Shown here: positions 1 through 60,903 of the stretch, piece after piece | Numbering within the stretch: the stretch's first letter is position 1 | Layout: the number at the start of each line of letters is the position of its first letter | DNA from: Pseudomonadota bacterium | GTDB lineage: Bacteria > Pseudomonadota > Alphaproteobacteria > Acetobacterales > Acetobacteraceae | Reading direction: 5' to 3' | DNA length: 60,903 bases | NCBI GenBank assembly: GCA_021846225.1 | Contig: JAJZCG010000004.1 | Span: forward strand, 1 to 60,903 | Position numbers and translations under genes: made by a program | Notes under the pieces: model-generated | The model's database searches: none | Told to the model about the DNA's origin: nothing | What the model saw: only the letters and a program-made list of their open reading frames with translations

Positions 1-21
1 GCCGCGAACGACAAGGCCTGA
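1..21 (+). CDS. 3' end of an upstream gene (partial)
   Basis: The first seven codons read as an open frame ending in TGA and sit just before a strong hairpin that would serve as its terminator. Only six residues (AANDKA) are visible, so no function can be given. The frame was chosen because it ends cleanly before the terminator; it could be chance. Confidence 0.3.
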   Translation, partial: AANDKA

Positions 22-42
22 GCGGCCGCCAAAACGGGCGGC

Positions 43-69
43 AGGCGTTCATCCCCCCGATGAACGCCT
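43..69. terminator. Hairpin between convergent genes
   Basis: A perfect 11-bp inverted repeat (AGGCGTTCATC / GATGAACGCCT) with a C5 loop. It lies between a rightward frame end at 21 and the leftward ispB stop codon at 69-71, so it can serve either strand. There is no long T-run on either side. Confidence 0.6.
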
Positions 70-1070
70 CAGAACCGGCGCGCGGTGGTATAGCGGGCGA
101 CATCTTCCAGCGCGGTGCGCATCGGGCTTTCGGGGAAGACAGCCAACGCCGCGCAGGCTGAGTCCACGAAGGCATCGGCCCGGGCGATGCTGCGCTGGGT
201 GGCGTTGTGGCGCTGCATGAAGGCCAGGGCGGTGGCGAGGTCGGTCTCGGATTGTTCGCCCTCGCCGATGGTGCGGGTCCAGAATTCCAGCTCCCCGGCA
301 TCCGCCCCGGCGATGGCCAGCAGCACCGGATAGGTGAGCTTGCCTTCGCGGAAGTCATCACCCACGGTCTTGCCCAGCTCGGCTTCGTCGGCGGCGTAGT
401 CCAGCGCGTCATCCACCAGCTGGAAGGCCATGCCGAGGTCCATGCCGAACTGCGCCAGCGCGGCGGTTTGCGCGGCCGGGCGCTGGGCGATCACGCCGCC
501 AACCTCGCAAGCCGCCGCGAAGAGCGCCGCGGTCTTGCCGCGGATCACGTCGAAATATTTCTGCTCGGTGGTGGAGAGGTCGTTCTGCGTGGTTAATTGC
601 AGCACCTCGCCCTCGGCGATGGTGGCGGACGCGCTGCACAGGATGCGCAGCACCTCCAGCGAGCCGTCCTCGACCATCAGCTCAAAAGCGCGGGCAAAAA
701 GGAAATCGCCCACCAGCACCGAGGCCTTGTTGCCAAACACCGCGTTGGCGCTGGCAAAGCCGCGCCGCAGCACGGATTCATCCACCACATCGTCATGCAG
801 CAATGTGGCGGTGTGGATGAACTCGACGCAGGCGGCGAGTTTGATCTGGCGCGCGCCCTCGTAGCCGCAGAGCTTGGCCGCCGCGAGGGTGAGCAGCGGG
901 CGCAGCCGCTTGCCGCCCGCCGCGACAAGATGCGCGGCAAGCTGGGGGATAAGGGCAACGGGGCTGTCCATCCGGGCGACGATCGCCTGGTTGGTGGCCA
1001 GAAGTTCGGGCTCCAGCATGGCTGTGAGCCGGCCTAAAGCGTTGGTCGTCAAAGGCGTCGCACCATCCAA
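69..1070 (-). CDS. ispB: Polyprenyl (octaprenyl/decaprenyl) diphosphate synthase
   Basis: Class I trans-prenyltransferase that extends farnesyl diphosphate with isopentenyl diphosphate to make the ubiquinone side chain. Both Mg-binding aspartate motifs are present: DDVVD at residues 93-97 and DDALD at 220-224. The GGKRLRP substrate loop is at 52-58. The length of 333 aa is typical of the family. Translation could instead start at Met18 (base 1019), where family similarity begins. The gene is divergent from the methyltransferase gene. Chain length cannot be told from sequence by eye; the assignment to the long-chain IspB group rests on overall resemblance. Confidence 0.92.
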   Translation of the reverse strand: MDGATPLTTNALGRLTAMLEPELLATNQAIVARMDSPVALIPQLAAHLVAAGGKRLRPLLTLAAAKLCGYEGARQIKLAACVEFIHTATLLHDDVVDESVLRRGFASANAVFGNKASVLVGDFLFARAFELMVEDGSLEVLRILCSASATIAEGEVLQLTTQNDLSTTEQKYFDVIRGKTAALFAAACEVGGVIAQRPAAQTAALAQFGMDLGMAFQLVDDALDYAADEAELGKTVGDDFREGKLTYPVLLAIAGADAGELEFWTRTIGEGEQSETDLATALAFMQRHNATQRSIARADAFVDSACAALAVFPESPMRTALEDVARYTTARRF

Positions 1071-1149
1071 ATTTTTAGGCCTAACCAGAGAGCTTCAATT
1101 ACGATACCTCCATATCGGGCGGACGGAAAAAAGGGTCAAGGCGCGCGGC

Positions 1150-1890
1150 ATGAATGAGATCACATCCGGCGGATTATTGGGCGGGCGCGTGGCTTACCGG
1201 CAACTTGCCACGGGCCACCGCACGGGGTTTGAGCCGGTGCTGATGGCGGCTGCCGTGCCGGCGCGGGCGGGGGAGATGGTATTGGAGGCGGGGACCGGCG
1301 CGGGGGCGGCTCTGCTGTGCCTTGCCGCGCGGCTGCCGGGGGTGCGGGGCGTGGGCATAGAGGTTGAACCGGCCCTCGCCCGTTTGGCCACCGAGAATTT
1401 CTGGGCGAACGGGTTTACCGATAATGCCTGCATCCAGGGCGATGCCATGCACCTGCCCTTCCCCAGCCATGCGTTCGACCATGCGATGGCCAATCCGCCC
1501 TGGTTCGCCGCGCATAACACCGCCTCGCCGGATGCCCGGCGCGCGCTGGCGCATCAGGCCGGGCCGGGTGTGCTTGAAGGCTGGATCCGTTCCCTCACCC
1601 GTGTATTGCGGCCGCGCGGCAGCATCACGCTGATTTTGCCAGCCGCCGCCTACGCCGCCGCCGGGGCGGCGCTGCGGGAGGCGGGGTGCGGCGCGATCAG
1701 CCTGTTTCCGCTCTGGCCGCGGGCGGGGGAGACTGCGAAGATTATCATCATCGCGGCGCGGCGCGGCGCCAAAAGCCCGGACCGCGTGTTGCCGGGGCTG
1801 GTTTTGCATGACGCGGCGGGGATAACCCCGGCGGCCGATGCCGTGCTCCGCCAGGGCGGCGGGCTAAACCTTTCGAGCGCGATCATTTGA
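1150..1890 (+). CDS. TrmN6-like tRNA adenine-N6 methyltransferase
   Basis: A 246-aa class I SAM-dependent methyltransferase. The SAM-binding loop EAGTGAG is at residues 46-52, and the adenine-N6 catalytic tetrapeptide NPPW is at 115-118. This arrangement matches the TrmN6/YfiC group, which methylates A37 of tRNA1-Val; the target here is inferred. The frame is open further upstream into the ispB region, but the ATG at 1150 is the first start compatible with the family and clears ispB. The pairing with ispB on the opposite strand is common in alphaproteobacteria. Confidence 0.82.
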   Translation: MNEITSGGLLGGRVAYRQLATGHRTGFEPVLMAAAVPARAGEMVLEAGTGAGAALLCLAARLPGVRGVGIEVEPALARLATENFWANGFTDNACIQGDAMHLPFPSHAFDHAMANPPWFAAHNTASPDARRALAHQAGPGVLEGWIRSLTRVLRPRGSITLILPAAAYAAAGAALREAGCGAISLFPLWPRAGETAKIIIIAARRGAKSPDRVLPGLVLHDAAGITPAADAVLRQGGGLNLSSAII

Positions 1891-1961
1891 GGTTCGCTCA
1901 ACCGAGTGAGCCGAAAACGTGAATCGCCCTCAGGAAAATGGGTAGGGTGGACAATGCCCCG

Positions 1962-3326
1962 CTAACCGCGGAGCGGCGCGTCGCGCATCACCGCGGCGAT
2001 GCCCACCGCCAGCAGCGCCACCAGCGCGCAGGCGCCAAACCCCGCGCCAAAACCGTGCGCCAGCAGCATGCCCGCCGCCAGCGTGGCGCCAAACGCGCCG
2101 CCGATGGCGCGAAAGAGCAGCATGCAGCCGGTGGCGACACCGACATCGCCGCGCTGCGCCGCATTCTGGATGGCCACCGTGATGTTGGGTTGTACCAGGC
2201 CGATGCCGCCGCCGAGCAGCACGCTGTATGCCTCGCACAGCAACAGCGGCGTTGATGCCCGCATGGTCGCCAGCAGACCGAGACCCAGCGCGCACAGCGC
2301 AAGGGCTGCCAGCATGGTGGGCTTGGTGCGGCCCAGGCTGCGGGAGATTCTGCCCCCCATATAAGAGAGGAAAACGAAAGCCAGCAGGAAGGGCGTGGTG
2401 TAGAGGCCCGAGGCGGCGGCATTGGTGTGTTTGATGTACTGAAAGAACAGCGGCAGCAGCAGCGAGCCGCCGAAGGTGCATAGCGAATTGGTGGCCGAGA
2501 GCAGCAGCCCGCCCAGCACCGTGGCGTTGCGGAACAGGCGCAGCGGGAGCATCGGCGCGGGGGCAAGATGCTCCACCCAGGCCGTGAGCCAGGTGAACAC
2601 CACCCCCGATGCCACCAGGATCAGCGTTGCGCGCGAGTCCCACGGGAAATCGCGCCCGCCGGAAGCCGCGAGTACCAGCCAGGCGGTGATGGCGCACACC
2701 AGCAGGGCGGCGCCGAGGAAATCTATGCGCTGGCCCGCGCCGGCATGCGGCGGCAGGCGGCGCAGCGCGCGGCCGCTGAACACCCAAGCCAGGGCGCAGA
2801 GGGGCAGGTTGACCCAAAAAATGCCGCGCCAGGAGAGGCTGTCGGTCAGGGCGCCGCCGAGCATCGGCCCGGCGATGCTGGCGATGCCCCACATGCCGCT
2901 CATATATATTTGGTAGCGGCCACGCTCGCGCGGCGGCGCGACATCGGCGATGGCGGTCTGGGCGATGACCATGAGCCCTGCCCCGCCGATGCCCTGCACC
3001 GCCCGCCAGAGCGCGATTTCCCAGAAATGCGTTGCCGCCGCACAGCCCAGCGAGGCGGCGGCAAACACGATGATCGCCGGTTGCATCAGCCGCCGCCGCC
3101 CGTAGATGTCCGAGAGTCGGCCGAAGATCGGCGTCGCGGCGGTGCCGGTGAGCAGATAGGCGGAGATGATCCAGGCAATGTGGGAACCGCCGCCCAGGTC
3201 GCGCGCCATGCGCGGCACGGCGGGGACGATGATGGTCTGATCCAGCGCCGCGAGCAGAATGCACAAGGCCACGCCGCGGATGACGGGGAGAATTTCCTCA
3301 TGTGTGTAGGTTTTCGCCGCTGTCAT
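1962..3326 (-). CDS. MFS transporter, DHA2 (EmrB/QacA) drug-efflux type
   Basis: A 454-aa integral membrane protein with a 14-helix-type MFS layout. Helix 1 carries the DHA2 signature LDQTIIVPAVPRMARDL, followed by the loop 2-3 motif GRLSDIYGRRR. It is expected to be a proton-driven exporter of hydrophobic compounds; the substrate cannot be read from sequence. The chosen ATG at 3326 (MTAAKTYTHEE) precedes the first helix directly. The frame is open to 3416, but that extension looks non-conserved. Its promoter region is shared back to back with nrdA. Confidence 0.88.
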   Translation of the reverse strand: MTAAKTYTHEEILPVIRGVALCILLAALDQTIIVPAVPRMARDLGGGSHIAWIISAYLLTGTAATPIFGRLSDIYGRRRLMQPAIIVFAAASLGCAAATHFWEIALWRAVQGIGGAGLMVIAQTAIADVAPPRERGRYQIYMSGMWGIASIAGPMLGGALTDSLSWRGIFWVNLPLCALAWVFSGRALRRLPPHAGAGQRIDFLGAALLVCAITAWLVLAASGGRDFPWDSRATLILVASGVVFTWLTAWVEHLAPAPMLPLRLFRNATVLGGLLLSATNSLCTFGGSLLLPLFFQYIKHTNAAASGLYTTPFLLAFVFLSYMGGRISRSLGRTKPTMLAALALCALGLGLLATMRASTPLLLCEAYSVLLGGGIGLVQPNITVAIQNAAQRGDVGVATGCMLLFRAIGGAFGATLAAGMLLAHGFGAGFGACALVALLAVGIAAVMRDAPLRG

Positions 3327-3481
3327 GTTTTGGAGATATCCTGTCCATGCGGAGTCGCCGCAATGTATCGCTTTGTTGCTGGACATGTTGGCACGGCGTA
3401 CCCAGATTGCGGACATCCGGGAGGGGCTTTGGCGTGCCAGCGGGACTCGCCGGAAAAACGAGTCTTAAAAATAATCTGTGA

Positions 3482-3529
3482 CGGACATATGTAGTTATAG
3501 ATTGCTTTATGCGCCACAAGATGTAGTTT
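3482..3529 (+). promoter_or_regulatory. Candidate pair of NrdR boxes upstream of nrdA
   Basis: CCACAAGATGTAGTTT (3514-3529) agrees at about 13 of 16 positions with the NrdR box ACACWATATATWGTGT. A second, weaker copy lies at 3482-3497, and both share ATGTAGTT at an exact 32-bp spacing (3489 and 3521), about three helical turns. Paired boxes at this spacing upstream of ribonucleotide reductase genes are the hallmark of NrdR control. The upstream box matches only about half of the consensus. Confidence 0.45.
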
Positions 3530-3578
3530 AGCGTCCTGTGATAAAACGTTCTCGAGTAGAACAGCGGGGTCTGACGAA

Positions 3579-5453
3579 ATGAACATGATGACGAAGCCTG
3601 AGGCTGTGCTGCTCGACGACGGCATCCAGATGCGCGGGCGGCACCAGGTGCATATCGACCGCTCCCGCGACTCGCTGCTGACCGATTTTGGCCGCGCCAC
3701 GCTGGATGACCGTTATCTGCTGCCCGGCGAAGGCTACCAGGATCTGTTCGCGCGCGTTGCCTCCTATTACGGCGATAATGCCGCGCATGCGCAGCGGCTT
3801 TACGACTACATCAGCAAAATGTGGTTCATGCCGGCCACCCCCGTGCTCTCCAACGGCGGCACGGAGCGGGGCTTGCCGATTTCATGCTTCCTCAACGAGG
3901 CCTCGGACTCGCTGGAGGGGATCGTCGGGCTTTGGAATGAGAACGTGTGGCTCGCCTCCAAGGGCGGGGGAATCGGCTCCTATTGGGGCAATCTGCGCTC
4001 GATCGGCGAGAAGGTTGGCCAGAACGGCAAGACCTCCGGCGTTGTGCCCTTCATCCGCGTGATGGACAGCCTCACGCTCGCCATCTCCCAGGGCTCGCTG
4101 CGGCGCGGCTCGGCGGCGGTGTATCTGCCCGTGTGGCACCCGGAGATCGAGGAGTTCATCGAAATCCGCCGCCCGACCGGCGGGGACCCCAACCGCAAGG
4201 CGCTCAACCTGCACCATGGCATTTTAATCTCCGATGCCTTCATGCGCGCGGTGGAGACCGATTCCGAATGGGTGCTCACCTCGCCGAAGGACCGCGCGCA
4301 TGTGCGCAGCATCTCGGCGCGCGCGCTGTGGGTGCGGATTCTCACCGCGCGGATCGAGACCGGCGAGCCGTATCTGGTGTTCTCCGACCATGTGAACAAC
4401 GCGCGCCCCGAGCACCACAAGCTGGCCGGGCTGGAGGTTAAAACCTCCAACCTCTGCGCCGAGATCACCCTGCCGACCGGGCTGGACCAGCACGGCAAGC
4501 AGCGCACGGCGGTGTGCTGCCTCTCCTCGGTGAACCTGGAAACCTGGTTCGAGTGGAACAAGGAGGAGATGTTCATCGAGGACATCATGCGCTTCCTGGA
4601 TAACGTGCTGCAGGATTTCATCGACAAGGCGCCGGACCTGATGGAGAAGGCGAAATACGCCGCCATGCGCGAGCGCTCGGTGGGGCTTGGCGTGATGGGC
4701 TTCCACTCCTTCCTGCAGGACCAGAACGTGCCGTGGGAAAGCGTGATGGCGAAAGTGTGGAATGTGAAGATGTTCAAGCACTTGCGCGCCGGAGCTGATG
4801 CGGCATCGAAAAAACTGGCGCAAGAACGCGGTGCCTGCCCGGATGCCGAGGAATACGGTATTCAGGAGCGCTTCTCGCACAAGATCGCAATTGCGCCGAC
4901 CGCCTCCATCTCGATCATCACCGGCAATACCTCGCCGGGGATTGAGCCGATCGCCGCCAATGTGTTCTTGCAGAAGACGCTCTCGGGCAGCTTTACCGTG
5001 CGCAACCGGCCGCTGCAGAAGCTGCTGGAAAAATACGGGCGCGATGATGAGGAGACCTGGTCCTCCATCACCACCACCAAGGGCAGCGTGCAGCATCTGG
5101 ACTTCCTGAGCCAGCACGAGAAGGATGTGTACAAGACCGCCTTCGAGCTGGACCAGCGCTGGATCATCGAACATGCGGCCGACCGCACGCCCTATATCTG
5201 CCAGAGCCAGTCGATCAATATTTTCGTACCGGCCAATGTGAACAAGCGCGACCTGCATCAGTACCATTATCAGGCCTGGAAAAAAGGCGTGAAATCATTG
5301 TATTACTGCCGTTCGCTGTCGATCCAGCGGGCGGATACGGTATCTGAGAAGGCCGTGCGCCCGGATGAGTTCACCGGTATTCCGGTGGAGGCGGCGCCTG
5401 GGGTGCAGGCCCCCGCCTCGACCAATTATGAGGAATGCCTGGCCTGCCAGTAA
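3579..5453 (+). CDS. nrdA: Class I ribonucleoside-diphosphate reductase, alpha subunit
   Basis: Reduces ribonucleotides to deoxyribonucleotides. The catalytic set is visible: Cys103 in PISCFLNE, Asn291/Cys293/Glu295 in NLCAEI, Cys313 in VCCLSSVNL, and a C-terminal redox pair C620/C623 (ECLACQ). At 624 aa it is shorter than the enterobacterial enzyme. The N-terminus goes almost straight into the helical domain (FGRATLDDRYLLPGEGY), so the ATP-cone that senses dATP is absent. nrdB follows 102 bp downstream. The start ATG at 3579 leaves about 50 nt after the candidate NrdR box. Confidence 0.95.
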   Translation: MNMMTKPEAVLLDDGIQMRGRHQVHIDRSRDSLLTDFGRATLDDRYLLPGEGYQDLFARVASYYGDNAAHAQRLYDYISKMWFMPATPVLSNGGTERGLPISCFLNEASDSLEGIVGLWNENVWLASKGGGIGSYWGNLRSIGEKVGQNGKTSGVVPFIRVMDSLTLAISQGSLRRGSAAVYLPVWHPEIEEFIEIRRPTGGDPNRKALNLHHGILISDAFMRAVETDSEWVLTSPKDRAHVRSISARALWVRILTARIETGEPYLVFSDHVNNARPEHHKLAGLEVKTSNLCAEITLPTGLDQHGKQRTAVCCLSSVNLETWFEWNKEEMFIEDIMRFLDNVLQDFIDKAPDLMEKAKYAAMRERSVGLGVMGFHSFLQDQNVPWESVMAKVWNVKMFKHLRAGADAASKKLAQERGACPDAEEYGIQERFSHKIAIAPTASISIITGNTSPGIEPIAANVFLQKTLSGSFTVRNRPLQKLLEKYGRDDEETWSSITTTKGSVQHLDFLSQHEKDVYKTAFELDQRWIIEHAADRTPYICQSQSINIFVPANVNKRDLHQYHYQAWKKGVKSLYYCRSLSIQRADTVSEKAVRPDEFTGIPVEAAPGVQAPASTNYEECLACQ

Positions 5454-5485
5454 GTGGTTAAGGCCAGGGCCCTGCCTTGGTCCCG

Positions 5486-5504
5486 CTGGGGCCTCGGGCC
5501 CCAG
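5486..5504 (+). repeat. Perfect GC hairpin between nrdA and nrdB
   Basis: CTGGGGCC and GGCCCCAG form a perfect 8-bp stem with a TCG loop. No T-run follows, so it is unlikely to be a full terminator. It may tune the ratio of alpha to beta message or protect the 3' end of nrdA; both are inferences. Confidence 0.45.
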
Positions 5505-5555
5505 ACCCCGAACGCCCCGGGGAAATTAAAATATACAACGTGAATTCAAGGCTTT

Positions 5556-6581
5556 ATGACTATGAGTGAAAATCTGCCTCTGAAGATCGACCTGCTGACC
5601 GAAAACCCGGTCTACAAGCCGTTCCGCTACCCCTGGGCCTATGACGCCTGGCTGACGCAGCAGCGCGTGCATTGGCTGCCCGAGGAAGTGCCGCTCGCCG
5701 ACGATGTGAAGGACTGGCACAAGAACCTGACCCTGGCCGAGCGCAACCTGCTGACGCAGATTTTCCGCTTTTTCACGCAGGCGGATGTCGAGGTGAACAA
5801 CTGCTACATGAAGCAGTATTCCCAGGTGTTCAAACCCACCGAGGTGCTGATGATGCTCTCGGCGTTCTCGAATATCGAGACCATCCATATCGCCGCGTAT
5901 TCGCATCTGCTCGATACCGTGGGGATGCCCGAGGTCGAGTACACCGCGTTCCTTAAGTATAAGGAGATGAAGGACAAATACGACTTCATGCACGGCTTCT
6001 CGGTCTCCGATAAGCACAACATCGCGAAAACCCTGGCGGCGTTCGGCGCGTTCACCGAGGGGCTGCAGCTGTTCGCCTCCTTCGCCATCCTGCTCAACTT
6101 CCCGCGCTTCAACAAAATGAAGGGCATGGGGCAGATCATCACCTGGTCGGTGCGCGATGAATCGCTGCATTGCGAGTCGATCATCAAGCTGTTCCGCACC
6201 TTCGTGCAGGAAAACCCGGAGATCTGGACCGAGGAGCTGCGCCGGGAACTCTACCTCACCTGCGCCACCATCGTGGACCACGAGGACGCCTTCATCGATC
6301 TCGCCTTTGAGCTGGGCGCGGTGGAAGGGCTGACGGCTGAAGAGGTGAAGCGCTATATCCGCTACATCGCCGACCGCCGGCTAACGCAGCTTGGCCTCAA
6401 CGCGCTTTTCCACGTTGACAAGAACCCCCTGCCCTGGCTGGACGAGATGCTGAACGCGGTGGAACATGCGAACTTCTTCGAGAACCGCTCCACCGAGTAC
6501 AGCAAGGCTTCGACCACCGGGAGCTGGGAGGACGCCTTTGCCGAATTCACCCCCGCGGCCGATGGCCTGCCGGTGCAATAA
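5556..6581 (+). CDS. nrdB: Class Ia ribonucleoside-diphosphate reductase, beta subunit
   Basis: The 341-aa radical-generating subunit. All di-iron ligands can be placed: Asp77, Glu108, His111, Glu168, Glu202 and His205. Tyr115 sits four residues after His111, which is the position of the stable tyrosyl radical. This makes it a conventional tyrosyl-radical enzyme rather than a metal-free or Mn/Fe variant. No ATP-cone is fused to it either. Met1 and Met3 are both possible starts. Confidence 0.95.
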   Translation: MTMSENLPLKIDLLTENPVYKPFRYPWAYDAWLTQQRVHWLPEEVPLADDVKDWHKNLTLAERNLLTQIFRFFTQADVEVNNCYMKQYSQVFKPTEVLMMLSAFSNIETIHIAAYSHLLDTVGMPEVEYTAFLKYKEMKDKYDFMHGFSVSDKHNIAKTLAAFGAFTEGLQLFASFAILLNFPRFNKMKGMGQIITWSVRDESLHCESIIKLFRTFVQENPEIWTEELRRELYLTCATIVDHEDAFIDLAFELGAVEGLTAEEVKRYIRYIADRRLTQLGLNALFHVDKNPLPWLDEMLNAVEHANFFENRSTEYSKASTTGSWEDAFAEFTPAADGLPVQ

Positions 6582-6766
6582 TCACCGGCTTGGCTCACTG
6601 TAAGTTGTGCGTATTGGCTACAAAAACAACCACGGCGTTCAATCGCGAAGAGTTGTCCACTCTTTGCGTAGCTTAATACCTTCGTATACTATAACAGCGG
6701 CGTAACCCCGGAGATTAACGCTTTCGGCCCGCCTGACCAGCAGATCGTGCAGCGAGATATTGGGTA

Positions 6767-7078
6767 GTGGCGGATTTACAGTGGACTAAACGCATCATGG
6801 CAAGTGTACCCGAGGACGAAACAAAGCCCCAGATTAAACCGAACGCGGGGGTTCCGCGATACAGCCGCAGGTTGTCAGATAAAATTCTGATAGCCTTTCA
6901 TCATGCTTGTGACCAGAGCGATTATGAAATCGCTGAACAATTGTTGCAGATTCTGGAGACAATGCTGAACCGCCGGAGCGTTCCGCCGGATTCCAACCGG
7001 CGCAAATCCATTGAAAGTCTCGTCGCGGCACATGAACGGCTATGGCATCTGCGCCATCCGGAGAAGCATGCGGGCTAA
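6767..7078 (+). CDS. Conserved hypothetical protein
   Basis: A soluble protein of 103 aa from GTG at 6767, or 93 aa from ATG at 6797 (MASVPEDE). It is mostly helical, with the central stretch RYSRRLSDKILIAFHHACDQ and a C-terminal VAAHERLWHLRHP. I recognise the look of a small family found in Rhodospirillales but know no function for it. It stands alone between nrdB and a convergent DUF6134 gene. Confidence 0.65.
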   Translation: MADLQWTKRIMASVPEDETKPQIKPNAGVPRYSRRLSDKILIAFHHACDQSDYEIAEQLLQILETMLNRRSVPPDSNRRKSIESLVAAHERLWHLRHPEKHAG

Positions 7079-7092
7079 GCCCGAAGTCCTTC

Positions 7093-7764
7093 TCAGGCGG
7101 TTATTTTCTCGTAGCTCTCGTTGCCGCTGACATGAAACGCCAGACCAGACCATTGGGAAAATCTGTCGTACCAGACGTTTAAGTGCAGCTTGCCTCTGAG
7201 GTCGAAGCGCTGCGCCGTTATCGCCCCGCCTTCGGCCGTGGGCAGGCTGTTCCACCCCTGCGGCTGCACAACCGCCGCGTAGGTGTGAGCGGTCTGGATG
7301 TTGAGGAGCGTGCCGTTCAGCATCGCCTTATTCCAGTAGGTTAAGGGCATGGTATCGGCCGGGGCGGTGTATTCGGGATAACTCCGGGCCGGGTTGCCGT
7401 GGTTGATTCCCGCCACGCTGTAGCCCGCGGCGGTTTTATGGGCCTGCACCTCCAGCCGGGCGCCGTTGTCGTTCACCCGGCTCTCCAGGCTCTGGAACAC
7501 CCCGCCCGACCAGCGCTCGCGCGCCGTGGCGCCATAGCGGAACAGGGTAATGCCCGCGAAGGTGACCAGCAGGGCGATGTTGATATCGACCACCAGAACA
7601 TCGCCGTTCTGGGAAAAATTCAGGTGGTGCTCGCCGATCGGCGTGCCGTTTCGCAGCACCCGGAAAGACATCTGGTTGCCCGCGGGCACCGGAAGCTCAT
7701 CGGCCAGTGCCGGCCCGGCCAGCGCCAGAGCCGCCGTTCCCGCCAAAAATCGACGTCTTTGCAT
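7093..7764 (-). CDS. DUF6134 family exported protein
   Basis: A 223-aa protein with a twin-arginine type leader (QRRRFLAGTAALALAGPALA), so probably periplasmic. The mature part is a beta-rich domain starting MSFRVLRNGTPIGEHHLNF, typical of DUF6134. The function of the family is unknown. It converges with the small gene upstream and has 250 bp of non-coding DNA before it. Confidence 0.78.
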   Translation of the reverse strand: MQRRRFLAGTAALALAGPALADELPVPAGNQMSFRVLRNGTPIGEHHLNFSQNGDVLVVDINIALLVTFAGITLFRYGATARERWSGGVFQSLESRVNDNGARLEVQAHKTAAGYSVAGINHGNPARSYPEYTAPADTMPLTYWNKAMLNGTLLNIQTAHTYAAVVQPQGWNSLPTAEGGAITAQRFDLRGKLHLNVWYDRFSQWSGLAFHVSGNESYEKITA

Positions 7765-8041
7765 GCCTGAATCCTATGATGTGAATAGATCTGGTCTTGA
7801 GCCGGATGGCATGAAACGGCATCGCTGCCCGCTTACATCTCATGTCTGAATCCACCTCCGGGTTATAAGGACAGAGGGCGAATCAGACCTCTAACCGGCC
7901 CGCTCAAAAGCGGGACAATCCGAAGCCGCCGCACTCTAGCGGATGTGCTTGTCCGCCTGAGTTAATATACGATGAATCATCGAGCTTGGATCAGTCGCCG
8001 GGAGGGGCGACATCCATAACGTGCCGTGGCAGAGTGGTTTC

Positions 8042-8563
8042 ATGCATCAGCTGATTCTACTCCGTCACGCCAAAGCGGCCCCAGCAAACGCCGCCCCCTC
8101 AGACCATGACCGGCCGTTGACCGACGCCGGGAGGCAGGCTGCCGCCGCCATCGCCACCGCCATGCGCAAGGCCGGGCTTGCGCCGGATGTCGTGCTGGTC
8201 TCCACGGCATTGCGCACACAGCAGACTTTCGCCGAGTTGGAGACCGCCGGGGTGTGGGATGAATGGCCCAACATCGACTCCCTGCCCGTTTTGTATATGG
8301 CTTCACCCAACCGGATACGCGACCTGCTGCGCGAACTGCCCGAAACCGTGCGCAGCGCGCTGGTGATCGGGCATAATCCGGGATTGCATGATCTGGCGCT
8401 GGCAATTTCCGGTCCCGCCAGCTCTCAGCCGGACTTGGTGCGCCTGAACGATGGCTTCCCCACCGCCGCCATGGCTGAATTTCTGGTCACCACCCCCTGG
8501 CGGCGGCTGGGCGCGCATGGCGCAACCCTGCAACGCTTTATCAAGCCAGCTGACATCGTTTGA
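8042..8563 (+). CDS. SixA-type histidine phosphatase
   Basis: Histidine phosphatase superfamily protein of 173 aa. It begins LILLRHAKA, where the RH dyad provides the phosphate-accepting histidine, and carries the second catalytic histidine in VIGHNPGLHDL. Family members dephosphorylate phosphohistidines on phosphorelay or PTS proteins. The ATG at 8042 puts the catalytic motif at the usual distance from the N-terminus. A GTG at 8021 is an alternative and has the better purine-rich sequence (GGGAGGGG) upstream. Confidence 0.82.
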   Translation: MHQLILLRHAKAAPANAAPSDHDRPLTDAGRQAAAAIATAMRKAGLAPDVVLVSTALRTQQTFAELETAGVWDEWPNIDSLPVLYMASPNRIRDLLRELPETVRSALVIGHNPGLHDLALAISGPASSQPDLVRLNDGFPTAAMAEFLVTTPWRRLGAHGATLQRFIKPADIV

Positions 8564-8731
8564 ACCCAAAAATGCACTAATTTGAAGCCCTGATGCCGAG
8601 GAGGGCCTGTGCGGCGGCCGGGCGCGCCCGCCTTTACATATGACCCGTGATTTAATAACGCTCTCCTCGTCCGCGCCACGCCAGACTAGTTATTCGAATA
8701 TCCCCTCGAACCAATCAGAAGGTGAATCCGC

Positions 8732-10045
8732 ATGTCTCAATCCGCAACCAGTAAGCAGGTCGGTACCGCAACGCTGAGCTATGACGGAAAAACAGCGCCC
8801 CTGCCCGTACTGACAGGCTCGCTTGGCCCCGCCTGCGTCGATATCCGCAAGCTGCAGAACGAACTCGGCGTTTTCACCTTCGACCCCAGCTACGGCGCCA
8901 CCGCCTCTTGCGAAAGCTCCATCACCTATATCGACGGCGATGCCGGCATTCTGCTCTACCGCGGCTACCCGATCGAGCAGCTGGCTGAAAAATCCACCTT
9001 CCTCGAAGTCGCCTATCTGCTGCTGTTCGGCAACTTGCCGAATAAGACCGAACTCGGCGTGTTCACCAACGGTGTTACCCGCCACACCATGCTGCATGAG
9101 CAGATCCGCCGCTTCTGGGATGGTTTCCGCCGCGACGCGCACCCGATGGCCATGCTCTGCTCCGTGGTCGGCGCAATGTCCGCCTTCTACCCCGACAGCA
9201 TCGACACCCAGGACCCGCGCCAGCGCGAGATCAGCGCCTACCGGATGATCGCGAAAATCCCGACCATCACCGCCTGGGCGCATAAGTACAACGCCGGACA
9301 GCCGTTCGTTTATCCGCGCAATGATCTGAATTATTCGGAAAACTTCCTGCACATGTTCCATGCCGTGCCGGCCGAGCCCTATGAGCAGAACCCGATCCTG
9401 ACCCGCGCCATGGACCGGATTTTGATCCTGCACGCCGACCATGAGCAGAATGCCTCCACCTCCACGGTGCGCCTGGCCGGCTCCACCGGCGCCAACCCGT
9501 TCGCCTGCATTGCCGCCGGTATCGCCTCGCTCTGGGGCCCCGCGCATGGCGGCGCCAACGAGGCCGTGCTGAAGATGCTCGCCGAGATCGGCCATAAGGA
9601 CAACATCCCGGCCTTCATCGCGCAGGTGAAGGACAAGAACAGCCATGTGAAGCTGATGGGCTTCGGCCACCGGGTTTACAAGAACTTCGACCCGCGCGCC
9701 AAGATCATGCAGCAGACCTGCTACGAGGTGCTCGAGGCGCTGGGCATCAAGGACGAGCCGATGCTCGACCTCGCGATGGAGCTGGAAAAGATCGCGCTGG
9801 AGGATGAATACTTCGTCTCGCGCAAGCTCTACCCGAATGTGGATTTCTATTCGGGCATCATCCTGAAGGCCATGGGCTTCCCCACCACCATGTTCACCCC
9901 CATCTTCGCGCTGGCGCGCACCGTCGGCTGGATCAGCCAGTGGATGGAAATGATCGAAGACCCGCAGCAGCGCATCGGCCGGCCGCGCCAGATTTATACC
10001 GGCGCCGCCACCCGCGACTACACCCCCCTCGACAAACGGGGTTAA
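8732..10045 (+). CDS. gltA: Citrate synthase (type II)
   Basis: Condenses oxaloacetate and acetyl-CoA in the TCA cycle. At 437 aa it is of the hexameric Gram-negative type. The catalytic histidines are seen in GPAHGGANE and [13 protein letters not shown], and the catalytic aspartate in NVDFYSG. It stands as a single gene with its own terminator immediately downstream. Confidence 0.96.
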
Positions 10046-10069
10046 TGCCCGGATTAAGGGATACCGGAA

Positions 10070-10103
10070 GGCCAAGGGGGGCGACTCCCTTGGTCTTTTT
10101 TTG
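10070..10103 (+). terminator. Intrinsic terminator after gltA
   Basis: CCAAGGG and CCCTTGG form a stem, extended by partial pairing at its base, and are followed directly by a run of seven T. The T-run overlaps the TTG start of the next gene at 10101. Confidence 0.82.
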
Positions 10104-11126
10104 TTGAACCGTCTGCCCTCCGGCCCCTGGCGCAACCTGATCGCCGGGCTGTGCTATATGCTCGCCATTACGGCGCTGGCCACGCTCGCCTATGTGCTGG
10201 CGGGCTGGAGCCTGGCGGATGCCTTCTATTTCGTCATCATCACCGTTTTTACCGTGGGCTACGAAGAGGTCCACCCTATTCATACGCCCGAGCTGCGCGC
10301 CATCACCATCGGCACCATCGTGCTGGGGAGCACCGGCGTCATCTTCCTCACCGGCGCGCTGGTGCAAGCCTTCACCTATACGCAAATTCAGCAATTGTTC
10401 GGAACCAAGCGGATGAAAACGCAGATCGAGAAAATGTCCGGCCATGTGATCATCTGCGGCTACGGGCGGATCGGCGAGGCGCTGGCGGAGGAGTTGCAGG
10501 CGGGCGGGGCGGCGTTTGTTATCGTCGACCTTGACGAGGCGCGGCTGGCGCAGGCCTCGGCGCAGGGATTCCGCACCTGGCAGGGCGATGCGACGATGGA
10601 GAGCGTGCTGGAGGATGCCGGCGTGCTCCGCGCGCGCGCCCTGGCCACGGTGGTGCCCAACGATGCGGTGAACGTGTTCATCACCCTCACCGCGCGCAGC
10701 CTGAACAAGGAGCTGGAGATCATCGCGCGCGGGGTTTCGCCCAATACGAAGGGCAAGCTGCTGCATGCGGGTGCGAGTTCGGTGGTGGAGCCCACCCATA
10801 TCGGCGCCGAGCGCATCGCGCAGCTGATCCTGTTTCCGCAGACCTCGCGCTTCACCGACGATACGCGGCGGATGCGCGCGCTGGGCACGGGGCTGCGCAC
10901 GCTGGGGCTGGAGCTGGAGGTGATGGCGGTATCGCCCGATAGCCCGCTGGCGGGCGCCAGCATCGAGAAGATCGAGCAGGATGCGATCGGCAGCCTGTTC
11001 GTCATCGCCATCAACCGCCGGAATGGCGAGACGCTCACCCGTCCGGCCCCCGCGACCATCGTTGAAGCGGGCGATGGCGTCGTGGTGATCACCCGCTCCG
11101 GGCGGAGCACGCCAAAAATCAGTTGA
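10101..11126 (+). CDS. Voltage-independent K+ channel with TrkA-N (RCK) domain
   Basis: Two membrane helices flank the pore loop TVFTVGYEEVHP, whose TVGY (residues 51-54) is the potassium selectivity filter. An RCK domain follows, with the Rossmann motif VIICGYGRIGEALAEEL, and then a TrkA-C-like region. The protein is 341 aa, as in the Kch/MthK type. The first available start is TTG at 10101, inside the T-run of the gltA terminator. An ATG at 10158 would remove part of the first helix, so the TTG, or the adjacent TTG at 10104, is preferred. Confidence 0.88.
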   Translation: MLNRLPSGPWRNLIAGLCYMLAITALATLAYVLAGWSLADAFYFVIITVFTVGYEEVHPIHTPELRAITIGTIVLGSTGVIFLTGALVQAFTYTQIQQLFGTKRMKTQIEKMSGHVIICGYGRIGEALAEELQAGGAAFVIVDLDEARLAQASAQGFRTWQGDATMESVLEDAGVLRARALATVVPNDAVNVFITLTARSLNKELEIIARGVSPNTKGKLLHAGASSVVEPTHIGAERIAQLILFPQTSRFTDDTRRMRALGTGLRTLGLELEVMAVSPDSPLAGASIEKIEQDAIGSLFVIAINRRNGETLTRPAPATIVEAGDGVVVITRSGRSTPKIS

Positions 11127-11213
11127 GTTTGATGCCAGCCCCCTGCCCTGCTCATTGTGCAACGCAAACGGCCAACTACATATAGCCCCACACAACCATA
11201 ACAGGACCTAACC

Positions 11214-12278
11214 ATGCCCTCATTGTTCGACCCGTTGAACCTTGGCAGCCTCACCCTGCCCAACCGTATCATCATGGCGCCGCTCACCCGCGCGCGCGCC
11301 GGCGCCACCCGGGTGCCCAATGCGCTCATGGCCTCGTATTATGCGCAGCGCGCAGGGGCCGGGCTGATTATCTCTGAAGCCACCTCGGTGATGCCGCACG
11401 GTGTCGGCTATGCCGATACGCCGGGCCTATGGTCCGATGAGCAGGTGCAGGGCTGGAAACTCGTCACCAATGCGGTGCATCAGGCCGGCGGGCGCATTTT
11501 CGCGCAGCTTTGGCATGTCGGGCGCATCTCCGCGCCGCTGTTCCTCAACGGCGAACTCCCCGTTGCCCCCAGCGCCATCGCGCCCAAGGGCCATGTGAGC
11601 CTGGTGCGTCCGCAGCAGGAATATGTCACCCCGCGCGCGCTGGATATCGAGGAGATCCCCGGCATCGTGGAGGCCTACCGCAAGGCGGCGATGAACGCGC
11701 AGATGGCCGGGTTCGACGGCGTGGAAATCCACGGCGCCAATGGCTATCTGCTCGACCAGTTTTTGCAGGACAGCTCGAACCAGCGCACCGATGACTACGG
11801 CGGCTCGGTCAAGAATCGCGCGCGGCTGCTGCTGGAGGTCACCGATGCGGTCACCTCCGTGTGGGAGGCCGACCAGGTGGGCATGCATCTCGCCCCGCGC
11901 ATGGACTCTCACGATGTCGGCGATTCAGATCCTCTGGCGACGTTCGGCTATGTCGCGGCGGAGCTGGGCGAGCGCGGGCTTGCCTTCATCTGTGCGCGCG
12001 AACACCAGGGGCCGGATTCGCTCGGGCCGCAACTGAAGAAGATCTTTGGCGGCATCTATATCGCCAATGAGAACTTCACCCTGGAGAGCGCGCAGGCGGC
12101 CCTTGCCGCGGGTACGGCCGATGCCGTCGCCTGGGGCAAGCAGTTTATCGCCAATCCCGATCTGGTGGAGCGCTTCAAGCGCGGCGCCCCGCTCAACGCG
12201 CTAGATGCATCGACACTTTATGCGCCCGGCCCGCATGGCTACACCGACTACCCCGCGTTGGAAGAAGCCCTCGCGTAA
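11214..12278 (+). CDS. NADH:flavin oxidoreductase, old yellow enzyme family
   Basis: FMN-dependent ene-reductase of 354 aa. It starts with the typical FDPLNLGSLTLPNRIIMAPLTR and has the HxxN active-site pair in EIHGANGYLLDQF, followed by SSNQRTDDYGGSVKNR. It resembles NemA/xenobiotic reductases that reduce alpha,beta-unsaturated carbonyls or nitro groups. The physiological substrate is unknown. Confidence 0.92.
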   Translation: MPSLFDPLNLGSLTLPNRIIMAPLTRARAGATRVPNALMASYYAQRAGAGLIISEATSVMPHGVGYADTPGLWSDEQVQGWKLVTNAVHQAGGRIFAQLWHVGRISAPLFLNGELPVAPSAIAPKGHVSLVRPQQEYVTPRALDIEEIPGIVEAYRKAAMNAQMAGFDGVEIHGANGYLLDQFLQDSSNQRTDDYGGSVKNRARLLLEVTDAVTSVWEADQVGMHLAPRMDSHDVGDSDPLATFGYVAAELGERGLAFICAREHQGPDSLGPQLKKIFGGIYIANENFTLESAQAALAAGTADAVAWGKQFIANPDLVERFKRGAPLNALDASTLYAPGPHGYTDYPALEEALA

Positions 12279-12301
12279 AGCGCCGGGGTGATCCCCGCGC
12301 T

Positions 12302-13267
12302 TTAAAACAGTTCGATATCCCCGCCGGAATGCTTGGTTCCGGCGAGGTATCCTTCCTGCACGAGCTCCTCATAGCATTTTACGCGGTTACGGCCGCTATG
12401 CTTGGCAAGATACAGGGCCTCATCGGCACGGCCGAACGCCGCCGCGCCGTTGTCGCCTGGCTGGATCGTGCTGAAGCCGATGCTCACCGTCACCCGCCCC
12501 ACCTGCGGAAACGAAGCCTGCGCCACCGCGGCGCGGAAATCATCCAGCGCCTTCCAGGCTTCCTCCCGTGTCGTCTCGGGCAGAATCAACAGGAATTCTT
12601 CGCCGCCGAAGCGGAAAATCCCCTCAAAGCCGGAAAAAGCTTCACTCATCAGCCGCGCCAGCAGAATCAGCACCTCGTCGCCATAGGGATGGCCGAACTG
12701 ATCGTTGACCCGCTTGAAAAAATCGACATCCACCACGGCGATGACAGCATGTATGGTTTCTTCCGCCGCGATCTGCTTGAAATAAGTGCCGAAGGTCCGC
12801 CGGTTGAGCAGGCCGGTCAACTCATCGCGGTCACCATAGTCGAGCAATCCCAGATGGTTGCGATACACGCGCAGCAGGCCGTGGACGGTATGGGCCTGCT
12901 CCCCCTCCAGCTTTGAGGGGCGCATAAGCTCCATCACCGCGATGATCTCACGCTCGTTCCAAAGCGGGAAAACATGGCAGCACAGCCCGGCCTCATCACG
13001 CGGGCCGTAGATGTAGCATCGCTTGGCGTAACAATCGCGCCATTCCTGACGCGCATCCTCCAGGCTTATTTCCTGCTCGGGATAATCATGCGCGGGCAGA
13101 GACAGCCGTTCGCGCAACCTGACCCCGGGCCCATCGGCCACTATCCGCCAGATTGTCAGCCGTTCAACCTCGGCCAGCTCGAAAATCACACGCGCAAGAG
13201 CGGCTTCCAGAACATCCTTATTCCGCAGGTCGGTCAGGTCGGCAACGGTATGTATCAGTTCTGTCAT
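12302..13267 (-). CDS. GGDEF diguanylate cyclase with N-terminal GAF-like domain
   Basis: Makes cyclic di-GMP. The C-terminal GGDEF domain begins DRDELTGLLNRRTF (about 147-159) and has an intact active site GGEEF at 221-225. The usual RxxD inhibitory site five residues upstream is absent (SGFE), so product feedback at that site is not expected. The N-terminal 140 residues look like a GAF-type sensor with several cysteines (CYAKRCY, LCC). There is no membrane segment, so it should be cytoplasmic. Confidence 0.9.
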   Translation of the reverse strand: MTELIHTVADLTDLRNKDVLEAALARVIFELAEVERLTIWRIVADGPGVRLRERLSLPAHDYPEQEISLEDARQEWRDCYAKRCYIYGPRDEAGLCCHVFPLWNEREIIAVMELMRPSKLEGEQAHTVHGLLRVYRNHLGLLDYGDRDELTGLLNRRTFGTYFKQIAAEETIHAVIAVVDVDFFKRVNDQFGHPYGDEVLILLARLMSEAFSGFEGIFRFGGEEFLLILPETTREEAWKALDDFRAAVAQASFPQVGRVTVSIGFSTIQPGDNGAAAFGRADEALYLAKHSGRNRVKCYEELVQEGYLAGTKHSGGDIELF

Positions 13268-13410
13268 GAGGTTGAGCCGGATATTCCCATGAAAAACTTA
13301 AAGAGCGGACAACAATCACGCTGGCGCATCATCCATGCGGGAGTAGCCATGGCGCTCGCCGCGGTTGGTTGGTATAGACCGCTCCTGTTAAAACTCTGAA
13401 GGTATTCCCT

Positions 13411-14175
13411 ATGGCACGCCGCCGGCAGCTCTATGAAGGCAAAGCAAAAATCCTGTTCGAAGGTCCCGAACCGGGAACCCTCGTGCAATATTTCAAGGAT
13501 GACGCCACGGCGTTCAATGCCCAGAAAAAGGGCACCATCACCGGCAAGGGGGTGCTGAACAACCGTATCAGCGAGTTCCTGATGATCAAGCTGGCGGAAA
13601 TCAACATCCCCACGCACTTCATCCGCCGCCTGAATATGCGCGAGCAACTCATTAAAGAAGTTGAGATTATCCCCATCGAGGTGGTGGTCCGCAATGTTGC
13701 CGCCGGCAGCCTGTCGCAGCGCCTGGGCATCCCCGAGGGCACCCGCCTGCCCCGCTCGATCGTGGAATATTACTACAAGAACGATCAGCTCAACGACCCG
13801 ATGGTGGCCGAGGAGCATATCACCGCGTTTGGCTGGGCGACTCCGCCGGACATGGACGACATCGTGCACCTGACCCTGCGCATCAACGATTTCCTCACCG
13901 GATTGTTCCTGGGCGTCGGCATCACTTTGGTCGATTTCAAAATTGAATTTGGCCGCCTGTTCGAGAACGAGGACATGCGAATCGTCCTGGCCGACGAGAT
14001 CAGCCCGGATAATTGCCGCCTGTGGGACGCCAAGACCAACGAGAAGATGGACAAGGACCGCTTCCGCCGCGACCTTGGCAAGATCGAGGAAGCGTATCAG
14101 GAAGTTGCCCGCCGCCTCGGGATTCTGCCCGAAGCCGGCACGCGCGACATGAAGGGCCCGGAGATGATGCAATGA
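13411..14175 (+). CDS. purC: SAICAR synthetase
   Basis: Purine pathway enzyme joining aspartate to CAIR. The 254-aa sequence opens with [15 protein letters not shown] and carries [15 protein letters not shown]-like and DFKIEFGR-type motifs of the family. It is the first gene of the purC-purS-purQ-purL run, and its stop overlaps the purS start (ATGA). Confidence 0.95.
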
Positions 14176-14414
14176 AGGCTGTCGTTACCGTTATGCTGAA
14201 GGCCGGCGTGCTGGACCCGCAGGGCAAGGCCATCGGCCATGCGCTGAACAATCTGGGCTTTGCCCAGGTTGGCGAGGTCCGCGCCGGGAAGATCATCGAG
14301 CTGGAACTGGCCGAAACCGACCCCGCCGCCGCCAAGGCCGCGGCCGAGGAGATGGCCAAAAAACTCCTGGCCAATATGGTCATTGAGAGCTTCAAGGTCG
14401 AAATCACCGCTTAA
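14172..14414 (+). CDS. purS: Phosphoribosylformylglycinamidine synthase subunit PurS
   Basis: An 80-aa protein starting [20 protein letters not shown], the standard PurS signature. PurS bridges PurQ and PurL in the three-part FGAM synthase. The ATG overlaps the purC stop codon, which fixes the start and implies translational coupling. Confidence 0.94.
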
Positions 14415-14467
14415 TCGGTTGATTTTAAAGTTTTACATTACCCCGCCCGCTGGGTAGGAGCAAAACG

Positions 14468-15123
14468 ATGCGAGCTGGTATTCTTCTTTTCCCAGGTATC
14501 AACCGCGAGCGCGACATGGTGCTCGCGGTGCGCCAGAGTTTCGGCACCGAGCCCAGGATCGTCTGGCACAAGGAGACCGATCTCACCGGGCTTGATCTGG
14601 TCATCATCCCCGGCGGGTTCTCCTTTGGCGATTATCTGCGCTGCGGCGCCATGGCGGCGCAAAGCCCGGTGATGCGCGCGGTGCGCGACCATGCCGAGCG
14701 CGGCGGCTATGTGCTGGGCGTGTGCAACGGCTTCCAGATCCTCACCGAAACCGGCCTGCTCCCCGGCGCGCTGCTGCGCAACGCGGGGCTTCGCTTCCTC
14801 TCCATGGACACCATGCTGAAGGTGGAGCGCAATGACACGGTGTTCACCGCCAAATACGGCAAGGGCGAGGTTTTCCGCGCCCCGATGGCGCATGGCGACG
14901 GCAACTACACCGCTGACGAGGCGACGCTGGACCGGCTGGAGGGCGAAGGGCTGGTTGCCTTCCGCTACCATGACGAGAACCGCAACGGCTCGGCGCGCGC
15001 CATCGCCGGGGTGTATTCGCCCAATTTGCGCGTGCTCGGCCTGATGCCGCACCCCGAAGACCTGGTGGACCCGCTGATGGGCGGCACCGACGGCAAACCC
15101 CTTTTTGACTCACTGGCGGCCGC

Positions 15124-15127
<4 letters not shown>
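14468..15127 (+). CDS. purQ: FGAM synthase glutaminase subunit PurQ
   Basis: Class I glutamine amidotransferase of 219 aa that supplies ammonia to PurL. The nucleophile cysteine lies in GVCNGFQ, the oxyanion region in [15 protein letters not shown], and the His/Glu of the triad in MPHPEDL near the C-terminus. It overlaps purL by ATGA. Confidence 0.95.
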
Positions 15128-17295
<2,168 letters not shown>

Positions 17296-17307
17296 AGGAT
17301 ACAAAAC

Positions 17308-17541
17308 ATGGCCATGCCTGCTAGTGAAATCGAAGCACTGATCAAATCGGCGTTTCCCGATGCCGTCATCACCATCGAGGATCTGGCCGGTGATAACGAC
17401 CATTTCGCCGCCACGGTCATCTCCGCGGCGTTTCGCGGCGTCTCCCGCGTGCGCCAGCACCAGATGGTCTACGCCGCCCTGCAAGGCAACATGGGTGGCG
17501 CGCTCCACGCTTTAGCCCTGCAAACCGCCGCTCCCGATTAA
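17308..17541 (+). CDS. bolA: BolA family protein
   Basis: A 77-aa BolA-like protein with the class II helix-turn-helix-like core SRVRQHQMVYAALQ and the conserved region DLAGDNDHFAATVIS, close to IbaG/YrbA. BolA proteins bind monothiol glutaredoxins through a shared Fe-S cluster, and the next gene is exactly such a partner, 15 bp away. Confidence 0.9.
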   Translation: MAMPASEIEALIKSAFPDAVITIEDLAGDNDHFAATVISAAFRGVSRVRQHQMVYAALQGNMGGALHALALQTAAPD

Positions 17542-17556
17542 GGAATTTTACGCCCC

Positions 17557-17895
17557 ATGACCGACCCTGTTTTCGCCGAAATCCAGACGTTTATCGACTC
17601 TTCCCCCGTTGCGCTCTTCATGAAGGGCACGCCCATGTTTCCGCAGTGCGGGTTCTCGGCGCGCGTCGTGCAGATCCTCAAGCATGCGGGCGTCGCCTTC
17701 AAGACCGTCAACGTTCTGGAGAACCCGGAAATCCGCGACAGCATCAAGAGCTTCAGCAACTGGCCGACCATTCCACAGCTCTACATCCAGGGCGAGTTCG
17801 TCGGCGGGTGCGATATCGTGACCGAAATGTACCAGAGCGGCGAGCTGGAAGCCCTGCTGAACGAAAAAGGCATCGCCCAAGACACCGCCGCCTGA
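17557..17895 (+). CDS. grxD: Monothiol glutaredoxin, CGFS type
   Basis: A 112-aa Grx4-type protein with the CGFS active site in [15 protein letters not shown], the TVP-like stretch [10 protein letters not shown], and the glutathione-binding GGCDIVTEM. It carries and transfers [2Fe-2S] clusters, and pairs with the BolA encoded just upstream. Confidence 0.95.
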
Positions 17896-17925
17896 CGCGC
17901 GGCGCCGCGCGCAACGCCGAGCGCG

Positions 17926-19149
17926 ATGCGGATCGCATTCGTTACCGATGAACTGCCCAGACCCGGCACCGCCGGGCATCTGGCCCTGAATTTCGCGATT
18001 ATCGAATGGCTGCAGAGCCTGGGGCATGAGGTCGAGGTGCTGCTGGTGGGGCGGCGCATGCCGCGCCCGGTGGAGCGCTATGGTCTTGTGCCCGTCTGCG
18101 GGCCGCATGTGCGCAGCTTTGGCGCTTATGTGGTGGCTGCGTCTCCCCGTGTTGCGCTACGCAGCGCGGCGCGGGCGTTGCTGCGCCGCCTGCCCGCCGC
18201 TCTGGCCGCAAAAATCCGTGCCATGCGGCTTGGCGCGGATGCGGTGCTGGGGGACTTCACCTCTCCGGCCGATGCCGCCTGGTGCGCCCGCCATGCCGCC
18301 CGCCATCCGCCGGACGCTCTGCTGGTCGACACGATCTTCCGCGCCCCGGTACTGGCCGCCTCCGGCTTGGCCGGGTTGAACAGCGTGCTGATCACGCATG
18401 ATCTGTTCCACCGCCGCCACCGGGCCCTGCGCAGCGCCGGTTACCGCGTGCAGCCCGCGCAGCTGAGCCGCGAGGATGAGGCCGTGCTGGCCGCAAGGGC
18501 ACGGCATATCGCCGCCATCCAGCCCGAAGAGGCGAAAATTCTCAGCCTCATGTGCCCAGCGCAAAACGTATTCCTGCTGCCCATGCCTGCGGCGCCCGCC
18601 ATGTCGCCGCCCGGCACCGCGAAGCTGCCAGGGCGGCTGGTGTTCATCGGCAGCGCCTCACTGCCGAACCTGGACGGGTTGCGGTGGTTTTTCACCGAGG
18701 TCTGGCCCCGGCTGCGCGGGCAAGGGCTCACCCTGGACCTGATCGGCGATTGCGGACCTGCCCTGCGTAGCGTCCCCGAGGGGGTGACCCGGCTCGGGAG
18801 GGTGGAAAACATCGCCCCGCTGCTGCACCGCGCCAGCCTCGCCATCGCGCCGTTGCGAGTCGGCTCGGGTCTGAAGATAAAACTGCTGGATTATGCCCGC
18901 CACGGGCTGTTCACCGTCGCCACGCCCGCCAGCCTGGACGGATTCGCGCCCGCTTCCGCCAGCCCCTTCATCGAGGCCAAGGCGCCGGAGCAATTTGCCC
19001 GTGCGATCCTGAAGCAACTGGCCTCGCCGCCGCCGCCCGGCATCGCGCTGGCCTACATCGCCCGGCATTACGGCACCGGCCCTAGCTTTGCGGGCCTTGC
19101 GCGCGCGCTAATGCCGCAAATGGGCCGCGCCAACCTGCCCGCCGTATAG
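17926..19149 (+). CDS. Glycosyltransferase, GT-B fold (family 4-like)
   Basis: A 407-aa protein with an N-terminal acceptor domain beginning MRIAFVTDELPRPGTAGH. The C-terminal donor-binding domain includes RLVFIGSASLPNLDGLRWF and the sugar-nucleotide site region PLRVGSGLKIKLLDYARHG. No membrane segment is evident. The donor and acceptor are unknown. It lies 30 bp after grxD and may be read from the same transcript. Confidence 0.82.
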   Translation: MRIAFVTDELPRPGTAGHLALNFAIIEWLQSLGHEVEVLLVGRRMPRPVERYGLVPVCGPHVRSFGAYVVAASPRVALRSAARALLRRLPAALAAKIRAMRLGADAVLGDFTSPADAAWCARHAARHPPDALLVDTIFRAPVLAASGLAGLNSVLITHDLFHRRHRALRSAGYRVQPAQLSREDEAVLAARARHIAAIQPEEAKILSLMCPAQNVFLLPMPAAPAMSPPGTAKLPGRLVFIGSASLPNLDGLRWFFTEVWPRLRGQGLTLDLIGDCGPALRSVPEGVTRLGRVENIAPLLHRASLAIAPLRVGSGLKIKLLDYARHGLFTVATPASLDGFAPASASPFIEAKAPEQFARAILKQLASPPPPGIALAYIARHYGTGPSFAGLARALMPQMGRANLPAV

Positions 19150-19269
19150 GCCCGGGACCACGGCCCTATCGGAGTCCCCCGCAAAACTTTGCCTAATTTT
19201 ATAAAAATAACATTTTCGCGATCTTAACTTTTTTAACTATATGTCCCCGCATGACCTGCATCACCTCCC

Positions 19270-20142
19270 ATGCCGCACTCATCAAAATCATCCGCTGAAG
19301 CCTTATTGGCTGAGGAAGCCGTCCCGGACGCGGCTCGTGAGTTGCGCCAGCGCACTGCGCGGCGCGAGATCACCGAACGGCGGCGCATAACCCAACGGCT
19401 GCGCCAGGCGCTGCTCTCCGACGGGTTTGTGCTGCAATATCAACCAATAATCTCGCTGCGGACGGGCTACATGCGTGGCGCGGAGACAATCATCCGCCTG
19501 CAGCACAGCCGCCGCGGGCTCATAGCCGCCGCGCATTTCATGCCCATCGCTGAACGCTCGGAGATCATCAATGATGTCGGCGGCTGGATGCTGCAACAGG
19601 CCTGCATGCAGGCGGCAAGCTGGCCGGGTGAGCTCTCGGTGGCGCTCACCCTCTCCCAGCGCCATATGCAGGGCGGCATGCTGATCCGCCAGCTTCTGGA
19701 GTCGCTCAGCGCATCGGGCCTGCCAGCAGAGCGGCTGGAGCTGGAACTGACCGAGGCCATGCTAATCGACGATAACGACGACACCGTATTTGCGCTGAGG
19801 GCGTTGCAGAGCCTGGGCGTGCGGCTGGCGCTCAATAATTTTGGCACCGGCTATGCCAGCCTGAGCGCGCTCAAGCGCCTGCCCATCGCCACACTGCGGC
19901 TGGACCGCTCGCTGATCCATAATCTGCACGAGGGCGTCGCGGATGCCGCCATCGTGCAGGCAGCGATAAAGGCGGGGCATGCGCTGGGCTGCGCCGTGCT
20001 GGCTGACGGCGTGGAGAACGAGGCGCAACTGGCATTGCTGAGCGAGATCGGCTGCGATGAAGGTCAGGGACCGTATTTCAGCCAACCCGTTACCGCTGCC
20101 GAGATCGCCGCGATGCTTGCCGCTACCCCGCGAACATCTTAA
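19270..20142 (+). CDS. Degenerate EAL-domain protein
   Basis: A 290-aa protein: a charged helical N-terminus, then an EAL domain from about residue 50. Compared with active c-di-GMP phosphodiesterases, the EAL tripeptide is ETI (Glu72 kept), the metal-binding Asn is Thr127, the DDFGTG loop is NNFGTG (Asn189/Asn190), the catalytic Lys is Arg210, and the Glu of EGVE is Asp246. The ELTE glutamate (162) remains. Phosphodiesterase activity is therefore unlikely, and a binding or signalling role is inferred. An AT-rich stretch precedes the gene. Confidence 0.85.
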   Translation: MPHSSKSSAEALLAEEAVPDAARELRQRTARREITERRRITQRLRQALLSDGFVLQYQPIISLRTGYMRGAETIIRLQHSRRGLIAAAHFMPIAERSEIINDVGGWMLQQACMQAASWPGELSVALTLSQRHMQGGMLIRQLLESLSASGLPAERLELELTEAMLIDDNDDTVFALRALQSLGVRLALNNFGTGYASLSALKRLPIATLRLDRSLIHNLHEGVADAAIVQAAIKAGHALGCAVLADGVENEAQLALLSEIGCDEGQGPYFSQPVTAAEIAAMLAATPRTS

Positions 20143-20193
20143 ATAACCGCAAGTGCCTTTCGCTTCACCCTGGCTTTGGGCATAAGCCAGGGC

Positions 20194-20457
20194 ATGAGCT
20201 CAGACCCCGCCGAACAAGCGATTCTCTCCCTGCTGACGGGCAAGGACGCGCAAAAATCCATCTCCCCAACCGAAGCCGCCCGCGCCCTGGCCGGCAACCC
20301 GCCGGGCACGGCATGGCGGGCCAGCCTCTCGCCCATCCGCCTCGCGGCGCAGCGCCTGGCTAAGGCCGGGGTCATCGAACTGCTGCGCAAAGGCAAGCCG
20401 GTTGCGCCGGCGGAAGCACGCGGCGTGATCCGCCTGCGCCTGACCCAGGCGGAGTAA
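20194..20457 (+). CDS. DUF3253 domain protein
   Basis: An 87-aa protein with the arrangement EQAILSLLTG...SISPTEAARAL...WRASLSPIRLAAQRLAKAGVIELLRKGKPV, a winged-helix-like layout typical of DUF3253. The function is unknown. The ATG at 20194 is preferred over an upstream TTG. It sits 4 bp before the ABC transporter gene and is probably co-transcribed. Confidence 0.78.
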   Translation: MSSDPAEQAILSLLTGKDAQKSISPTEAARALAGNPPGTAWRASLSPIRLAAQRLAKAGVIELLRKGKPVAPAEARGVIRLRLTQAE

Positions 20458-20461
20458 CACC

Positions 20462-22216
20462 ATGCGCCACACCATGACCAACTTCCTCACCGGGCTGGGT
20501 GAGGCCTGGAGCCTGGCAAAGCCGTATTTCGGCTCGCAGGAGCGATGGGCCGCGTTTGTCCTGCTGGGGGCGGTTATCGGGCTCAACCTGCTGCTGGTCG
20601 GGCTGAACGTGGTGCTGACCTATTGGAACAACGATTTCTTCAACGCCATCCAGGTGTATGACCAGAAGACCGTGGTGGACCTGCTGTATTACCCGCTGCT
20701 CACCATCAAAGGCGCGCGCTACCCCATGCCGGGCTTCGCCGAGCTGGTGGTGGTGTATATCCTCATCGCGGTGTACGCTTTCTATCTCAACCAGATGCTG
20801 CAAATTAAATGGCGGCAATGGCTGACGACGCATTACGTCGAGAACTGGCTCTCCGAGCGCGCGTATTACAACATCAGCCTGAGCCACAGCCGCAGCACCG
20901 TCATCGACAATCCGGACCAGCGGATTTCGGAGGATCTGCGTGATTTCACGGCCAACAGCCTCTCGCTGGGCATGGATTTCATCACCAATGTGGTGACGCT
21001 GTTCAGCTTCGTCTTCGTGCTCTACGAAATCTCCGGCTCGGTCAAACTCCTCGGCATCACCATTCCCGGCTACATGGTCTGGGTCGCCATTCTGTACTCC
21101 GCCGTTGGCACGCTGTTCACCCAGCTCATCGGCCGCAAGCTGGTGCCGCTCGCCTTCAACCAGCAACGGCTGGAAGCCGATTTCCGTTACAGCCTGGTGC
21201 GCGTGCGCGAAAACCCGGAAGCCATCGCGCTCTACCGCGGCGAGGCCGACGAACAGGCCACGCTGGGCGAACGTTTTCAGGCCGTGCGGGATAATTTCTG
21301 GGCCATCATGCGCCGGACCAAGCTGCTGAACTTCTTCACCATCGGCTTCACGCAGATCGCCAATATCTTCCCTCTGGTCGTCATCCTGCCGCGCTATTTC
21401 GCCAAAGCCATCGGCCTTGGCGGCCTGAGCCAGATTCCCATGGTGTTCGGGCAGGTGCAGGGGGCGCTCTCATGGTTTGTCACCTCCTACCCGAACCTGG
21501 TGACATGGCGCGCCACCGTTTCGCGTCTTTACGGCTTCCGCGAGGCCGTGGCGGCCGCGCGCGCCGCCGCCGCCGCCGGGCCGCAGGTGGGCGCGCCCGG
21601 AGCCACCTTCACGCTCAACAACCTCACCCTCACCTTGCCTGATGGCCGCTGCCTGCTGGACCATGCCAGCCTCACCCTGCGGGCGGGCGAGCCGGTGATC
21701 CTGACCGGCGCTTCCGGGGCTGGCAAATCCACGCTTTTTCGCGCCATCGCCGGCATTTGGCCATTTGGCCATGGCAGCATCACCCCGCCGCAGGGCAGCC
21801 TGCTGTTCCTGCCGCAAAAACCCTATTTCCCGCTGGGCAGCCTCAAGCGCACCGTCACCTATCCGGGGGTGGAGCAGGATGTGGCCGATGACGCCGTTCG
21901 CACGGCACTCGCGGATGTAGGGCTGGAGCATCTTGCCCCCCGCCTGGGCGAGAGCGAGAACTGGAGCCTCATCCTCTCCGGCGGCGAACAGCAACGCCTG
22001 GCCATCGCCCGCGCGCTGCTCGCCAAGCCGGACTGGCTGTTCCTCGATGAAGCCATCTCCGCGCTGGATAGCGTGGCGGCCAGAAAAATTCAGGCGGTGC
22101 TGCGCGAAAAACTACCCGCCACCACCATCGTCGCCATCAGCCACCATGGCGGCATCGCCCCTGGCCAGCGGCATCTGGCACTCTCCGGCGGGGTTCTGGC
22201 GGAGGTGGCTGACTGA
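20462..22216 (+). CDS. ABC transporter, fused permease/ATPase of the ABCD type
   Basis: A 584-aa half-transporter. The N-terminal membrane domain begins near residue 25, with the ABC_membrane_2 feature TYWNNDFFNAIQVYDQK. The nucleotide-binding domain has Walker A GASGAGKST, signature LSGGEQQRLAIARAL and Walker B WLFLDEAISALD. This is the YddA/BclA/SbmA-related group that moves peptides, B12 or fatty acyl-CoA. The substrate here is not predictable. It is the last gene before a convergent hydrolase whose stop is directly adjacent. Confidence 0.9.
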   Translation: MRHTMTNFLTGLGEAWSLAKPYFGSQERWAAFVLLGAVIGLNLLLVGLNVVLTYWNNDFFNAIQVYDQKTVVDLLYYPLLTIKGARYPMPGFAELVVVYILIAVYAFYLNQMLQIKWRQWLTTHYVENWLSERAYYNISLSHSRSTVIDNPDQRISEDLRDFTANSLSLGMDFITNVVTLFSFVFVLYEISGSVKLLGITIPGYMVWVAILYSAVGTLFTQLIGRKLVPLAFNQQRLEADFRYSLVRVRENPEAIALYRGEADEQATLGERFQAVRDNFWAIMRRTKLLNFFTIGFTQIANIFPLVVILPRYFAKAIGLGGLSQIPMVFGQVQGALSWFVTSYPNLVTWRATVSRLYGFREAVAAARAAAAAGPQVGAPGATFTLNNLTLTLPDGRCLLDHASLTLRAGEPVILTGASGAGKSTLFRAIAGIWPFGHGSITPPQGSLLFLPQKPYFPLGSLKRTVTYPGVEQDVADDAVRTALADVGLEHLAPRLGESENWSLILSGGEQQRLAIARALLAKPDWLFLDEAISALDSVAARKIQAVLREKLPATTIVAISHHGGIAPGQRHLALSGGVLAEVAD

Positions 22217-23164
22217 TCAGGCCGGCGGGCCCGCCATGCCGAACCGGCGCAAGGCGTCAGCGCGCAGGGCCGCCATCTGGCCGTTGCTTTCCTCGCGCAC
22301 GCCCGGCGGCGGGTTGATGAGCAAGGTATCAGGATGATGGACGGTGTCGGGCTCGTGTTCCTCCACGCAACCCTCCGCCTTCAGCTTGAGCATATGCGCC
22401 AGCACGTTGCGCTGCGCCGCGACTTTTAAATACGGGTCGGTTTTGTTGTAGAGCTTGGCCGCGAGCGCCGCGACACCCCAATCCTGCTGCTTCAGCGCCG
22501 CCAAAATGGTCCGCTCGCGGTACTGGCGGTGCGCCAGCAGTTCGCGCACCAGGGCACGCGGGTCCGCCAGCAGGGGGCCGTGGCCGCTCAGGTAGAACAC
22601 CTCGTCACGCGCCAGCAGCAACTCCAGGGAGCGGTAATACGCCAGCATGTCGCCATCCGGCGGACTCACGATCGAGGACGACCAGGACATCACATGGTCG
22701 CCGCTGAACAGAATTTTCGTGCCATCCGGCAGGAAATGCTCGAAGCAGAGATGATCCGCCGCGTGGCCGGGTGTGTGCAGCGCCGTAAGCCCCGCGACCG
22801 TGCCGAAGTGATCCAGCGCGATATCAGCTTTGAATTCCGGTTTCCCGCTGATTTTGTAAGCCGCGACCGGCGCCCCGGTGGCCTGCGCGAGCGCGGAGGT
22901 TGCCCCCCAATGGTCGCTATGGGTATGCGTGAGCACGATATGGCTGATCGGCCGGCTGCCCGCCGCCGCCAGCACCTCGCGGACATGCTCATCATCTCTC
23001 GGCCCGGGGTCGATCACCACCAGAGCGTCCCCTGCCTCAATGAGATAGGTATTGGTCCCCTGATAGGTCATCACACTGGGATTGCGGGCCACGACGCGCC
23101 GGATACCCGGCAACACAAAAATCGGGACGCCGCGGCGCGGCTCCGGCTCTGTTAAAAAAGGCAT
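22217..23164 (-). CDS. Metallo-beta-lactamase fold hydrolase (LACTB2-like)
   Basis: A 315-aa hydrolase with the dinuclear zinc site THTHSDH, then HTPGHAADH, SGDHV and a SGHGP motif. The C-terminal ~80 residues form a winged-helix-like extension as in LACTB2/YflN-type proteins. The substrate is unknown; relatives act on RNA or small esters. It converges with the ABC transporter gene at zero spacing. Confidence 0.87.
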   Translation of the reverse strand: MPFLTEPEPRRGVPIFVLPGIRRVVARNPSVMTYQGTNTYLIEAGDALVVIDPGPRDDEHVREVLAAAGSRPISHIVLTHTHSDHWGATSALAQATGAPVAAYKISGKPEFKADIALDHFGTVAGLTALHTPGHAADHLCFEHFLPDGTKILFSGDHVMSWSSSIVSPPDGDMLAYYRSLELLLARDEVFYLSGHGPLLADPRALVRELLAHRQYRERTILAALKQQDWGVAALAAKLYNKTDPYLKVAAQRNVLAHMLKLKAEGCVEEHEPDTVHHPDTLLINPPPGVREESNGQMAALRADALRRFGMAGPPA

Positions 23165-23209
23165 GGCCCATCATGCCTTGCAAATACGCTCCCTGTAAAC
23201 GCCAACCAG

Positions 23210-23374
23210 TCATCTGAAAGAGTAGAGCACCGCGAGCATGGCGAACACGCCGACGACACAGACCACACCAAACAGCGCCTCGGCAAATGTCGGGTTGGAA
23301 ACCCGCCGGGCAGACCGGCGGCGCCGGGCCGGGGATGGTGGTACATTTACAGTTTTTAAATCTTTTATATTCAT
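23210..23374 (-). CDS. Small single-pass membrane protein
   Basis: A 54-aa frame from ATG at 23374. It has a basic middle (ARRRRSARR) followed by one strong membrane segment, ALFGVVCVVGVFAMLAVLY, at the C-terminus. The positive-inside pattern supports a real protein. It fills the gap upstream of the MBL gene on the same strand and has no known family. Confidence 0.42.
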   Translation of the reverse strand: MNIKDLKTVNVPPSPARRRRSARRVSNPTFAEALFGVVCVVGVFAMLAVLYSFR

Positions 23375-23525
23375 CGACTTATACCTCGAAAGCTCGAAGC
23401 TGCCCCGTTTTCGCGGCGGGACTCTCTGGATCATCTCCGGTCGTAATTCTGCTCTCAAACGCCCCTGAAAAGCAATAAAAATGCGCATGTTGCACGGCAC
23501 CGGCGCCACCCTGTACGCTGCGCGC

Positions 23526-24788
23526 ATGACATCTGATCCGGACGCCGCGCTACGCGCCTCGCTGAACCGCCATAAGCTGTTTGCCTCCGCGCTGCTGGGA
23601 CTGATGGCCGCCCTTGCCGCCGGGAGCTACGCCCTGCCGCCTGGCCCGTGGACCACCCTGCTGCGCGACGCCACCAAGGCCGGGTTCATCGGCGGCGTGG
23701 CGGACTGGTTCGCCGTCACCGCGCTGTTCCGCCGTCCGCTCGGCCTGCCCATTCCCCACACCGCCATCATCCCGGCGCAGAAGGAGCGCCTGGGGAATGC
23801 GCTGGGCCGTTTCGTCGCCAACCATGTGTTCACCGAGGGGGATATCCGCAAATTCCTCGGCAATCTCGACTCACCCGGGATTCTGCGCAAATTCCTCGCC
23901 GACCCCATCGCCACCCGCCCCGCCGCCGAGGCCCTGGCGGGTATGCTGCCCAAGCTGCTGGCCAGCATCGAGGATGGCCGCGCGCGGCGCCTGCTGGCCA
24001 GACTGCTGCCCAAGCTCATCGGCGGCAAGGCGGCGGGCGTGGTGGTGGCGCGCGCGCTGGGCGGGCTGGTGGAGGGGGGGCGGCACCAAGAGGTGTTTTC
24101 ATTTATCCTCAATCAGTTGAAGGACACCCTTGTGGCGCGGGAAGAAGTCCTTCAATCCGCCATCAAGGAGCGGGTACGCGAACAGGGGGGGCGGCTCGTC
24201 GGCTGGGCGCTTGGCGCCACGGTGGCCAAGCGGGTGCTCACCGCCGTTAACGCCGAGTTGGAGCGTGTCAGCCCGGATAGTTCCGAGATGCGCGACGCCT
24301 TCGACGAATGGGTGCGCTTCGAGATCACCCGGCTGGAAACCGACCCCGCGCGCGCCGCCGAACTTGGCCGCGCGATGCAGGGCGTGCTGGCGCATGAAAC
24401 AGTGCAGGCCTGGGCCTGGGATGTGTGGGCCAGGCTGCGCCGCGCGCTGGAGGCCGATGCCGCCGCGCCGCACGGCCGCTCGGTGAGCGTGATCGAGGGC
24501 GCGCTGGCTGGCCTCGGCGAGGTGCTGGGCAAGGACGAAACCGCGCGAGCGCGCGTGAACGCCGCCGTGGAAACGCTGGCGCTCAATCTGCTCCCCGCCG
24601 CGCAGACCGAGCTGGCCGCCTTTATCGGCCGCGTCGTCGGCGCATGGGATGGCGAGACCATCACCCGCAAGCTGGAGCTGCGCGTCGGCAAGGACCTGCA
24701 ATACATCCGCGTCAACGGTACGCTGGCCGGGTTTATTCTGGGCGCGCTCATCAGCCTGGCCACCATGGCGCTGCCCGGCGGCGGGTAG
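23526..24788 (+). CDS. DUF445 family membrane protein
   Basis: About 420 aa from ATG 23526; an upstream ATG at 23481 adds 15 residues. The family signature GGVADWFAVTALFRRPLG is near the N-terminus, after one hydrophobic segment, and a second hydrophobic segment lies at the very end (LAGFILGALISLATMAL). The middle is long and helical. The function is unknown; it is likely anchored in the inner membrane at both ends. Confidence 0.86.
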   Translation: MTSDPDAALRASLNRHKLFASALLGLMAALAAGSYALPPGPWTTLLRDATKAGFIGGVADWFAVTALFRRPLGLPIPHTAIIPAQKERLGNALGRFVANHVFTEGDIRKFLGNLDSPGILRKFLADPIATRPAAEALAGMLPKLLASIEDGRARRLLARLLPKLIGGKAAGVVVARALGGLVEGGRHQEVFSFILNQLKDTLVAREEVLQSAIKERVREQGGRLVGWALGATVAKRVLTAVNAELERVSPDSSEMRDAFDEWVRFEITRLETDPARAAELGRAMQGVLAHETVQAWAWDVWARLRRALEADAAAPHGRSVSVIEGALAGLGEVLGKDETARARVNAAVETLALNLLPAAQTELAAFIGRVVGAWDGETITRKLELRVGKDLQYIRVNGTLAGFILGALISLATMALPGGG

Positions 24789-24843
24789 CCGCCGCGCCGC
24801 ACGGCCCATTTTCCGCGCTTGTGACGGGGGGGGTGCATACGCT

Positions 24844-25350
24844 ATGTTAGAGGGCATGAAATACCTCGGCGCAGCACTCCTCTTTCTCATCCCCGCAATC
24901 GCCGCCGCGGCTGACGGCCCGGTGGCGCTGGGCAGCAACGGCGGCAAATTCGGCGACTGGACAGCCGCGGCCTACGGCACCGGCGGCGCCAAGGTCTGCT
25001 ATGCCTTCACCAATGCGCAAACCTCCACGCCCAGCTGGAAATCGCGCGGGCCGGTGATGCTCACCGTGACCGAGCGGACCGGCAGCCGGGACGAGGTGAC
25101 GCTGACCGCCGGGTACACCTACCCGCCCAAGCCCACGGTAAACCTTACCATTGGCGCCACCAAGGTTGATTTCTACACCCAGGGCGGCACCGCTTTCACC
25201 ACTTCGGGGGGCGAGGCCGTCGCCGCCTTCAGGAACGGCGCCACCGCGCAAGCCGTTTCCACCGGCCCGCATGGCCATCCGGTGACGGATGTTTTCTCCC
25301 TCACCGGCTTCTCCGACGCTTACGGCGCCATCATCAAGGCCTGCCCATGA
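24844..25350 (+). CDS. Invasion-associated locus B (IalB) family exported protein
   Basis: A 168-aa protein, or 164 aa from Met5. It has a Sec signal peptide ([19 protein letters not shown]) and an IalB-like core: [20 protein letters not shown], followed by beta-rich repeats and a C-terminal [14 protein letters not shown]. Two cysteines could form the family's disulphide. The role is unknown in free-living bacteria. Its stop overlaps the rlmN start (ATGA). Confidence 0.78.
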
Positions 25351-26501
25351 GCGATTTGCTGCTGCCCGGCGACGCCGAACGGATTCTCGCCAAGGCCGCG
25401 CTGTTCGCCCCGCCCGGCAACACCCTGCCCGATGGCCGGCGCGACCTTGTGGGTCTCTCGCGTGAGGAGCTGCTCGCGGCTGTCACCGAGGCGGGCGAGG
25501 CCCCTTTCCGCGCCAAACAGCTCTGGCACTGGATTTATCATCAGGGCGTGCGCGATTTTTCCGCCATGAGCAGCATCGCGCGGCCGTTGCAGGAGAAATT
25601 CGCCCAGCATTTTATCGTCAGCCGGCCGGACGTGGCGCTGGACCAGCTCTCCAAAGACGAAACGCGCAAATTCCTCTTTAATTTCCGCGACAATGAGAAG
25701 GTCGAGACCGTCTACATCCCCGACCGCCAGGAAGACCGCGGCGCGGTGTGCATCTCCAGCCAGGTCGGCTGCACCCTCTCCTGCCGCTTCTGCCACACCG
25801 GCACGCAGAAGCTCGCGCGCAACCTCTCCTCGGCGGAGATCGTCGGCCAGTTCATGGCCGCGCGTGACGCCTATAAGGAATGGCCGAGCCCCAAGGGCGA
25901 AACGCCGCGCCTGCTCTCCACCATCGTGCTGATGGGCATGGGCGAGCCGCTGTATAATTATGAGAACGTCGCCAAGGCCATGAAGATCGTGATGGATGGC
26001 GAGGGCATCGGCCTGTCGCGCCGGCGCATCACCCTCTCCACCTCCGGCGTCATCCCCATGATGGACAAGGCCGGGGCGGAGCTTGGGGTCAATCTCGCCG
26101 TCTCCCTGCATGCCGTGCGCGACGATCTGCGCGACGAGCTGGTGCCGCTGAACCGCAAATACCCGATCAAGGACCTCATCGCCGCCTGCAAGCGCTACCC
26201 CGGCGCTTCCAACGCAAGGCGGATCACCTTTGAGTATATCATGCTCAAGGGCCTCAACGATTCCGAGACCGACGCCAGGGCGCTGGTCCATCTCATCGCC
26301 GGACTGCCCGCGAAGGTGAACCTGATCCCCTTCAACCCCTGGCCGGGCAGCAACTACGAACCATCAACCCCCGCCGCGCTGAAGAAATTCGCCAGCATCG
26401 TGATGGACGCCGGATACGCCTCGCCCATCCGCACGCCGCGCGGGCAGGATATTCTGGCGGCGTGCGGGCAGCTCAAATCCCTGGTGCAGCCGGCGGCGTA
26501 A
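25347..26501 (+). CDS. rlmN: Dual-specificity RNA methyltransferase RlmN
   Basis: Radical SAM enzyme that methylates C2 of A2503 in 23S rRNA and A37 in tRNAs. The 4Fe-4S motif CTLSCRFC (CxxxCxxC) is visible, with [12 protein letters not shown] and the C-terminal cysteine in ILAACGQL that carries the methyl group. At 384 aa it is of normal family size. Confidence 0.95.
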
Positions 26502-26560
26502 GGCCCGCGCAAGCGGGACTCTCCCCCCAATTTAGCGAAGGCAGCAATTTTACTCTTGAA

Positions 26561-26596
26561 TTAGACTGTAATTAGATATATCTAAATACAGTCTAA
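26561..26596 (+). promoter_or_regulatory. 36-bp near-perfect palindrome, probable PadR operator
   Basis: Outer arms TTAGACTGTA and TACAGTCTAA are exact inverted repeats, and the centre TTAGATATATCTAA is itself a perfect palindrome. Over all 36 bp only one pair is mismatched. It ends 14 bp before the ATG of a PadR-type regulator, so binding there would block that gene's own expression. Confidence 0.75.
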
Positions 26597-26610
26597 CAAG
26601 GAGAAGACGA

Positions 26611-27207
26611 ATGCGATTTTGTAATCAGGACCAATTTAACCAGGGCGCCCGTTGCGGCGGTGAACGCCGTTTCGCCAGGCACCCGGAACATGAAGGCGGC
26701 GGCCACGGCATGCGCGGCGGCGGCATGCACGGCCCCCGGCACGGGCGCGGCGGGCGCATGGCCAGGCTGCTCGAACACGGTGACCTGCGCCTGCTGGTGC
26801 TGCATCTGATCAACGAGAAGCCCCGGCATGGCTATGAGATCATCAAGGCGGTCGAGGATCTCTCGGGCGGCGCCTATGCGCCCAGCCCCGGCGTGATCTA
26901 CCCGACGCTGATGATGCTCGACGAGCTTGGCCAGGTAGCCAGCGCCGCTGAGGGCAGCCGCAAGCTGTTCTCGATCACCCCGGAGGGCAAAACCAGCCTC
27001 GCCGAGGCGCAACCGGCCGTGGACTCGCTGCTGGCGCGCATTGCCGCGGCACAACCGCGCGAAATGGCCCCGCCGGTGATCCGCGCGATGGAAAACCTCC
27101 GCACCGCGTTGCGGCTGAAGCTGGAAAACACTGACCGGGCCAGCGGCACGCTGCGCAGGATCGCCGACCTGCTGGACGGTACAGCCCGCCAGATCGAGGA
27201 TCTGTAA
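26611..27207 (+). CDS. PadR-family regulator, YqjI-like with His/Gly-rich N-terminus
   Basis: A 198-aa transcription regulator. Residues 24-48 are rich in His and Gly (HPEHEGGGHG, HGPRHGRGG), followed by a PadR winged helix (LRLLVLHLINEKPRHGYEIIK, SPGVIYPTLMMLDELG) and a helical dimer domain. The layout and the HGYEIIKA / PSPGVIYPTL wording match E. coli YqjI, a nickel-responsive repressor of a ferric reductase gene. Metal binding through the histidines is inferred. No yqjH-like target is adjacent, so autoregulation through the palindrome is the only visible target. Confidence 0.87.
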   Translation: MRFCNQDQFNQGARCGGERRFARHPEHEGGGHGMRGGGMHGPRHGRGGRMARLLEHGDLRLLVLHLINEKPRHGYEIIKAVEDLSGGAYAPSPGVIYPTLMMLDELGQVASAAEGSRKLFSITPEGKTSLAEAQPAVDSLLARIAAAQPREMAPPVIRAMENLRTALRLKLENTDRASGTLRRIADLLDGTARQIEDL

Positions 27208-27214
27208 AACACCT

Positions 27215-27237
27215 GGGGCGGCCCGCCCGGCCGCCCC
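27215..27237 (+). terminator. GC-rich hairpin after the PadR gene
   Basis: GGGGCGGC and GCCGCCCC form a perfect 8-bp stem with a 7-nt loop, 8 bp after the regulator's stop. It lacks a T-run, so it is a weak or Rho-assisted terminator at best. The next gene's TTG start follows within 3 bp. Confidence 0.4.
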
Positions 27238-27239
27238 GG

Positions 27240-27938
27240 TTGGCGTTACCGCCGCTTAATGCTACCGCCGCGAATGTGAAGAAGTTCTATCAATCCGCTC
27301 CTGCCCAGGCGTTCATTGCCTGGGCCGCCGCGCGCTACCTTACCCTGGCCGCTCGCACCCTGCGCTGGCGGGTGGAGGGCGAGGCAAACCTGCGGCTGAT
27401 GGCCGGGGAGAAACCCATCATCGTGGTATTCTGGCACGAATGCCTGCCCGCGATGCCCATTTTCTGGCTGCGCGCCAAACGCCTGGGCATGACCCGTCCG
27501 GCCGTGGTGCTGGCCAGCCAGCACCGTGACGGCCAGCTCATCGGCCGGGCGGTGCAGCATATGGGCATCGCCCTGGTCTCCGGCTCCTCCTCGCGCGGGG
27601 GGGCTGCGGGGTTGCGCGGGCTGCTCAAGGCGCTGGACAATGGCGTGCATGTGGGCCTCACGCCTGATGGTCCGCGCGGCCCGCGCCGTACCGCCGCGCC
27701 TGGCGCCGCTCAGCTCGCCGGTCTCAGCGGCGTGCAAATCCTGCCCTGCGGCGCCGTCACCTCGCGCGCCAAAACCCTGGACTCCTGGGACAAGATGCGC
27801 CTGCCCCTGCCCTTTGGCCGTGGCGCCCTGGTCTGCGGCGCGCCGGTCAGCGTCTCGCGCGAGGACTGGGAGGCCGGCGTTCCCGCCATTACCAGCGCGC
27901 TTAACGCCGTGATGGCCCGCGCGGCGGAGCTGTTATGA
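27240..27938 (+). CDS. DUF374 lysophospholipid acyltransferase-like protein
   Basis: A 232-aa protein with the DUF374 motifs IIVVFWHECLPAMPI (an H-x4-type catalytic region), VVLASQHRDGQLIG and GLTPDGPRGPRR. It is usually found beside Kdo/lipid A genes, as here. An acyl transfer to a lipid A precursor or phospholipid is inferred. The start is TTG at 27240 or GTG at 27276. Its stop overlaps the waaA ATG. Confidence 0.82.
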   Translation: MALPPLNATAANVKKFYQSAPAQAFIAWAAARYLTLAARTLRWRVEGEANLRLMAGEKPIIVVFWHECLPAMPIFWLRAKRLGMTRPAVVLASQHRDGQLIGRAVQHMGIALVSGSSSRGGAAGLRGLLKALDNGVHVGLTPDGPRGPRRTAAPGAAQLAGLSGVQILPCGAVTSRAKTLDSWDKMRLPLPFGRGALVCGAPVSVSREDWEAGVPAITSALNAVMARAAELL

Positions 27939-29164
27939 TCCTGCCGGCCTACAACGCCGCCATGCGCCTCGCCGCCCCGGCACTGCGCCGGATGCTCGCG
28001 CGGCGGGTGGTCCGTGGCAAGGAGGATCCGGCGCGCTTGAACGAGCGCTTCGGCATTGCCTCCCTGCCCCGGCCGGAGGGCAGGCTCATCTGGTTCCACG
28101 CCGCCAGCGTCGGGGAGACCATGTCAGTCCTCCCGGTGATCCACGCGCTGGCGGGGCGCGCGCAGGTGCTGCTCACCACCGGCACCCTCACCTCCGCCCG
28201 GCTGGCGGCCGGGCGCCTGCCCGGCTTTGCCCGCCATCAGTTCGTACCGCTCGATCACCCGGTTTGGGTGGCGCGCTTTCTGGAGCATTGGCGGCCGGAG
28301 GCGGCGGTATTCGTGGAGAGTGAGCTCTGGCCGGGCATGCTCACCGCCTGCGACGCCAAAGGCATCGCGCGCCTGCTCATCAACGCACGCATCTCCGCCC
28401 GCTCGGCCGCCAAATGGAAATGGCTGCCGTTGCTGGCCATGCGTCTGCTCGGCGGGTTTCGCGCCGTTCACGCGCAATCGCCGGGCGATGCCGCCAATCT
28501 GCGCGCCCTTGGCGTGGGTAATGTGCTGGAATGGGGCAATCTGAAGTTCTTTGCGCCCAAACTTCCGGTGGATGCCGCCGCCCTGGCCGCGCTGCGCCAC
28601 GAGATCCCCGGCCCGCTGTGGCTGGCCGCCAGCACGCATCCCGGCGAAGAAAGTCTCGTCCTGCAGGCGCATGAAGCCCTGCTGAAAGCCCATCCGGATC
28701 TCATCACCATCATCGCCCCGCGCCACCCCGAGCGCGGCGCGCAGGTCGCCGCGCTGGCAGCCGCGCCGCGCCGCAGCCTGGGCGAGGCGCCGCGGCCAGG
28801 CGAAATTTATGTAGCCGACACGCTGGGCGAACTCGGGCTATTCTTCCGCGCCGCGCCCTTCGCCTTCATCGGCAATTCGCTGGCGGGCTTTGGCGGGCAT
28901 AATGTCATCGAACCCGCGTTGCTGGCGCGCCCTGTCATCACCGGGCCGCATAATGAGAATTTTGCCGAGGCCGCCGCCCGCCTGCGCGATGCGGGCGCAT
29001 TGGTTGAGGTGGCGGCTGCCCCGGGCCTTGCCGCCGCCGCGCGGGCCTGGCTAGACGCCCCCGCCGCCGCGCAAGCCGCCGGGGCAGCCGCGCAGGCGGC
29101 ATTCAGCGTGGCGGAGAACCTGCCCGCCCGGCTGGCCGGGTTGATCCTGGCCGCCATGCCATGA
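27935..29164 (+). CDS. waaA: 3-deoxy-D-manno-octulosonic acid (Kdo) transferase
   Basis: A 409-aa GT-B enzyme that adds Kdo to lipid IVA. It has the base-catalyst region WFHAASVGETMSVLPV, FVESELWPGML, and the C-terminal GGHNVIEPALLARPVITGPHNENF typical of KdtA/WaaA. It overlaps its neighbours on both sides by ATGA, forming a four-gene lipid A operon. Confidence 0.95.
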   Translation: MILPAYNAAMRLAAPALRRMLARRVVRGKEDPARLNERFGIASLPRPEGRLIWFHAASVGETMSVLPVIHALAGRAQVLLTTGTLTSARLAAGRLPGFARHQFVPLDHPVWVARFLEHWRPEAAVFVESELWPGMLTACDAKGIARLLINARISARSAAKWKWLPLLAMRLLGGFRAVHAQSPGDAANLRALGVGNVLEWGNLKFFAPKLPVDAAALAALRHEIPGPLWLAASTHPGEESLVLQAHEALLKAHPDLITIIAPRHPERGAQVAALAAAPRRSLGEAPRPGEIYVADTLGELGLFFRAAPFAFIGNSLAGFGGHNVIEPALLARPVITGPHNENFAEAAARLRDAGALVEVAAAPGLAAAARAWLDAPAAAQAAGAAAQAAFSVAENLPARLAGLILAAMP

Positions 29165-30102
29165 AAACCCCCGCCTTCTGGGCCAAACGCGGCATTCTGG
29201 CCTACGCTCTCAGCCCGCTTGGCGCGCTCACCGCCATGCTCACGGCCCGGCGAGTCGCCAAAGCCGGGTTCGCCCCCGGCATCAAAATCATCTGCGCTGG
29301 CAACGCCGGGGCGGGCGGGGCGGGCAAAACCACGGTGGTGCTGGATTTCCTCGCCCGGCTGAAAGGCCCCGCCTTCGCGCTCACGCGCGGCTACGGCGGG
29401 CGGCTGGCTGGGCCGCTCCTGGTGGATCTCTCCCTCCACACCGCCGCCGATGTGGGAGACGAGGCGCTGCTGCTTGCCGCCGCCGCTCCCACCATCGTAT
29501 CGCGCGACCGCGCCGCCGGGGCCAAGCTGGCGCTGGCCGAGGGCGCCGCCGTGGTGGTGATGGACGACGGGCTGCAAAACCCCTCGCTGATGAAAACGCT
29601 CTCCGTGCTGGTGATCGACGGCGGTTACGGCTTTGGCAACGGCATGCTGCTGCCAGCGGGCCCCCTGCGCGAGCCGGTGGCCGCCGCCGCCGCGCGCTGC
29701 CAGGCGGCGGTGCTCATCGGCACGGATGAAACCGGCGCCCTGACCGCCCTGCCGCCCGGCCTGCCGGTGCTGCGTGCCGTGCTGATACCCGATTGCGCGC
29801 AAAACCTTGGCCGCCGCCGCGTGATCGCCTATGCTGGGATCGGCCGGCCGGAGAAATTCTTCCGCTCCGTGCTCTCGCTGGGCGCGGATATTGCGGCCAC
29901 TCACGCCTTCCCTGATCATCATGTCTACACCGCCCTCGATTCGGCGCGGCTGCTGAATGAGGCATCGGAGCTTGGGGCAACGCTGGTGACAACCGCGAAA
30001 GATTACGTGAAACTGCCGCCCCGGCTGCGCGCGGCGAGCCTGATAGTGAGCGTGCGGCTGCGCTGGGAAAACACCGCCGCGCTGGAGGCCCTGTTGAAAT
30101 GA
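29161..30102 (+). CDS. lpxK: Tetraacyldisaccharide 4'-kinase
   Basis: Phosphorylates the 4' position of the lipid A disaccharide. The 313-aa protein has the P-loop GNAGAGGAGKTTVV and the later motifs GDEALLLA and VVMDDGLQNPSL, which carries the catalytic aspartates. An N-terminal hydrophobic helix gives membrane association. It overlaps waaA upstream and the acyltransferase downstream. Confidence 0.95.
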   Translation: MKTPAFWAKRGILAYALSPLGALTAMLTARRVAKAGFAPGIKIICAGNAGAGGAGKTTVVLDFLARLKGPAFALTRGYGGRLAGPLLVDLSLHTAADVGDEALLLAAAAPTIVSRDRAAGAKLALAEGAAVVVMDDGLQNPSLMKTLSVLVIDGGYGFGNGMLLPAGPLREPVAAAAARCQAAVLIGTDETGALTALPPGLPVLRAVLIPDCAQNLGRRRVIAYAGIGRPEKFFRSVLSLGADIAATHAFPDHHVYTALDSARLLNEASELGATLVTTAKDYVKLPPRLRAASLIVSVRLRWENTAALEALLK

Positions 30103-31001
30103 GCGATGTGAAATTGGCGCACCGCGCCGAGGCCCTGCTGGTGCGCGGCGTGCTCGGGCTGCTGCGCAATCTGGCCCCCGCCACCTCGGCCCGAATCGCG
30201 GGCAGCGTGGCGCGCGCGCTCGGCCCGCTCATCCCGGTCTCGAAAATCGCCGATAAAAACCTGCGCTTGGCGATGCCCGGGCTGGACGCCGCGCAGCGCC
30301 GCAAGATCATCGGCGAGACCTGGGAAAACCTCGGCCAGACGGTGGCGGAACTCACCCGCATCGGCGAGCTGCACCAAACAGAATCCGGCCCCGGCTATAT
30401 CGTCACCGGCTGGGAGGAGCATGTGGCCCCGGCACTGGCCAAGGGCGGCCCGGCGATTTTCTTCACCGGGCATATCGGCAACTGGGAGATCATTCCCCCC
30501 GCGGCATTCTCGCGCGGGGTGGATATCGGCTTCATGTACCGCGCGGCCAGCAACAAGCTGGTGGACGATATCATCCTGCGCCTGCGCGAAGCCAATTTCG
30601 GCCGCAAGATCATCATGTTTCCCAAGGGCGGCGCCGGCGCCCGGCAGGCTTATGCGCATCTGGCGCGCGGCGGGCATCTGGGCATGCTGGTGGACCAGAA
30701 GCTCGACAACGGCATTTCCGTGCCGCTGTTTGGCATTCCCGCGATGACGGCCTCGGCCATGGCCAGCTTCGCGATCAAGTTCAAATGCCCGGTGCTGCCG
30801 GTGCATGTGGTGCGCATCGGCCCGGCGCGCCTTCAGGTCATCTGCGACGCCCCCATGGCAACCCCTGATACCGGCAACAAGGACGCCGACGTGGCCGCCA
30901 TAACGGCTGAAATGAACCGCACCCTGGAACGCTGGATCCGCGAGAAGCCCGGCGCCTGGCTCTGGCTGCACCGCCGCTGGCCGAAAGCCTTGTACAAATA
31001 G
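30099..31001 (+). CDS. Lipid A late acyltransferase, LpxL/HtrB family
   Basis: A 300-aa secondary acyltransferase that loads a fatty acid onto Kdo2-lipid IVA. It shows the HX4(D/E) catalytic motif in FFTGHIGNWEI, the KGGAGAR loop and LVDQKLDNG. Acyl chain length cannot be inferred. It is the last gene of the DUF374-waaA-lpxK-lpxL run. Confidence 0.9.
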   Translation: MSDVKLAHRAEALLVRGVLGLLRNLAPATSARIAGSVARALGPLIPVSKIADKNLRLAMPGLDAAQRRKIIGETWENLGQTVAELTRIGELHQTESGPGYIVTGWEEHVAPALAKGGPAIFFTGHIGNWEIIPPAAFSRGVDIGFMYRAASNKLVDDIILRLREANFGRKIIMFPKGGAGARQAYAHLARGGHLGMLVDQKLDNGISVPLFGIPAMTASAMASFAIKFKCPVLPVHVVRIGPARLQVICDAPMATPDTGNKDADVAAITAEMNRTLERWIREKPGAWLWLHRRWPKALYK

Positions 31002-31039
31002 CCAGTGCCAATTGCCCCGCCACGGGCTAATATGCGGGC

Positions 31040-31489
31040 ATGACTTTCTGGCGCACCAAAACATTAACGGAGATGAGCAAGGCGGAGTGGGAATCCCTCT
31101 GCGATGGCTGCGGGCGATGCTGCCTGCACAAGCTGCGCGATGAGGACACCGATGAGGTGAGCTTCACCAATGTCGCCTGCCGCCTGCTGGACCTGAAAAC
31201 CTCCCGCTGCTCGGACTACGCGAACCGGCGGACCAAAATCCCCGATTGCGTGCAGCTGACCCCCCGGAAACTCAAAACCGTCGACTGGCTGCCCCCCAGC
31301 TGCGCCTACCGCCGGCTGGGCGAGGGCAAGGATCTGCCGCCCTGGCATCCGCTCATCACCGGCCGGGCGGAAAGTGTGGCCGAGGCGGGTGCTGGCGTGG
31401 CCGGGCGGGTATTGAGCGAGCGTGACGCCGGGCCGCTGGAGCACCATATCGTGGAATGGCCGGGCAAACTCCCGAGGGTGAGGCGTTGA
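31040..31489 (+). CDS. YcgN family cysteine-cluster protein (UPF0260)
   Basis: A 149-aa protein with a conserved cysteine cluster, [12 protein letters not shown], near the N-terminus, and further cysteines in [23 protein letters not shown] and PPSCAYR. It probably binds zinc or an Fe-S cluster. The function is unknown. It overlaps the start of the following metallopeptidase-like gene. Confidence 0.87.
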
Positions 31490-32196
31490 AAGCCCCGGAA
31501 CTCACCACCGAGATGGTTCCAGTGCAGGGCGCGCTGGCCCAGGTGGCGTTCCGGCGCTCGGCGCGCGCCGCCAAAATCTCCCTACGGATAGACCCGGCGC
31601 AGGGCGGCGTTGTCATCACCCTGCCGCCACGCGCCTCGCGCCGCGCCGGCCTCGCCTTATTGCAGACGCATGAGGCCTGGGTGGCGGAAAAACTGGCGGC
31701 CCTGCCGCGCGCCCTGCCCTTTGCCCCCGGCGCGGTGGTGCCGGTGGATGGTGTGGAGCATGTCATCCGCCCCGTTGCCGCCGGACATGGCGGCGCCTGG
31801 ATCGAGGGGCGGGAAATCCTGGTCACCGGGGGGGCGGAATTTTTAAGCCGCCGCGTGGCTGATTGCCTGCGCCGCCTGGCGCGCCAGAGGCTGAGCGCGC
31901 TGGCCGCCGAGAAGGCGCGGCTGGCCGGGGTCACCCCCAGATGCGTGCGGGTGAAGGACACGCGCACCCGCTGGGGCTCCTGCGCGCCGGATGGCACGCT
32001 GGCCTTTTGCTGGCGGCTGATCTGCGCCCCCGCATTCGTGCAGGATTATGTCGTCGGGCATGAGGTCGCGCATCTGCGCCACATGAATCACGGGCGGCAG
32101 TTCTGGGCGTTGACTGAACAGCTGACCACGCACCGTCTTGCCGCCAGCGCATGGCTGGGCACGCACGGCCCCGCGCTGTTGAGGATCGGCGGATAG
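31456..32196 (+). CDS. YgjP/DUF45-type metal-dependent hydrolase
   Basis: A 246-aa protein with the zincin motif HEVAH in [21 protein letters not shown], a third histidine downstream, and the upstream family motif [12 protein letters not shown]. The start at 31456 overlaps the previous gene by 34 bp; a TTG at 31486 would avoid most of that overlap. The role is unknown. Confidence 0.83.
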
Positions 32197-32233
32197 ATTA
32201 AACCTACGCACCAATCGAGAAAGGTCACGCTGC

Positions 32234-33244
32234 GTGAAAGCTGTCGCATTTACCCATTCCCGGCCCATTTCGGCCCCTGATTCTCTGGAGGATTTCGACC
32301 TCCCCGTACCCGTGCCCCGGCATCACGATCTCTTGGTCGAGGTGAAGGCGGTCTCGGTCAATCCGGTGGACACCAAGCTGCGCCTCTCCGGCGAGCCATT
32401 GGGAGAGCCGCGCGTGCTGGGGTTCGATGCGGCCGGGATCGTGCGCGAGATCGGCCCTGACGTGCAACATTTCGCCGTGGGGGATGAAGTCTATTACGCC
32501 GGGGTTCCCACGCGGGCGGGCACGAATGCGGAGTATCATCTGGTCGATGACCGCATTGCCGGCCACAAGCCGAAATCCCTGAGCTTTGCACAGGCGGCGG
32601 CACTCCCGCTGACAACGCTGACCGCCTGGGAAATGCTGTTCGACCGTTTCCAGCTGCCGCGCGCAGAGGGCGCCAGCGGCACGCTGCTCATCGTCGGCGG
32701 GGCGGGCGGCGTCGGCTCCATGGCGATTCAGCTGGCCGCGCAGCTCACCAGCTTCACCGTTGTGGCGACCGCCTCACGCCCTGAGACCGCGGACTGGTGC
32801 CGCGCGCTGGGCGCGCACCATGTGCTCAACCACCAGCATGATCTGGCAACGCAGTTCTCGCAGTTCAGCCTGAACGCGCCTGAGCATATTTTCTGCGTTA
32901 CGCATCAACGCCAGCATTTCAAGAAACTCACCGAGCTGCTTGCCCCGGAAGGCGCCATCGGGATTATCGAATCCGATGCCACGGCGCTTGACATCTCAAC
33001 GCTGCTCAAAAAATCCGGCACGCTGCATACGGAGTATATGTTCGCGCGCGGTATTCTGAAGTCGCCCCAGATCACGGCGCAGCACCGCACGCTGGAGGCC
33101 ATCGCGCATCTGGTTGACAACGGAACGCTGAAAACCACGATGACGGAGAATTACGGCACGATCAACGCGGCCAATCTCAGGCGCGCTCATGCCGCGATCG
33201 AAGCTGGTTCGGTTCGCGGCAAGATCGTGCTGGAAGGTTTCTAA
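32234..33244 (+). CDS. Zinc-type alcohol dehydrogenase-like / quinone oxidoreductase
   Basis: A 336-aa medium-chain dehydrogenase/reductase. It has an N-terminal GroES-like domain (VSVNPVDTKLR, LGFDAAGIV) and a Rossmann domain with LLIVGGAGGVGSMAIQLA. The catalytic-zinc cysteine and histidine of true alcohol dehydrogenases are not seen, so it is likely an NADPH-dependent quinone/enone reductase. Confidence 0.88.
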   Translation: MKAVAFTHSRPISAPDSLEDFDLPVPVPRHHDLLVEVKAVSVNPVDTKLRLSGEPLGEPRVLGFDAAGIVREIGPDVQHFAVGDEVYYAGVPTRAGTNAEYHLVDDRIAGHKPKSLSFAQAAALPLTTLTAWEMLFDRFQLPRAEGASGTLLIVGGAGGVGSMAIQLAAQLTSFTVVATASRPETADWCRALGAHHVLNHQHDLATQFSQFSLNAPEHIFCVTHQRQHFKKLTELLAPEGAIGIIESDATALDISTLLKKSGTLHTEYMFARGILKSPQITAQHRTLEAIAHLVDNGTLKTTMTENYGTINAANLRRAHAAIEAGSVRGKIVLEGF

Positions 33245-33255
33245 TCATCGATAAG

Positions 33256-33290
33256 CACAGAACCTTCAGCGCCTGGCCGAAGGTTCTGTG
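33256..33290. terminator. Strong terminator between convergent genes
   Basis: A perfect 12-bp stem, CACAGAACCTTC / GAAGGTTCTGTG, with an 11-nt loop, followed by TCTATTTT on the plus strand. It lies between two converging genes and can serve both. Confidence 0.85.
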
Positions 33291-33317
33291 TCTATTTTGC
33301 CGGGCGGCGGCTGGCGC

Positions 33318-34481
33318 TCAGCTGTTCAGCCCCGTCTCGGGCGAAAGCGCGTTGCGGCTGGCCAGGCAGGGCGAAACGAACAAATAGCCCCGGTAGCCTC
33401 CGGCCAGCGTCCGCACCGAGACCATCAACCAGAACCCGGCCAGTGCAACGACGAGTATGGCGCCGAATATGGTGAAAAACGCCATGCCCGTCTGCACGCC
33501 CAGGTTAAGCGTGGCCAAGGTGAACACGCCGAGCGGAAAGGTGAACCCCCACCAGCCCATGTTAAAGGGCAACCCCTCGCCCAGATAGGTGAGCGTGATG
33601 CCCGCGGCCATGAACAACCACCAGGCGCCATAGCCCCAAAACACCAGCCCGCCGAGAATGCCCAGCCCGTGCGCGACGGCGCCGATATCGGCCATGCCAA
33701 GCGCGCCCAGAACCCCCGGCGCATCATGCCCCAGCACCAGCAGGCTCAGCGCGCCGGTGCCAAGCGGCCCCAGGGCAAGCCAGCTGGAAACCGCCATATC
33801 GCGCTTGGGCAGCTTGTGCAGCACCAGCCGCAGGAACAGCACCACCAGCACGCCGCAGGCCAGCGGCACTGAAAACGCCCAGAGCGCATAACAGAGAAAC
33901 AGCATATGCGCGGCGGCCGCAGGGCTGGCCAGATGCACCAGCAGCAACCCGCCGCTGGCGGCGGTCACCTCCGCGGGCACAATCGGCAGCAGCCAGATCG
34001 CCGTCATCGAGTCAAAACTATGCGTCTGGCGGGTGAACATAAGAAACGGCACGAGCAGGCCAAACCCGATGGCCAGCGCCGCGTCGATCCACCAGAGCGT
34101 GAGCGCGATGCCAACCGCCCGCTCCCCGATCATCGCAATGCCGAAGGCAAGAAACCCGTTGATGATCGTTGCCAGCCCCATGGGGATGGCGCCCAGGAAC
34201 ATCGGCATTACCGAATGGGTGAAAATCGGCATGGCATCACGCGTGAAAAAGATCCAGCGGGCCAGGTACAGCACCGTACAAAGCACGAACAACGGAATGT
34301 TGACCAGCCACAGCCCCACCGCGAGCTGATGCAGGAAAGGCAGATGCAGCGGAAACAGGTTGAGCGCCAGCGCCACCACACCGGTCCCCATGGTCACGGT
34401 GAACCAGTTCGGCGTGAACTGCCGGATGATCTCGCGCGGGTGCGCATGGTGCGAAAAAGGCTTGGACAAGGTGAACGACAT
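33318..34481 (-). CDS. TDT family transporter (TehA/SLAC1-like)
   Basis: A 387-aa protein with about ten membrane helices. It opens with QFTPNWFTVTMGTGVVALAL and includes the pore-helix phenylalanine region WWGFTFPLGVFTLATLNLG. The family includes tellurite-resistance TehA, sulphite exporters and plant SLAC1 anion channels. The start ATG at 34481 has AAAGGGA about 6 nt upstream; the frame is open to 34562. It is divergent from a LysR gene that probably controls it. Confidence 0.86.
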   Translation of the reverse strand: MSFTLSKPFSHHAHPREIIRQFTPNWFTVTMGTGVVALALNLFPLHLPFLHQLAVGLWLVNIPLFVLCTVLYLARWIFFTRDAMPIFTHSVMPMFLGAIPMGLATIINGFLAFGIAMIGERAVGIALTLWWIDAALAIGFGLLVPFLMFTRQTHSFDSMTAIWLLPIVPAEVTAASGGLLLVHLASPAAAAHMLFLCYALWAFSVPLACGVLVVLFLRLVLHKLPKRDMAVSSWLALGPLGTGALSLLVLGHDAPGVLGALGMADIGAVAHGLGILGGLVFWGYGAWWLFMAAGITLTYLGEGLPFNMGWWGFTFPLGVFTLATLNLGVQTGMAFFTIFGAILVVALAGFWLMVSVRTLAGGYRGYLFVSPCLASRNALSPETGLNS

Positions 34482-34569
34482 GGAAAATCCCTTTGATTTC
34501 GGCTTCAATATACGGCGCAGCATATCTTTAATAAAATCGAATGTTTTTGTTGTTTCGTTCAAAAATTTT

Positions 34570-34585
34570 GGTTAATTTCATAACC
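34570..34585 (+). promoter_or_regulatory. Candidate LysR operator
   Basis: GGTTA-N6-TAACC, a 5-bp interrupted dyad with the T-N11-A character of LysR boxes. It sits between the divergent transporter and LysR genes, about 35 bp before the LysR start. Confidence 0.45.
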
Positions 34586-34618
34586 TGCTGGTAAGCCTGT
34601 TTGAAGAATTGAGTCGCC

Positions 34619-35500
34619 ATGACCCTGGAACAACTCCGTATTTTCATCGCGGTCGCGCAGCGCGCGCATGTGACCAAGGCCGCCGCCGCGCTGGGGCTCG
34701 GACAATCGGCCGTGAGTGCCGCCATCGCTGCGTTGGAGACAAGGCACGGCACCAAATTGTTCCACCGGGTGGGGCGCGGCATCGTGTTGACTGAGGCGGG
34801 AGAGCAATTTCTGGGCGCGGCGCGGGCCGTGCTCACGCAGGCAGAGGCGGCGCAGGCGCTGCTGGAGGACCTCGCCGGAACCACACGCGGGCGGCTGAGC
34901 CTGCAGGCCAGCCACACGATCTCCAGCTACTGGCTGCCCCGGCATCTGGTTGCCTTCCGGCGCGCCTATCCGGGCATTGAAATCGCGCTGACCGTGGGCA
35001 ATTCCATGCAGGTGGCGCAGGCGGTACTGGAAGGCACCGCCGAGCTTGGCCTGGTTGAGGGGCCTGTGGAGTTTTCCGCGCTGCTGAACCTGCAAGTGGC
35101 GCGCGACAGCATGATTCTGGTCACAGGGCCGGAACACCCCTGGGCGGGCACGGAAAAACTGGCCCCCGCGCAACTCACCCAGAGCGAATGGGTGCTACGC
35201 GAACCGGGCTCGGGCACGCGGCTGGAATTTGAGCATGCGGTGGCGGGGTTTGGGCTGAACATCGCTGATTTTCGCGTGGCGCTTGAACTGCCCTCCAACG
35301 AGGCGGTGCGCGGCGCGGTGGAGGCCGGGCTGGGCGCCACCGCGCTCTCCGCCTCCGTCGCGGCCCCAAGCCTGGAAGCCGGGCTGCTGCGGCAGGTGAA
35401 CTTCCCCCTGCCCGAGCGCGCGTTTCATCTGCTGCGCCACAAACAACGCACACCCAGCCGCGCCGGGGCCGCCTTCAGCGCCCTCATCCACCCCGGCTGA
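34619..35500 (+). CDS. LysR family transcriptional regulator
   Basis: A 293-aa protein. The winged helix-turn-helix is at the N-terminus (LEQLRIFIAVAQRAHVTKAA, SQSAVSAAIAALE-type wording), followed by a periplasmic-binding-like effector domain. It resembles the CysB/CysL/YeiE side of the family. The divergent TDT transporter is the obvious target; the effector is unknown but could be sulphite or a related anion. Confidence 0.9.
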   Translation: MTLEQLRIFIAVAQRAHVTKAAAALGLGQSAVSAAIAALETRHGTKLFHRVGRGIVLTEAGEQFLGAARAVLTQAEAAQALLEDLAGTTRGRLSLQASHTISSYWLPRHLVAFRRAYPGIEIALTVGNSMQVAQAVLEGTAELGLVEGPVEFSALLNLQVARDSMILVTGPEHPWAGTEKLAPAQLTQSEWVLREPGSGTRLEFEHAVAGFGLNIADFRVALELPSNEAVRGAVEAGLGATALSASVAAPSLEAGLLRQVNFPLPERAFHLLRHKQRTPSRAGAAFSALIHPG

Positions 35501-35510
35501 GGCGCCGCGC

Positions 35511-35840
35511 ATGACCGGCAAAGCATCCAGGACGAAATTCGTTGCATTCAAAACCACCGAGCTGGGGCCCGGCGAGATGCGAAAACTTGTGCTGCCAGAT
35601 GACCGGGCGATCGCGATTTATAACGTCGATGGAAAATTCTACGCGACGGATGATTCATGCACACATGGCGGCGCCTCGCTCACCGAGGAAGGCGTCCTGA
35701 GCGGCCGCATCATAGAATGCAGCTGGCATTTTGGCAGCTTTAACGTCACCACCGGCGAGGTGGTGACAACACCGTGCAGCAAAGACCTTCAAACCTATCA
35801 CGTCAGCGAGGCCGATGGCATGCTCTACCTTGAGGCTTGA
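35511..35840 (+). CDS. Rieske [2Fe-2S] ferredoxin
   Basis: A 109-aa protein with both Rieske cluster motifs: CTHGGASL (CxH) and CSWHFGSF (CxxH). Stand-alone proteins of this size act as electron carriers for ring-hydroxylating dioxygenases or nitrite-reductase-like systems. No oxygenase gene is next to it. It starts 10 bp after the LysR gene and may share its transcript. Confidence 0.9.
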   Translation: MTGKASRTKFVAFKTTELGPGEMRKLVLPDDRAIAIYNVDGKFYATDDSCTHGGASLTEEGVLSGRIIECSWHFGSFNVTTGEVVTTPCSKDLQTYHVSEADGMLYLEA

Positions 35841-36017
35841 ACCGCGCGGGGCATTCCAAAAAACCCGCTGCGGCTCCTTGATTTTTTACGTTCAAGCCAA
35901 ACAAACATTACGATGTCGGGATCAAACCGCACTGTCCGAATACAGCTGGCGCACTTCCGTGTGAACGGAAAATGCTGCGCAAAGCGATGACTTAAGATTG
36001 ACCCGTTTTGCGGGCGA

Positions 36018-36050
36018 ATGAGATGGAATCGCGCGGCGATTCCATCTCAT
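36018..36050. terminator. 14-bp perfect hairpin
   Basis: ATGAGATGGAATCG and CGATTCCATCTCAT form an exact 14-bp stem with a CGCGG loop. It starts 10 bp beyond the stop of the leftward lipoprotein gene, so it most likely ends that transcript. It lacks a clear T-run on the minus strand. Confidence 0.65.
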
Positions 36051-36059
36051 CACATTGGG

Positions 36060-36254
36060 CTAGTCGTCATCGCCGCCGTGCCAGCCCCAGCCGCCCCCCA
36101 GAACCACGCCAACCGGCGGCGCCACCGCATAGCCCGGCGCATAGCCGTAGCCGCCCGGGTAATACACGCAGCCAGCCAGCGACACGCTTGCGAGAACCAC
36201 GGCGGCAACCTTCACCAGTGCGCGTGACGAAAATTTCATGGTTCGGAAAGACAT
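36060..36254 (-). CDS. Small Gly/Tyr-rich lipoprotein
   Basis: A 64-aa protein with a signal sequence ending in the lipobox VSLAGC, so Cys29 should be lipidated. The mature part is low-complexity (YYPGGYGYAPGYAV, GGGWGWHGGDDD). The ATG at 36254 has GAGGAG upstream. It is probably an outer-membrane-associated small lipoprotein of unknown role. Confidence 0.72.
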   Translation of the reverse strand: MSFRTMKFSSRALVKVAAVVLASVSLAGCVYYPGGYGYAPGYAVAPPVGVVLGGGWGWHGGDDD

Positions 36255-36368
36255 TGGATACTCCTCAAATTTATGCGACTGAACAGAACCGCGACAGTCT
36301 GGACGTATCGGCAATTTAAGGCAGGTTTACGGCAGCAAGCCGGCGCGATTGCAAACAGTGCATCACCG

Positions 36369-37007
36369 TTATTTGAGGCGGCGCACCCGTGCCTGCAAGG
36401 CCTTGCGCGCCCGCGCGGCATCCCTGCCCACCTCAAGCAGCCCGGGGATCTGCCCCGGATGCCGCAACACCGAAAGCAGGATGCGCGGCAGGTCAATCCG
36501 CCCGTTCTCTTTCAGCCCCTCCAGCGCAGCGGGCGGCAAGGTGCGCTCGGCCGGGTCAGCCACCGCGCGCAGCACCGCGAACGGTACGCCGCGCGCCCTG
36601 GCGGCGCGTGCGACGGCGCCCGATTCCAGATCCACGGCATCAGCCCGCCCGCGGCGGTACAGCAGCGCCTTGTCGCCGGGCGAGGCGGCGATTCGGTGCC
36701 CGGCCAGCATCGGGCGGCCCGTGGTGCCACCCAGCAGCTCCATCAGCCATGTGTCGCATGTGTAGGTCTGCGTGCTCTCAAACACGGCTGATGGCACCAG
36801 CACCGTCCCCGGTTTCAGGCCGGGCCGCAGCCCTCCTGCGAGGCCAAAGCTCACCAGCGCCTGCGCGCCACCGGCCACCAACGCCTCGGCCGCGCGCTGC
36901 GCCCCCTCCGGCGTGCCGCCCCCCACCGCAACCGCGAAACCCGTCTGGCGCAGCAGGTGCGCCTCCGCGGTCAGGCCGGTGACAAACCCTATTTTGCTGT
37001 TCTTCAT
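36369..37007 (-). CDS. hpnG: HpnG-like nucleoside phosphorylase (hopanoid biosynthesis)
   Basis: A 212-aa phosphorylase-superfamily protein: GFVTGLTAEAHLL at the N-terminus, SFGLAGGLRPGLKPGTVLV in the middle, and AVDLESGAVARAA with the conserved D/ES pair. HpnG removes adenine from adenosylhopane on the way to C35 hopanoids. The closest alternative is another purine nucleosidase. Other hpn genes are not in this window. Confidence 0.72.
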   Translation of the reverse strand: MKNSKIGFVTGLTAEAHLLRQTGFAVAVGGGTPEGAQRAAEALVAGGAQALVSFGLAGGLRPGLKPGTVLVPSAVFESTQTYTCDTWLMELLGGTTGRPMLAGHRIAASPGDKALLYRRGRADAVDLESGAVARAARARGVPFAVLRAVADPAERTLPPAALEGLKENGRIDLPRILLSVLRHPGQIPGLLEVGRDAARARKALQARVRRLK

Positions 37008-37342
37008 GCCAGGCTTTTACCATAACAAGCCGGCGGCGGAAAATAAGCCTAGCCGCCGCGCCCCCCCTGAAACCGGCTGCCAAATCCTGGATTTCGAGGC
37101 CTCAGTCCAGGCCTCCTCCATCGGCAGCAATCGGCTGCCGGTGGAACGCCAGCGCCGCACATTGCATAAAAATTAAAATTTAAATTATTAAATTTTTATT
37201 TACTTAATTCAAATCAATTGTCTGTGAGTTTTCTTTGTGTTTACATACCAAGGGTAGAAAGTATTGCAATTAGCGCCGTAATACAACTTTGAGTATAAGC
37301 CACCCTGACCCACAAACGCTTCGACTTAAGACAGGAAATTCC
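37008..37342. other. AT-rich intergenic region with the repeat-protein promoter
   Basis: 335 bp without a gene. The stretch 37167-37260 is very AT-rich compared with its surroundings, made of runs of A and T. It probably holds the promoter of the large repeat protein. CAGGAAA just before 37343 is that gene's ribosome-binding site. No clear terminator or RNA was seen. Confidence 0.5.
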
Positions 37343-39691
37343 ATGGCCGCAACCGTCACCCTCTCGGGATCTGCCTCTTACGCGGGCAGCTATAAAACCA
37401 TCAACGTACAATCGGGCACAGTTGTGGTCAGCGGTGATGGCGATACGGTGCTGAGCAGCGCCTCCGGTGTCGGGATCATGCTCAAAGGCAGCAGCGGGCT
37501 CATCAGCGTCACGGGCTCCCACAGCAGCATCACAGCCGGCATCCCCTCCTTCGGCGCCTCGAGCTATGACAGTCTTTATCTCGGCGGGAATTACAACACC
37601 GTCGCCGACTATGGGTTTCAGGGCGGCGGGGTCACCATCGGCGGCAGCCATAACACCGTCAGTTCCAGCCAGAAGATCGAATCCGCGAACGTCGCCGTCA
37701 ACGGCTCGTACAATACGATCAACAGCCTGTACCTGGGCGGCAACATGACGGTCAACGGCAGCAATGAGACGATCATCGTCGGCGCTGTCAATATCGTTGT
37801 AAACGGCAATAATGACACGATAACCTCGGTGCAGGCCAAGAGCATCGTTGATACCGGCAACAACAACACCTTCATCAACGAGGCCATTCCCGGGCAGACT
37901 CTTCCCTATGACCTCATAAGCGGCAACGGCACGGCAGGCGCCAACACAACCCCGGGCGCCGTGGTCTCCATTACCGGCTCCGGCACCAGCCTTACCTCCC
38001 TTACCAACAACAACACTGTGGTCGCAGGTGGCGGGCAGAACACGGTCTCTGCCCAGAGCTACAACAATGCGATTACCGTCAGCGGCAGCCAGTCCGCGGT
38101 GCTAACCCAGGGCACCAGCGAAACCATTGCCGCCTCGGGCGCCGGCGACACCATCTCCGCCGCCGCCACCTCGGGGCTGGCCGTGAGCCCAACAGCGCCG
38201 GCGGCGGTTATCACCCTGTCTGGCAATTCATCGGTCGGCACCGTCTATAACGCGGGCACCCCCGTCGTCGATGTGGCCCCGACCTCCTTTCCCGTCACCA
38301 TCAATATCGCGAACAACAATGTCAGCGTCACGGCCAACGCTGACCAGATGATCAACGATTCAATCGGCGGCAATCATTTCTCGATTTCAGCGGTCAGCCT
38401 CGTGAACATCTCCGGCAACGACACCCTGCAGGTGGCCGACGGCACGAACCTCTCGCAGGACAGCATCAGCGGCTCCGTCGTCAACTTCGGTTCGAACGAC
38501 CTTTATTACGGCATGTCGGGCAAATTCGCGAACGCGAAGAACACGCTCAATGTGGCCGGCAACAACAACACCGGCATTCTCTACGGCGCCAACCAGGACA
38601 CGCTGAACGAAAACGGCACCGGCAATCTGTTCATCCTTGAGGCAGGCGGCGGTGCGAACACAAACGGCGGCGCCATCAATGTTTCCGGCGACAACGCCTT
38701 CATCGCCATGAGCGGCAACAACACCATCAACGCCAGCACCGGCGCGCAGATGACTGTTCAGTCCAACAACAACGTCATCACCGGCTCCAGCATCAGCCTG
38801 CAGATCATGGGTACGGGCAACCAGGTCAACCTCACCGGATCGGATACGGCCTCCAGCGCCAGCCCCTATAACTACGATAGCACGTTTACCCCCAACCAGA
38901 CCACGCAGAACTCATTCACCGTGCAGAGCGGCGCGTTTTCTCTCGGCGGCCTGGACAGGCTGTTGCAAACCCAGGGCACGGCGCAGATCACCCTGTTCGG
39001 CGGTAATGCCGTCACCCTCGCCGGCGGTAACGACACCGTAACCGCCGGCGACCAGATCTACGGCGGCAACACCATCGTCAACAACGGCGCCAACAACCTG
39101 ATCGCCCTGCAGGAAACCAATCTCGCCGCCGACACCATCATCGCCAACGCCAGCACCACCGTCACCTTGACCGACATTCCCGGCATGCATATCGGGGGCA
39201 ACTCCGGCAATGCCATTGAAAAACTCACCTTCATCGGCTCAAGCGGAACTTCCAGCACCATTCTGGGCAGCGCCAGCAATGCCTCCATCACCATGTCCGG
39301 CGGCGCCAGCAGCGCCAATGCGGTATATGGCGGGTTTGGCGGCGGCAACAGCCTGAACGGCGGCACCGGCGGGGCCAATCTGTTTGTTGCTGGCGGCACC
39401 AACGATGTCCTGATCGGCGGCAGCAGCGGCAACAATACCCTCGTGTCAGCGGCGGGTAATGAAACCTTCTTCACCGCGGCAACCGGCACAGACCTCATCT
39501 CCATCACCGGCGGCGGCGGCACCGATGTGCTGCAGGCATTCACCGGCAAGCTGCAACTGGCGAGCAATCTGAGCGTCCTGAACGAAACCACGCTCGCAGG
39601 CTCACTCAATGTCACCCTCAATGACGGCACAAAGCTCATCTTCTCCGGGCTGGCGAGCGTGACCCAGAACGGCGGCCTGTTCACACACTAA
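37343..39691 (+). CDS. Large Asn/Gly/Ser/Thr-rich repeat protein, probable beta-solenoid
   Basis: A 782-aa protein of degenerate short repeats of the type GNNNTI, NGSYNTIN, GSNETI, GNNDTI, with almost no charged residues and no cysteine noticed. Such repeats usually fold as a parallel beta-helix. The C-terminal part resembles degenerate RTX repeats (LFVAGGTNDVLIGGSSGNN). There is no Sec signal, which fits type I secretion, but no ABC/HlyD/TolC genes are nearby. ATG 37343 has a good ribosome-binding site. A surface or secreted adhesin or matrix protein is inferred. Confidence 0.72.
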   Translation: MAATVTLSGSASYAGSYKTINVQSGTVVVSGDGDTVLSSASGVGIMLKGSSGLISVTGSHSSITAGIPSFGASSYDSLYLGGNYNTVADYGFQGGGVTIGGSHNTVSSSQKIESANVAVNGSYNTINSLYLGGNMTVNGSNETIIVGAVNIVVNGNNDTITSVQAKSIVDTGNNNTFINEAIPGQTLPYDLISGNGTAGANTTPGAVVSITGSGTSLTSLTNNNTVVAGGGQNTVSAQSYNNAITVSGSQSAVLTQGTSETIAASGAGDTISAAATSGLAVSPTAPAAVITLSGNSSVGTVYNAGTPVVDVAPTSFPVTINIANNNVSVTANADQMINDSIGGNHFSISAVSLVNISGNDTLQVADGTNLSQDSISGSVVNFGSNDLYYGMSGKFANAKNTLNVAGNNNTGILYGANQDTLNENGTGNLFILEAGGGANTNGGAINVSGDNAFIAMSGNNTINASTGAQMTVQSNNNVITGSSISLQIMGTGNQVNLTGSDTASSASPYNYDSTFTPNQTTQNSFTVQSGAFSLGGLDRLLQTQGTAQITLFGGNAVTLAGGNDTVTAGDQIYGGNTIVNNGANNLIALQETNLAADTIIANASTTVTLTDIPGMHIGGNSGNAIEKLTFIGSSGTSSTILGSASNASITMSGGASSANAVYGGFGGGNSLNGGTGGANLFVAGGTNDVLIGGSSGNNTLVSAAGNETFFTAATGTDLISITGGGGTDVLQAFTGKLQLASNLSVLNETTLAGSLNVTLNDGTKLIFSGLASVTQNGGLFTH

Positions 39692-39792
39692 CCCCCCCGC
39701 CCCGGCTCCTCGCCTGGCAACCAACGCGCCAGGCGAGTTCACCCGCGCGCCGATCCATGATACCCTGGGGCGAAACAACCAGGAGGTGCGCC

Positions 39793-40323
39793 ATGACGTC
39801 ATCGCTCGTGCTCACATTCGTCTCCCACGACAAACCCGGCCTCGTGAACGCCATTTCAGAGAAAATTGCCGCCGCCGGGGGCAGCTGGCTGGAGAGCCGG
39901 CTAGCGCGGCTGGCAGGGGAGTTCGCCGGCATCGTGCTCATCAGCGTGCCAGACGCCAACGCCCCCGGCCTCACCGCCGCCCTGCACAGCCTGGAGGAAG
40001 CCGGGCTGCGGATCACCGTGGCCCGCACGGCCCCGGTAGACCCCGCCCCCAGCTACCGGACCCTGGAGCTTGAACTCCTCGGCCAGGACCGGCCTGGAAT
40101 TGTGCGCGATGTCACCCACGCCCTGAGCCAGCTTGGCGCCAACATCGAAGAATTCAGCAGCAGCATTGAGAGCGCGCCCTTCACCGGCGAGACAATGTTC
40201 CGCGCCGCCGCGCGCCTGCGGGTGCCGGGCGGAGTCGCCACCGAGGAAGTCCGCAAAATTCTCGAACGCCTCGCCGAGGAAATGATGGTCGACCTTGCCA
40301 CCAGCGAAAGCGAGGACGCTTAG
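39793..40323 (+). CDS. ACT-domain protein, GcvR-like
   Basis: A 176-aa protein made of two ACT domains: LVLTFVSHDKPGLVNAISEKI (about 5-75) and LELELLGQDRPGIVRDVTHAL (about 88-165). GcvR-type proteins regulate glycine cleavage through protein contact. The ATG at 39793 has a perfect AGGAGG upstream. Amino acid binding is inferred. Confidence 0.82.
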   Translation: MTSSLVLTFVSHDKPGLVNAISEKIAAAGGSWLESRLARLAGEFAGIVLISVPDANAPGLTAALHSLEEAGLRITVARTAPVDPAPSYRTLELELLGQDRPGIVRDVTHALSQLGANIEEFSSSIESAPFTGETMFRAAARLRVPGGVATEEVRKILERLAEEMMVDLATSESEDA

Positions 40324-40564
40324 CTGGCGTCTCAAGCGCGCTCCAATTTTGAAATTTTGTCTCCCTGCGGGTCCATGCCCGCAGGCCGCAAGGCCCGCCA
40401 GCGAGCGGCAGGCCGCAAACGGGCCGAAACCCCACTCTTTGCTTCCCCTGGGCGGTAAGGTAAAGAGACCGCGCAAACACCTCTCGCTTGCTCTCTTTTT
40501 TGCTTGCCCTATGAATACCGGCGCTTGATTTTGACCTGTTAAAGTCAAGCTAATCTGTTGATAA

Positions 40565-40641
40565 GTCTCCGTAGCTCAGCAGGATAGAGCACAGGATTCC
40601 TAATCCTGGGGCCGTGGGTTCGAATCCCGCCGGGGACGCCA
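40565..40641 (+). tRNA. tRNA-Arg (anticodon CCU)
   Basis: A complete 77-nt cloverleaf with encoded CCA. The acceptor stem is GTCTCCG/CGGGGAC with one G-T pair. The D stem is GCTC/GAGC, the anticodon stem CAGGA/TCCTG around loop TTCCTAA, and the T stem GTGGG/CCCGC around TTCGAAT. It decodes AGG. The prophage integrase lies 125 bp downstream, so its 3' half is the probable attachment site. Confidence 0.95.
40600..40641 (+). other. Probable attL of the prophage
   Basis: The 3' end of tRNA-Arg is the usual crossover target of tyrosine integrases, and the phage int gene begins the element directly downstream. The exact core cannot be set because the right-hand copy is outside the window. Confidence 0.5.
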
Positions 40642-40765
40642 GCAATTCCGCCACTTTCCGGCTATCCGCAAAACATGTTAGACAGGGCGGTTTCGGGGTG
40701 GTTAGACACTTCCCGCCGCGCGGCGCACCCTTTTTTGCTGGCGGGGAGGACTGTCGTCCAGTCGA

Positions 40766-41848
40766 TCATTTTTTTGCTCCTTTTTGAATGCGTTTGACGG
40801 GAAGGCTGTCGATGGCGGATTGCGCGAGGGTCTTCTGGCGCGCGCCGGAGGCGTAGTAGTCCACCATCGCCGGGCTCAGGTGGCCGGTGACGGCGCCGAT
40901 CTGCAGGTTGCTCGCGCCGCCCTCGGCCATGCGGCTGGCGGCGGTGCCGCGCAGGCCGTGGAAGTGCAGGTCTGGGGCAAGATTGAGCGCCCGGCGGGTC
41001 GCGACGAAGACGTGCTTGAAGTGGTCGATCTTCCAGGCGTTTCCGTCCGGGCGGCAGCAGATGGCCGGCCGGGAGCGGTCCAGATTCGCCAGCGCGCGGC
41101 GCAAGACGGGATGCACGGGGATTTCGAGCTGCTTGGCGGCGGCGTGGCGTTTGGTTTTTGACTGGGTGACGCGGATCACCTCGCCATCGTAGGCGGCAGG
41201 CGGGAGCGCCAGCACATCGCCCAGGCGAAGGGCTGTATAGAGCGAAAGCAGGACCGGACCGGCCACCACGCCGGCGGCGGGGCTGGTCATGATCGCGATT
41301 TCGTCATCCGTCCACGGCCGGTGTTTTTTGCTGGCGGCCAGCATGCCGATCCGCACCGCCGGATTGTCCTTGCGCCATTCGCGGTCGATCGCCCAGTTCA
41401 TCAGCCGCCGGATCATCGCCACCAGGTGGTCAGCTTTGCGTGGGGTGGCGGCGAGTTCATCGCGCCGGGCCAGCACCCAGGCACGCGGCAGACTCGCGAC
41501 CGGAAGGTCGCCGTATTTCTCGATGAGCGGCGCGAATGAGCGGTCGTAGTGCAGGCGGGTCGCCGCCGTGATCTTCGAGGCGTATTCCGGACTCAGCTTA
41601 AACGCCGCGAACAGCGCCTTGAGGCTTCCCGGCAATGTCACGGCCCGCGGCTTTTTGTCGGGCTTTGCGCCGGTCTCGAACGTCGCTTTTGCGGACTCAT
41701 ATTCATGCGCGAACGCCAGCGAGCTGGGCTCGGCGTGCAGGCGGATGCGCAGGCCGCCACGCCGGTAATAGCGGAATGTTTTTCCGTGGGCGGTGTAGAC
41801 CTGAAGATATGGGAATACGACGCTAGCCACGCCGGGCCAGCTCTTCAT
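40766..41848 (-). CDS. int: Tyrosine recombinase (phage integrase)
   Basis: A 360-aa site-specific recombinase. The catalytic residues are seen as Arg in YTALRLGD, Lys in SKTKRHAA, HxxR in FHGLRGTAA, His in GHLSP, and the nucleophile Tyr in MVDYYASG. It has a SAM-like core-binding domain before the catalytic part. The start ATG at 41848 overlaps the end of the excisionase-like gene by 26 bp. The direction is toward the tRNA attachment site. Confidence 0.93.
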   Translation of the reverse strand: MKSWPGVASVVFPYLQVYTAHGKTFRYYRRGGLRIRLHAEPSSLAFAHEYESAKATFETGAKPDKKPRAVTLPGSLKALFAAFKLSPEYASKITAATRLHYDRSFAPLIEKYGDLPVASLPRAWVLARRDELAATPRKADHLVAMIRRLMNWAIDREWRKDNPAVRIGMLAASKKHRPWTDDEIAIMTSPAAGVVAGPVLLSLYTALRLGDVLALPPAAYDGEVIRVTQSKTKRHAAAKQLEIPVHPVLRRALANLDRSRPAICCRPDGNAWKIDHFKHVFVATRRALNLAPDLHFHGLRGTAASRMAEGGASNLQIGAVTGHLSPAMVDYYASGARQKTLAQSAIDSLPVKRIQKGAKK

Positions 41849-42077
41849 CGCGGAGAAGCCACGGGTTCGCGTGGCTGTCGCCGGTTCGGCCGGCGAGGCG
41901 GTCCAGCCAGCCGTCCAGCGCATCGCGCAGCCAGACGTGCTGCCGTTTACCCACCGTTACGGGCGCAGGTGCCTGCCCAGCCTTCGCCAACGCGCGCAGG
42001 CGCGCCGGGCGGATGCCGCAGTATTTCGCGGCGTCGCGGGTGGAGAGGGCGCGAGGTTCGGTCACGCGGCGCCGCAC
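41823..42077 (-). CDS. Excisionase-like helix-turn-helix protein
   Basis: An 84-aa protein from GTG 42077, or 80 aa from GTG 42065. The winged helix is STRDAAKYCGIRPARLRALAKAG, followed by QHVWLRDALDGWLDRL, an AlpA/Xis-like arrangement. Its place directly upstream of and overlapping int supports a role in excision. Confidence 0.72.
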   Translation of the reverse strand: MRRRVTEPRALSTRDAAKYCGIRPARLRALAKAGQAPAPVTVGKRQHVWLRDALDGWLDRLAGRTGDSHANPWLLRDEELARRG

Positions 42078-42092
42078 TGGATGGGCGTCATG

Positions 42093-42425
42093 TTAAACCT
42101 CCTCATCATAGGTAATCACTGCGAGGGCTTCGGCCCATGCGGGCATCTGCGGCAGGAACTCACTGGTCCAACGAAGCGGCATCGCGTCTCTGACGAGAGA
42201 CGCCAGCACCGCGCGCGACCGGCCGTTCTCATCACGCAGCCGGCCGTTCTCATCACGCAGCCGGTCGCGCTCATCACGCAGCCGGTCGCGCTCATCACGC
42301 AGCCGGTCGCGCTCATCACGCAGCCGGTCGCGCTCATCACGCAGCCGGTCGCGCTCATCGCGCAGCGCACAGCGCCCGACGCCGGGCAGTTGCTCCTGGC
42401 AGCTGAATGTGAGGCATTGGGCCAT
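42093..42425 (-). CDS. Coiled-coil protein with exact heptad repeats
   Basis: A 110-aa protein. Five copies of LRDERDR and two of LRDENGR run in tandem through residues ~20-68, giving a continuous heptad with leucine at one position and Arg/Asp/Glu elsewhere, which predicts a rod-like coiled coil. Flanking segments are unrelated (MAQCLTFSCQEQL and a Trp-containing C-terminus). The function is unknown. It is in the leftward operon between the 116-aa gene and xis. Confidence 0.7.
   Translation of the reverse strand: MAQCLTFSCQEQLPGVGRCALRDERDRLRDERDRLRDERDRLRDERDRLRDERDRLRDENGRLRDENGRSRAVLASLVRDAMPLRWTSEFLPQMPAWAEALAVITYDEEV
42220..42366. repeat. Seven 21-bp tandem repeats
   Basis: Seven head-to-tail units of 21 bp: two of the form beginning CGGCCGTTCTCATC, then five beginning CGGTCGCGCTCATC, nearly identical within each group. 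They encode the heptads of the coiled-coil protein in frame. Copy number is likely to vary by slippage in steps of seven residues. Confidence 0.95.
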
Positions 42426-42429
42426 GGCT

Positions 42430-42780
42430 TTACCTGCTCTCCGGGAGGGTGATTTTCACGAGCCGCGCCGCCTCAAGCCAGGCGTCGCCGTGTTCGAGGT
42501 CATCTTCGTCGTACCAATTTTCAGGGAGCGCGACGTTGATAAGGGTGGTGATGGCGTTCTCCAGCGCGGGGAGGCGTGCGGCCACCTGGTCGGGCCAGAC
42601 CCAGCGCACCGGGAACCGCTTGCCGTCCCGCGCCGCCATGAAGTCCGTGCTGTTAGCGCAGAGCGTGCCGCTGGTATCGAAGCAGACGGCGCGCACGTTC
42701 GGGCCTCGCCGGGTGAGCCAGGAAGACGCCTTGTTCACCCATTGCTGGAAAAAATCGAACTGCTGGTCGTGTTCAGCCAT
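42430..42780 (-). CDS. Phage hypothetical protein
   Basis: A 116-aa soluble acidic protein containing RRGPNVRAVCFDTSGTLC and VALPENWYDEDDLEHGDAWLEAA. I do not recognise a family. It starts on a TAATG overlap with the upstream gene, which supports translation. Confidence 0.62.
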   Translation of the reverse strand: MAEHDQQFDFFQQWVNKASSWLTRRGPNVRAVCFDTSGTLCANSTDFMAARDGKRFPVRWVWPDQVAARLPALENAITTLINVALPENWYDEDDLEHGDAWLEAARLVKITLPESR

Positions 42781-43043
42781 TATACTTGCTCCGTGGTGGA
42801 TTTTGGCCCGTGCCAGACATAGCCGCGGGACATGGACATGAGGACGATGATGCGAGCCTTCGTGAGCTCGCCCAGCAGGGCATCAGCCGCGCGGCGGGCG
42901 TTGATTTTGCCCAGACCGGCGTCCAACTCGTGGAACCACAGATGCACCTCGTTGCGGGTAAAGAGCCCCATTTCCGCCATGCGGGCCTTTACTGCCCCCA
43001 CAGCCTGCGGGAGTGGCCGGGTGAGTTTGACGGGCGCCCTCAT
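42780..43043 (-). CDS. Phage hypothetical protein
   Basis: An 87-aa protein from ATG 43043 (MRAPVKLTRPLPQAVGAVKA), basic and helical. Its start overlaps the stop of the 95-aa gene (ATGA) and its stop overlaps the next start (TAATG). The segment ELTKARIIVLMSMSRGYVWHG is conserved-looking, but I cannot name it. Confidence 0.6.
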   Translation of the reverse strand: MRAPVKLTRPLPQAVGAVKARMAEMGLFTRNEVHLWFHELDAGLGKINARRAADALLGELTKARIIVLMSMSRGYVWHGPKSTTEQV

Positions 43044-43327
43044 GTGGCGGGGTGGTTTCCGGCAACGGCAATCGCGGCCGCCGCGCGGCGGGTGAGGTAG
43101 ATTTCCACCGGTCCCTCGCGACCCCCGATTAACCGGCCGTCCAGCGCCCCGACGTCCTCGTGGCTGAGATTGCGCCACTTCGAGATGCGGAAATTACCGA
43201 CGAGCAACCCCTCCGGCTGGCCGCGCTCGTGAATGCCAAATGAAATGCCTCGGGCTTCGCACCAGGCGTGCGCGGCGTTGAGGGCTGCAAAATCGCCGAG
43301 CTCGTGAAAGGTTCTAACGAGAATCAT
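43040..43327 (-). CDS. Phage hypothetical protein
   Basis: A 95-aa mixed alpha/beta protein (MILVRTFHELGDFAALNAAH, GPVEIYLTRRAAAAIAV). There is no recognised domain. It begins directly after the stop of the 46-aa membrane protein and ends in an ATGA overlap. Confidence 0.6.
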   Translation of the reverse strand: MILVRTFHELGDFAALNAAHAWCEARGISFGIHERGQPEGLLVGNFRISKWRNLSHEDVGALDGRLIGGREGPVEIYLTRRAAAAIAVAGNHPAT

Positions 43328-43468
43328 CTAAACCACCGACGCCGCAAGAATGAAGCCAAGCGCGGAGGCGATGAACACCAGCGCGATCAACACGAGAATG
43401 GCGACCAGAAAACTGACGCTCACGAGGTCGTCCTCCTGCCGCTCCGGCGGTTTGGCGCGCGGCGGCAT
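43328..43468 (-). CDS. 46-aa phage membrane protein
   Basis: A small frame. An N-terminal charged stretch (MPPRAKPPERQEDD) precedes one long hydrophobic helix, SFLVAILVLIALVFIASALG. Its ATG at 43468 overlaps the stop of the 35-aa frame (TAATG), and its TAG abuts the next ATG. The amphipathic layout and exact coupling support a real inner-membrane microprotein. Confidence 0.6.
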   Translation of the reverse strand: MPPRAKPPERQEDDLVSVSFLVAILVLIALVFIASALGFILAASVV

Positions 43469-43575
43469 TACGCGCGCCACCGGCGCCACCAGGGGCGCGG
43501 ATAATGCACGAGGGACTCACCCCAGACGCGGCTGGGCGTGGTGTTGAGGATGTGGGCCAGGAGAAACGCGCCCAT
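43468..43575 (-). CDS. 35-aa phage microprotein
   Basis: A short basic, tryptophan-rich frame (MGAFLLAHILNTTPSRVWG, PRPWWRRWRA). The ATG overlaps the stop of the 24-aa frame as TGATG, and the stop overlaps the next ATG. The coupling on both sides is the main evidence. Confidence 0.45.
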   Translation of the reverse strand: MGAFLLAHILNTTPSRVWGESLVHYPRPWWRRWRA

Positions 43576-43649
43576 CACAGCACCCAGGAGAGCAACGGGA
43601 GCGCCAAAGCGATGCAAATGGCGATTTGGATGGCGGGAGGATAGCTCAT
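43575..43649 (-). CDS. 24-aa phage microprotein
   Basis: MSYPPAIQIAICIALALPLL followed by a short tail: essentially one membrane helix. It starts in an ATGA overlap with the 53-aa gene and ends in TGATG with the 35-aa frame. It is very short, so chance cannot be excluded. Confidence 0.42.
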   Translation of the reverse strand: MSYPPAIQIAICIALALPLLSWVL

Positions 43650-43807
43650 GGCTGTTCCCACCGAACGGCGGAGCGCGGCGGGAGGGCCTGGCGCTGCTCG
43701 GATTCGATGCGCCCGGCGATGATGGCGCGCAGGCGCTCGACCTCGGCGATCAGCTCATCTGTGGTCCAGCTGGCGTATTTGTTGGCGTGCGGCAAAGCTG
43801 CCTCCAT
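43646..43807 (-). CDS. 53-aa phage protein, first gene of the leftward operon
   Basis: A small helical protein: YASWTTDELIAEVERLRAII. Its ATG at 43807 is the first after the pL promoter (-10 at 43822-43827), leaving a leader of about 8 nt. It is coupled to the next frame by ATGA. The helical stretch could form a short coiled coil. No family was recognised. Confidence 0.58.
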   Translation of the reverse strand: MEAALPHANKYASWTTDELIAEVERLRAIIAGRIESEQRQALPPRSAVRWEQP

Positions 43808-43821
43808 CGGTTGATGGGGGT

Positions 43822-43866
43822 ATTAAAGACGGACAATAGTCCGCGTGTCAATGTCTATATGCGGAC
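43822..43866 (-). promoter_or_regulatory. Leftward phage promoter pL with operator
   Basis: On the minus strand, -35 TTGACA (43846-43851) and -10 TTTAAT (43822-43827) are spaced 18 bp. The spacer holds the dyad CGGACAATAGTCCG (43830-43843), matching the pR operator at 18 of 20 positions over the extended site. A half-site ATGCGGAC lies at 43859-43866. CI should bind here and shut off the leftward operon. Confidence 0.75.
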
Positions 43867-43901
43867 GATATTACTCTTTTGTTTGTGGTGGTCAGGTATC
43901 G

Positions 43902-43944
43902 TGTAGCTACAATTTACTTGACGAATTTACGATGTGTAGCTACA
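43902..43944 (+). promoter_or_regulatory. Promoter and paired palindromes of the BrnTA module
   Basis: The 10-bp palindrome TGTAGCTACA occurs twice, at 43902-43911 and 43935-43944, 33 bp apart. Between them is TTGACG (43918-43923), and a possible -10 TACAAA begins at 43941, overlapping the second palindrome. This fits autorepression by the BrnA ribbon-helix-helix antitoxin. The -10 would place the start of transcription near the brnT ATG at 43952. Confidence 0.6.
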
Positions 43945-43951
43945 AATAGCT

Positions 43952-44206
43952 ATGATCATTTGCTGGGATGAGCCGAAGCGCGCCGCCAACCTTGATAAGC
44001 ATGGGTTGGATTTCGCGGCGGTTGATCTGGATTTTTTTGCGGAGGCGCTTGTTCTCCCGGCAAAGAAGGGAAGGTTCAGGGCTGTCGGCTATTTGGCGGA
44101 TGTTTTGATTGTGGTTGTGATTTTCGCGCCGCTGGGCCGGGAGGCGGTATCCATCATCAGCTTGCGGGCCGCCAAAGCCAAGGAAAGGAGCTTGCTCAAT
44201 GGCTAA
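43952..44206 (+). CDS. brnT: BrnT family toxin
   Basis: An 84-aa RelE-fold ribonuclease toxin. It has the family N-terminus CWDEPKRAANLDKHGLDFAAV and the C-terminal SIISLRAAKAKERSLL. BrnT cleaves RNA and slows growth when unbound. Its end overlaps brnA by 8 bp. It lies between pL and cI in the prophage immunity region, an uncommon place for such a pair. Confidence 0.87.
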   Translation: MIICWDEPKRAANLDKHGLDFAAVDLDFFAEALVLPAKKGRFRAVGYLADVLIVVVIFAPLGREAVSIISLRAAKAKERSLLNG

Positions 44207-44489
44207 AAACAAGTTTGTGAAAGACCGTGGTTATTCTCAGGCAGATTGGGATGAGGTTGCTGACAGCCCAGAGATCACCGCCCGGGAGTTCGCGCAGGCG
44301 AAACCTTTTGGCGAGGTGCTCCCGCAATTCGCCGAGGCGCTGAAGGGGCGGGGCAAGCAGCGGGCGCCGACCAAGGAGCTGATCTCATTGCGGCTGAGCC
44401 GGGCGGTGATCGCCCGGTTCCGCGCGCTGGGGCCTGGCTGGCAAACCCGCATTGATGAGGTGCTGACGAAGGCGGCGCAGGAGCTTTAG
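44199..44489 (+). CDS. brnA: BrnA family antitoxin
   Basis: A 96-aa partner of BrnT with a C-terminal ribbon-helix-helix: ELISLRLSRAVIARFRALGPGWQTRIDEVL. It neutralises BrnT and represses the operon. A strong AGGAAAGGAG ribosome-binding site lies inside brnT. It is convergent with the lipoprotein gene. Confidence 0.87.
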   Translation: MAKNKFVKDRGYSQADWDEVADSPEITAREFAQAKPFGEVLPQFAEALKGRGKQRAPTKELISLRLSRAVIARFRALGPGWQTRIDEVLTKAAQEL

Positions 44490-44528
44490 TTTTTTGATGT
44501 AGTTTGGCGAATGCGGGGCGCAGGCGTG

Positions 44529-44981
44529 CTAATCGTTGGACAGGCCGGTATATGTTGCTGGGTGGGAACCATCAACGCACATCGCGTCCCAATATACCGC
44601 CTCAAAAACAGTTTGGGGCCGAGCGGTTCCCGCTGACGTGAGAGTAGCTTGGTCCTTACCGTCGTCTATAACGGCGCTCGTTGCGCTTAGAATGTTCTGC
44701 TCGTCGTTGAGGACAAGCGAGACTACAAATCGGCTTGCCCCAGCGTAGGCTCCGAAGCTATTTTTCGCGTTAACAAACCCGCACACCGAGACGTTTTGAT
44801 AGCCGTCTTTTCCGGGAGGGGCTTTAATTAAAAACTCACCCGAAAACTGCCCAGAAGAAGGGTCCTTCAAAATACTTGAAACGGCGGACTCTGCTGAGGA
44901 AATTATTGCAGAATCAGACACTTCGCAGCCAGAAAGAAAAGCGAGGGCTATAAGCCCAAAAACACGTATAGCAGCGTTCAT
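44529..44981 (-). CDS. Prophage lipoprotein coupled to the repressor gene
   Basis: A 150-aa protein with a signal peptide and lipobox FLSGC (Cys19). The mature part has SAVSSILKDPSSGQFSGEF and VSVCGFVNAKNSFGAYAG. The start overlaps the cI stop (ATGA), so it is made in the lysogen together with CI. A surface-acting superinfection-exclusion or conversion role is inferred from location and lipidation only. Confidence 0.75.
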   Translation of the reverse strand: MNAAIRVFGLIALAFLSGCEVSDSAIISSAESAVSSILKDPSSGQFSGEFLIKAPPGKDGYQNVSVCGFVNAKNSFGAYAGASRFVVSLVLNDEQNILSATSAVIDDGKDQATLTSAGTARPQTVFEAVYWDAMCVDGSHPATYTGLSND

Positions 44982-45640
44982 ATAGTCCTCCCCAGCCAGA
45001 CGACCCGGCCTAATACAAAAACGTTTTCATCCGATACACCCGCCCAGGACTGCGCGGCCGGGTTATCACTGGAAATTGATAGGGACTTGTCTAAAGGGCT
45101 GCGGCTGACGCGCTTGACTTGGACCTCGTGGTCGGCAGCCAGGACATAGAGGCCATCCCGGCCGATGTGTTTGATGCTCATGTCTACCAGCACGTCATCG
45201 CCGTTCAGCAGGGTTGGCGCCATGCTGTCACCATGAACCTTGAGGATGGCGAGATTTTCCACCGCGACACGAGTGACGCTGCGCAGCCAGTCCCGCCTGA
45301 AGAGGTTGTAGGCCAGTGGGGCACCGTGCTCTGCGTTCAGTGAGCCGGGCCCGGCAGAGACGGCGGCTTCATAAACTGCGATCGAGGCATAGGATTCGCC
45401 CGCGAATTCAATGCCGGTTTCCTTGCGCTCCAATTCGTCGGGTCCGATCAACTCAGCCGAAGTTATATTCAAGGCAGCCGCGATCTTAGCTAGCTTTTCC
45501 GCCCCCGGCATCTTGCCTTGCTTTATGGTGCGCACCGCATCCGGCGAAAGGCCGGCCGAAAGAGAAACTTGGCGTGCGTTCGTTCCAAGTTGCGCCATAC
45601 GTTCGTTGATTTTGAGCCAAAGCCGTTCTGCGGGGGTCAT
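44978..45640 (-). CDS. cI: CI-type repressor with S24 self-cleavage domain
   Basis: A 220-aa repressor. The N-terminal helix-turn-helix is NARQVSLSAGLSPDAVRTIKQGK. A likely Ala-Gly cleavage site is in AAVSAGPGS. The Ser of the Ser/Lys dyad is in HGDSMAPTLLNGDDVLV and the Lys in EVQVKRV. SOS-linked induction through RecA is expected. Starts at 45640, 45658 and 45715 are possible; 45640 is preferred because the frame upstream overlaps operators and the -10 at 45645-45650. Confidence 0.9.
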   Translation of the reverse strand: MTPAERLWLKINERMAQLGTNARQVSLSAGLSPDAVRTIKQGKMPGAEKLAKIAAALNITSAELIGPDELERKETGIEFAGESYASIAVYEAAVSAGPGSLNAEHGAPLAYNLFRRDWLRSVTRVAVENLAILKVHGDSMAPTLLNGDDVLVDMSIKHIGRDGLYVLAADHEVQVKRVSRSPLDKSLSISSDNPAAQSWAGVSDENVFVLGRVVWLGRTI

Positions 45641-45718
45641 GCGGATTATATGCCGCATATAGTAGGGGGCGTCATGCGGCTTATTTTCCGTTGACAGACG
45701 GACAAAAGTCCGCATAAT
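45639..45718. promoter_or_regulatory. Right operator region with pR and pRM
   Basis: pR (plus strand) is TTGACA at 45691-45696 and CATAAT at 45713-45718, spacer 16. The spacer holds the dyad CGGACAAAAGTCCG (45699-45712). Two related sites follow toward cI: ATGCGG...CCGT at 45674-45691, and the palindrome ATGCGG-N8-CCGCAT at 45639-45658. The last covers a minus-strand TATAAT (45645-45650), the probable pRM -10. The layout mirrors lambda OR1-OR3. Confidence 0.75.
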
Positions 45719-45725
45719 AGTTCAC

Positions 45726-45977
45726 ATGGATCATAGAGAAAAACTTCTCGTGCTGGTTGATGGCTACTGCGGGCATACGCACCGATCTGAGGCGAGGGTT
45801 TCGACTGTCGTGCTGAATGGCGGTCATCGGATCAAAAGCATTCGCGGCGGCGGCAGTTTCACCGTCGCCACGTATGAACGCGCCATGGCGTGGTTTTCGG
45901 ATCATTGGCCTGCGGGTCTGGCGTGGCCGGAGGGTGTTGAGCGCCCTCCACAGCAGAAAAAGGGGAACGCGGCATGA
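45726..45977 (+). CDS. First rightward early protein, Cro-position
   Basis: An 83-aa small protein starting 8 bp after the pR -10. The segment RVSTVVLNGGHRIKSIRGGGSFTVATYERAMAWFSDHWP looks like a compact DNA-binding fold seen in related phage proteins. By position it would be the Cro analogue, but that is an inference. It overlaps the next gene by 4 bp. Confidence 0.62.
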   Translation: MDHREKLLVLVDGYCGHTHRSEARVSTVVLNGGHRIKSIRGGGSFTVATYERAMAWFSDHWPAGLAWPEGVERPPQQKKGNAA

Positions 45978-46180
45978 GCGTTGCCAGCCACCATTTCCCA
46001 GCCCTTGGGCCGCTCTGTTGCGACGAATGCGCCGCCGCGCGGCGGCCGGCTGCGTGGACGGCTGAGCAGGTCCGGGATGCCTGGTGGCTATACCGCTCCG
46101 GCGTGCCGCTGCCGGAAATCGCCGATGCCATCGGCGTTGGCCTGTCGCGCGTGCAGGCGCTGCTGCTGGTGGCGGCTTAA
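45974..46180 (+). CDS. Small helix-turn-helix phage protein
   Basis: A 68-aa protein with a probable HTH, GVPLPEIADAIGVGLSRVQALL, at its C-terminus, preceded by CCDECAAARR. It is coupled by ATGA to the gene before and ends directly at the next ATG. Confidence 0.6.
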   Translation: MSVASHHFPALGPLCCDECAAARRPAAWTAEQVRDAWWLYRSGVPLPEIADAIGVGLSRVQALLLVAA

Positions 46181-46444
46181 ATGGGATTGCTGGCATCTGA
46201 CAACGCGCCATGGAGCGATGAGGACAAGCGCCTGGCAAAGACGTGGTCCGCTGCCGGCATGAAGACGGTGGAGATCGCGCAATTGCTCGGGCGTTCCGCC
46301 CAGCAGGTCGGCGCGTTTATCCGGTTGGATTTAAGCGGCGCTGGGCGGCGTGTGTGCTTGACCTGCGCCAGGCCGTTCGCATCCGAGGGAATCCACAACC
46401 GCATGTGCACTCCCTGCAAAATCGCCTCCAGAGGTGCGGCATGA
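46181..46444 (+). CDS. SANT/HTH-like protein with zinc ribbon
   Basis: An 87-aa protein. The N-terminal APWSDEDKRLAKTWSAAG and KTVEIAQLLGRSAQQVGAFI resemble a Myb/GcrA-type helix-turn-helix. The C-terminus has four cysteines in CLTCARPF and MCTPCK, a likely zinc ribbon. It is probably a phage transcription factor. Confidence 0.65.
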   Translation: MGLLASDNAPWSDEDKRLAKTWSAAGMKTVEIAQLLGRSAQQVGAFIRLDLSGAGRRVCLTCARPFASEGIHNRMCTPCKIASRGAA

Positions 46445-46563
46445 TGCGCGATCTGATGGGCGCTCTGCTGGTTCTGGTGATTGCCGCGGGGGTTTTCCGT
46501 GTGGCTGACGCCGTGAGCCATTATGCCGTCTCCTCTCAATTTTGCCGGGATATCGGCCAATGA
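46441..46563 (+). CDS. 40-aa phage membrane protein
   Basis: A short frame with one hydrophobic helix, MGALLVLVIAAGVFRVADAV. The ATG overlaps the previous stop as ATGA. The function is unknown. Confidence 0.5.
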   Translation: MMRDLMGALLVLVIAAGVFRVADAVSHYAVSSQFCRDIGQ

Positions 46564-46850
46564 ACCCCGCAACACACCGGCGCGCGTGTGTTGGTTCAAC
46601 GGGTGACGCGCGCGCCTTTGATGTTCCCTCCCTGAACTTGCCCGGCGAGCTGGCTATGCCCGCTCGCCGGGTCTTTTCTGGTGTATCCGCGCGGCGGCTG
46701 GCGGCCCGTGAAGCGCGGGGCGGTGTTGAGATTACCAAGGGTTGCGGCCTTCTCCATGTCCAGAAACATGGAGAAAACGGATGCACAACAATAGCGGGGA
46801 TCACCACCAGAGAAGCGGAAAAGTCCCGCATATTCAGGGGAGGCTGGTGA
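46560..46850 (+). CDS. Doubtful 96-aa frame in a structured region
   Basis: It is open from ATG 46560, which overlaps the previous stop, to a TGA that overlaps the next ATG. However, the sequence runs through an intrinsic terminator-like hairpin and a second hairpin, and the peptide has no clear structure. The coupling favours translation; the hairpins favour a regulatory RNA segment. Confidence 0.3.
   Translation: MNPATHRRACVGSTGDARAFDVPSLNLPGELAMPARRVFSGVSARRLAAREARGGVEITKGCGLLHVQKHGENGCTTIAGITTREAEKSRIFRGGW
46641..46677 (+). terminator. Early-operon intrinsic terminator (tR-like)
   Basis: CCCGGCGAGC and GCTCGCCGGG form a perfect 10-bp stem with an 11-nt loop, followed by TCTTTTCT. It lies inside the rightward early operon, the place of lambda tR1. 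Confidence 0.62.
46751..46774 (+). repeat. Second hairpin after the early terminator
   Basis: TCTCCATGT and ACATGGAGA form a perfect 9-bp stem with a 6-nt loop, about 75 bp before the next HTH gene. It could act as an RNA structural or protein-binding element. Confidence 0.45.
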
Positions 46851-47098
46851 TGGCATCGGCGACCTATCGGGACGTTGCTTCTGGGTATTTCCGGGAAAAA
46901 TGGGCGCCGATGAAGAATGCCGCGCAGCTCGTCGCGCGCCTGGCCCATACATCGCCCCGCACGGCTGAGAACTGGCTTGCGGGTGACGCTGCGCCAAACG
47001 GCGACACGCTCATCACCTTAATGGCCGCCGACCCTGATTTTGCCGAGAAAATCATGAAACTTATAGAGGAACGCCGATGCGCTGGACGCTGTTCATAG
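46850..47098 (+). CDS. Phage HTH regulator
   Basis: An 82-aa protein: MKNAAQLVARLAHTSPRTAENWLAGDAAPNGDTLI, a helix-turn-helix of a type common in alphaproteobacterial prophages, then FAEKIMKLIEERR. A GGGGAGG ribosome-binding site sits 5 bp upstream of ATG 46850. It is probably a regulator of early genes. Confidence 0.66.
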   Translation: MASATYRDVASGYFREKWAPMKNAAQLVARLAHTSPRTAENWLAGDAAPNGDTLITLMAADPDFAEKIMKLIEERRCAGRCS

Positions 47099-47346
47099 AG
47101 GCGGGCCTTTGCGGCTTTGGGTATGACGGCGGATTTTTGCCGGAGGCGCGCCTGGGGATTGTGCGCGTCTCGTGGATGCGCGGTTCGTTTCTCGCCTCAG
47201 TGCGCGAACTGGCGCGCCGCCGCGCGCGGCCGGAAAAAACGCTGGATGAGATTTGCGCGGAACGCCGCGCGAAGGCTGCGGAAGGGGCGCGTAGGCGTCC
47301 GCGCGGCGCTGGTGGCTGGTTTGTTGAAAAAGGAGTTAAGCGGTGA
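47077..47346 (+). CDS. Phage hypothetical protein
   Basis: An 89-aa protein with a short beta-like start (MRWTLFIEAGLCGFGYDGG) and a basic helical end. It overlaps the HTH gene by 22 bp and the next GTG by GTGA. No family was recognised. Confidence 0.5.
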   Translation: MRWTLFIEAGLCGFGYDGGFLPEARLGIVRVSWMRGSFLASVRELARRRARPEKTLDEICAERRAKAAEGARRRPRGAGGWFVEKGVKR

Positions 47347-47459
47347 CAAAAAAACCACACGAAGCGGCATACGCGATCCGCGATCTGATTGTCTCGCCGG
47401 TGCGCGAACACTCGCGCAAACCGGAAATGATGCGCGAGATGTGCGGGAGGCTGATTTGA
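47343..47459 (+). CDS. 38-aa phage microprotein
   Basis: From GTG 47343 in a GTGA overlap; contains HEAAYAIRDLIVSPVREHSR. It ends 9 bp before the ATG of the RusA-like gene. Coupling on the upstream side and the tight fit are the only evidence. Confidence 0.42.
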   Translation: MTKKPHEAAYAIRDLIVSPVREHSRKPEMMREMCGRLI

Positions 47460-47467
47460 GCGAGATC

Positions 47468-47887
47468 ATGTTCCGCCTGGCTAAGCCGCTGCCGCTGCCA
47501 AACCGCGCGGGATTGAGCCGCACGATGCACGCCGCGGCTGGGGTGCGCAAAGAGGTGCGGCGAAAGATGGCTGCTGAGATATGGGCGGCGTTAGGGTGCA
47601 GGTTGCCGGTGCGGCCGTTTCAGTGGGCGCGGATTATGGTCGAGCGCCACGGCATCCGCGAGCCGGACGAGGATAATCTCCGCGCCAGCGTGAAGGCGCT
47701 ATTCGACGTTTTGCAGCCCGCAACGGCAAGCCGGGCTTACGGGCTCGGTATTATCGCGGGCGATGACAAGCGCCGCCTGAGGCAGAGCGTGGTGCATGTG
47801 CAGGCGGCAAAGCTTGCCGACCAGTGCACGCTGGTGCGGATTTTTAGTCTGACTGAAGAGCAATTCAAAAAAGATGGAGCAATTTGA
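47468..47887 (+). CDS. RusA-like Holliday junction resolvase
   Basis: A 139-aa protein. EPDEDNLRASVKALFDVL followed by GIIAGDDKRRLRQS fits the RusA pattern of acidic residues around a D-N-L core and a later DD. The N-terminal LAKPLPLPNR is also RusA-like. A TTG at 47456 is an alternative start. It would resolve branched DNA during phage recombination or packaging. Confidence 0.66.
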   Translation: MFRLAKPLPLPNRAGLSRTMHAAAGVRKEVRRKMAAEIWAALGCRLPVRPFQWARIMVERHGIREPDEDNLRASVKALFDVLQPATASRAYGLGIIAGDDKRRLRQSVVHVQAAKLADQCTLVRIFSLTEEQFKKDGAI

Positions 47888-48924
47888 TGGCGCGTATTCG
47901 CAGCGTACACCCTGGACTCTGGACAGATGAGTCGTTTGTCGCGCTATCGCACCCGGCGCGCCTGCTGGCGTTGGGGTTGTGGACGGAATGCGATGACCAG
48001 GGTATTTTTGCCTGGAAACCGCAGACATTGAAAATGCGCTTACTGCCGGCTGACAATGTGGAGATCGGGGTGTTGCTGGCCGAGCTCGAGGCGCAGAATA
48101 TGATCCGGCGCTACGAGATTGACGGCGCTCAGCTCGCGGCAGTTCGTAATTTCCGAAAATTCCAGCGTCCGGAAAAGCCGAAAACGCAGCATCCGATCAC
48201 GGCGGAGATCGCCGAGTATGTCGGGCTAGCGTGCAATAATCACACATGCTCGGAGAAAAAAGCGCCGCAATTCGGTGAGGCGTCGCCGAATGGTCGGCGA
48301 CTTGTCGCCGACACGTCGCCGATTTGTCGGGGATTTTCCGGGCAGATGGAGGAGGGAATAGGAAAGGAAGAGGGAACAGTAGAATCTCAACTACCTGTAT
48401 CTAATTCCAACCAGAGTGCTGTGAATCAACATTCGCCGATTTTGAGAAAATCGGCCGGGGATGATTTTGAGGAATTTTGGAAAAAATACCCTGACGGACC
48501 GCACAAAGCCGCCAAAGGCGCGGCGATGCGGGAATATAACCGCGCCAGACGAAAAGCCAGCGCGGCGCGGATTATCGCGGCGGTGGACGGAGCGAAGTGG
48601 CCTGCCGACGCGCGGTATATCCCAGCGCCAGCCAGGTGGTTGGCGGATGAACGGTGGATGGACCAGGGGGTCGCGGTGGTTGTGAGCAGCGCAATCCACC
48701 TCACCGTGGATCCACGGTTTGACGGCTGGGTGGGGATGGATCACGTGCACTACGATCGGTGGCTCGCAGCTGAGCGCAAAGGCTTCCCGTCGCGGCATTC
48801 AGGCCATGCGCATTACACAGCGGATGAGCGGCGTGCTGAAATGCTGGAATCGCTGCGGTCAATCGCGCCGCGCGTGTACCAGCTGCTGACTCGTGATGAC
48901 GATCAACGGAAATCGGCTTTATGA
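47887..48924 (+). CDS. Phage replication-type protein
   Basis: A 345-aa protein. The N-terminal winged-helix region (RIRSVHPGLWTDESFVALSHPARLLALGLW, then FRKFQRPEKPKTQHP) is typical of phage replisome organisers. A polar, poorly conserved linker follows (about 125-190), then a C-terminal helical domain (DDFEEFWKKYPDGPHKAAKGAA, WPADARYIPAPARWLADERW). The TGATG overlap sets the start. An origin within the gene, as in lambda O, is possible but not shown. Confidence 0.72.
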   Translation: MARIRSVHPGLWTDESFVALSHPARLLALGLWTECDDQGIFAWKPQTLKMRLLPADNVEIGVLLAELEAQNMIRRYEIDGAQLAAVRNFRKFQRPEKPKTQHPITAEIAEYVGLACNNHTCSEKKAPQFGEASPNGRRLVADTSPICRGFSGQMEEGIGKEEGTVESQLPVSNSNQSAVNQHSPILRKSAGDDFEEFWKKYPDGPHKAAKGAAMREYNRARRKASAARIIAAVDGAKWPADARYIPAPARWLADERWMDQGVAVVVSSAIHLTVDPRFDGWVGMDHVHYDRWLAAERKGFPSRHSGHAHYTADERRAEMLESLRSIAPRVYQLLTRDDDQRKSAL

Positions 48925-49049
48925 GTTGTGGTGTTGTTGATCGGGTTTTGATTGCGGCGGCGATGTGCAGCCGGCTGAGCAACCGCTATTGCCGCGCGGC
49001 AGTTCGCCACCACCAGGTGGTAGCGCGCACAGGTGGAGAGATGGGATGA
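48921..49049 (+). CDS. 42-aa phage microprotein
   Basis: MSCGVVDRVLIAAAMCSRLS and a basic tail with several Cys/His. It overlaps the replication gene stop (ATGA) and the next start (ATGA). Unknown; supported only by coupling. Confidence 0.42.
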   Translation: MSCGVVDRVLIAAAMCSRLSNRYCRAAVRHHQVVARTGGEMG

Positions 49050-49252
49050 GCGTGGAGAAGGATTGTCTGACCACCCAGGAATTGTCTGAGCGACCAGGCT
49101 ATCCGTCTGCCAAAACGATCCACGACTGGCGCACGACAGGCGAAGGACCGCCGTTTATACGGCGCGGTGGCCGCATACACTACTTGCTTGAGCAGGTCGT
49201 GGCCTGGGAAGAAGAGCAAAACTTCACACCTGGATCGGAAGCGGTGGGCTGA
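49046..49252 (+). CDS. AlpA/MerR-type helix-turn-helix protein
   Basis: A 68-aa protein: CLTTQELSERPGYPSAKTIHDWRTTGEGPPFIRRG and IHYLLEQVVAWEEEQ, the standard excisionase/AlpA winged-helix pattern. A second DNA-binding protein of this type far from int suggests a regulator of late genes rather than excision. Confidence 0.68.
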   Translation: MSVEKDCLTTQELSERPGYPSAKTIHDWRTTGEGPPFIRRGGRIHYLLEQVVAWEEEQNFTPGSEAVG

Positions 49253-49488
49253 AATGCGACATGCCCTGCCAAGCGGTTTCAAGCGGGCTACAGACGGGTC
49301 AGCATTTCGTGGCGTCGGCAGTCGCGCGCTCTGGAATACAGCAGTGTGCGACCTCGTGCGCGGCAGGAACCCGCAAAAAGTTGGCGGGTCCTTACCGGGG
49401 TGCGGGGCGTCACGGGTAACGCGCGACCCCGTTAAACCCCCAGCCAGAGGTTTTTTTTCAGTTTCATGCCGGGGGTTGTAAAAATCGC
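49253..49488. other. Region upstream of terminase, possible cos
   Basis: 236 bp with no convincing gene. It contains GC-rich inverted elements (ACCCGC/GCGGGT; TAACG/CGTTA) and an eight-T run near 49451. In lambda-type phages the cohesive-end site lies just here, before the small terminase gene. The cut site cannot be placed from sequence. Confidence 0.3.
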
Positions 49489-50046
49489 ATGGCTAAAGGT
49501 GGTTTTACTGCGGAGTTGGCAAAAATGCTGGGGATTTCCGTCCAAGCGGTGGGGAAATACTGCATTGCCGGTAAGGTTTCATTCAGTTTCAAGGATGGAA
49601 AGCGGTACTTTACAGACCTGAACGACGCCGCGCGGGAAATCCTGGCGAGCCGGGACCCAGGCCGCGGGAAATCGCGAGCCAGATTGGACGGCGATGCCGC
49701 CCCTGAAGCGGCCGACCCGAAGGAGGGAGTCGCCGCACCCATCGAGCCGCCAGATGAGGCGATAGGCTCGTACAACAAAAGCCTGGCGCGCAAGGAGCAT
49801 TATAAATCGCTGCTGGCCGAGATCGAATACCAGATCGAAACCGGCGCGCTGGTCCGGAAGGCCGACAACGACAAGGCTGTATTCAACTTCCACCGCACGA
49901 TCCGCGACCGGCTGCTCAATATCCCCGACCGGATCGCCGCGGTACTGGCGGGCGAGTCGGACCGCGAGAAGGTGCATGGCATTTTAAGCAAGGAGCTGCG
50001 CCAGGCGCTCACCGAGCTGGCGGACGAGGCGGAGGCTATTGTCTAG
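49489..50046 (+). CDS. Terminase small subunit (Nu1-like)
   Basis: A 185-aa protein. It has an N-terminal winged helix, FTAELAKMLGISVQAVGKYCIAGK, with KRYFTDLNDAARE. A linker and a C-terminal assembly domain follow (EHYKSLLAEIEYQIETGALV; RLLNIPDRIAAVLAGESD). It recognises phage DNA and overlaps the large subunit gene by 8 bp. Confidence 0.85.
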   Translation: MAKGGFTAELAKMLGISVQAVGKYCIAGKVSFSFKDGKRYFTDLNDAAREILASRDPGRGKSRARLDGDAAPEAADPKEGVAAPIEPPDEAIGSYNKSLARKEHYKSLLAEIEYQIETGALVRKADNDKAVFNFHRTIRDRLLNIPDRIAAVLAGESDREKVHGILSKELRQALTELADEAEAIV

Positions 50047-51931
50047 GCTCGCCTCACTCACCGCGGCCCTGCGGCCAGACCCGGACCTGACCGTCAGTGA
50101 GTGGGCCGATGCGCACCGGATGCTGAGTGGCAAAGCCTCGGCGGAGGCTGGCCCGTGGAGAACGGACCGGACGCCGTATCTGCGCGAGATCATGGACTGC
50201 CTGAGCCCGTCGAGCCCGGTTGGCCGCGTTGTGTTCATGAAAGGCGCGCAGGTTGGCGGCTCAGAGTGCGGGAACAACTGGCTCGGTTTCATCATCCACC
50301 ACGCGCCAGGCCCGACAATGCTGGTTCAGCCGACGGTCGATACCGCCAAGCGGTTCAGCAAGATGCGCCTGGCGCCGATGATCGAGGAGAGCCCGGTCCT
50401 GCGCATGCGGATTGCGGACAGCCGAAGCCGGGATTCCGGAAATACGATGATGGCCAAGGAGTTCGCGGGGGGAATTCTGATCGTCACCGGCGCGAACAGC
50501 GCGGTAGGCCTGCGCTCGATGCCGATCCGCTACCTGTTTCTGGACGAGGTTGACGCCTACCCGCTCGACGTCGACGGCGAAGGCGACCCCATCCAGCTCG
50601 CCGAGAAGCGCACAACCACATTCAGCCGCCGGAAAATCCTGCTTGTCTCCACGCCGACGATTAAGGACATCTCACGCATCGAGCGCGAATATCTGGCCAG
50701 CGACCAGCGCCGCTTCTTCGTGCCGTGCCCGCATTGCGGGTGCATGCAGCATTTGCAGTGGAAGAATATCAAATTTCAGAACGACGATCCCGCCACAGCC
50801 GCCTATGCCTGCGAGGACTGCGGCGCGCTGATTGAGGAACGGTTTAAGACGCAGATGCTTCAGCGCGGCGAGTGGCGCGCCACCGTGCATTCAGACGGCC
50901 GCATTGCCGGCTTCCACCTCTCAAGCCTGTATAGCCCGCTGGGGTGGAAGTCGTGGGCTGAAATCGTGGCGGAATTTCTGGAAGCCAAAGGAGACGCGCC
51001 CAGCCTGAAAACCTGGGTCAACACCGTGTTGGGCGAGACGTGGGAGGAGGAATACGCCGCCAAGGTCGGCGCGGAAGGGTTGCAGGCCAGGGTGGAGTTT
51101 TACGCGCCCGGCGCGGCGCCGGATGGCGTGCTGTGCATCACCGCGGGCGTCGACGTGCAGGACAACCGCCTGGCGGTGGTGGTGGTGGGGCATGGCGAAG
51201 GCGAAGAAAGCTGGCGGCTCAAGCATCAGGAGATTTTTGGCGACCCGGCGCGGCCGGAGGTATGGGAACAACTCAAGGAGATGCTGGACGCGGGGGTGCC
51301 GCACGCCGGCGGCGTCGTCATCCCGATTTCAGCGGCCTGCATCGATTCTGGCGGCCATTTTACGCATGACGTCTACGCCTTCGCGCGGGAGCATAAAGCG
51401 AAGCGCTGGATGGCGATCAAGGGCCAGAGCCAGCGGGGCAAGGTCGCCATCGGCAAGGCGACGAAGGTGGACATGAACTACCGCGGCCAGGTCTATAAAG
51501 GCGGCGCGGAGGTATACCCGGTCGGCACGGACACCATTAAATCGGTGCTCTACTCCAGGCTCAAGTTCAACGAGCCCGGGCCTGGCTATTGGCATTTTCA
51601 TGCGGAGCTGACGAAGGACTACTTTGACCAGCTCACGGCCGAAAAACAGATCACCCGGTATCTGCGCGGCTTCCCTCAGCGCGAATGGGTAAAAAAGGCG
51701 GGCGCCCGCAATGAGGCGCTGGACTGTGAGGTATACGCCTACGCCGCGCTCCAGTGGATGTATTCGCGGTACAACCGCGACACGTTCTGGACGGTTATGG
51801 CAAAGAAGTTGAATTTGAGCCCGATTAAGCAGGATTTACCCGGAAAAATCGGGAATAAACCTCAAATACAACCACGAAATCAAAAAGCTACAATCGCGCC
51901 ACGTAGGCCCAACTGGGTGAACAAGTGGTGA
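50039..51931 (+). CDS. Terminase large subunit, GpA family
   Basis: The 630-aa packaging motor and nuclease. The ATPase has a deviant P-loop in FMKGAQVGGSECGNNWLGF and Walker B YLFLDEVDAYP. A zinc finger of the gpA type (CPHCGCMQHLQW and CEDCG) follows, then the nuclease domain with acidic residues (TAGVDVQDNRL, CIDSGGHFTHDVYAFA). The start is TTG at 50039. Confidence 0.94.
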   Translation: MSRLASLTAALRPDPDLTVSEWADAHRMLSGKASAEAGPWRTDRTPYLREIMDCLSPSSPVGRVVFMKGAQVGGSECGNNWLGFIIHHAPGPTMLVQPTVDTAKRFSKMRLAPMIEESPVLRMRIADSRSRDSGNTMMAKEFAGGILIVTGANSAVGLRSMPIRYLFLDEVDAYPLDVDGEGDPIQLAEKRTTTFSRRKILLVSTPTIKDISRIEREYLASDQRRFFVPCPHCGCMQHLQWKNIKFQNDDPATAAYACEDCGALIEERFKTQMLQRGEWRATVHSDGRIAGFHLSSLYSPLGWKSWAEIVAEFLEAKGDAPSLKTWVNTVLGETWEEEYAAKVGAEGLQARVEFYAPGAAPDGVLCITAGVDVQDNRLAVVVVGHGEGEESWRLKHQEIFGDPARPEVWEQLKEMLDAGVPHAGGVVIPISAACIDSGGHFTHDVYAFAREHKAKRWMAIKGQSQRGKVAIGKATKVDMNYRGQVYKGGAEVYPVGTDTIKSVLYSRLKFNEPGPGYWHFHAELTKDYFDQLTAEKQITRYLRGFPQREWVKKAGARNEALDCEVYAYAALQWMYSRYNRDTFWTVMAKKLNLSPIKQDLPGKIGNKPQIQPRNQKATIAPRRPNWVNKW

Positions 51932-51940
51932 GGTGCGCAG

Positions 51941-52537
51941 TTGAACATCCCGGGCGTTGCCACCGCAGGCGATACGATCACCTGGACGGATAATTCTGTT
52001 TTTGATTTCCAGGGGAATTTTTATTCTCCCGGCGTCTATACCCTCAACTACTCTCTGCGCGGCCCGAGCGTCCTAGATGTCGCGGCGGCAAATATCGCTG
52101 GAGAGTGGACCACTACCATCACGCCCACGCAGAGCGAGACGCTCGCGCCAGGCCAATACTATTGGCTGGCCTATGTGACGGACGCGGCTGGCGATAGGTT
52201 TACCGTCGGCAACGGCCAGATCACGATTCAGGTTGATCTCACCAAGGCGATTGCCGGGTATGACGGCCGCAGCCAGGCCAAGCAGATCATTGACGCCATC
52301 GATGCGGAGATTTTGGCCCGTACCACCGGCGGTTCGGCCGTGGAATACTCGATCGCCGGGCGCACGCTGCGCAAGGAGCCGCTCCAGGCGCTGCAGCTGA
52401 TCCGGGCGGAATGGGTCGGGATATACGTCAAGCAGGTGCGCGCACAACGCATGGCGCAGGGCCTCGGCGATCCGACAGCCCGCTTCGTGCAATTCCGGCG
52501 CGAAGGTAATTTCACTCAAGGCGGCGGTAACTGGTAA
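51941..52537 (+). CDS. Head-tail connector-type protein with extra N-terminal beta domain
   Basis: A 198-aa protein from TTG 51941. Residues ~1-100 are beta-rich (TWTDNSVFDFQGNFYSPGVYTL), like an Ig-type or baseplate domain. Residues ~105-198 have a gpW-like pattern (GGSAVEYSIAGRTLRKEPL...LIRAEW). It sits where lambda has gpW. Its stop overlaps the portal ATG (TAATG). Confidence 0.62.
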   Translation: MNIPGVATAGDTITWTDNSVFDFQGNFYSPGVYTLNYSLRGPSVLDVAAANIAGEWTTTITPTQSETLAPGQYYWLAYVTDAAGDRFTVGNGQITIQVDLTKAIAGYDGRSQAKQIIDAIDAEILARTTGGSAVEYSIAGRTLRKEPLQALQLIRAEWVGIYVKQVRAQRMAQGLGDPTARFVQFRREGNFTQGGGNW

Positions 52538-54156
52538 TGGGATTTTTTAATCGTCTACTGGGGCGCCAGGACAAGCCGGTGGCGCGCCAGCGCGCTGAGC
52601 CGAGAATTGGCCAGCGGATGTACGGGGGCGCCATCCTGGACCGGCTCACCGCCGACTGGGTGGCGCAAGGGACCAGTCAGGACAGCGAGGTGTTTTCCTC
52701 ACTGCGCGCGCTCCGCAACCGCTCGCGCCAGCTTATCCGCGACAATGATTATGCGCGAAACGCCAAGCGGATCGTCCAAACCAATGTTGTTGGCCCCCGC
52801 GGCATTAAGATGCAAGCGAAGCTGCAGATGCTTCGCGGCGAAAAGCTCAACGAAGCCCTCAACCAGCAGGTGGAGCTGAAATGGAAGCGCTGGTGCAAGG
52901 CCAATAACTGCGAAGTGACCGGCAAGCAGAGCTTCATCGGTGTGCAGCGCATGGCGATCGGAGGTGTCTTTGAGTCGGGAGAGATTCTGATCCGCCTGGT
53001 CCGTAAAAAATCTGGCCGGTCGCGGGTGCCGTTGTCCTTGGAGCTGATCGAGGCCGACCAGCTTATCGAGACGCGGAACGGGCGCAACGGCGCCAACATG
53101 ATCCGCATGGGGGTGGAGCTCGACGAGTGGAAGCGCCCCCAAGCTTATTGGCTGTACCCCAACCATCCCGGCGATGTGAATTTCCAGAGCAATAACCCGA
53201 GCCAGATTTTGCGCGTGCCGGCGGACGAGATCATTCACCTGTTCGTGCCAGAACGGCCAACCCACACCCGCGGCGTGCCGTGGCTGCACTCCGCGCTGAA
53301 GCGGTTGCACCATCTGGAGGGCTTCGAGGAGAGCGAGGTGGTGGCCGCGCGCGCCAGCTCGGCGCTGATGGGGTTTTTGGAGGAGGCCGAGCCGACCGAT
53401 CCGCTCACGGATGTCGATAACGTCACGGCGGGCCAGGCGGTGGATGAGTTTTCGCCCGGCATGATCAAAAAGCTGGCGCCGGGTGAGAAGTTCAACGGCT
53501 GGTCCCCGCAGCGTGCGCACGGGGCCTATGACCCGTTTATGACATCGATGCTGCGCGGGGTGTGCGCTGGTCTCGGCATCAGCTACGCCAGCCTGTCAAA
53601 GGATTCCAGCAAGAGCAATTACTCGTCATCGCGCCTCGACCTGCTGGATGAGCGCGACGTCTGGCGCGTGCTGCAAGAGTGGTTCACCGAGCATCTGCTG
53701 ACCCGGGTTTTTGAGGAGTGGCTTTACATGGCCGTCCTCGTCGGCGAAATCTCGATCCCCGGGTTCGAGATCGACCCAGAGGCCACGCTGGAGCAGATCA
53801 AATGGCGCCCCCGGGGTTGGTCCTGGGTTGATCCGGAAAAGGATGTGACGGCAGAGCAGAAGGCTGTGCGGGCCGGGTTCAAGCTGCAGCGCGACGTCAT
53901 CGAGGAGCGCGGCGGCGATTACGAGGACTTCATGACCCACCGCAAGGCAGAGGTTGAGCGCAACAAGGAGGCTCATCTGGTGTTCGATAGCGACCCGAGC
54001 CAGGTTGATGAAAAGGGCATGGCGCAGAAGGCGTTCCCGACCGACGCGGGCGACCCGACTGTTTCCGCGCCTGCCCCGGCAATCGGGCCGGACGTCACCA
54101 CCAAGCCGCAGCAGATCGGCAAAGCCCCGGTGCAGCAGCCTGGAGGGCCGGCATAG
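52537..54156 (+). CDS. Phage portal protein, lambda family
   Basis: The 539-aa dodecameric DNA entry channel at the capsid vertex. It has the lambda-type sequence SSLRALRNRSRQLIRDNDYARNAKRIVQTNVVG, IEADQLIET, and HLFVPERPTHTRGVPWLHSALKRL. The C-terminus is Pro/Ala-rich. The length is normal. Confidence 0.93.
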   Translation: MGFFNRLLGRQDKPVARQRAEPRIGQRMYGGAILDRLTADWVAQGTSQDSEVFSSLRALRNRSRQLIRDNDYARNAKRIVQTNVVGPRGIKMQAKLQMLRGEKLNEALNQQVELKWKRWCKANNCEVTGKQSFIGVQRMAIGGVFESGEILIRLVRKKSGRSRVPLSLELIEADQLIETRNGRNGANMIRMGVELDEWKRPQAYWLYPNHPGDVNFQSNNPSQILRVPADEIIHLFVPERPTHTRGVPWLHSALKRLHHLEGFEESEVVAARASSALMGFLEEAEPTDPLTDVDNVTAGQAVDEFSPGMIKKLAPGEKFNGWSPQRAHGAYDPFMTSMLRGVCAGLGISYASLSKDSSKSNYSSSRLDLLDERDVWRVLQEWFTEHLLTRVFEEWLYMAVLVGEISIPGFEIDPEATLEQIKWRPRGWSWVDPEKDVTAEQKAVRAGFKLQRDVIEERGGDYEDFMTHRKAEVERNKEAHLVFDSDPSQVDEKGMAQKAFPTDAGDPTVSAPAPAIGPDVTTKPQQIGKAPVQQPGGPA

Positions 54157-54165
54157 TCCGGAATT

Positions 54166-54187
54166 TCCGGGACAATCCCGGATTTTT
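54166..54187 (+). terminator. Intrinsic terminator after the portal gene
   Basis: TCCGGGA and TCCCGGA form a 7-bp stem with a CAA loop, followed at once by five T and an AT-rich stretch. It separates portal from the protease-capsid gene. Confidence 0.72.
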
Positions 54188-54265
54188 ATATAAAAATCGG
54201 CAAAGCGAAACGGCCTGGTCTTTTCGTATTGTTCGCCGCGAACGCCATTATCGCGGAAGGGCCAG

Positions 54266-56206
54266 ATGAAACTTAAAGAGATTTTCCGCTCAACGGGCGC
54301 CGACGTGTCAAACGTCGACGACGAAAACCGCACAATGGATCTGACCTTTTCCAGCGAAGCCCCGGTTGATCAGTATTTTGGCCGCGAAGTGCTTTCGCAC
54401 TCGCCTGGCGCGGCCGATCTGTCCACGCTGAAGAACGGCGCGCCCTTGTTGTGGAATCACGATAAGAACGACATCCGCGGCGTCGTGGAGAGCGCGCATA
54501 TTGGCAACGATAAGCGCGGCCATGCCACGGTGCGGTTCTCCAAATCCGCGAAGGGGGAAGAAGCCTTCCAGGATGCCAAGGATAAAATCATCCGGGGCGT
54601 CAGCGTTGGCTACCGCATCAAGTCCATGAAGCAATCCGGGGGCGATAAAGCCAACCCGGAATTCACGATTGATAAATGGCACCCCACGGAAATTTCACTC
54701 GCGCCCGTCCCGGCTGATAATTCGGTCGGCATTGGGCGCGCGGCGGAAGGCGGCGAACAGGATGTCGCCGTCGAACTGATCAACGAGCCTGCCCCCTCCA
54801 CAACCCGCAAGGACCCCCCGATGACCACTGAAAATGTTGCGGCGCAGGCCGTTATCGACACCGCCCGTAGCGAAGCGGCCGGCGCTGAACGTACCCGTAT
54901 CGCGACCATCACGGCGCTGGGCGAAAAGTTCGGCAAAGCCGACCTGGCGCGCAAGCTGGTTGAGGGCGGTGCATCGCTTGACGCCGCCCGCAGTCAGTTC
55001 CTGGAAGCGCTTGGCGCCCAGGAGCGCGCCATCGGCGACGTGACCGGTGCGGCCGGGTATATCGACGTCAGCGCCAAGGAGTTCAAGGCGTACTCGCTGA
55101 TCCGCGCGCTCAACGCGGCCATCACCAAAGACTGGTCGAAAGCTGGGTTCGAGCTCGAATGCTCGGCTGAAATCCAGAAGCGCGCCGGGCGCGACGGGAC
55201 CAACGGCTTTTTCCTGCCGATGAATCTCCCGGGCGACACCAGCGTCGCGAATGCACGCCGCATGCTGAACGCTGAGCGCGCCACGTCGGCGACCGCCTAC
55301 GGCGCGACCATCAACGCCGGGCAGGGCGGCGGCAACCTGGTCGCGACCAACCTGCTCGCCGGCAGCTTCATCGAGGTCCTACGCGCCAAGGCGCGCGTAA
55401 TGAGCCTCGGCGCGCGGATGCTGAGCGGCTTGGTGGGGAATGTCGCCATCCCGCGCCAGGACACCGCGACGGCCTCCTACTGGGTGAGCCCGGAAGGTAC
55501 GGACGTGACTGAGGCGGAAGCCGTGTTCGACCTGATCACGATGACGCCCCACACAATCGGCGCGCGTTCGCAGATCACCCGGCAGATGTTGATGCAGTCC
55601 ACGCCTGACATTGAAATGCTGGTGCGCGACGATCTCGCCGCCGTGCTGGGCCTGGGTATCGATCTCGCCGCGATCTCCGGGACGGGCGCAGGCGGCCAGC
55701 CGACGGGCATCCTCAACCGGGCCGGTATTGGTTCGGTCGCGATGGGCGTCAACGGCGGCCCGATCACCATTGATGCGTTGATCGCGCTGGAAACGTCGCT
55801 GATGACGCAGAATGTGGATGAGAACGACCTGAATTATTTGACCAACGCCAAACAGGTCGGCGCGCTCAAAACGCTCAAGGACGCCTCGGGCCGCTATCTG
55901 TGGACGCAGTACCCCGGCGTATTCGGCCAGCGGACGCCGACGCCCGGCGAGATCAACGGCTATCCGGTGGCGCGCTCGAATCAGGTGCCCTCCAACCTGA
56001 CCAAGGGCACCGGCACAAACCTGAGCGCGGCGATCTTCGCCAATTGGTCCGAGCTCTTCATTGGCGAGTGGGGCGTGCTGGAAATTCTGCCCAACCCGTA
56101 CGGGGCCGGCTTCAATTCCGGCTCGGTCGACATCCGCGCGCTCCAGAGCGTGGACATCAACCTGCGCCACGTGGCCAGCTTCGCGGCCATTACCGACGCC
56201 ACCTAA
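54266..56206 (+). CDS. Prohead protease fused to HK97-type major capsid protein
   Basis: A 646-aa fusion. Residues 1-175 are an S78/U35 prohead protease: the catalytic His in LLWNHDKNDIRG, the Ser in IRGVSVGYRI, and SLAPVPADNSVGIGR near its end. A linker leads to a helical delta-like scaffold region (~190-260). The HK97 capsid fold runs from about 290 (AYGATINAGQGGGNLVATNL, YWVSPEGTDVTEAEAVFD, GTGAGGQPTGILN). Self-release of the protease by cleavage is expected. Confidence 0.9.
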   Translation: MKLKEIFRSTGADVSNVDDENRTMDLTFSSEAPVDQYFGREVLSHSPGAADLSTLKNGAPLLWNHDKNDIRGVVESAHIGNDKRGHATVRFSKSAKGEEAFQDAKDKIIRGVSVGYRIKSMKQSGGDKANPEFTIDKWHPTEISLAPVPADNSVGIGRAAEGGEQDVAVELINEPAPSTTRKDPPMTTENVAAQAVIDTARSEAAGAERTRIATITALGEKFGKADLARKLVEGGASLDAARSQFLEALGAQERAIGDVTGAAGYIDVSAKEFKAYSLIRALNAAITKDWSKAGFELECSAEIQKRAGRDGTNGFFLPMNLPGDTSVANARRMLNAERATSATAYGATINAGQGGGNLVATNLLAGSFIEVLRAKARVMSLGARMLSGLVGNVAIPRQDTATASYWVSPEGTDVTEAEAVFDLITMTPHTIGARSQITRQMLMQSTPDIEMLVRDDLAAVLGLGIDLAAISGTGAGGQPTGILNRAGIGSVAMGVNGGPITIDALIALETSLMTQNVDENDLNYLTNAKQVGALKTLKDASGRYLWTQYPGVFGQRTPTPGEINGYPVARSNQVPSNLTKGTGTNLSAAIFANWSELFIGEWGVLEILPNPYGAGFNSGSVDIRALQSVDINLRHVASFAAITDAT

Positions 56207-56221
56207 CGGCGGCTGGCTACA

Positions 56222-56244
56222 GGCGGCCGGATCGTCCGGCCGCC
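56222..56244 (+). terminator. GC hairpin after the capsid gene
   Basis: GGCGGCCGGA and TCCGGCCGCC form a perfect 10-bp stem with a TCG loop, 15 bp after the stop. There is no T-run. It probably stabilises the abundant capsid message or partly terminates it. Confidence 0.5.
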
Positions 56245-56270
56245 ATCTCCTCAAATCATCAGGAGCAGTG

Positions 56271-56654
56271 ATGACCATTTTCGTAAAAATTCGCCAAGGT
56301 TTTACCGCAGTGCTCGGCGATGTGCTGCATGGCCCGGAAACCATTCTGGCCGTCACCGAAAAAGAATTCGAGGCAATCGCACATAAGGTTGAAATCCTCA
56401 CGGAGGATATCGCCGCCGATCTGCATATGACCAAAGGCCACCCGCTGGCGGTTTCGCCGGCGCTGCGCGCCTGCAATCTCGTATCGCCGCCGGCGACAGA
56501 GACGGCTGCGACCGGCGGTGCTGCTCCCACCCCGGACGCAGCCCCGGCGGCCGCCGGGGAAGTTCAGGCGGCCGCCGAAACCAAACCGGAACAGGCCGAG
56601 CCTGCCAAGGCTGAGACTGTGCCTGCCGACGGCGTGGACGAGGTGAAAGCGTGA
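56271..56654 (+). CDS. Phage structural-region hypothetical protein
   Basis: A 127-aa protein: a folded N-terminus (FVKIRQGFTAVLGDVLHGPETILAVTEKEFE) and an Ala/Pro/Glu-rich, probably disordered C-terminal half. AGGAGCAGTG precedes ATG 56271. It could be a head decoration or head-tail accessory; not assigned. Confidence 0.65.
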   Translation: MTIFVKIRQGFTAVLGDVLHGPETILAVTEKEFEAIAHKVEILTEDIAADLHMTKGHPLAVSPALRACNLVSPPATETAATGGAAPTPDAAPAAAGEVQAAAETKPEQAEPAKAETVPADGVDEVKA

Positions 56655-56857
56655 GCAAAGCCCCAACCAAGCGCGCGGCGGCTGAGAAGCCCCAGGCACC
56701 GGCCGGGGAGACCTGCGCGTTTATGGTGCGGGGCGGCTTCGTTTTGACCTTGGGGAAAAAGGCGTACCGCGCAGGAGAGATCGTTGACCTGACCGAGACC
56801 CAGGCCGTCGCGCGGCGGCATATGATCGAGCTGGCGCCGGAACAGGAGGAGACATGA
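56651..56857 (+). CDS. Small phage head-region protein
   Basis: A 68-aa protein from GTG in a GTGA overlap. The core VRGGFVLTLGKKAYRAGEIVDLTETQAVARRHMIELA resembles small SH3-like proteins found after capsid genes. The function is uncertain. Confidence 0.62.
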   Translation: MSKAPTKRAAAEKPQAPAGETCAFMVRGGFVLTLGKKAYRAGEIVDLTETQAVARRHMIELAPEQEET

Positions 56858-57135
56858 CGCTCCTCCAGGTTCCGAACTCGGTTTTTTTGCAGGACTTTGG
56901 ACAGCCTGTCGTGTGGGGCGCGTTGAGCACCATCGGCACGCTGGATATGCCGACGCAAGAGGTTTTGGGCCATACCATCCTGACCACCGATTACAGATTG
57001 ATCTACGACACCGCGACGTTGCCGGGCCTGGACGCAGGGGCCGCGATTAGTGTGGGCGGCATTGCTTATGTTGTGCGGAGCGCGCGCATGCTCAGCGACG
57101 GCGTGTTTTCTGAAGCCATCATGAGTAAAGTCTGA
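56854..57135 (+). CDS. Head-tail joining protein (FII-like)
   Basis: A 93-aa protein with a small beta-barrel look: DFGQPVVWGALSTIGTLDMP, LTTDYRLIYDTATLPGLDAGAAISVGGIAYVV. This matches lambda gpFII-type tail attachment proteins in size and position. Coupled by ATGA and TGATG-type overlaps on both sides. Confidence 0.68.
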   Translation: MTLLQVPNSVFLQDFGQPVVWGALSTIGTLDMPTQEVLGHTILTTDYRLIYDTATLPGLDAGAAISVGGIAYVVRSARMLSDGVFSEAIMSKV

Positions 57136-57554
57136 TGGCCAGCGTCCGCGAACAAATCATCGAGAAAATGGTGACGCTGCTGAATGCGGGCACCATCGGC
57201 GCGCAGGTGTATCGCAGCCGCACCGACCCGATCAGTCGCGGGCAATCACCGGCCGTGGTGATTTCACCCGTTGCTGACCAGGCGCAGCAGGTGTCGGTGC
57301 CATATCTGGATTGGTCTCTCGTTGTGCACATCGTCGTATATGTGCGCGGTGCCGCGCCCGACACCGCAGCCGACCCGATTGTCGTGGCGATCAATAAGGC
57401 GCTCCTGGCGGACATGACGCTGGGCGGTGTCGCCATGACGATTTTGCCGGTCAGCACGCATTTTGCTTTCAGCGACACGGACGCGGAACTCTGCGCCGCC
57501 ACCTGCGAATATAAAATCGAATATCGCACAAACGAAGTGGACCTGACGGTATGA
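57135..57554 (+). CDS. Tail terminator/minor tail protein (U-like)
   Basis: A 139-aa protein: REQIIEKMVTLLNAGTIGAQVYRSRTDPI and SLVVHIVVYVRGAAPDTAADPI, the alpha/beta layout of gpU/Z-type tail completion proteins. The position between FII-like and tail tube genes agrees. Confidence 0.7.
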   Translation: MASVREQIIEKMVTLLNAGTIGAQVYRSRTDPISRGQSPAVVISPVADQAQQVSVPYLDWSLVVHIVVYVRGAAPDTAADPIVVAINKALLADMTLGGVAMTILPVSTHFAFSDTDAELCAATCEYKIEYRTNEVDLTV

Positions 57555-57733
57555 CCGGTGAGTTCGACGGGCATGGCGGCACATATCTGCTCGACCCAGC
57601 GTCCGGCCAGCGCACGCTCCTACGCCGGACCACAGACGCGCCGCGCGGCGCAGAGCTGCCGACACCGCCGACGGCGCCCGACGTCCAAATTGACGCTGAA
57701 CCGATTCACGCGACCGAGAAGGAAATGCCATGA
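57551..57733 (+). CDS. 60-aa phage protein
   Basis: A small polar protein (MTGEFDGHGGTYLLDPASGQ, Pro/Ala-rich end). It is locked between tail genes by ATGA overlaps on both sides, which supports it. Unknown role. Confidence 0.55.
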   Translation: MTGEFDGHGGTYLLDPASGQRTLLRRTTDAPRGAELPTPPTAPDVQIDAEPIHATEKEMP

Positions 57734-58689
57734 GCCCCCGCATATTAACCCGCACCCGGTTTCTCCTGGCCGAGCTTGAAACAACCTACGGCGTCGACCC
57801 GGTGCCGACGCCTGCGGCGAATGCCATCCTGAGCAAGACGACCTTGCAGATCACGCCGATGGAGGCGACGCAGGTAAAGCGTGACCTCATCAGCCCCTAC
57901 CTAGGTGATCGCGGCGCGCTGCTGGCGGATACCTACGTGAAGATCGATTTTGAGATCGAGCTTTCAGGCTCCGGCACCGCAGGGACCGCGCCTGGCATGG
58001 ACGCGCTTCTCCAGGCGTGCGGCCTGGGCGCAACCATCGTAGCGGCCACCAGCGTGACATACGCCCCGGTCAGCACCTCGTTCTCGAGCGCGACGATCTA
58101 TTTTTACGGCCAGACGGATGCCGGGACGGCGGTGCTGCACAGGATCACCGGCTGCCGCGGCGATTTCCAGCTGGATATGGCGACCAAGGCGATTCCGTTC
58201 GTGAAATTCACCTTGATGGGCCTCTACAATGCGCCCACTGAAGTGGCCGCGCCAGCCGGGCTGACCTATACCAAATTCGCCAAGCCGCAGATTCCCGTCG
58301 CCGGTGTGACAACCGCCTCCATCACCGGCCTGGCCGCCGCCACGGCGTTGGAGAAATTCTCCCTTAAAGCGGGGAATAAAACAGAGTTCCGCAACCTGGT
58401 GGGCGATCAGTACATCCTTCTCTCGGACCGGAACACCAGCGGCCAGCTCGACATCGAGGCGGTGACGCCGGACGTACACAGCTTCTTCGCCGACGCGGCG
58501 CTTAACTCGACCGCCGTGATCAACATCACCCACGGCACCGTGGCGGGCAACAAGGTGGCCATCAACCTGAACGCCGCGCAGGTGCTGAACCCGAGCTACG
58601 CCGACAGCACCGGCCTACAGATGCTCCAAATCCCATACATCGCGCAGCCGGTGGCGGGCAACGATGATTTTTCGATTGTGTTTACCTGA
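57730..58689 (+). CDS. Phage tail tube protein
   Basis: A 319-aa protein beginning RILTRTRFLLAELETTYGVDPVPTPA, the common start of siphophage tail tube proteins. Beta-rich segments follow (FEIELSGSGTAGTAPGMDALLQACG and others). Its place before the tail chaperone pair confirms it. Confidence 0.87.
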   Translation: MSPRILTRTRFLLAELETTYGVDPVPTPAANAILSKTTLQITPMEATQVKRDLISPYLGDRGALLADTYVKIDFEIELSGSGTAGTAPGMDALLQACGLGATIVAATSVTYAPVSTSFSSATIYFYGQTDAGTAVLHRITGCRGDFQLDMATKAIPFVKFTLMGLYNAPTEVAAPAGLTYTKFAKPQIPVAGVTTASITGLAAATALEKFSLKAGNKTEFRNLVGDQYILLSDRNTSGQLDIEAVTPDVHSFFADAALNSTAVINITHGTVAGNKVAINLNAAQVLNPSYADSTGLQMLQIPYIAQPVAGNDDFSIVFT

Positions 58690-58706
58690 GACTTTGAGGA
58701 GCGAGC

Positions 58707-59045
58707 ATGTTTAAGATCGTCAAAACAGAGACCTATAAATGGCCGGTGACAGTGCGGCTGCCGGCCGATGGCGGCAAGTTCGACGTCTCGACGTTCGACG
58801 TTGTGTTTAAGCGCCTGAGCGCGCCGGAGGTAGCGGAGTTGCGCGTCGGCCTGTTCCGGGATGACGCCGACGCCGTGGCGGCCGCACGCGGGCTTGTGGT
58901 GGGGTGGAGTGGGGTTGAGGACAATGACGGCGAATTGCCGTTCAGCGGTTCCGCCTTGGACGGCATTTTGCACATATCCGGCGTGGCCCCAGCCATCGTT
59001 GCGGCGTTTTTCGAAAGCGTGATCGGCGCACCGAGAAAAAACTAA
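58707..59045 (+). CDS. Tail assembly chaperone, G-like (zero-frame product)
   Basis: A 112-aa protein: FKIVKTETYKWPVTVRLPADGG, FKRLSAPEVAELRVGLFRDD. It corresponds to lambda gpG. Its last codons AGA AAA AAC TAA contain the slippery heptamer A_AAA_AAC, so a fraction of ribosomes should slip -1 and make the longer G-T protein. Confidence 0.85.
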   Translation: MFKIVKTETYKWPVTVRLPADGGKFDVSTFDVVFKRLSAPEVAELRVGLFRDDADAVAAARGLVVGWSGVEDNDGELPFSGSALDGILHISGVAPAIVAAFFESVIGAPRKN

Positions 59046-59392
59046 CCGAAGCCGCCGCGCATTGGGCGCGCGGCGGCGCGTCTGACCAAAGCGACCTCGA
59101 GCGAGAACTGGATTTTTTCGGTGCGTCACAGGAAGTCAGAGATCAAATCCTGGAAAATCAGCAAAGCGCGGATTTTGAGGTGTTTGAGGAAAACTGCCAG
59201 GCGCTTGAAGTGTTTTTGCGTGTGTCAACGCAATGGCGCGTGGGTGACGGCGTAGTGCGCGGCCTCGATTATCAAGCGCTGCGGTGGGTAATCGGCATGT
59301 ATGCACCCGACGCCGAACGCGACGTTTTCGAGCGGGTGCAGACGATGGAGGCTGGGGCCTTGGATGTGCTCAACCAAAAGAAAGGGGTATGA
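58707..59392 (+). CDS. Tail assembly chaperone GT fusion by -1 frameshift
   Basis: After slipping at 59036-59042, reading continues from CTA at 59042 with LTEAAAHWARGGASDQSDLE and runs to the stop ending at 59392, adding 116 residues (228 aa in all). The T-like part includes FEENCQALEVFLRVSTQWR and LDYQALRWVIGMYAPDAE. The -1 frame has no usable ATG near its start, as expected for a frameshift product. Confidence 0.85.
59036..59042 (+). promoter_or_regulatory. Programmed -1 frameshift site
   Basis: The sequence A AAA AAC read in the zero frame is a canonical X_XXY_YYZ slippery heptamer, placed immediately before the zero-frame TAA. Confidence 0.88.
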
Positions 59393-59393
59393 T

Positions 59394-59780
59394 ATGCGCG
59401 CCTTAAAATTCAGCCTGGTATTCGCGGGGGTATTCCTGTTCGGCGCTCACGCGCGCGCGAGCCAGCTTTTCCTTAACCCGCTGCCCATTCAGGGAGCTCC
59501 CGGCACCAGCACCGGCGCCAGCGGTAGCGTCATCACCCCCAACACATTCCAGCAAGTTTTCGCCGCCAATCCAGCGCGGCTCGGCTGCATCATCCAAAAC
59601 ACCAGCACAACGGTCGAGGATGTGTTTCTCGGCGCGACCGGTTCAGCGGCAATTGGAAGCAGCCTGCAGCTCTCACCTGGCGCCGTGTTCTCCTGCAATG
59701 CTCCGGGCGTTGTCGTCACCGATGCCATCCAGATCACCAGCGCCACCGCTGGCGCGACCTTCGTGGGAGACGCACAATGA
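59394..59780 (+). CDS. Exported protein in the tail region
   Basis: A 128-aa protein with a Sec signal peptide (MRALKFSLVFAGVFLFGAHARA). The mature part has LIPxx-like small residues and one repeated beta pattern (LGCIIQNTSTTVEDVFLG, SSLQLSPGAVFSC). It is unusual for a tail-morphogenesis operon. Its stop overlaps the next gene (ATGA). Confidence 0.68.
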   Translation: MRALKFSLVFAGVFLFGAHARASQLFLNPLPIQGAPGTSTGASGSVITPNTFQQVFAANPARLGCIIQNTSTTVEDVFLGATGSAAIGSSLQLSPGAVFSCNAPGVVVTDAIQITSATAGATFVGDAQ

Positions 59781-60796
59781 TGCGTAAGCTTTTCCTCTTC
59801 GTCTTCTTAGCGGCGCTCAGCTTTGGCGGCGCTCAGGCGCAGACTGTTTATGGGCCGCCGGCAACCTATGTGTCTCCTGGCGTGCAAACGCTCCACTATT
59901 TCGCGCAGGCGGCAAGGACGGCCGCGATAGCAAACCCGCAAACGGCAAGCCCAATGCTTAGCCCGCCGACCGTTGCGGCGGGGGCTATTTGGGCGATCAG
60001 CACAGCATACGCCGTAAACGATGAGGTGGTCGTTTTTACGGGCGCTGGCGCAACAGCAAACGCTAATTTTTATATCTGCACCACGGCAGGCACGAGCGCC
60101 GCCACCGGGACTGGTCCAAGCGGCACAGGGACGGGCATAGTAGACGGCACTGTAACGTGGGCATTTGTTTCGGTGGGGCCAGGAGCGCCGTATAGTTCAG
60201 CGGGCCCCAACTCATATTTGTGGGGAAATGGCACGGGGTTAGCCGGCATAAATGGAGTCGTTAATTATCTTGGCGGCACACCGACAAACACAGTGACGGA
60301 TAACGAAAAAACGCAATCGTCGGCATTCGCGGGATCACTGAACGTTCGATTTGAGTTTCTTACGGACAGCGCAACCCCAACTGTGCGCATGTTTTCGTAC
60401 GTCGCGTCGGCCTATCGAGTTCTGGTTAACGGGCAGCCGGTGAGTGCCAATCCAGTCACCATTTCGCATTTTCCGTGGATATACATGCAGCTATCTTTCG
60501 GCTCGCAGAAGATGCGGGATGTTACCGTCGAGGCGATTGGTGGTACAGGTTGGTTCGGTGGTGTAGACGTGGCTGCCACAGAAGGGGTGTACAAGCCCCA
60601 CCACCCTAACGGCATAACCCTTGTCGGGGCTGGGGACAGTATCATGGCCGGTGTTGGGGCTACTTACATGGGGGACGGGTTTTTCCCTCGCCTATGCGAT
60701 TTTGTGGGGGCAACCAATTGCGTAGACACAGGGATTGGTGGCACCGGGTATATTATCTCGTCGCCCGCTGGAACGGCGTATGCATCCGGTGAATGA
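59777..60796 (+). CDS. Exported protein with a truncated SGNH/GDSL hydrolase domain
   Basis: A 339-aa protein with a signal peptide (MRKLFLFVFLAALSFGGAQA). The middle has a carbohydrate-binding-like beta region (IWAISTAYAVNDEVVVFTG; SLNVRFEFLTDSATPTVRMFSY). A GDSIMAG block I motif follows near residue 287, but the protein stops about 50 residues later, before blocks II-V with the catalytic Asp/His. It is therefore likely inactive or broken. Confidence 0.66.
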   Translation: MMRKLFLFVFLAALSFGGAQAQTVYGPPATYVSPGVQTLHYFAQAARTAAIANPQTASPMLSPPTVAAGAIWAISTAYAVNDEVVVFTGAGATANANFYICTTAGTSAATGTGPSGTGTGIVDGTVTWAFVSVGPGAPYSSAGPNSYLWGNGTGLAGINGVVNYLGGTPTNTVTDNEKTQSSAFAGSLNVRFEFLTDSATPTVRMFSYVASAYRVLVNGQPVSANPVTISHFPWIYMQLSFGSQKMRDVTVEAIGGTGWFGGVDVAATEGVYKPHHPNGITLVGAGDSIMAGVGATYMGDGFFPRLCDFVGATNCVDTGIGGTGYIISSPAGTAYASGE

Positions 60797-60804
60797 CGCG
60801 GGCC

Positions 60805-60903
60805 TTACTTTTTCAGGTGTCGTCGTTCTCTGATGATATCCTCCAGGTTTTCGATGCCGAAGTCGGAGAAGGCTGCGGTGCCTTTGCCATCTGGCCCATA
60901 AAC
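60805..60903 (-). CDS. Partial gene on the opposite strand
   Basis: The 3' end of a leftward gene. The last 32 codons are visible, ending AAFSDFGIENLEDIIRERRH-LKK and then TAA. It continues past the window edge. The strand is opposite to the tail operon, suggesting an accessory gene inserted in the phage. No family was recognised. Confidence 0.6.
   Translation of the reverse strand, partial: VYGPDGKGTAAFSDFGIENLEDIIRERRHLKK

Follow-up and report, generated by a model that had tools for sequence, protein, structure and literature searches.

Within the window, the 60,903-nucleotide stretch of DNA that was analysed, the minus strand carries a row of eight small open reading frames of 53, 24, 35, 46, 95, 87, 116 and 110 amino acids (43807 to 42093), here called genes A to H, which according to Pfam and PHROGs runs into an excisionase-like (xis) and an integrase (int) gene (Table 1). 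The initial annotation had listed the same eight frames, and translation of the sequence reproduces all of them at the lengths given there. It had also placed them in an operon read leftward from a promoter, pL, ahead of xis and int, a reading supported at the level of the sequence by the operator pair, the promoter spacing and the xis and int genes.

Table 1. Features of the leftward operon and its surroundings (positions in the window).
Feature	Position	Strand	Remarks
Repressor, S24/CI-type	44978..45640	-	PF00717 1.7e-14, PF01381 3.8e-5; phrog_4 1.8e-36
Predicted pL	43822..43851	-	TTGACA 43851-43846, 18-nt spacer, TTTAAT 43827-43822; read from sequence
Predicted left operator CGGACAATAGTCCG	43830..43843	.	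Within pL spacer; pattern CGGACNNNNGTCCG
Gene A, 53 aa	43646..43807	-	First gene, without Shine-Dalgarno
Gene B, 24 aa	43575..43649	-	One predicted membrane helix; ATGA with A (4-nt overlap)
Gene C, 35 aa	43468..43575	-	TGATG with B (1 nt)
Gene D, 46 aa	43328..43468	-	Strong C-terminal membrane helix; TAATG with C (1 nt)
Gene E, 95 aa	43040..43327	-	Zero spacing with D; small family, nameless in libraries searched
Gene F, 87 aa	42780..43043	-	ATGA with E; orphan; mainly helical prediction, low confidence
Gene G, 116 aa	42430..42780	-	TAATG with F; conserved phage domain
Gene H, 110 aa	42093..42425	-	4 nt after G; heptad-repeat coiled coil (LRDERDR)
Possible 9-codon bridging frame MTPIQCGAA	42062..42091	-	ATG start; ends GTGA on alternative xis GTG (42065)
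Xis-like HTH protein, 84 aa (GTG 42077) or 80 aa (GTG 42065)	41823..42077	-	
Tyrosine integrase, 360 aa	40766..41848	-	PF00589 E 3.9e-12; phrog_1 1.7e-31
attL	40610..40641	+	32-bp 3' end of tRNA-Arg(CCT); repeat = attR at C89:8276-8307

The design of the predicted pL matches that of the rightward early promoter pR (45691-45718), and its spacing would place the transcript start about 8 nt ahead of the first ATG. A scan with a generic promoter consensus listed pR alone (1 site; shuffle mean 1.5) and missed pL because its second hexamer has no A at position 2, which the scan demands. The pattern CGGACNNNNGTCCG (CGGACN4GTCCG) is found at three places in the 2.69-Mb genome, namely the pL spacer, 45699-45712 in the pR spacer and C119, as opposed to 21 places for the backward control pattern, and its presence in both spacers supports the earlier naming of the promoter as pL. 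As in a lambda-type region, a leftward early promoter thus appears to share its operator with pR, and a CI-type repressor gene with S24 and HTH domains lies between the two. Since the pattern recurs in the pL spacer and the rightward early promoter, one S24/CI-type repressor probably controls both. This repressor has one relative in the viral_contigs collection (35%, in L006).

At the other end of the row, the xis-like protein matches PF12728 at E 6.9e-6 (26.7 bits, just below the cut-off of 27) and phrog_66, excisionase and regulator, at 1.3e-6, and its gene overlaps int, which starts with the ATG at 41848, by 26 nt. With the listed GTG start (42077) the junction between the 110-aa gene and xis is not exact, leaving a gap of 15 nt; the nine-codon frame suggests a possible bridge from the 110-aa gene to the alternative xis start. 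The integrase has no relative in viral_contigs beyond its own genome. At the C89 copy of the att repeat, which adjoins holin and minor-tail genes, ARAGORN found no tRNA gene.

The initial annotation had further stressed that nearly all junctions are exact, which holds for six of the seven among the eight small genes: there the start overlaps or abuts the previous stop (-4, -1 or 0), the arrangement expected for termination-reinitiation, the seventh being a 4-nt gap. Followed from the first stop, the exact chain comprises six links. Among 3000 dinucleotide shuffles restricted to ATG starts, the longest chains had four links (7/3000) and none reached five; when ATG, GTG and TTG were all allowed, six or more links were seen in 7/3000. 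Exact tiling of the interval between the 53-aa and 95-aa genes, stop to start, arose in 454 of 40,000 shuffles with ATG (1.1%) and in 1207 of 40,000 with any of the three starts (3.0%). The first ATGA was kept fixed in this test as well as in that of chain length. The view that such coupling is very unlikely by chance thus holds for the chain as a whole, and less strongly, with a modest margin, for the 24-, 35- and 46-aa frames. Exact coupling is in any case ordinary in such phages and recurs in relatives, so that it is no special sign; in the rightward operon of the same phage all five links followed are exact, including that of a 40-aa membrane frame. Reinitiation at overlaps of -4 and -1 has been reported from experiments in E. 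coli and Haloferax (PMC6728339; PMC10666635). GGAG motifs are present at G and H. A GGTG lies 4-20 nt upstream of B to E (four of the six genes B-G, compared with 62 of 559 background ATGs; noticed post hoc), so that de novo initiation on weak Shine-Dalgarno sequences is possible there instead of pure reinitiation.

Codon usage bears out the coding character of most frames, the annotated frame ranking first of six in seven of the eight genes. The exception is the 95-aa gene, in which an antisense frame comes out slightly ahead (16.1 vs 14.1 bits); its frame is nevertheless settled because a homologue in the same frame is 45-48% identical. E and H score poorly by the standard of real genes: only 0.1% and 0.9%, respectively, of real-gene windows within the window score as low. 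The score of gene A is reached by 0.30% of wrong-frame windows, that of B by 6.8%, that of C by 3.0% and that of D by none of up to 4000. The tiny frames had been taken as probably translated, and here codon usage argues strongly for the 46-aa frame and weakly for those of 24 and 35 aa. The accompanying claim that two of the three contain membrane helices agrees with the best 19-residue Kyte-Doolittle means, which are 2.3 for the 24-aa, 3.2 for the 46-aa and 0.6 for the 35-aa frame. A 49-aa version of C starting at TTG would add a membrane helix, but is not favoured, its added part scoring -4.7 bits.

These figures also bear on a different view of the A-to-E stretch, which we regard as unlikely: that the operon is real, but B and C, and perhaps D, are not useful proteins, the 320 nt being a leader or linker with chance tiling, or translated only to keep ribosomes moving to E. 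The tiling frequencies in shuffles and the codon scores of B and C are compatible with it, as is the result that neither gene has a relative in Pfam, PHROGs or the fetched loci. It is harder to reconcile with the unmatched codon score and strong membrane helix of D, with the annotated frame being the best of six in B, C and D alike, and with the recurrence of small hydrophobic frames, which in L002, L005/L010 (one case) and L009 follow G at a distance of one or two genes and are represented by one frame in the rightward operon of the same phage.

Relatives were found only for the 116-aa and 95-aa genes in the searches made, several of them in coupled operons, of which three lead to an integrase or recombinase. 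For B, C and H these searches covered Pfam, PHROGs and the fetched loci, and for H also NCBIfam and PADLOC. Gene A has no relative in viral_contigs beyond its own genome, and D and F are confined to their own genome among 397 genomes of the family, F also lacking relatives in viral_contigs and phages. Gene E has none beyond its own genome in viral_contigs, the 147 relatives and phages, and its homologue in G200, a genome of the same bacterial family, found none in phages when used as query; a second match to E, in G193 (E 3.6e-4), is weak, contains a TGA and was set aside. For G, relatives occur in L002, L005 and L007-L021, with the conserved pattern F..F..WV..A.....C.D..G..C....DFM.ARD...FPV. 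The coiled coil of H is encoded by a 21-bp tandem repeat (42228-42366). The genes next to E and G vary between phages, so that the complete operon has no relative in the searches made, and the DNA of 40700-46600 found none in the phages collection beyond its own genome.

Among the small proteins modelled, only G (mean pLDDT 75.4) gave a model usable for fold search. Against the PDB it produced 59 matches at E<=10, of which not one reached E<=0.001, and in BFVD a single match at E<=0.001 (9.4e-7), a nameless protein that is 44% identical and probably a relative. A winged-helix fold was considered for F, whose single-sequence model shows three helices at a mean pLDDT of 51.7, and was not retained. 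Pfam matches of G to Ponericin (0.017) and of D to LapA (0.41) fall below the cut-off and are taken as chance; a PADLOC match of A (0.046) is marginal, the other PADLOC matches being to the coiled coil of H.

With respect to function, the suggestion that these genes serve anti-defence or host take-over found no support: no specific match was obtained in Pfam and PHROGs (8 of 8 proteins), NCBIfam and PADLOC (6 of 8; PADLOC is a catalogue of defence proteins and not of anti-defence ones) or a PDB sequence search (3 of 8: E, F and G), and the better-scoring library matches were all coiled-coil matches to the 110-aa protein. We consider it improbable that the operon is mainly a counter-defence or take-over cassette in which each protein blocks one host defence or process. 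Its early position, its orphan genes and the report that lambda Orf73, from the exo-xis region, reprograms host transcription (PMC9239242) would fit such a cassette; the library results and the fold search with G speak against it, although libraries of this kind would miss a new type of protein. A further view, to which we give very little credence, is that the row is what remains of a once larger recombination operon (RecT, nuclease, methylase), its leftover genes having no present use. RecT, ERF, exonuclease or methylase genes do occur in the operons around relatives of E and G, and no such gene can be recognised in the present row; however, all eight genes keep an intact frame in close packing, Pfam and PHROGs give no match to a recombination family, and codon usage is coding-like in most.

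We are fairly confident that a temperate tailed phage has integrated in the tRNA-Arg of an Acetobacteraceae-like host and that the locus is its pL operon, read leftward and early, with accessory genes like those of the lambda pL/exo-xis region that are translated largely by termination-reinitiation. Overall the operon looks real and of a familiar kind. The sequence itself gives the frames and junctions, the paired operator-like sites, the promoter-like spacing, the integration site and the homology of E and G; for repressor binding, a single mRNA with its start, reinitiation and the protein functions we infer the following. In the lysogen, the S24/CI-type repressor would occupy the palindromic operator within the pL spacer and the matching operator in pR; once it is inactivated, pL would fire and yield one mRNA, A-B-C-D-E-F-G-H-xis-int. 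Because this mRNA would have almost no 5' leader, gene A is probably where ribosomes begin, close to the end of the message. From there, termination-reinitiation at the ATGA, TGATG, TAATG and zero-gap junctions would carry them to most of the following genes, with fresh or boosted initiation at the GGAG motifs of G and H. As products one would expect accessory proteins of small size: two membrane peptides with a single helix each, a coiled coil, the conserved phage domain G and the small family E. They probably adjust the lysis-lysogeny switch or the physiology of the host upon induction, in the manner of the lambda exo-xis genes, and the operon would end with xis and int for excision. A bolder version, speculative and in our view improbable, is that ribosome entry at one point of a near-leaderless phage mRNA and serial reinitiation deliver micro-proteins in fixed ratio, including the 24- and 46-aa single-helix peptides, which, upon induction, act at the membrane to reset the physiology of the host or to keep rivals out, with G and E representing two uncharacterised early-phage families and G a freestanding relative of the module at the tail of Gp37/Gp68 proteins.

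The comparison with Gp37/Gp68 phage proteins (PF07505, DUF5131) stems from L012, L018 and L019 (Cupriavidus, Frigidibacter and Piscinibacter), in which a G-like segment lies near the C-terminal end of proteins that match PF07505 at 8.3e-88, 9.4e-100 and 6.2e-81, respectively; all seven plasmid matches are likewise named Gp37/Gp68. Gene G differs from these in being a standalone small protein without the remainder, and does not itself match PF07505 at E<=1 (Pfam). A literature search on DUF5131 found no paper. Homologues of G are also present in the leftward operons of Sinorhizobium phage phiLM21, where two genes separate it from xis-int, and of Rhizobium phage RHph_TM3_3_3. Coupling is looser in phiLM21, with 4-nt overlaps at 4 of 11 junctions, and its G frame leaves the family pattern after the first half; in RHph_TM3_3_3, genes overlap by 4 nt or 1 nt at 13 of 14 annotated junctions. 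Both operons also hold ERF/RecT, exonuclease, HNH, ASCH or DHFR genes, and in neither stretch was anything matching A-F or H seen. L029, being 100% identical to L028 along all 4485 of its bases, does not count as an independent case. In the prophage-like operon of G200, the homologue of E (108 aa) sits in a run of 4-nt overlaps, with one on either side, between recT and a tyrosine integrase gene; the other neighbours differ and give no convincing match to the remaining small genes, the best, to C at E 0.004, lying in a different frame from the gene at that place.

The closest parallel in organization is the exo-xis region of the lambda pL operon (orf60a, orf63, orf61, orf73, ea22, ea8.5), as described in PMC4195576 and PMC10869804, whose small genes are reported to affect lysogenization and induction (PMC4195576). 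The present operon shares with it early transcription to the left, the position of its small genes immediately ahead of xis and int, and a promoter that is apparently paired with pR under one repressor. Unlike lambda, the present operon has no red genes and no N-like antiterminator recognised here, and Pfam and PHROGs scans of the eight proteins reveal no common family; the junctions measured, those of the present operon, are very tightly coupled behind a predicted near-leaderless start. We therefore suggest that the operon may work like exo-xis and do not file it as a homologue. It is a compact system in which to test serial translational reinitiation and to study very small phage proteins, which annotation easily overlooks, and with E and G it brings forward two early families for functional study. 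The lambda-like plan, a repressor-controlled left operon with tiny accessory genes before xis-int, may extend, with unrelated proteins, to a phage of an Acetobacteraceae-like host.

The eight small frames described in the initial annotation (53, 24, 35, 46, 95, 87, 116 and 110 aa; genes A to H) are present in the sequence with the lengths claimed, and 3' of gene H lie an HTH excisionase-like gene (xis) and a tyrosine integrase gene. The near-complete stop-start coupling claimed for them holds in order from A to G (ATGA, TGATG, TAATG, zero spacing, ATGA, TAATG) but not at G/H, where a 4-nt gap occurs. The gap between H and xis is 15 nt using xis with its GTG start as listed; the sequence at most suggests that a 9-codon frame could bridge it, its GTGA overlapping an alternative xis start.

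The predicted leftward early promoter, pL, reads TTGACA-18-TTTAAT with CGGACTATTGTCCG in its spacer, and its rightward counterpart, pR, reads TTGACA-16-CATAAT with CGGACAAAAGTCCG in its spacer, an S24/HTH repressor gene being located between these motif copies. The palindrome CGGACN4GTCCG occurs at three places in 2,688,031 bases (pL, pR and contig C119 of the same genome, outside the window's contig), as against 21 for the backward control. A generic promoter scan listed pR alone (1 site; shuffle mean 1.5), and pL was missed because its second hexamer lacks the A that the scan demands at position 2. Judging from spacing, the pL transcript would start about 8 nt before the ATG of gene A and the pR transcript at or adjoining its ATG, and the rightward early operon is predicted to be leaderless from pR. 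No Shine-Dalgarno sequence is seen at gene A or the first rightward gene; upstream of their start codons B to E carry only GGTG, and G and H carry GGAG. In a comparison made post hoc, GGTG precedes 4 of the 6 genes B to G and 62 of the 559 ATGs within the window's prophage part. Removal of the Shine-Dalgarno sequence is reported to have a variable effect on reinitiation in E. coli and Haloferax (PMC6728339). As far as sequence can indicate, the leftward operon and its control are well supported.

Features of the early region and integration site (positions in the window unless a contig is named; C71, C89 and C119 are contigs of the window's genome)
Feature	Coordinates	Strand	Evidence
tRNA-Arg(CCT)	40565-40641		
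Repeat of last 32 bases of tRNA-Arg(CCT)	C89:8276-8307		
Probable prophage end	C71:40610-60903		
Genes A to H	43807 to 42093	-	
21-bp tandem repeat in gene H	42228-42366		6.6 copies, 96% match
TGTAGCTACA copies	43902-43911, 43935-43944		
BrnT/BrnA toxin-antitoxin pair, divergent from pL	43952-44489	+	PF04365 4.7e-15, PF14384 1.4e-20
150-aa protein, lipoprotein-like by eye	44529-44981	-	phrog_2320 6.5e-20; good matches to PHROGs without assigned function
pR	45691-45718		
Rightward early operon	45726-47098	+	
40-aa membrane frame of rightward operon	46441-46563		
Third palindrome copy	C119:10140-10153		

Whether such a chain could arise by chance was assessed from the stop of gene A, admitting exact junctions only (start codon overlapping or abutting the previous stop) and frames no shorter than 20 aa. 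Six links are found in the real sequence, whether with ATG only or with ATG, GTG and TTG starts. Among 3000 dinucleotide shuffles with ATG only, 0, 1, 2, 3 and 4 links were obtained in 738, 1952, 267, 36 and 7, respectively, and more than 4 in none; among 3000 with all three starts, at least five links arose in 29 and at least six in 7. These shuffles favour chance, since the first ATGA was held fixed in them. The B-C-D interval was tiled exactly in 454 of 40,000 shuffles (ATG) or 1207 of 40,000 (any start), and in 2329 of 40,000 under looser junction rules. The whole chain is therefore non-random, as had been argued, but for the tiny frames B, C and D the argument from coupling alone shrinks to about one in ninety.

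A codon log-odds model built from 25 long genes in the window (10,375 codons) gave the annotated frame the top score among all six in seven of the eight genes. Wrong-frame windows scored as high in fractions of 0.003, 0.068, 0.030, 0.0000, 0.020, 0.0005, 0.0000 and 0.0018 for A to H, and several genes score low against real-gene windows (share scoring no higher: 0.14, 0.08, 0.08, 0.50, 0.001, 0.04, 0.07 and 0.009), all these fractions being rough because the same genes served for training and calibration. Gene E is ambiguous by codons alone (antisense frame 16.1 bits vs 14.1 for the annotated one). Translation of the tiny frames, rated probable for all three in the initial annotation, is likely for D and plausible for B and C.

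Exact coupling is in itself ordinary. Distances of -4 and -1 nt are reported as by far the commonest across 1,695 species, and coupling as nearly abolished by gaps of about 20 nt in the pairs tested there (PMC10666635). The rightward early operon, which includes a membrane frame of its own, has five exact links in succession. Two phages carry a homologue of gene G in a leftward operon: in the stretch from Rhizobium phage RHph_TM3_3_3, genes overlap by 4 or 1 nt at 13 of the 14 annotated junctions, whereas in that from Sinorhizobium phage phiLM21 only 4 of the 11 junctions overlap by 4 nt.

Relatives of gene G were found in 1 viral contig, 1 other genome of 147, 13 genome_contigs loci and 7 plasmids. 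Eleven phage records matched at E<=1: RHph_TM3_3_3 strongly (5e-11), two of phiLM21 weakly (6e-2), and 8 of mycobacteriophages at chance level only; the phiLM21 protein resembles that of RHph_TM3_3_3 in its first half and diverges after. An exact-link survey covered 10 standalone-type loci (L012, L015, L016 and L018-L021 left out). Seven are linked downstream to a frame of 20 aa or longer, though the frame is dubious in L008 and L017, and L005 and L010 yield one and the same protein; L009, L011 and L013 have none. Upstream links are present in five and absent from five by the script's rule. In L009, a hydrophobic frame of 35 aa comes after G, then a TSCPD-domain gene and then a serine recombinase. 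The G protein of L005, from the window's own bacterial family, is identical to that of L010 (Ameyamaea chiangmaiensis), and on this ground the host is described as Acetobacteraceae-like. G-like segments also lie within longer frames in L012, L015, L016, L018, L019 and L020; those of L012, L018 and L019 are DUF5131 (phage Gp37/Gp68) proteins that carry the segment close to their C-terminus, hinting that gene G may be a detached module of this family.

Among 397 genomes of the bacterial family, genes D and F each occur in their own genome alone, and F was found in no phage or viral contig. Gene E has a good match in G200 (48% over 75 residues, E 2.9e-17) and a weak one in G193, both genomes of the family, and its sole match in viral contigs is a copy identical to that of G200. 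In G200, six successive junctions from the stop codon of recT onward overlap by 4 nt; the E homologue lies within this run, with a tyrosine integrase gene downstream of it.

ARAGORN found no tRNA gene at the C89 copy of the 32-bp repeat; this copy is flanked on one side by a holin (phrog_3427, 7.7e-23) and a minor tail gene (phrog_1924, 1.9e-28), and on the other by a frame without a PHROGs match. The C71 segment and the part of C89 ending at 8307 therefore probably represent opposite ends of a single prophage spanning at least 28 kb, the contigs being taken to belong together.

Beside the operon, the two TGTAGCTACA copies flank and overlap the predicted brnT-brnA promoter and occur nowhere else in the genome, so they probably serve as operators for BrnA; Acetobacter prophages have been reported to carry brnT-brnA (PMC9379143). 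The gene for the 150-aa protein overlaps the repressor stop by ATGA, has low GC3 (0.49), and is a candidate for expression in the lysogen.

Pfam and PHROGs yielded no specific match for any of genes A to H, nor did NCBIfam and PADLOC for A, D, E, F, G and H, or PDB sequences for E, F and G. Gene H shows broad coiled-coil matches (e.g., phrog_3671, 4e-6); its tandem repeat encodes a charged coiled coil of heptads, and strains could differ in the number of copies they carry. A search with the gene G model (mean pLDDT 75.4; block means 75-96 at residues 1-70, <60 beyond) gave no PDB match at E<=0.001. In position and regulation the operon most closely resembles the exo-xis region of lambda, whose small genes are reported to affect lysogenization and induction (PMC4195576, PMC10869804). 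By inference from this analogy, we favour a comparable role over the anti-defence role raised in the initial annotation, and the leftward operon is an additional member of an already known type of system.
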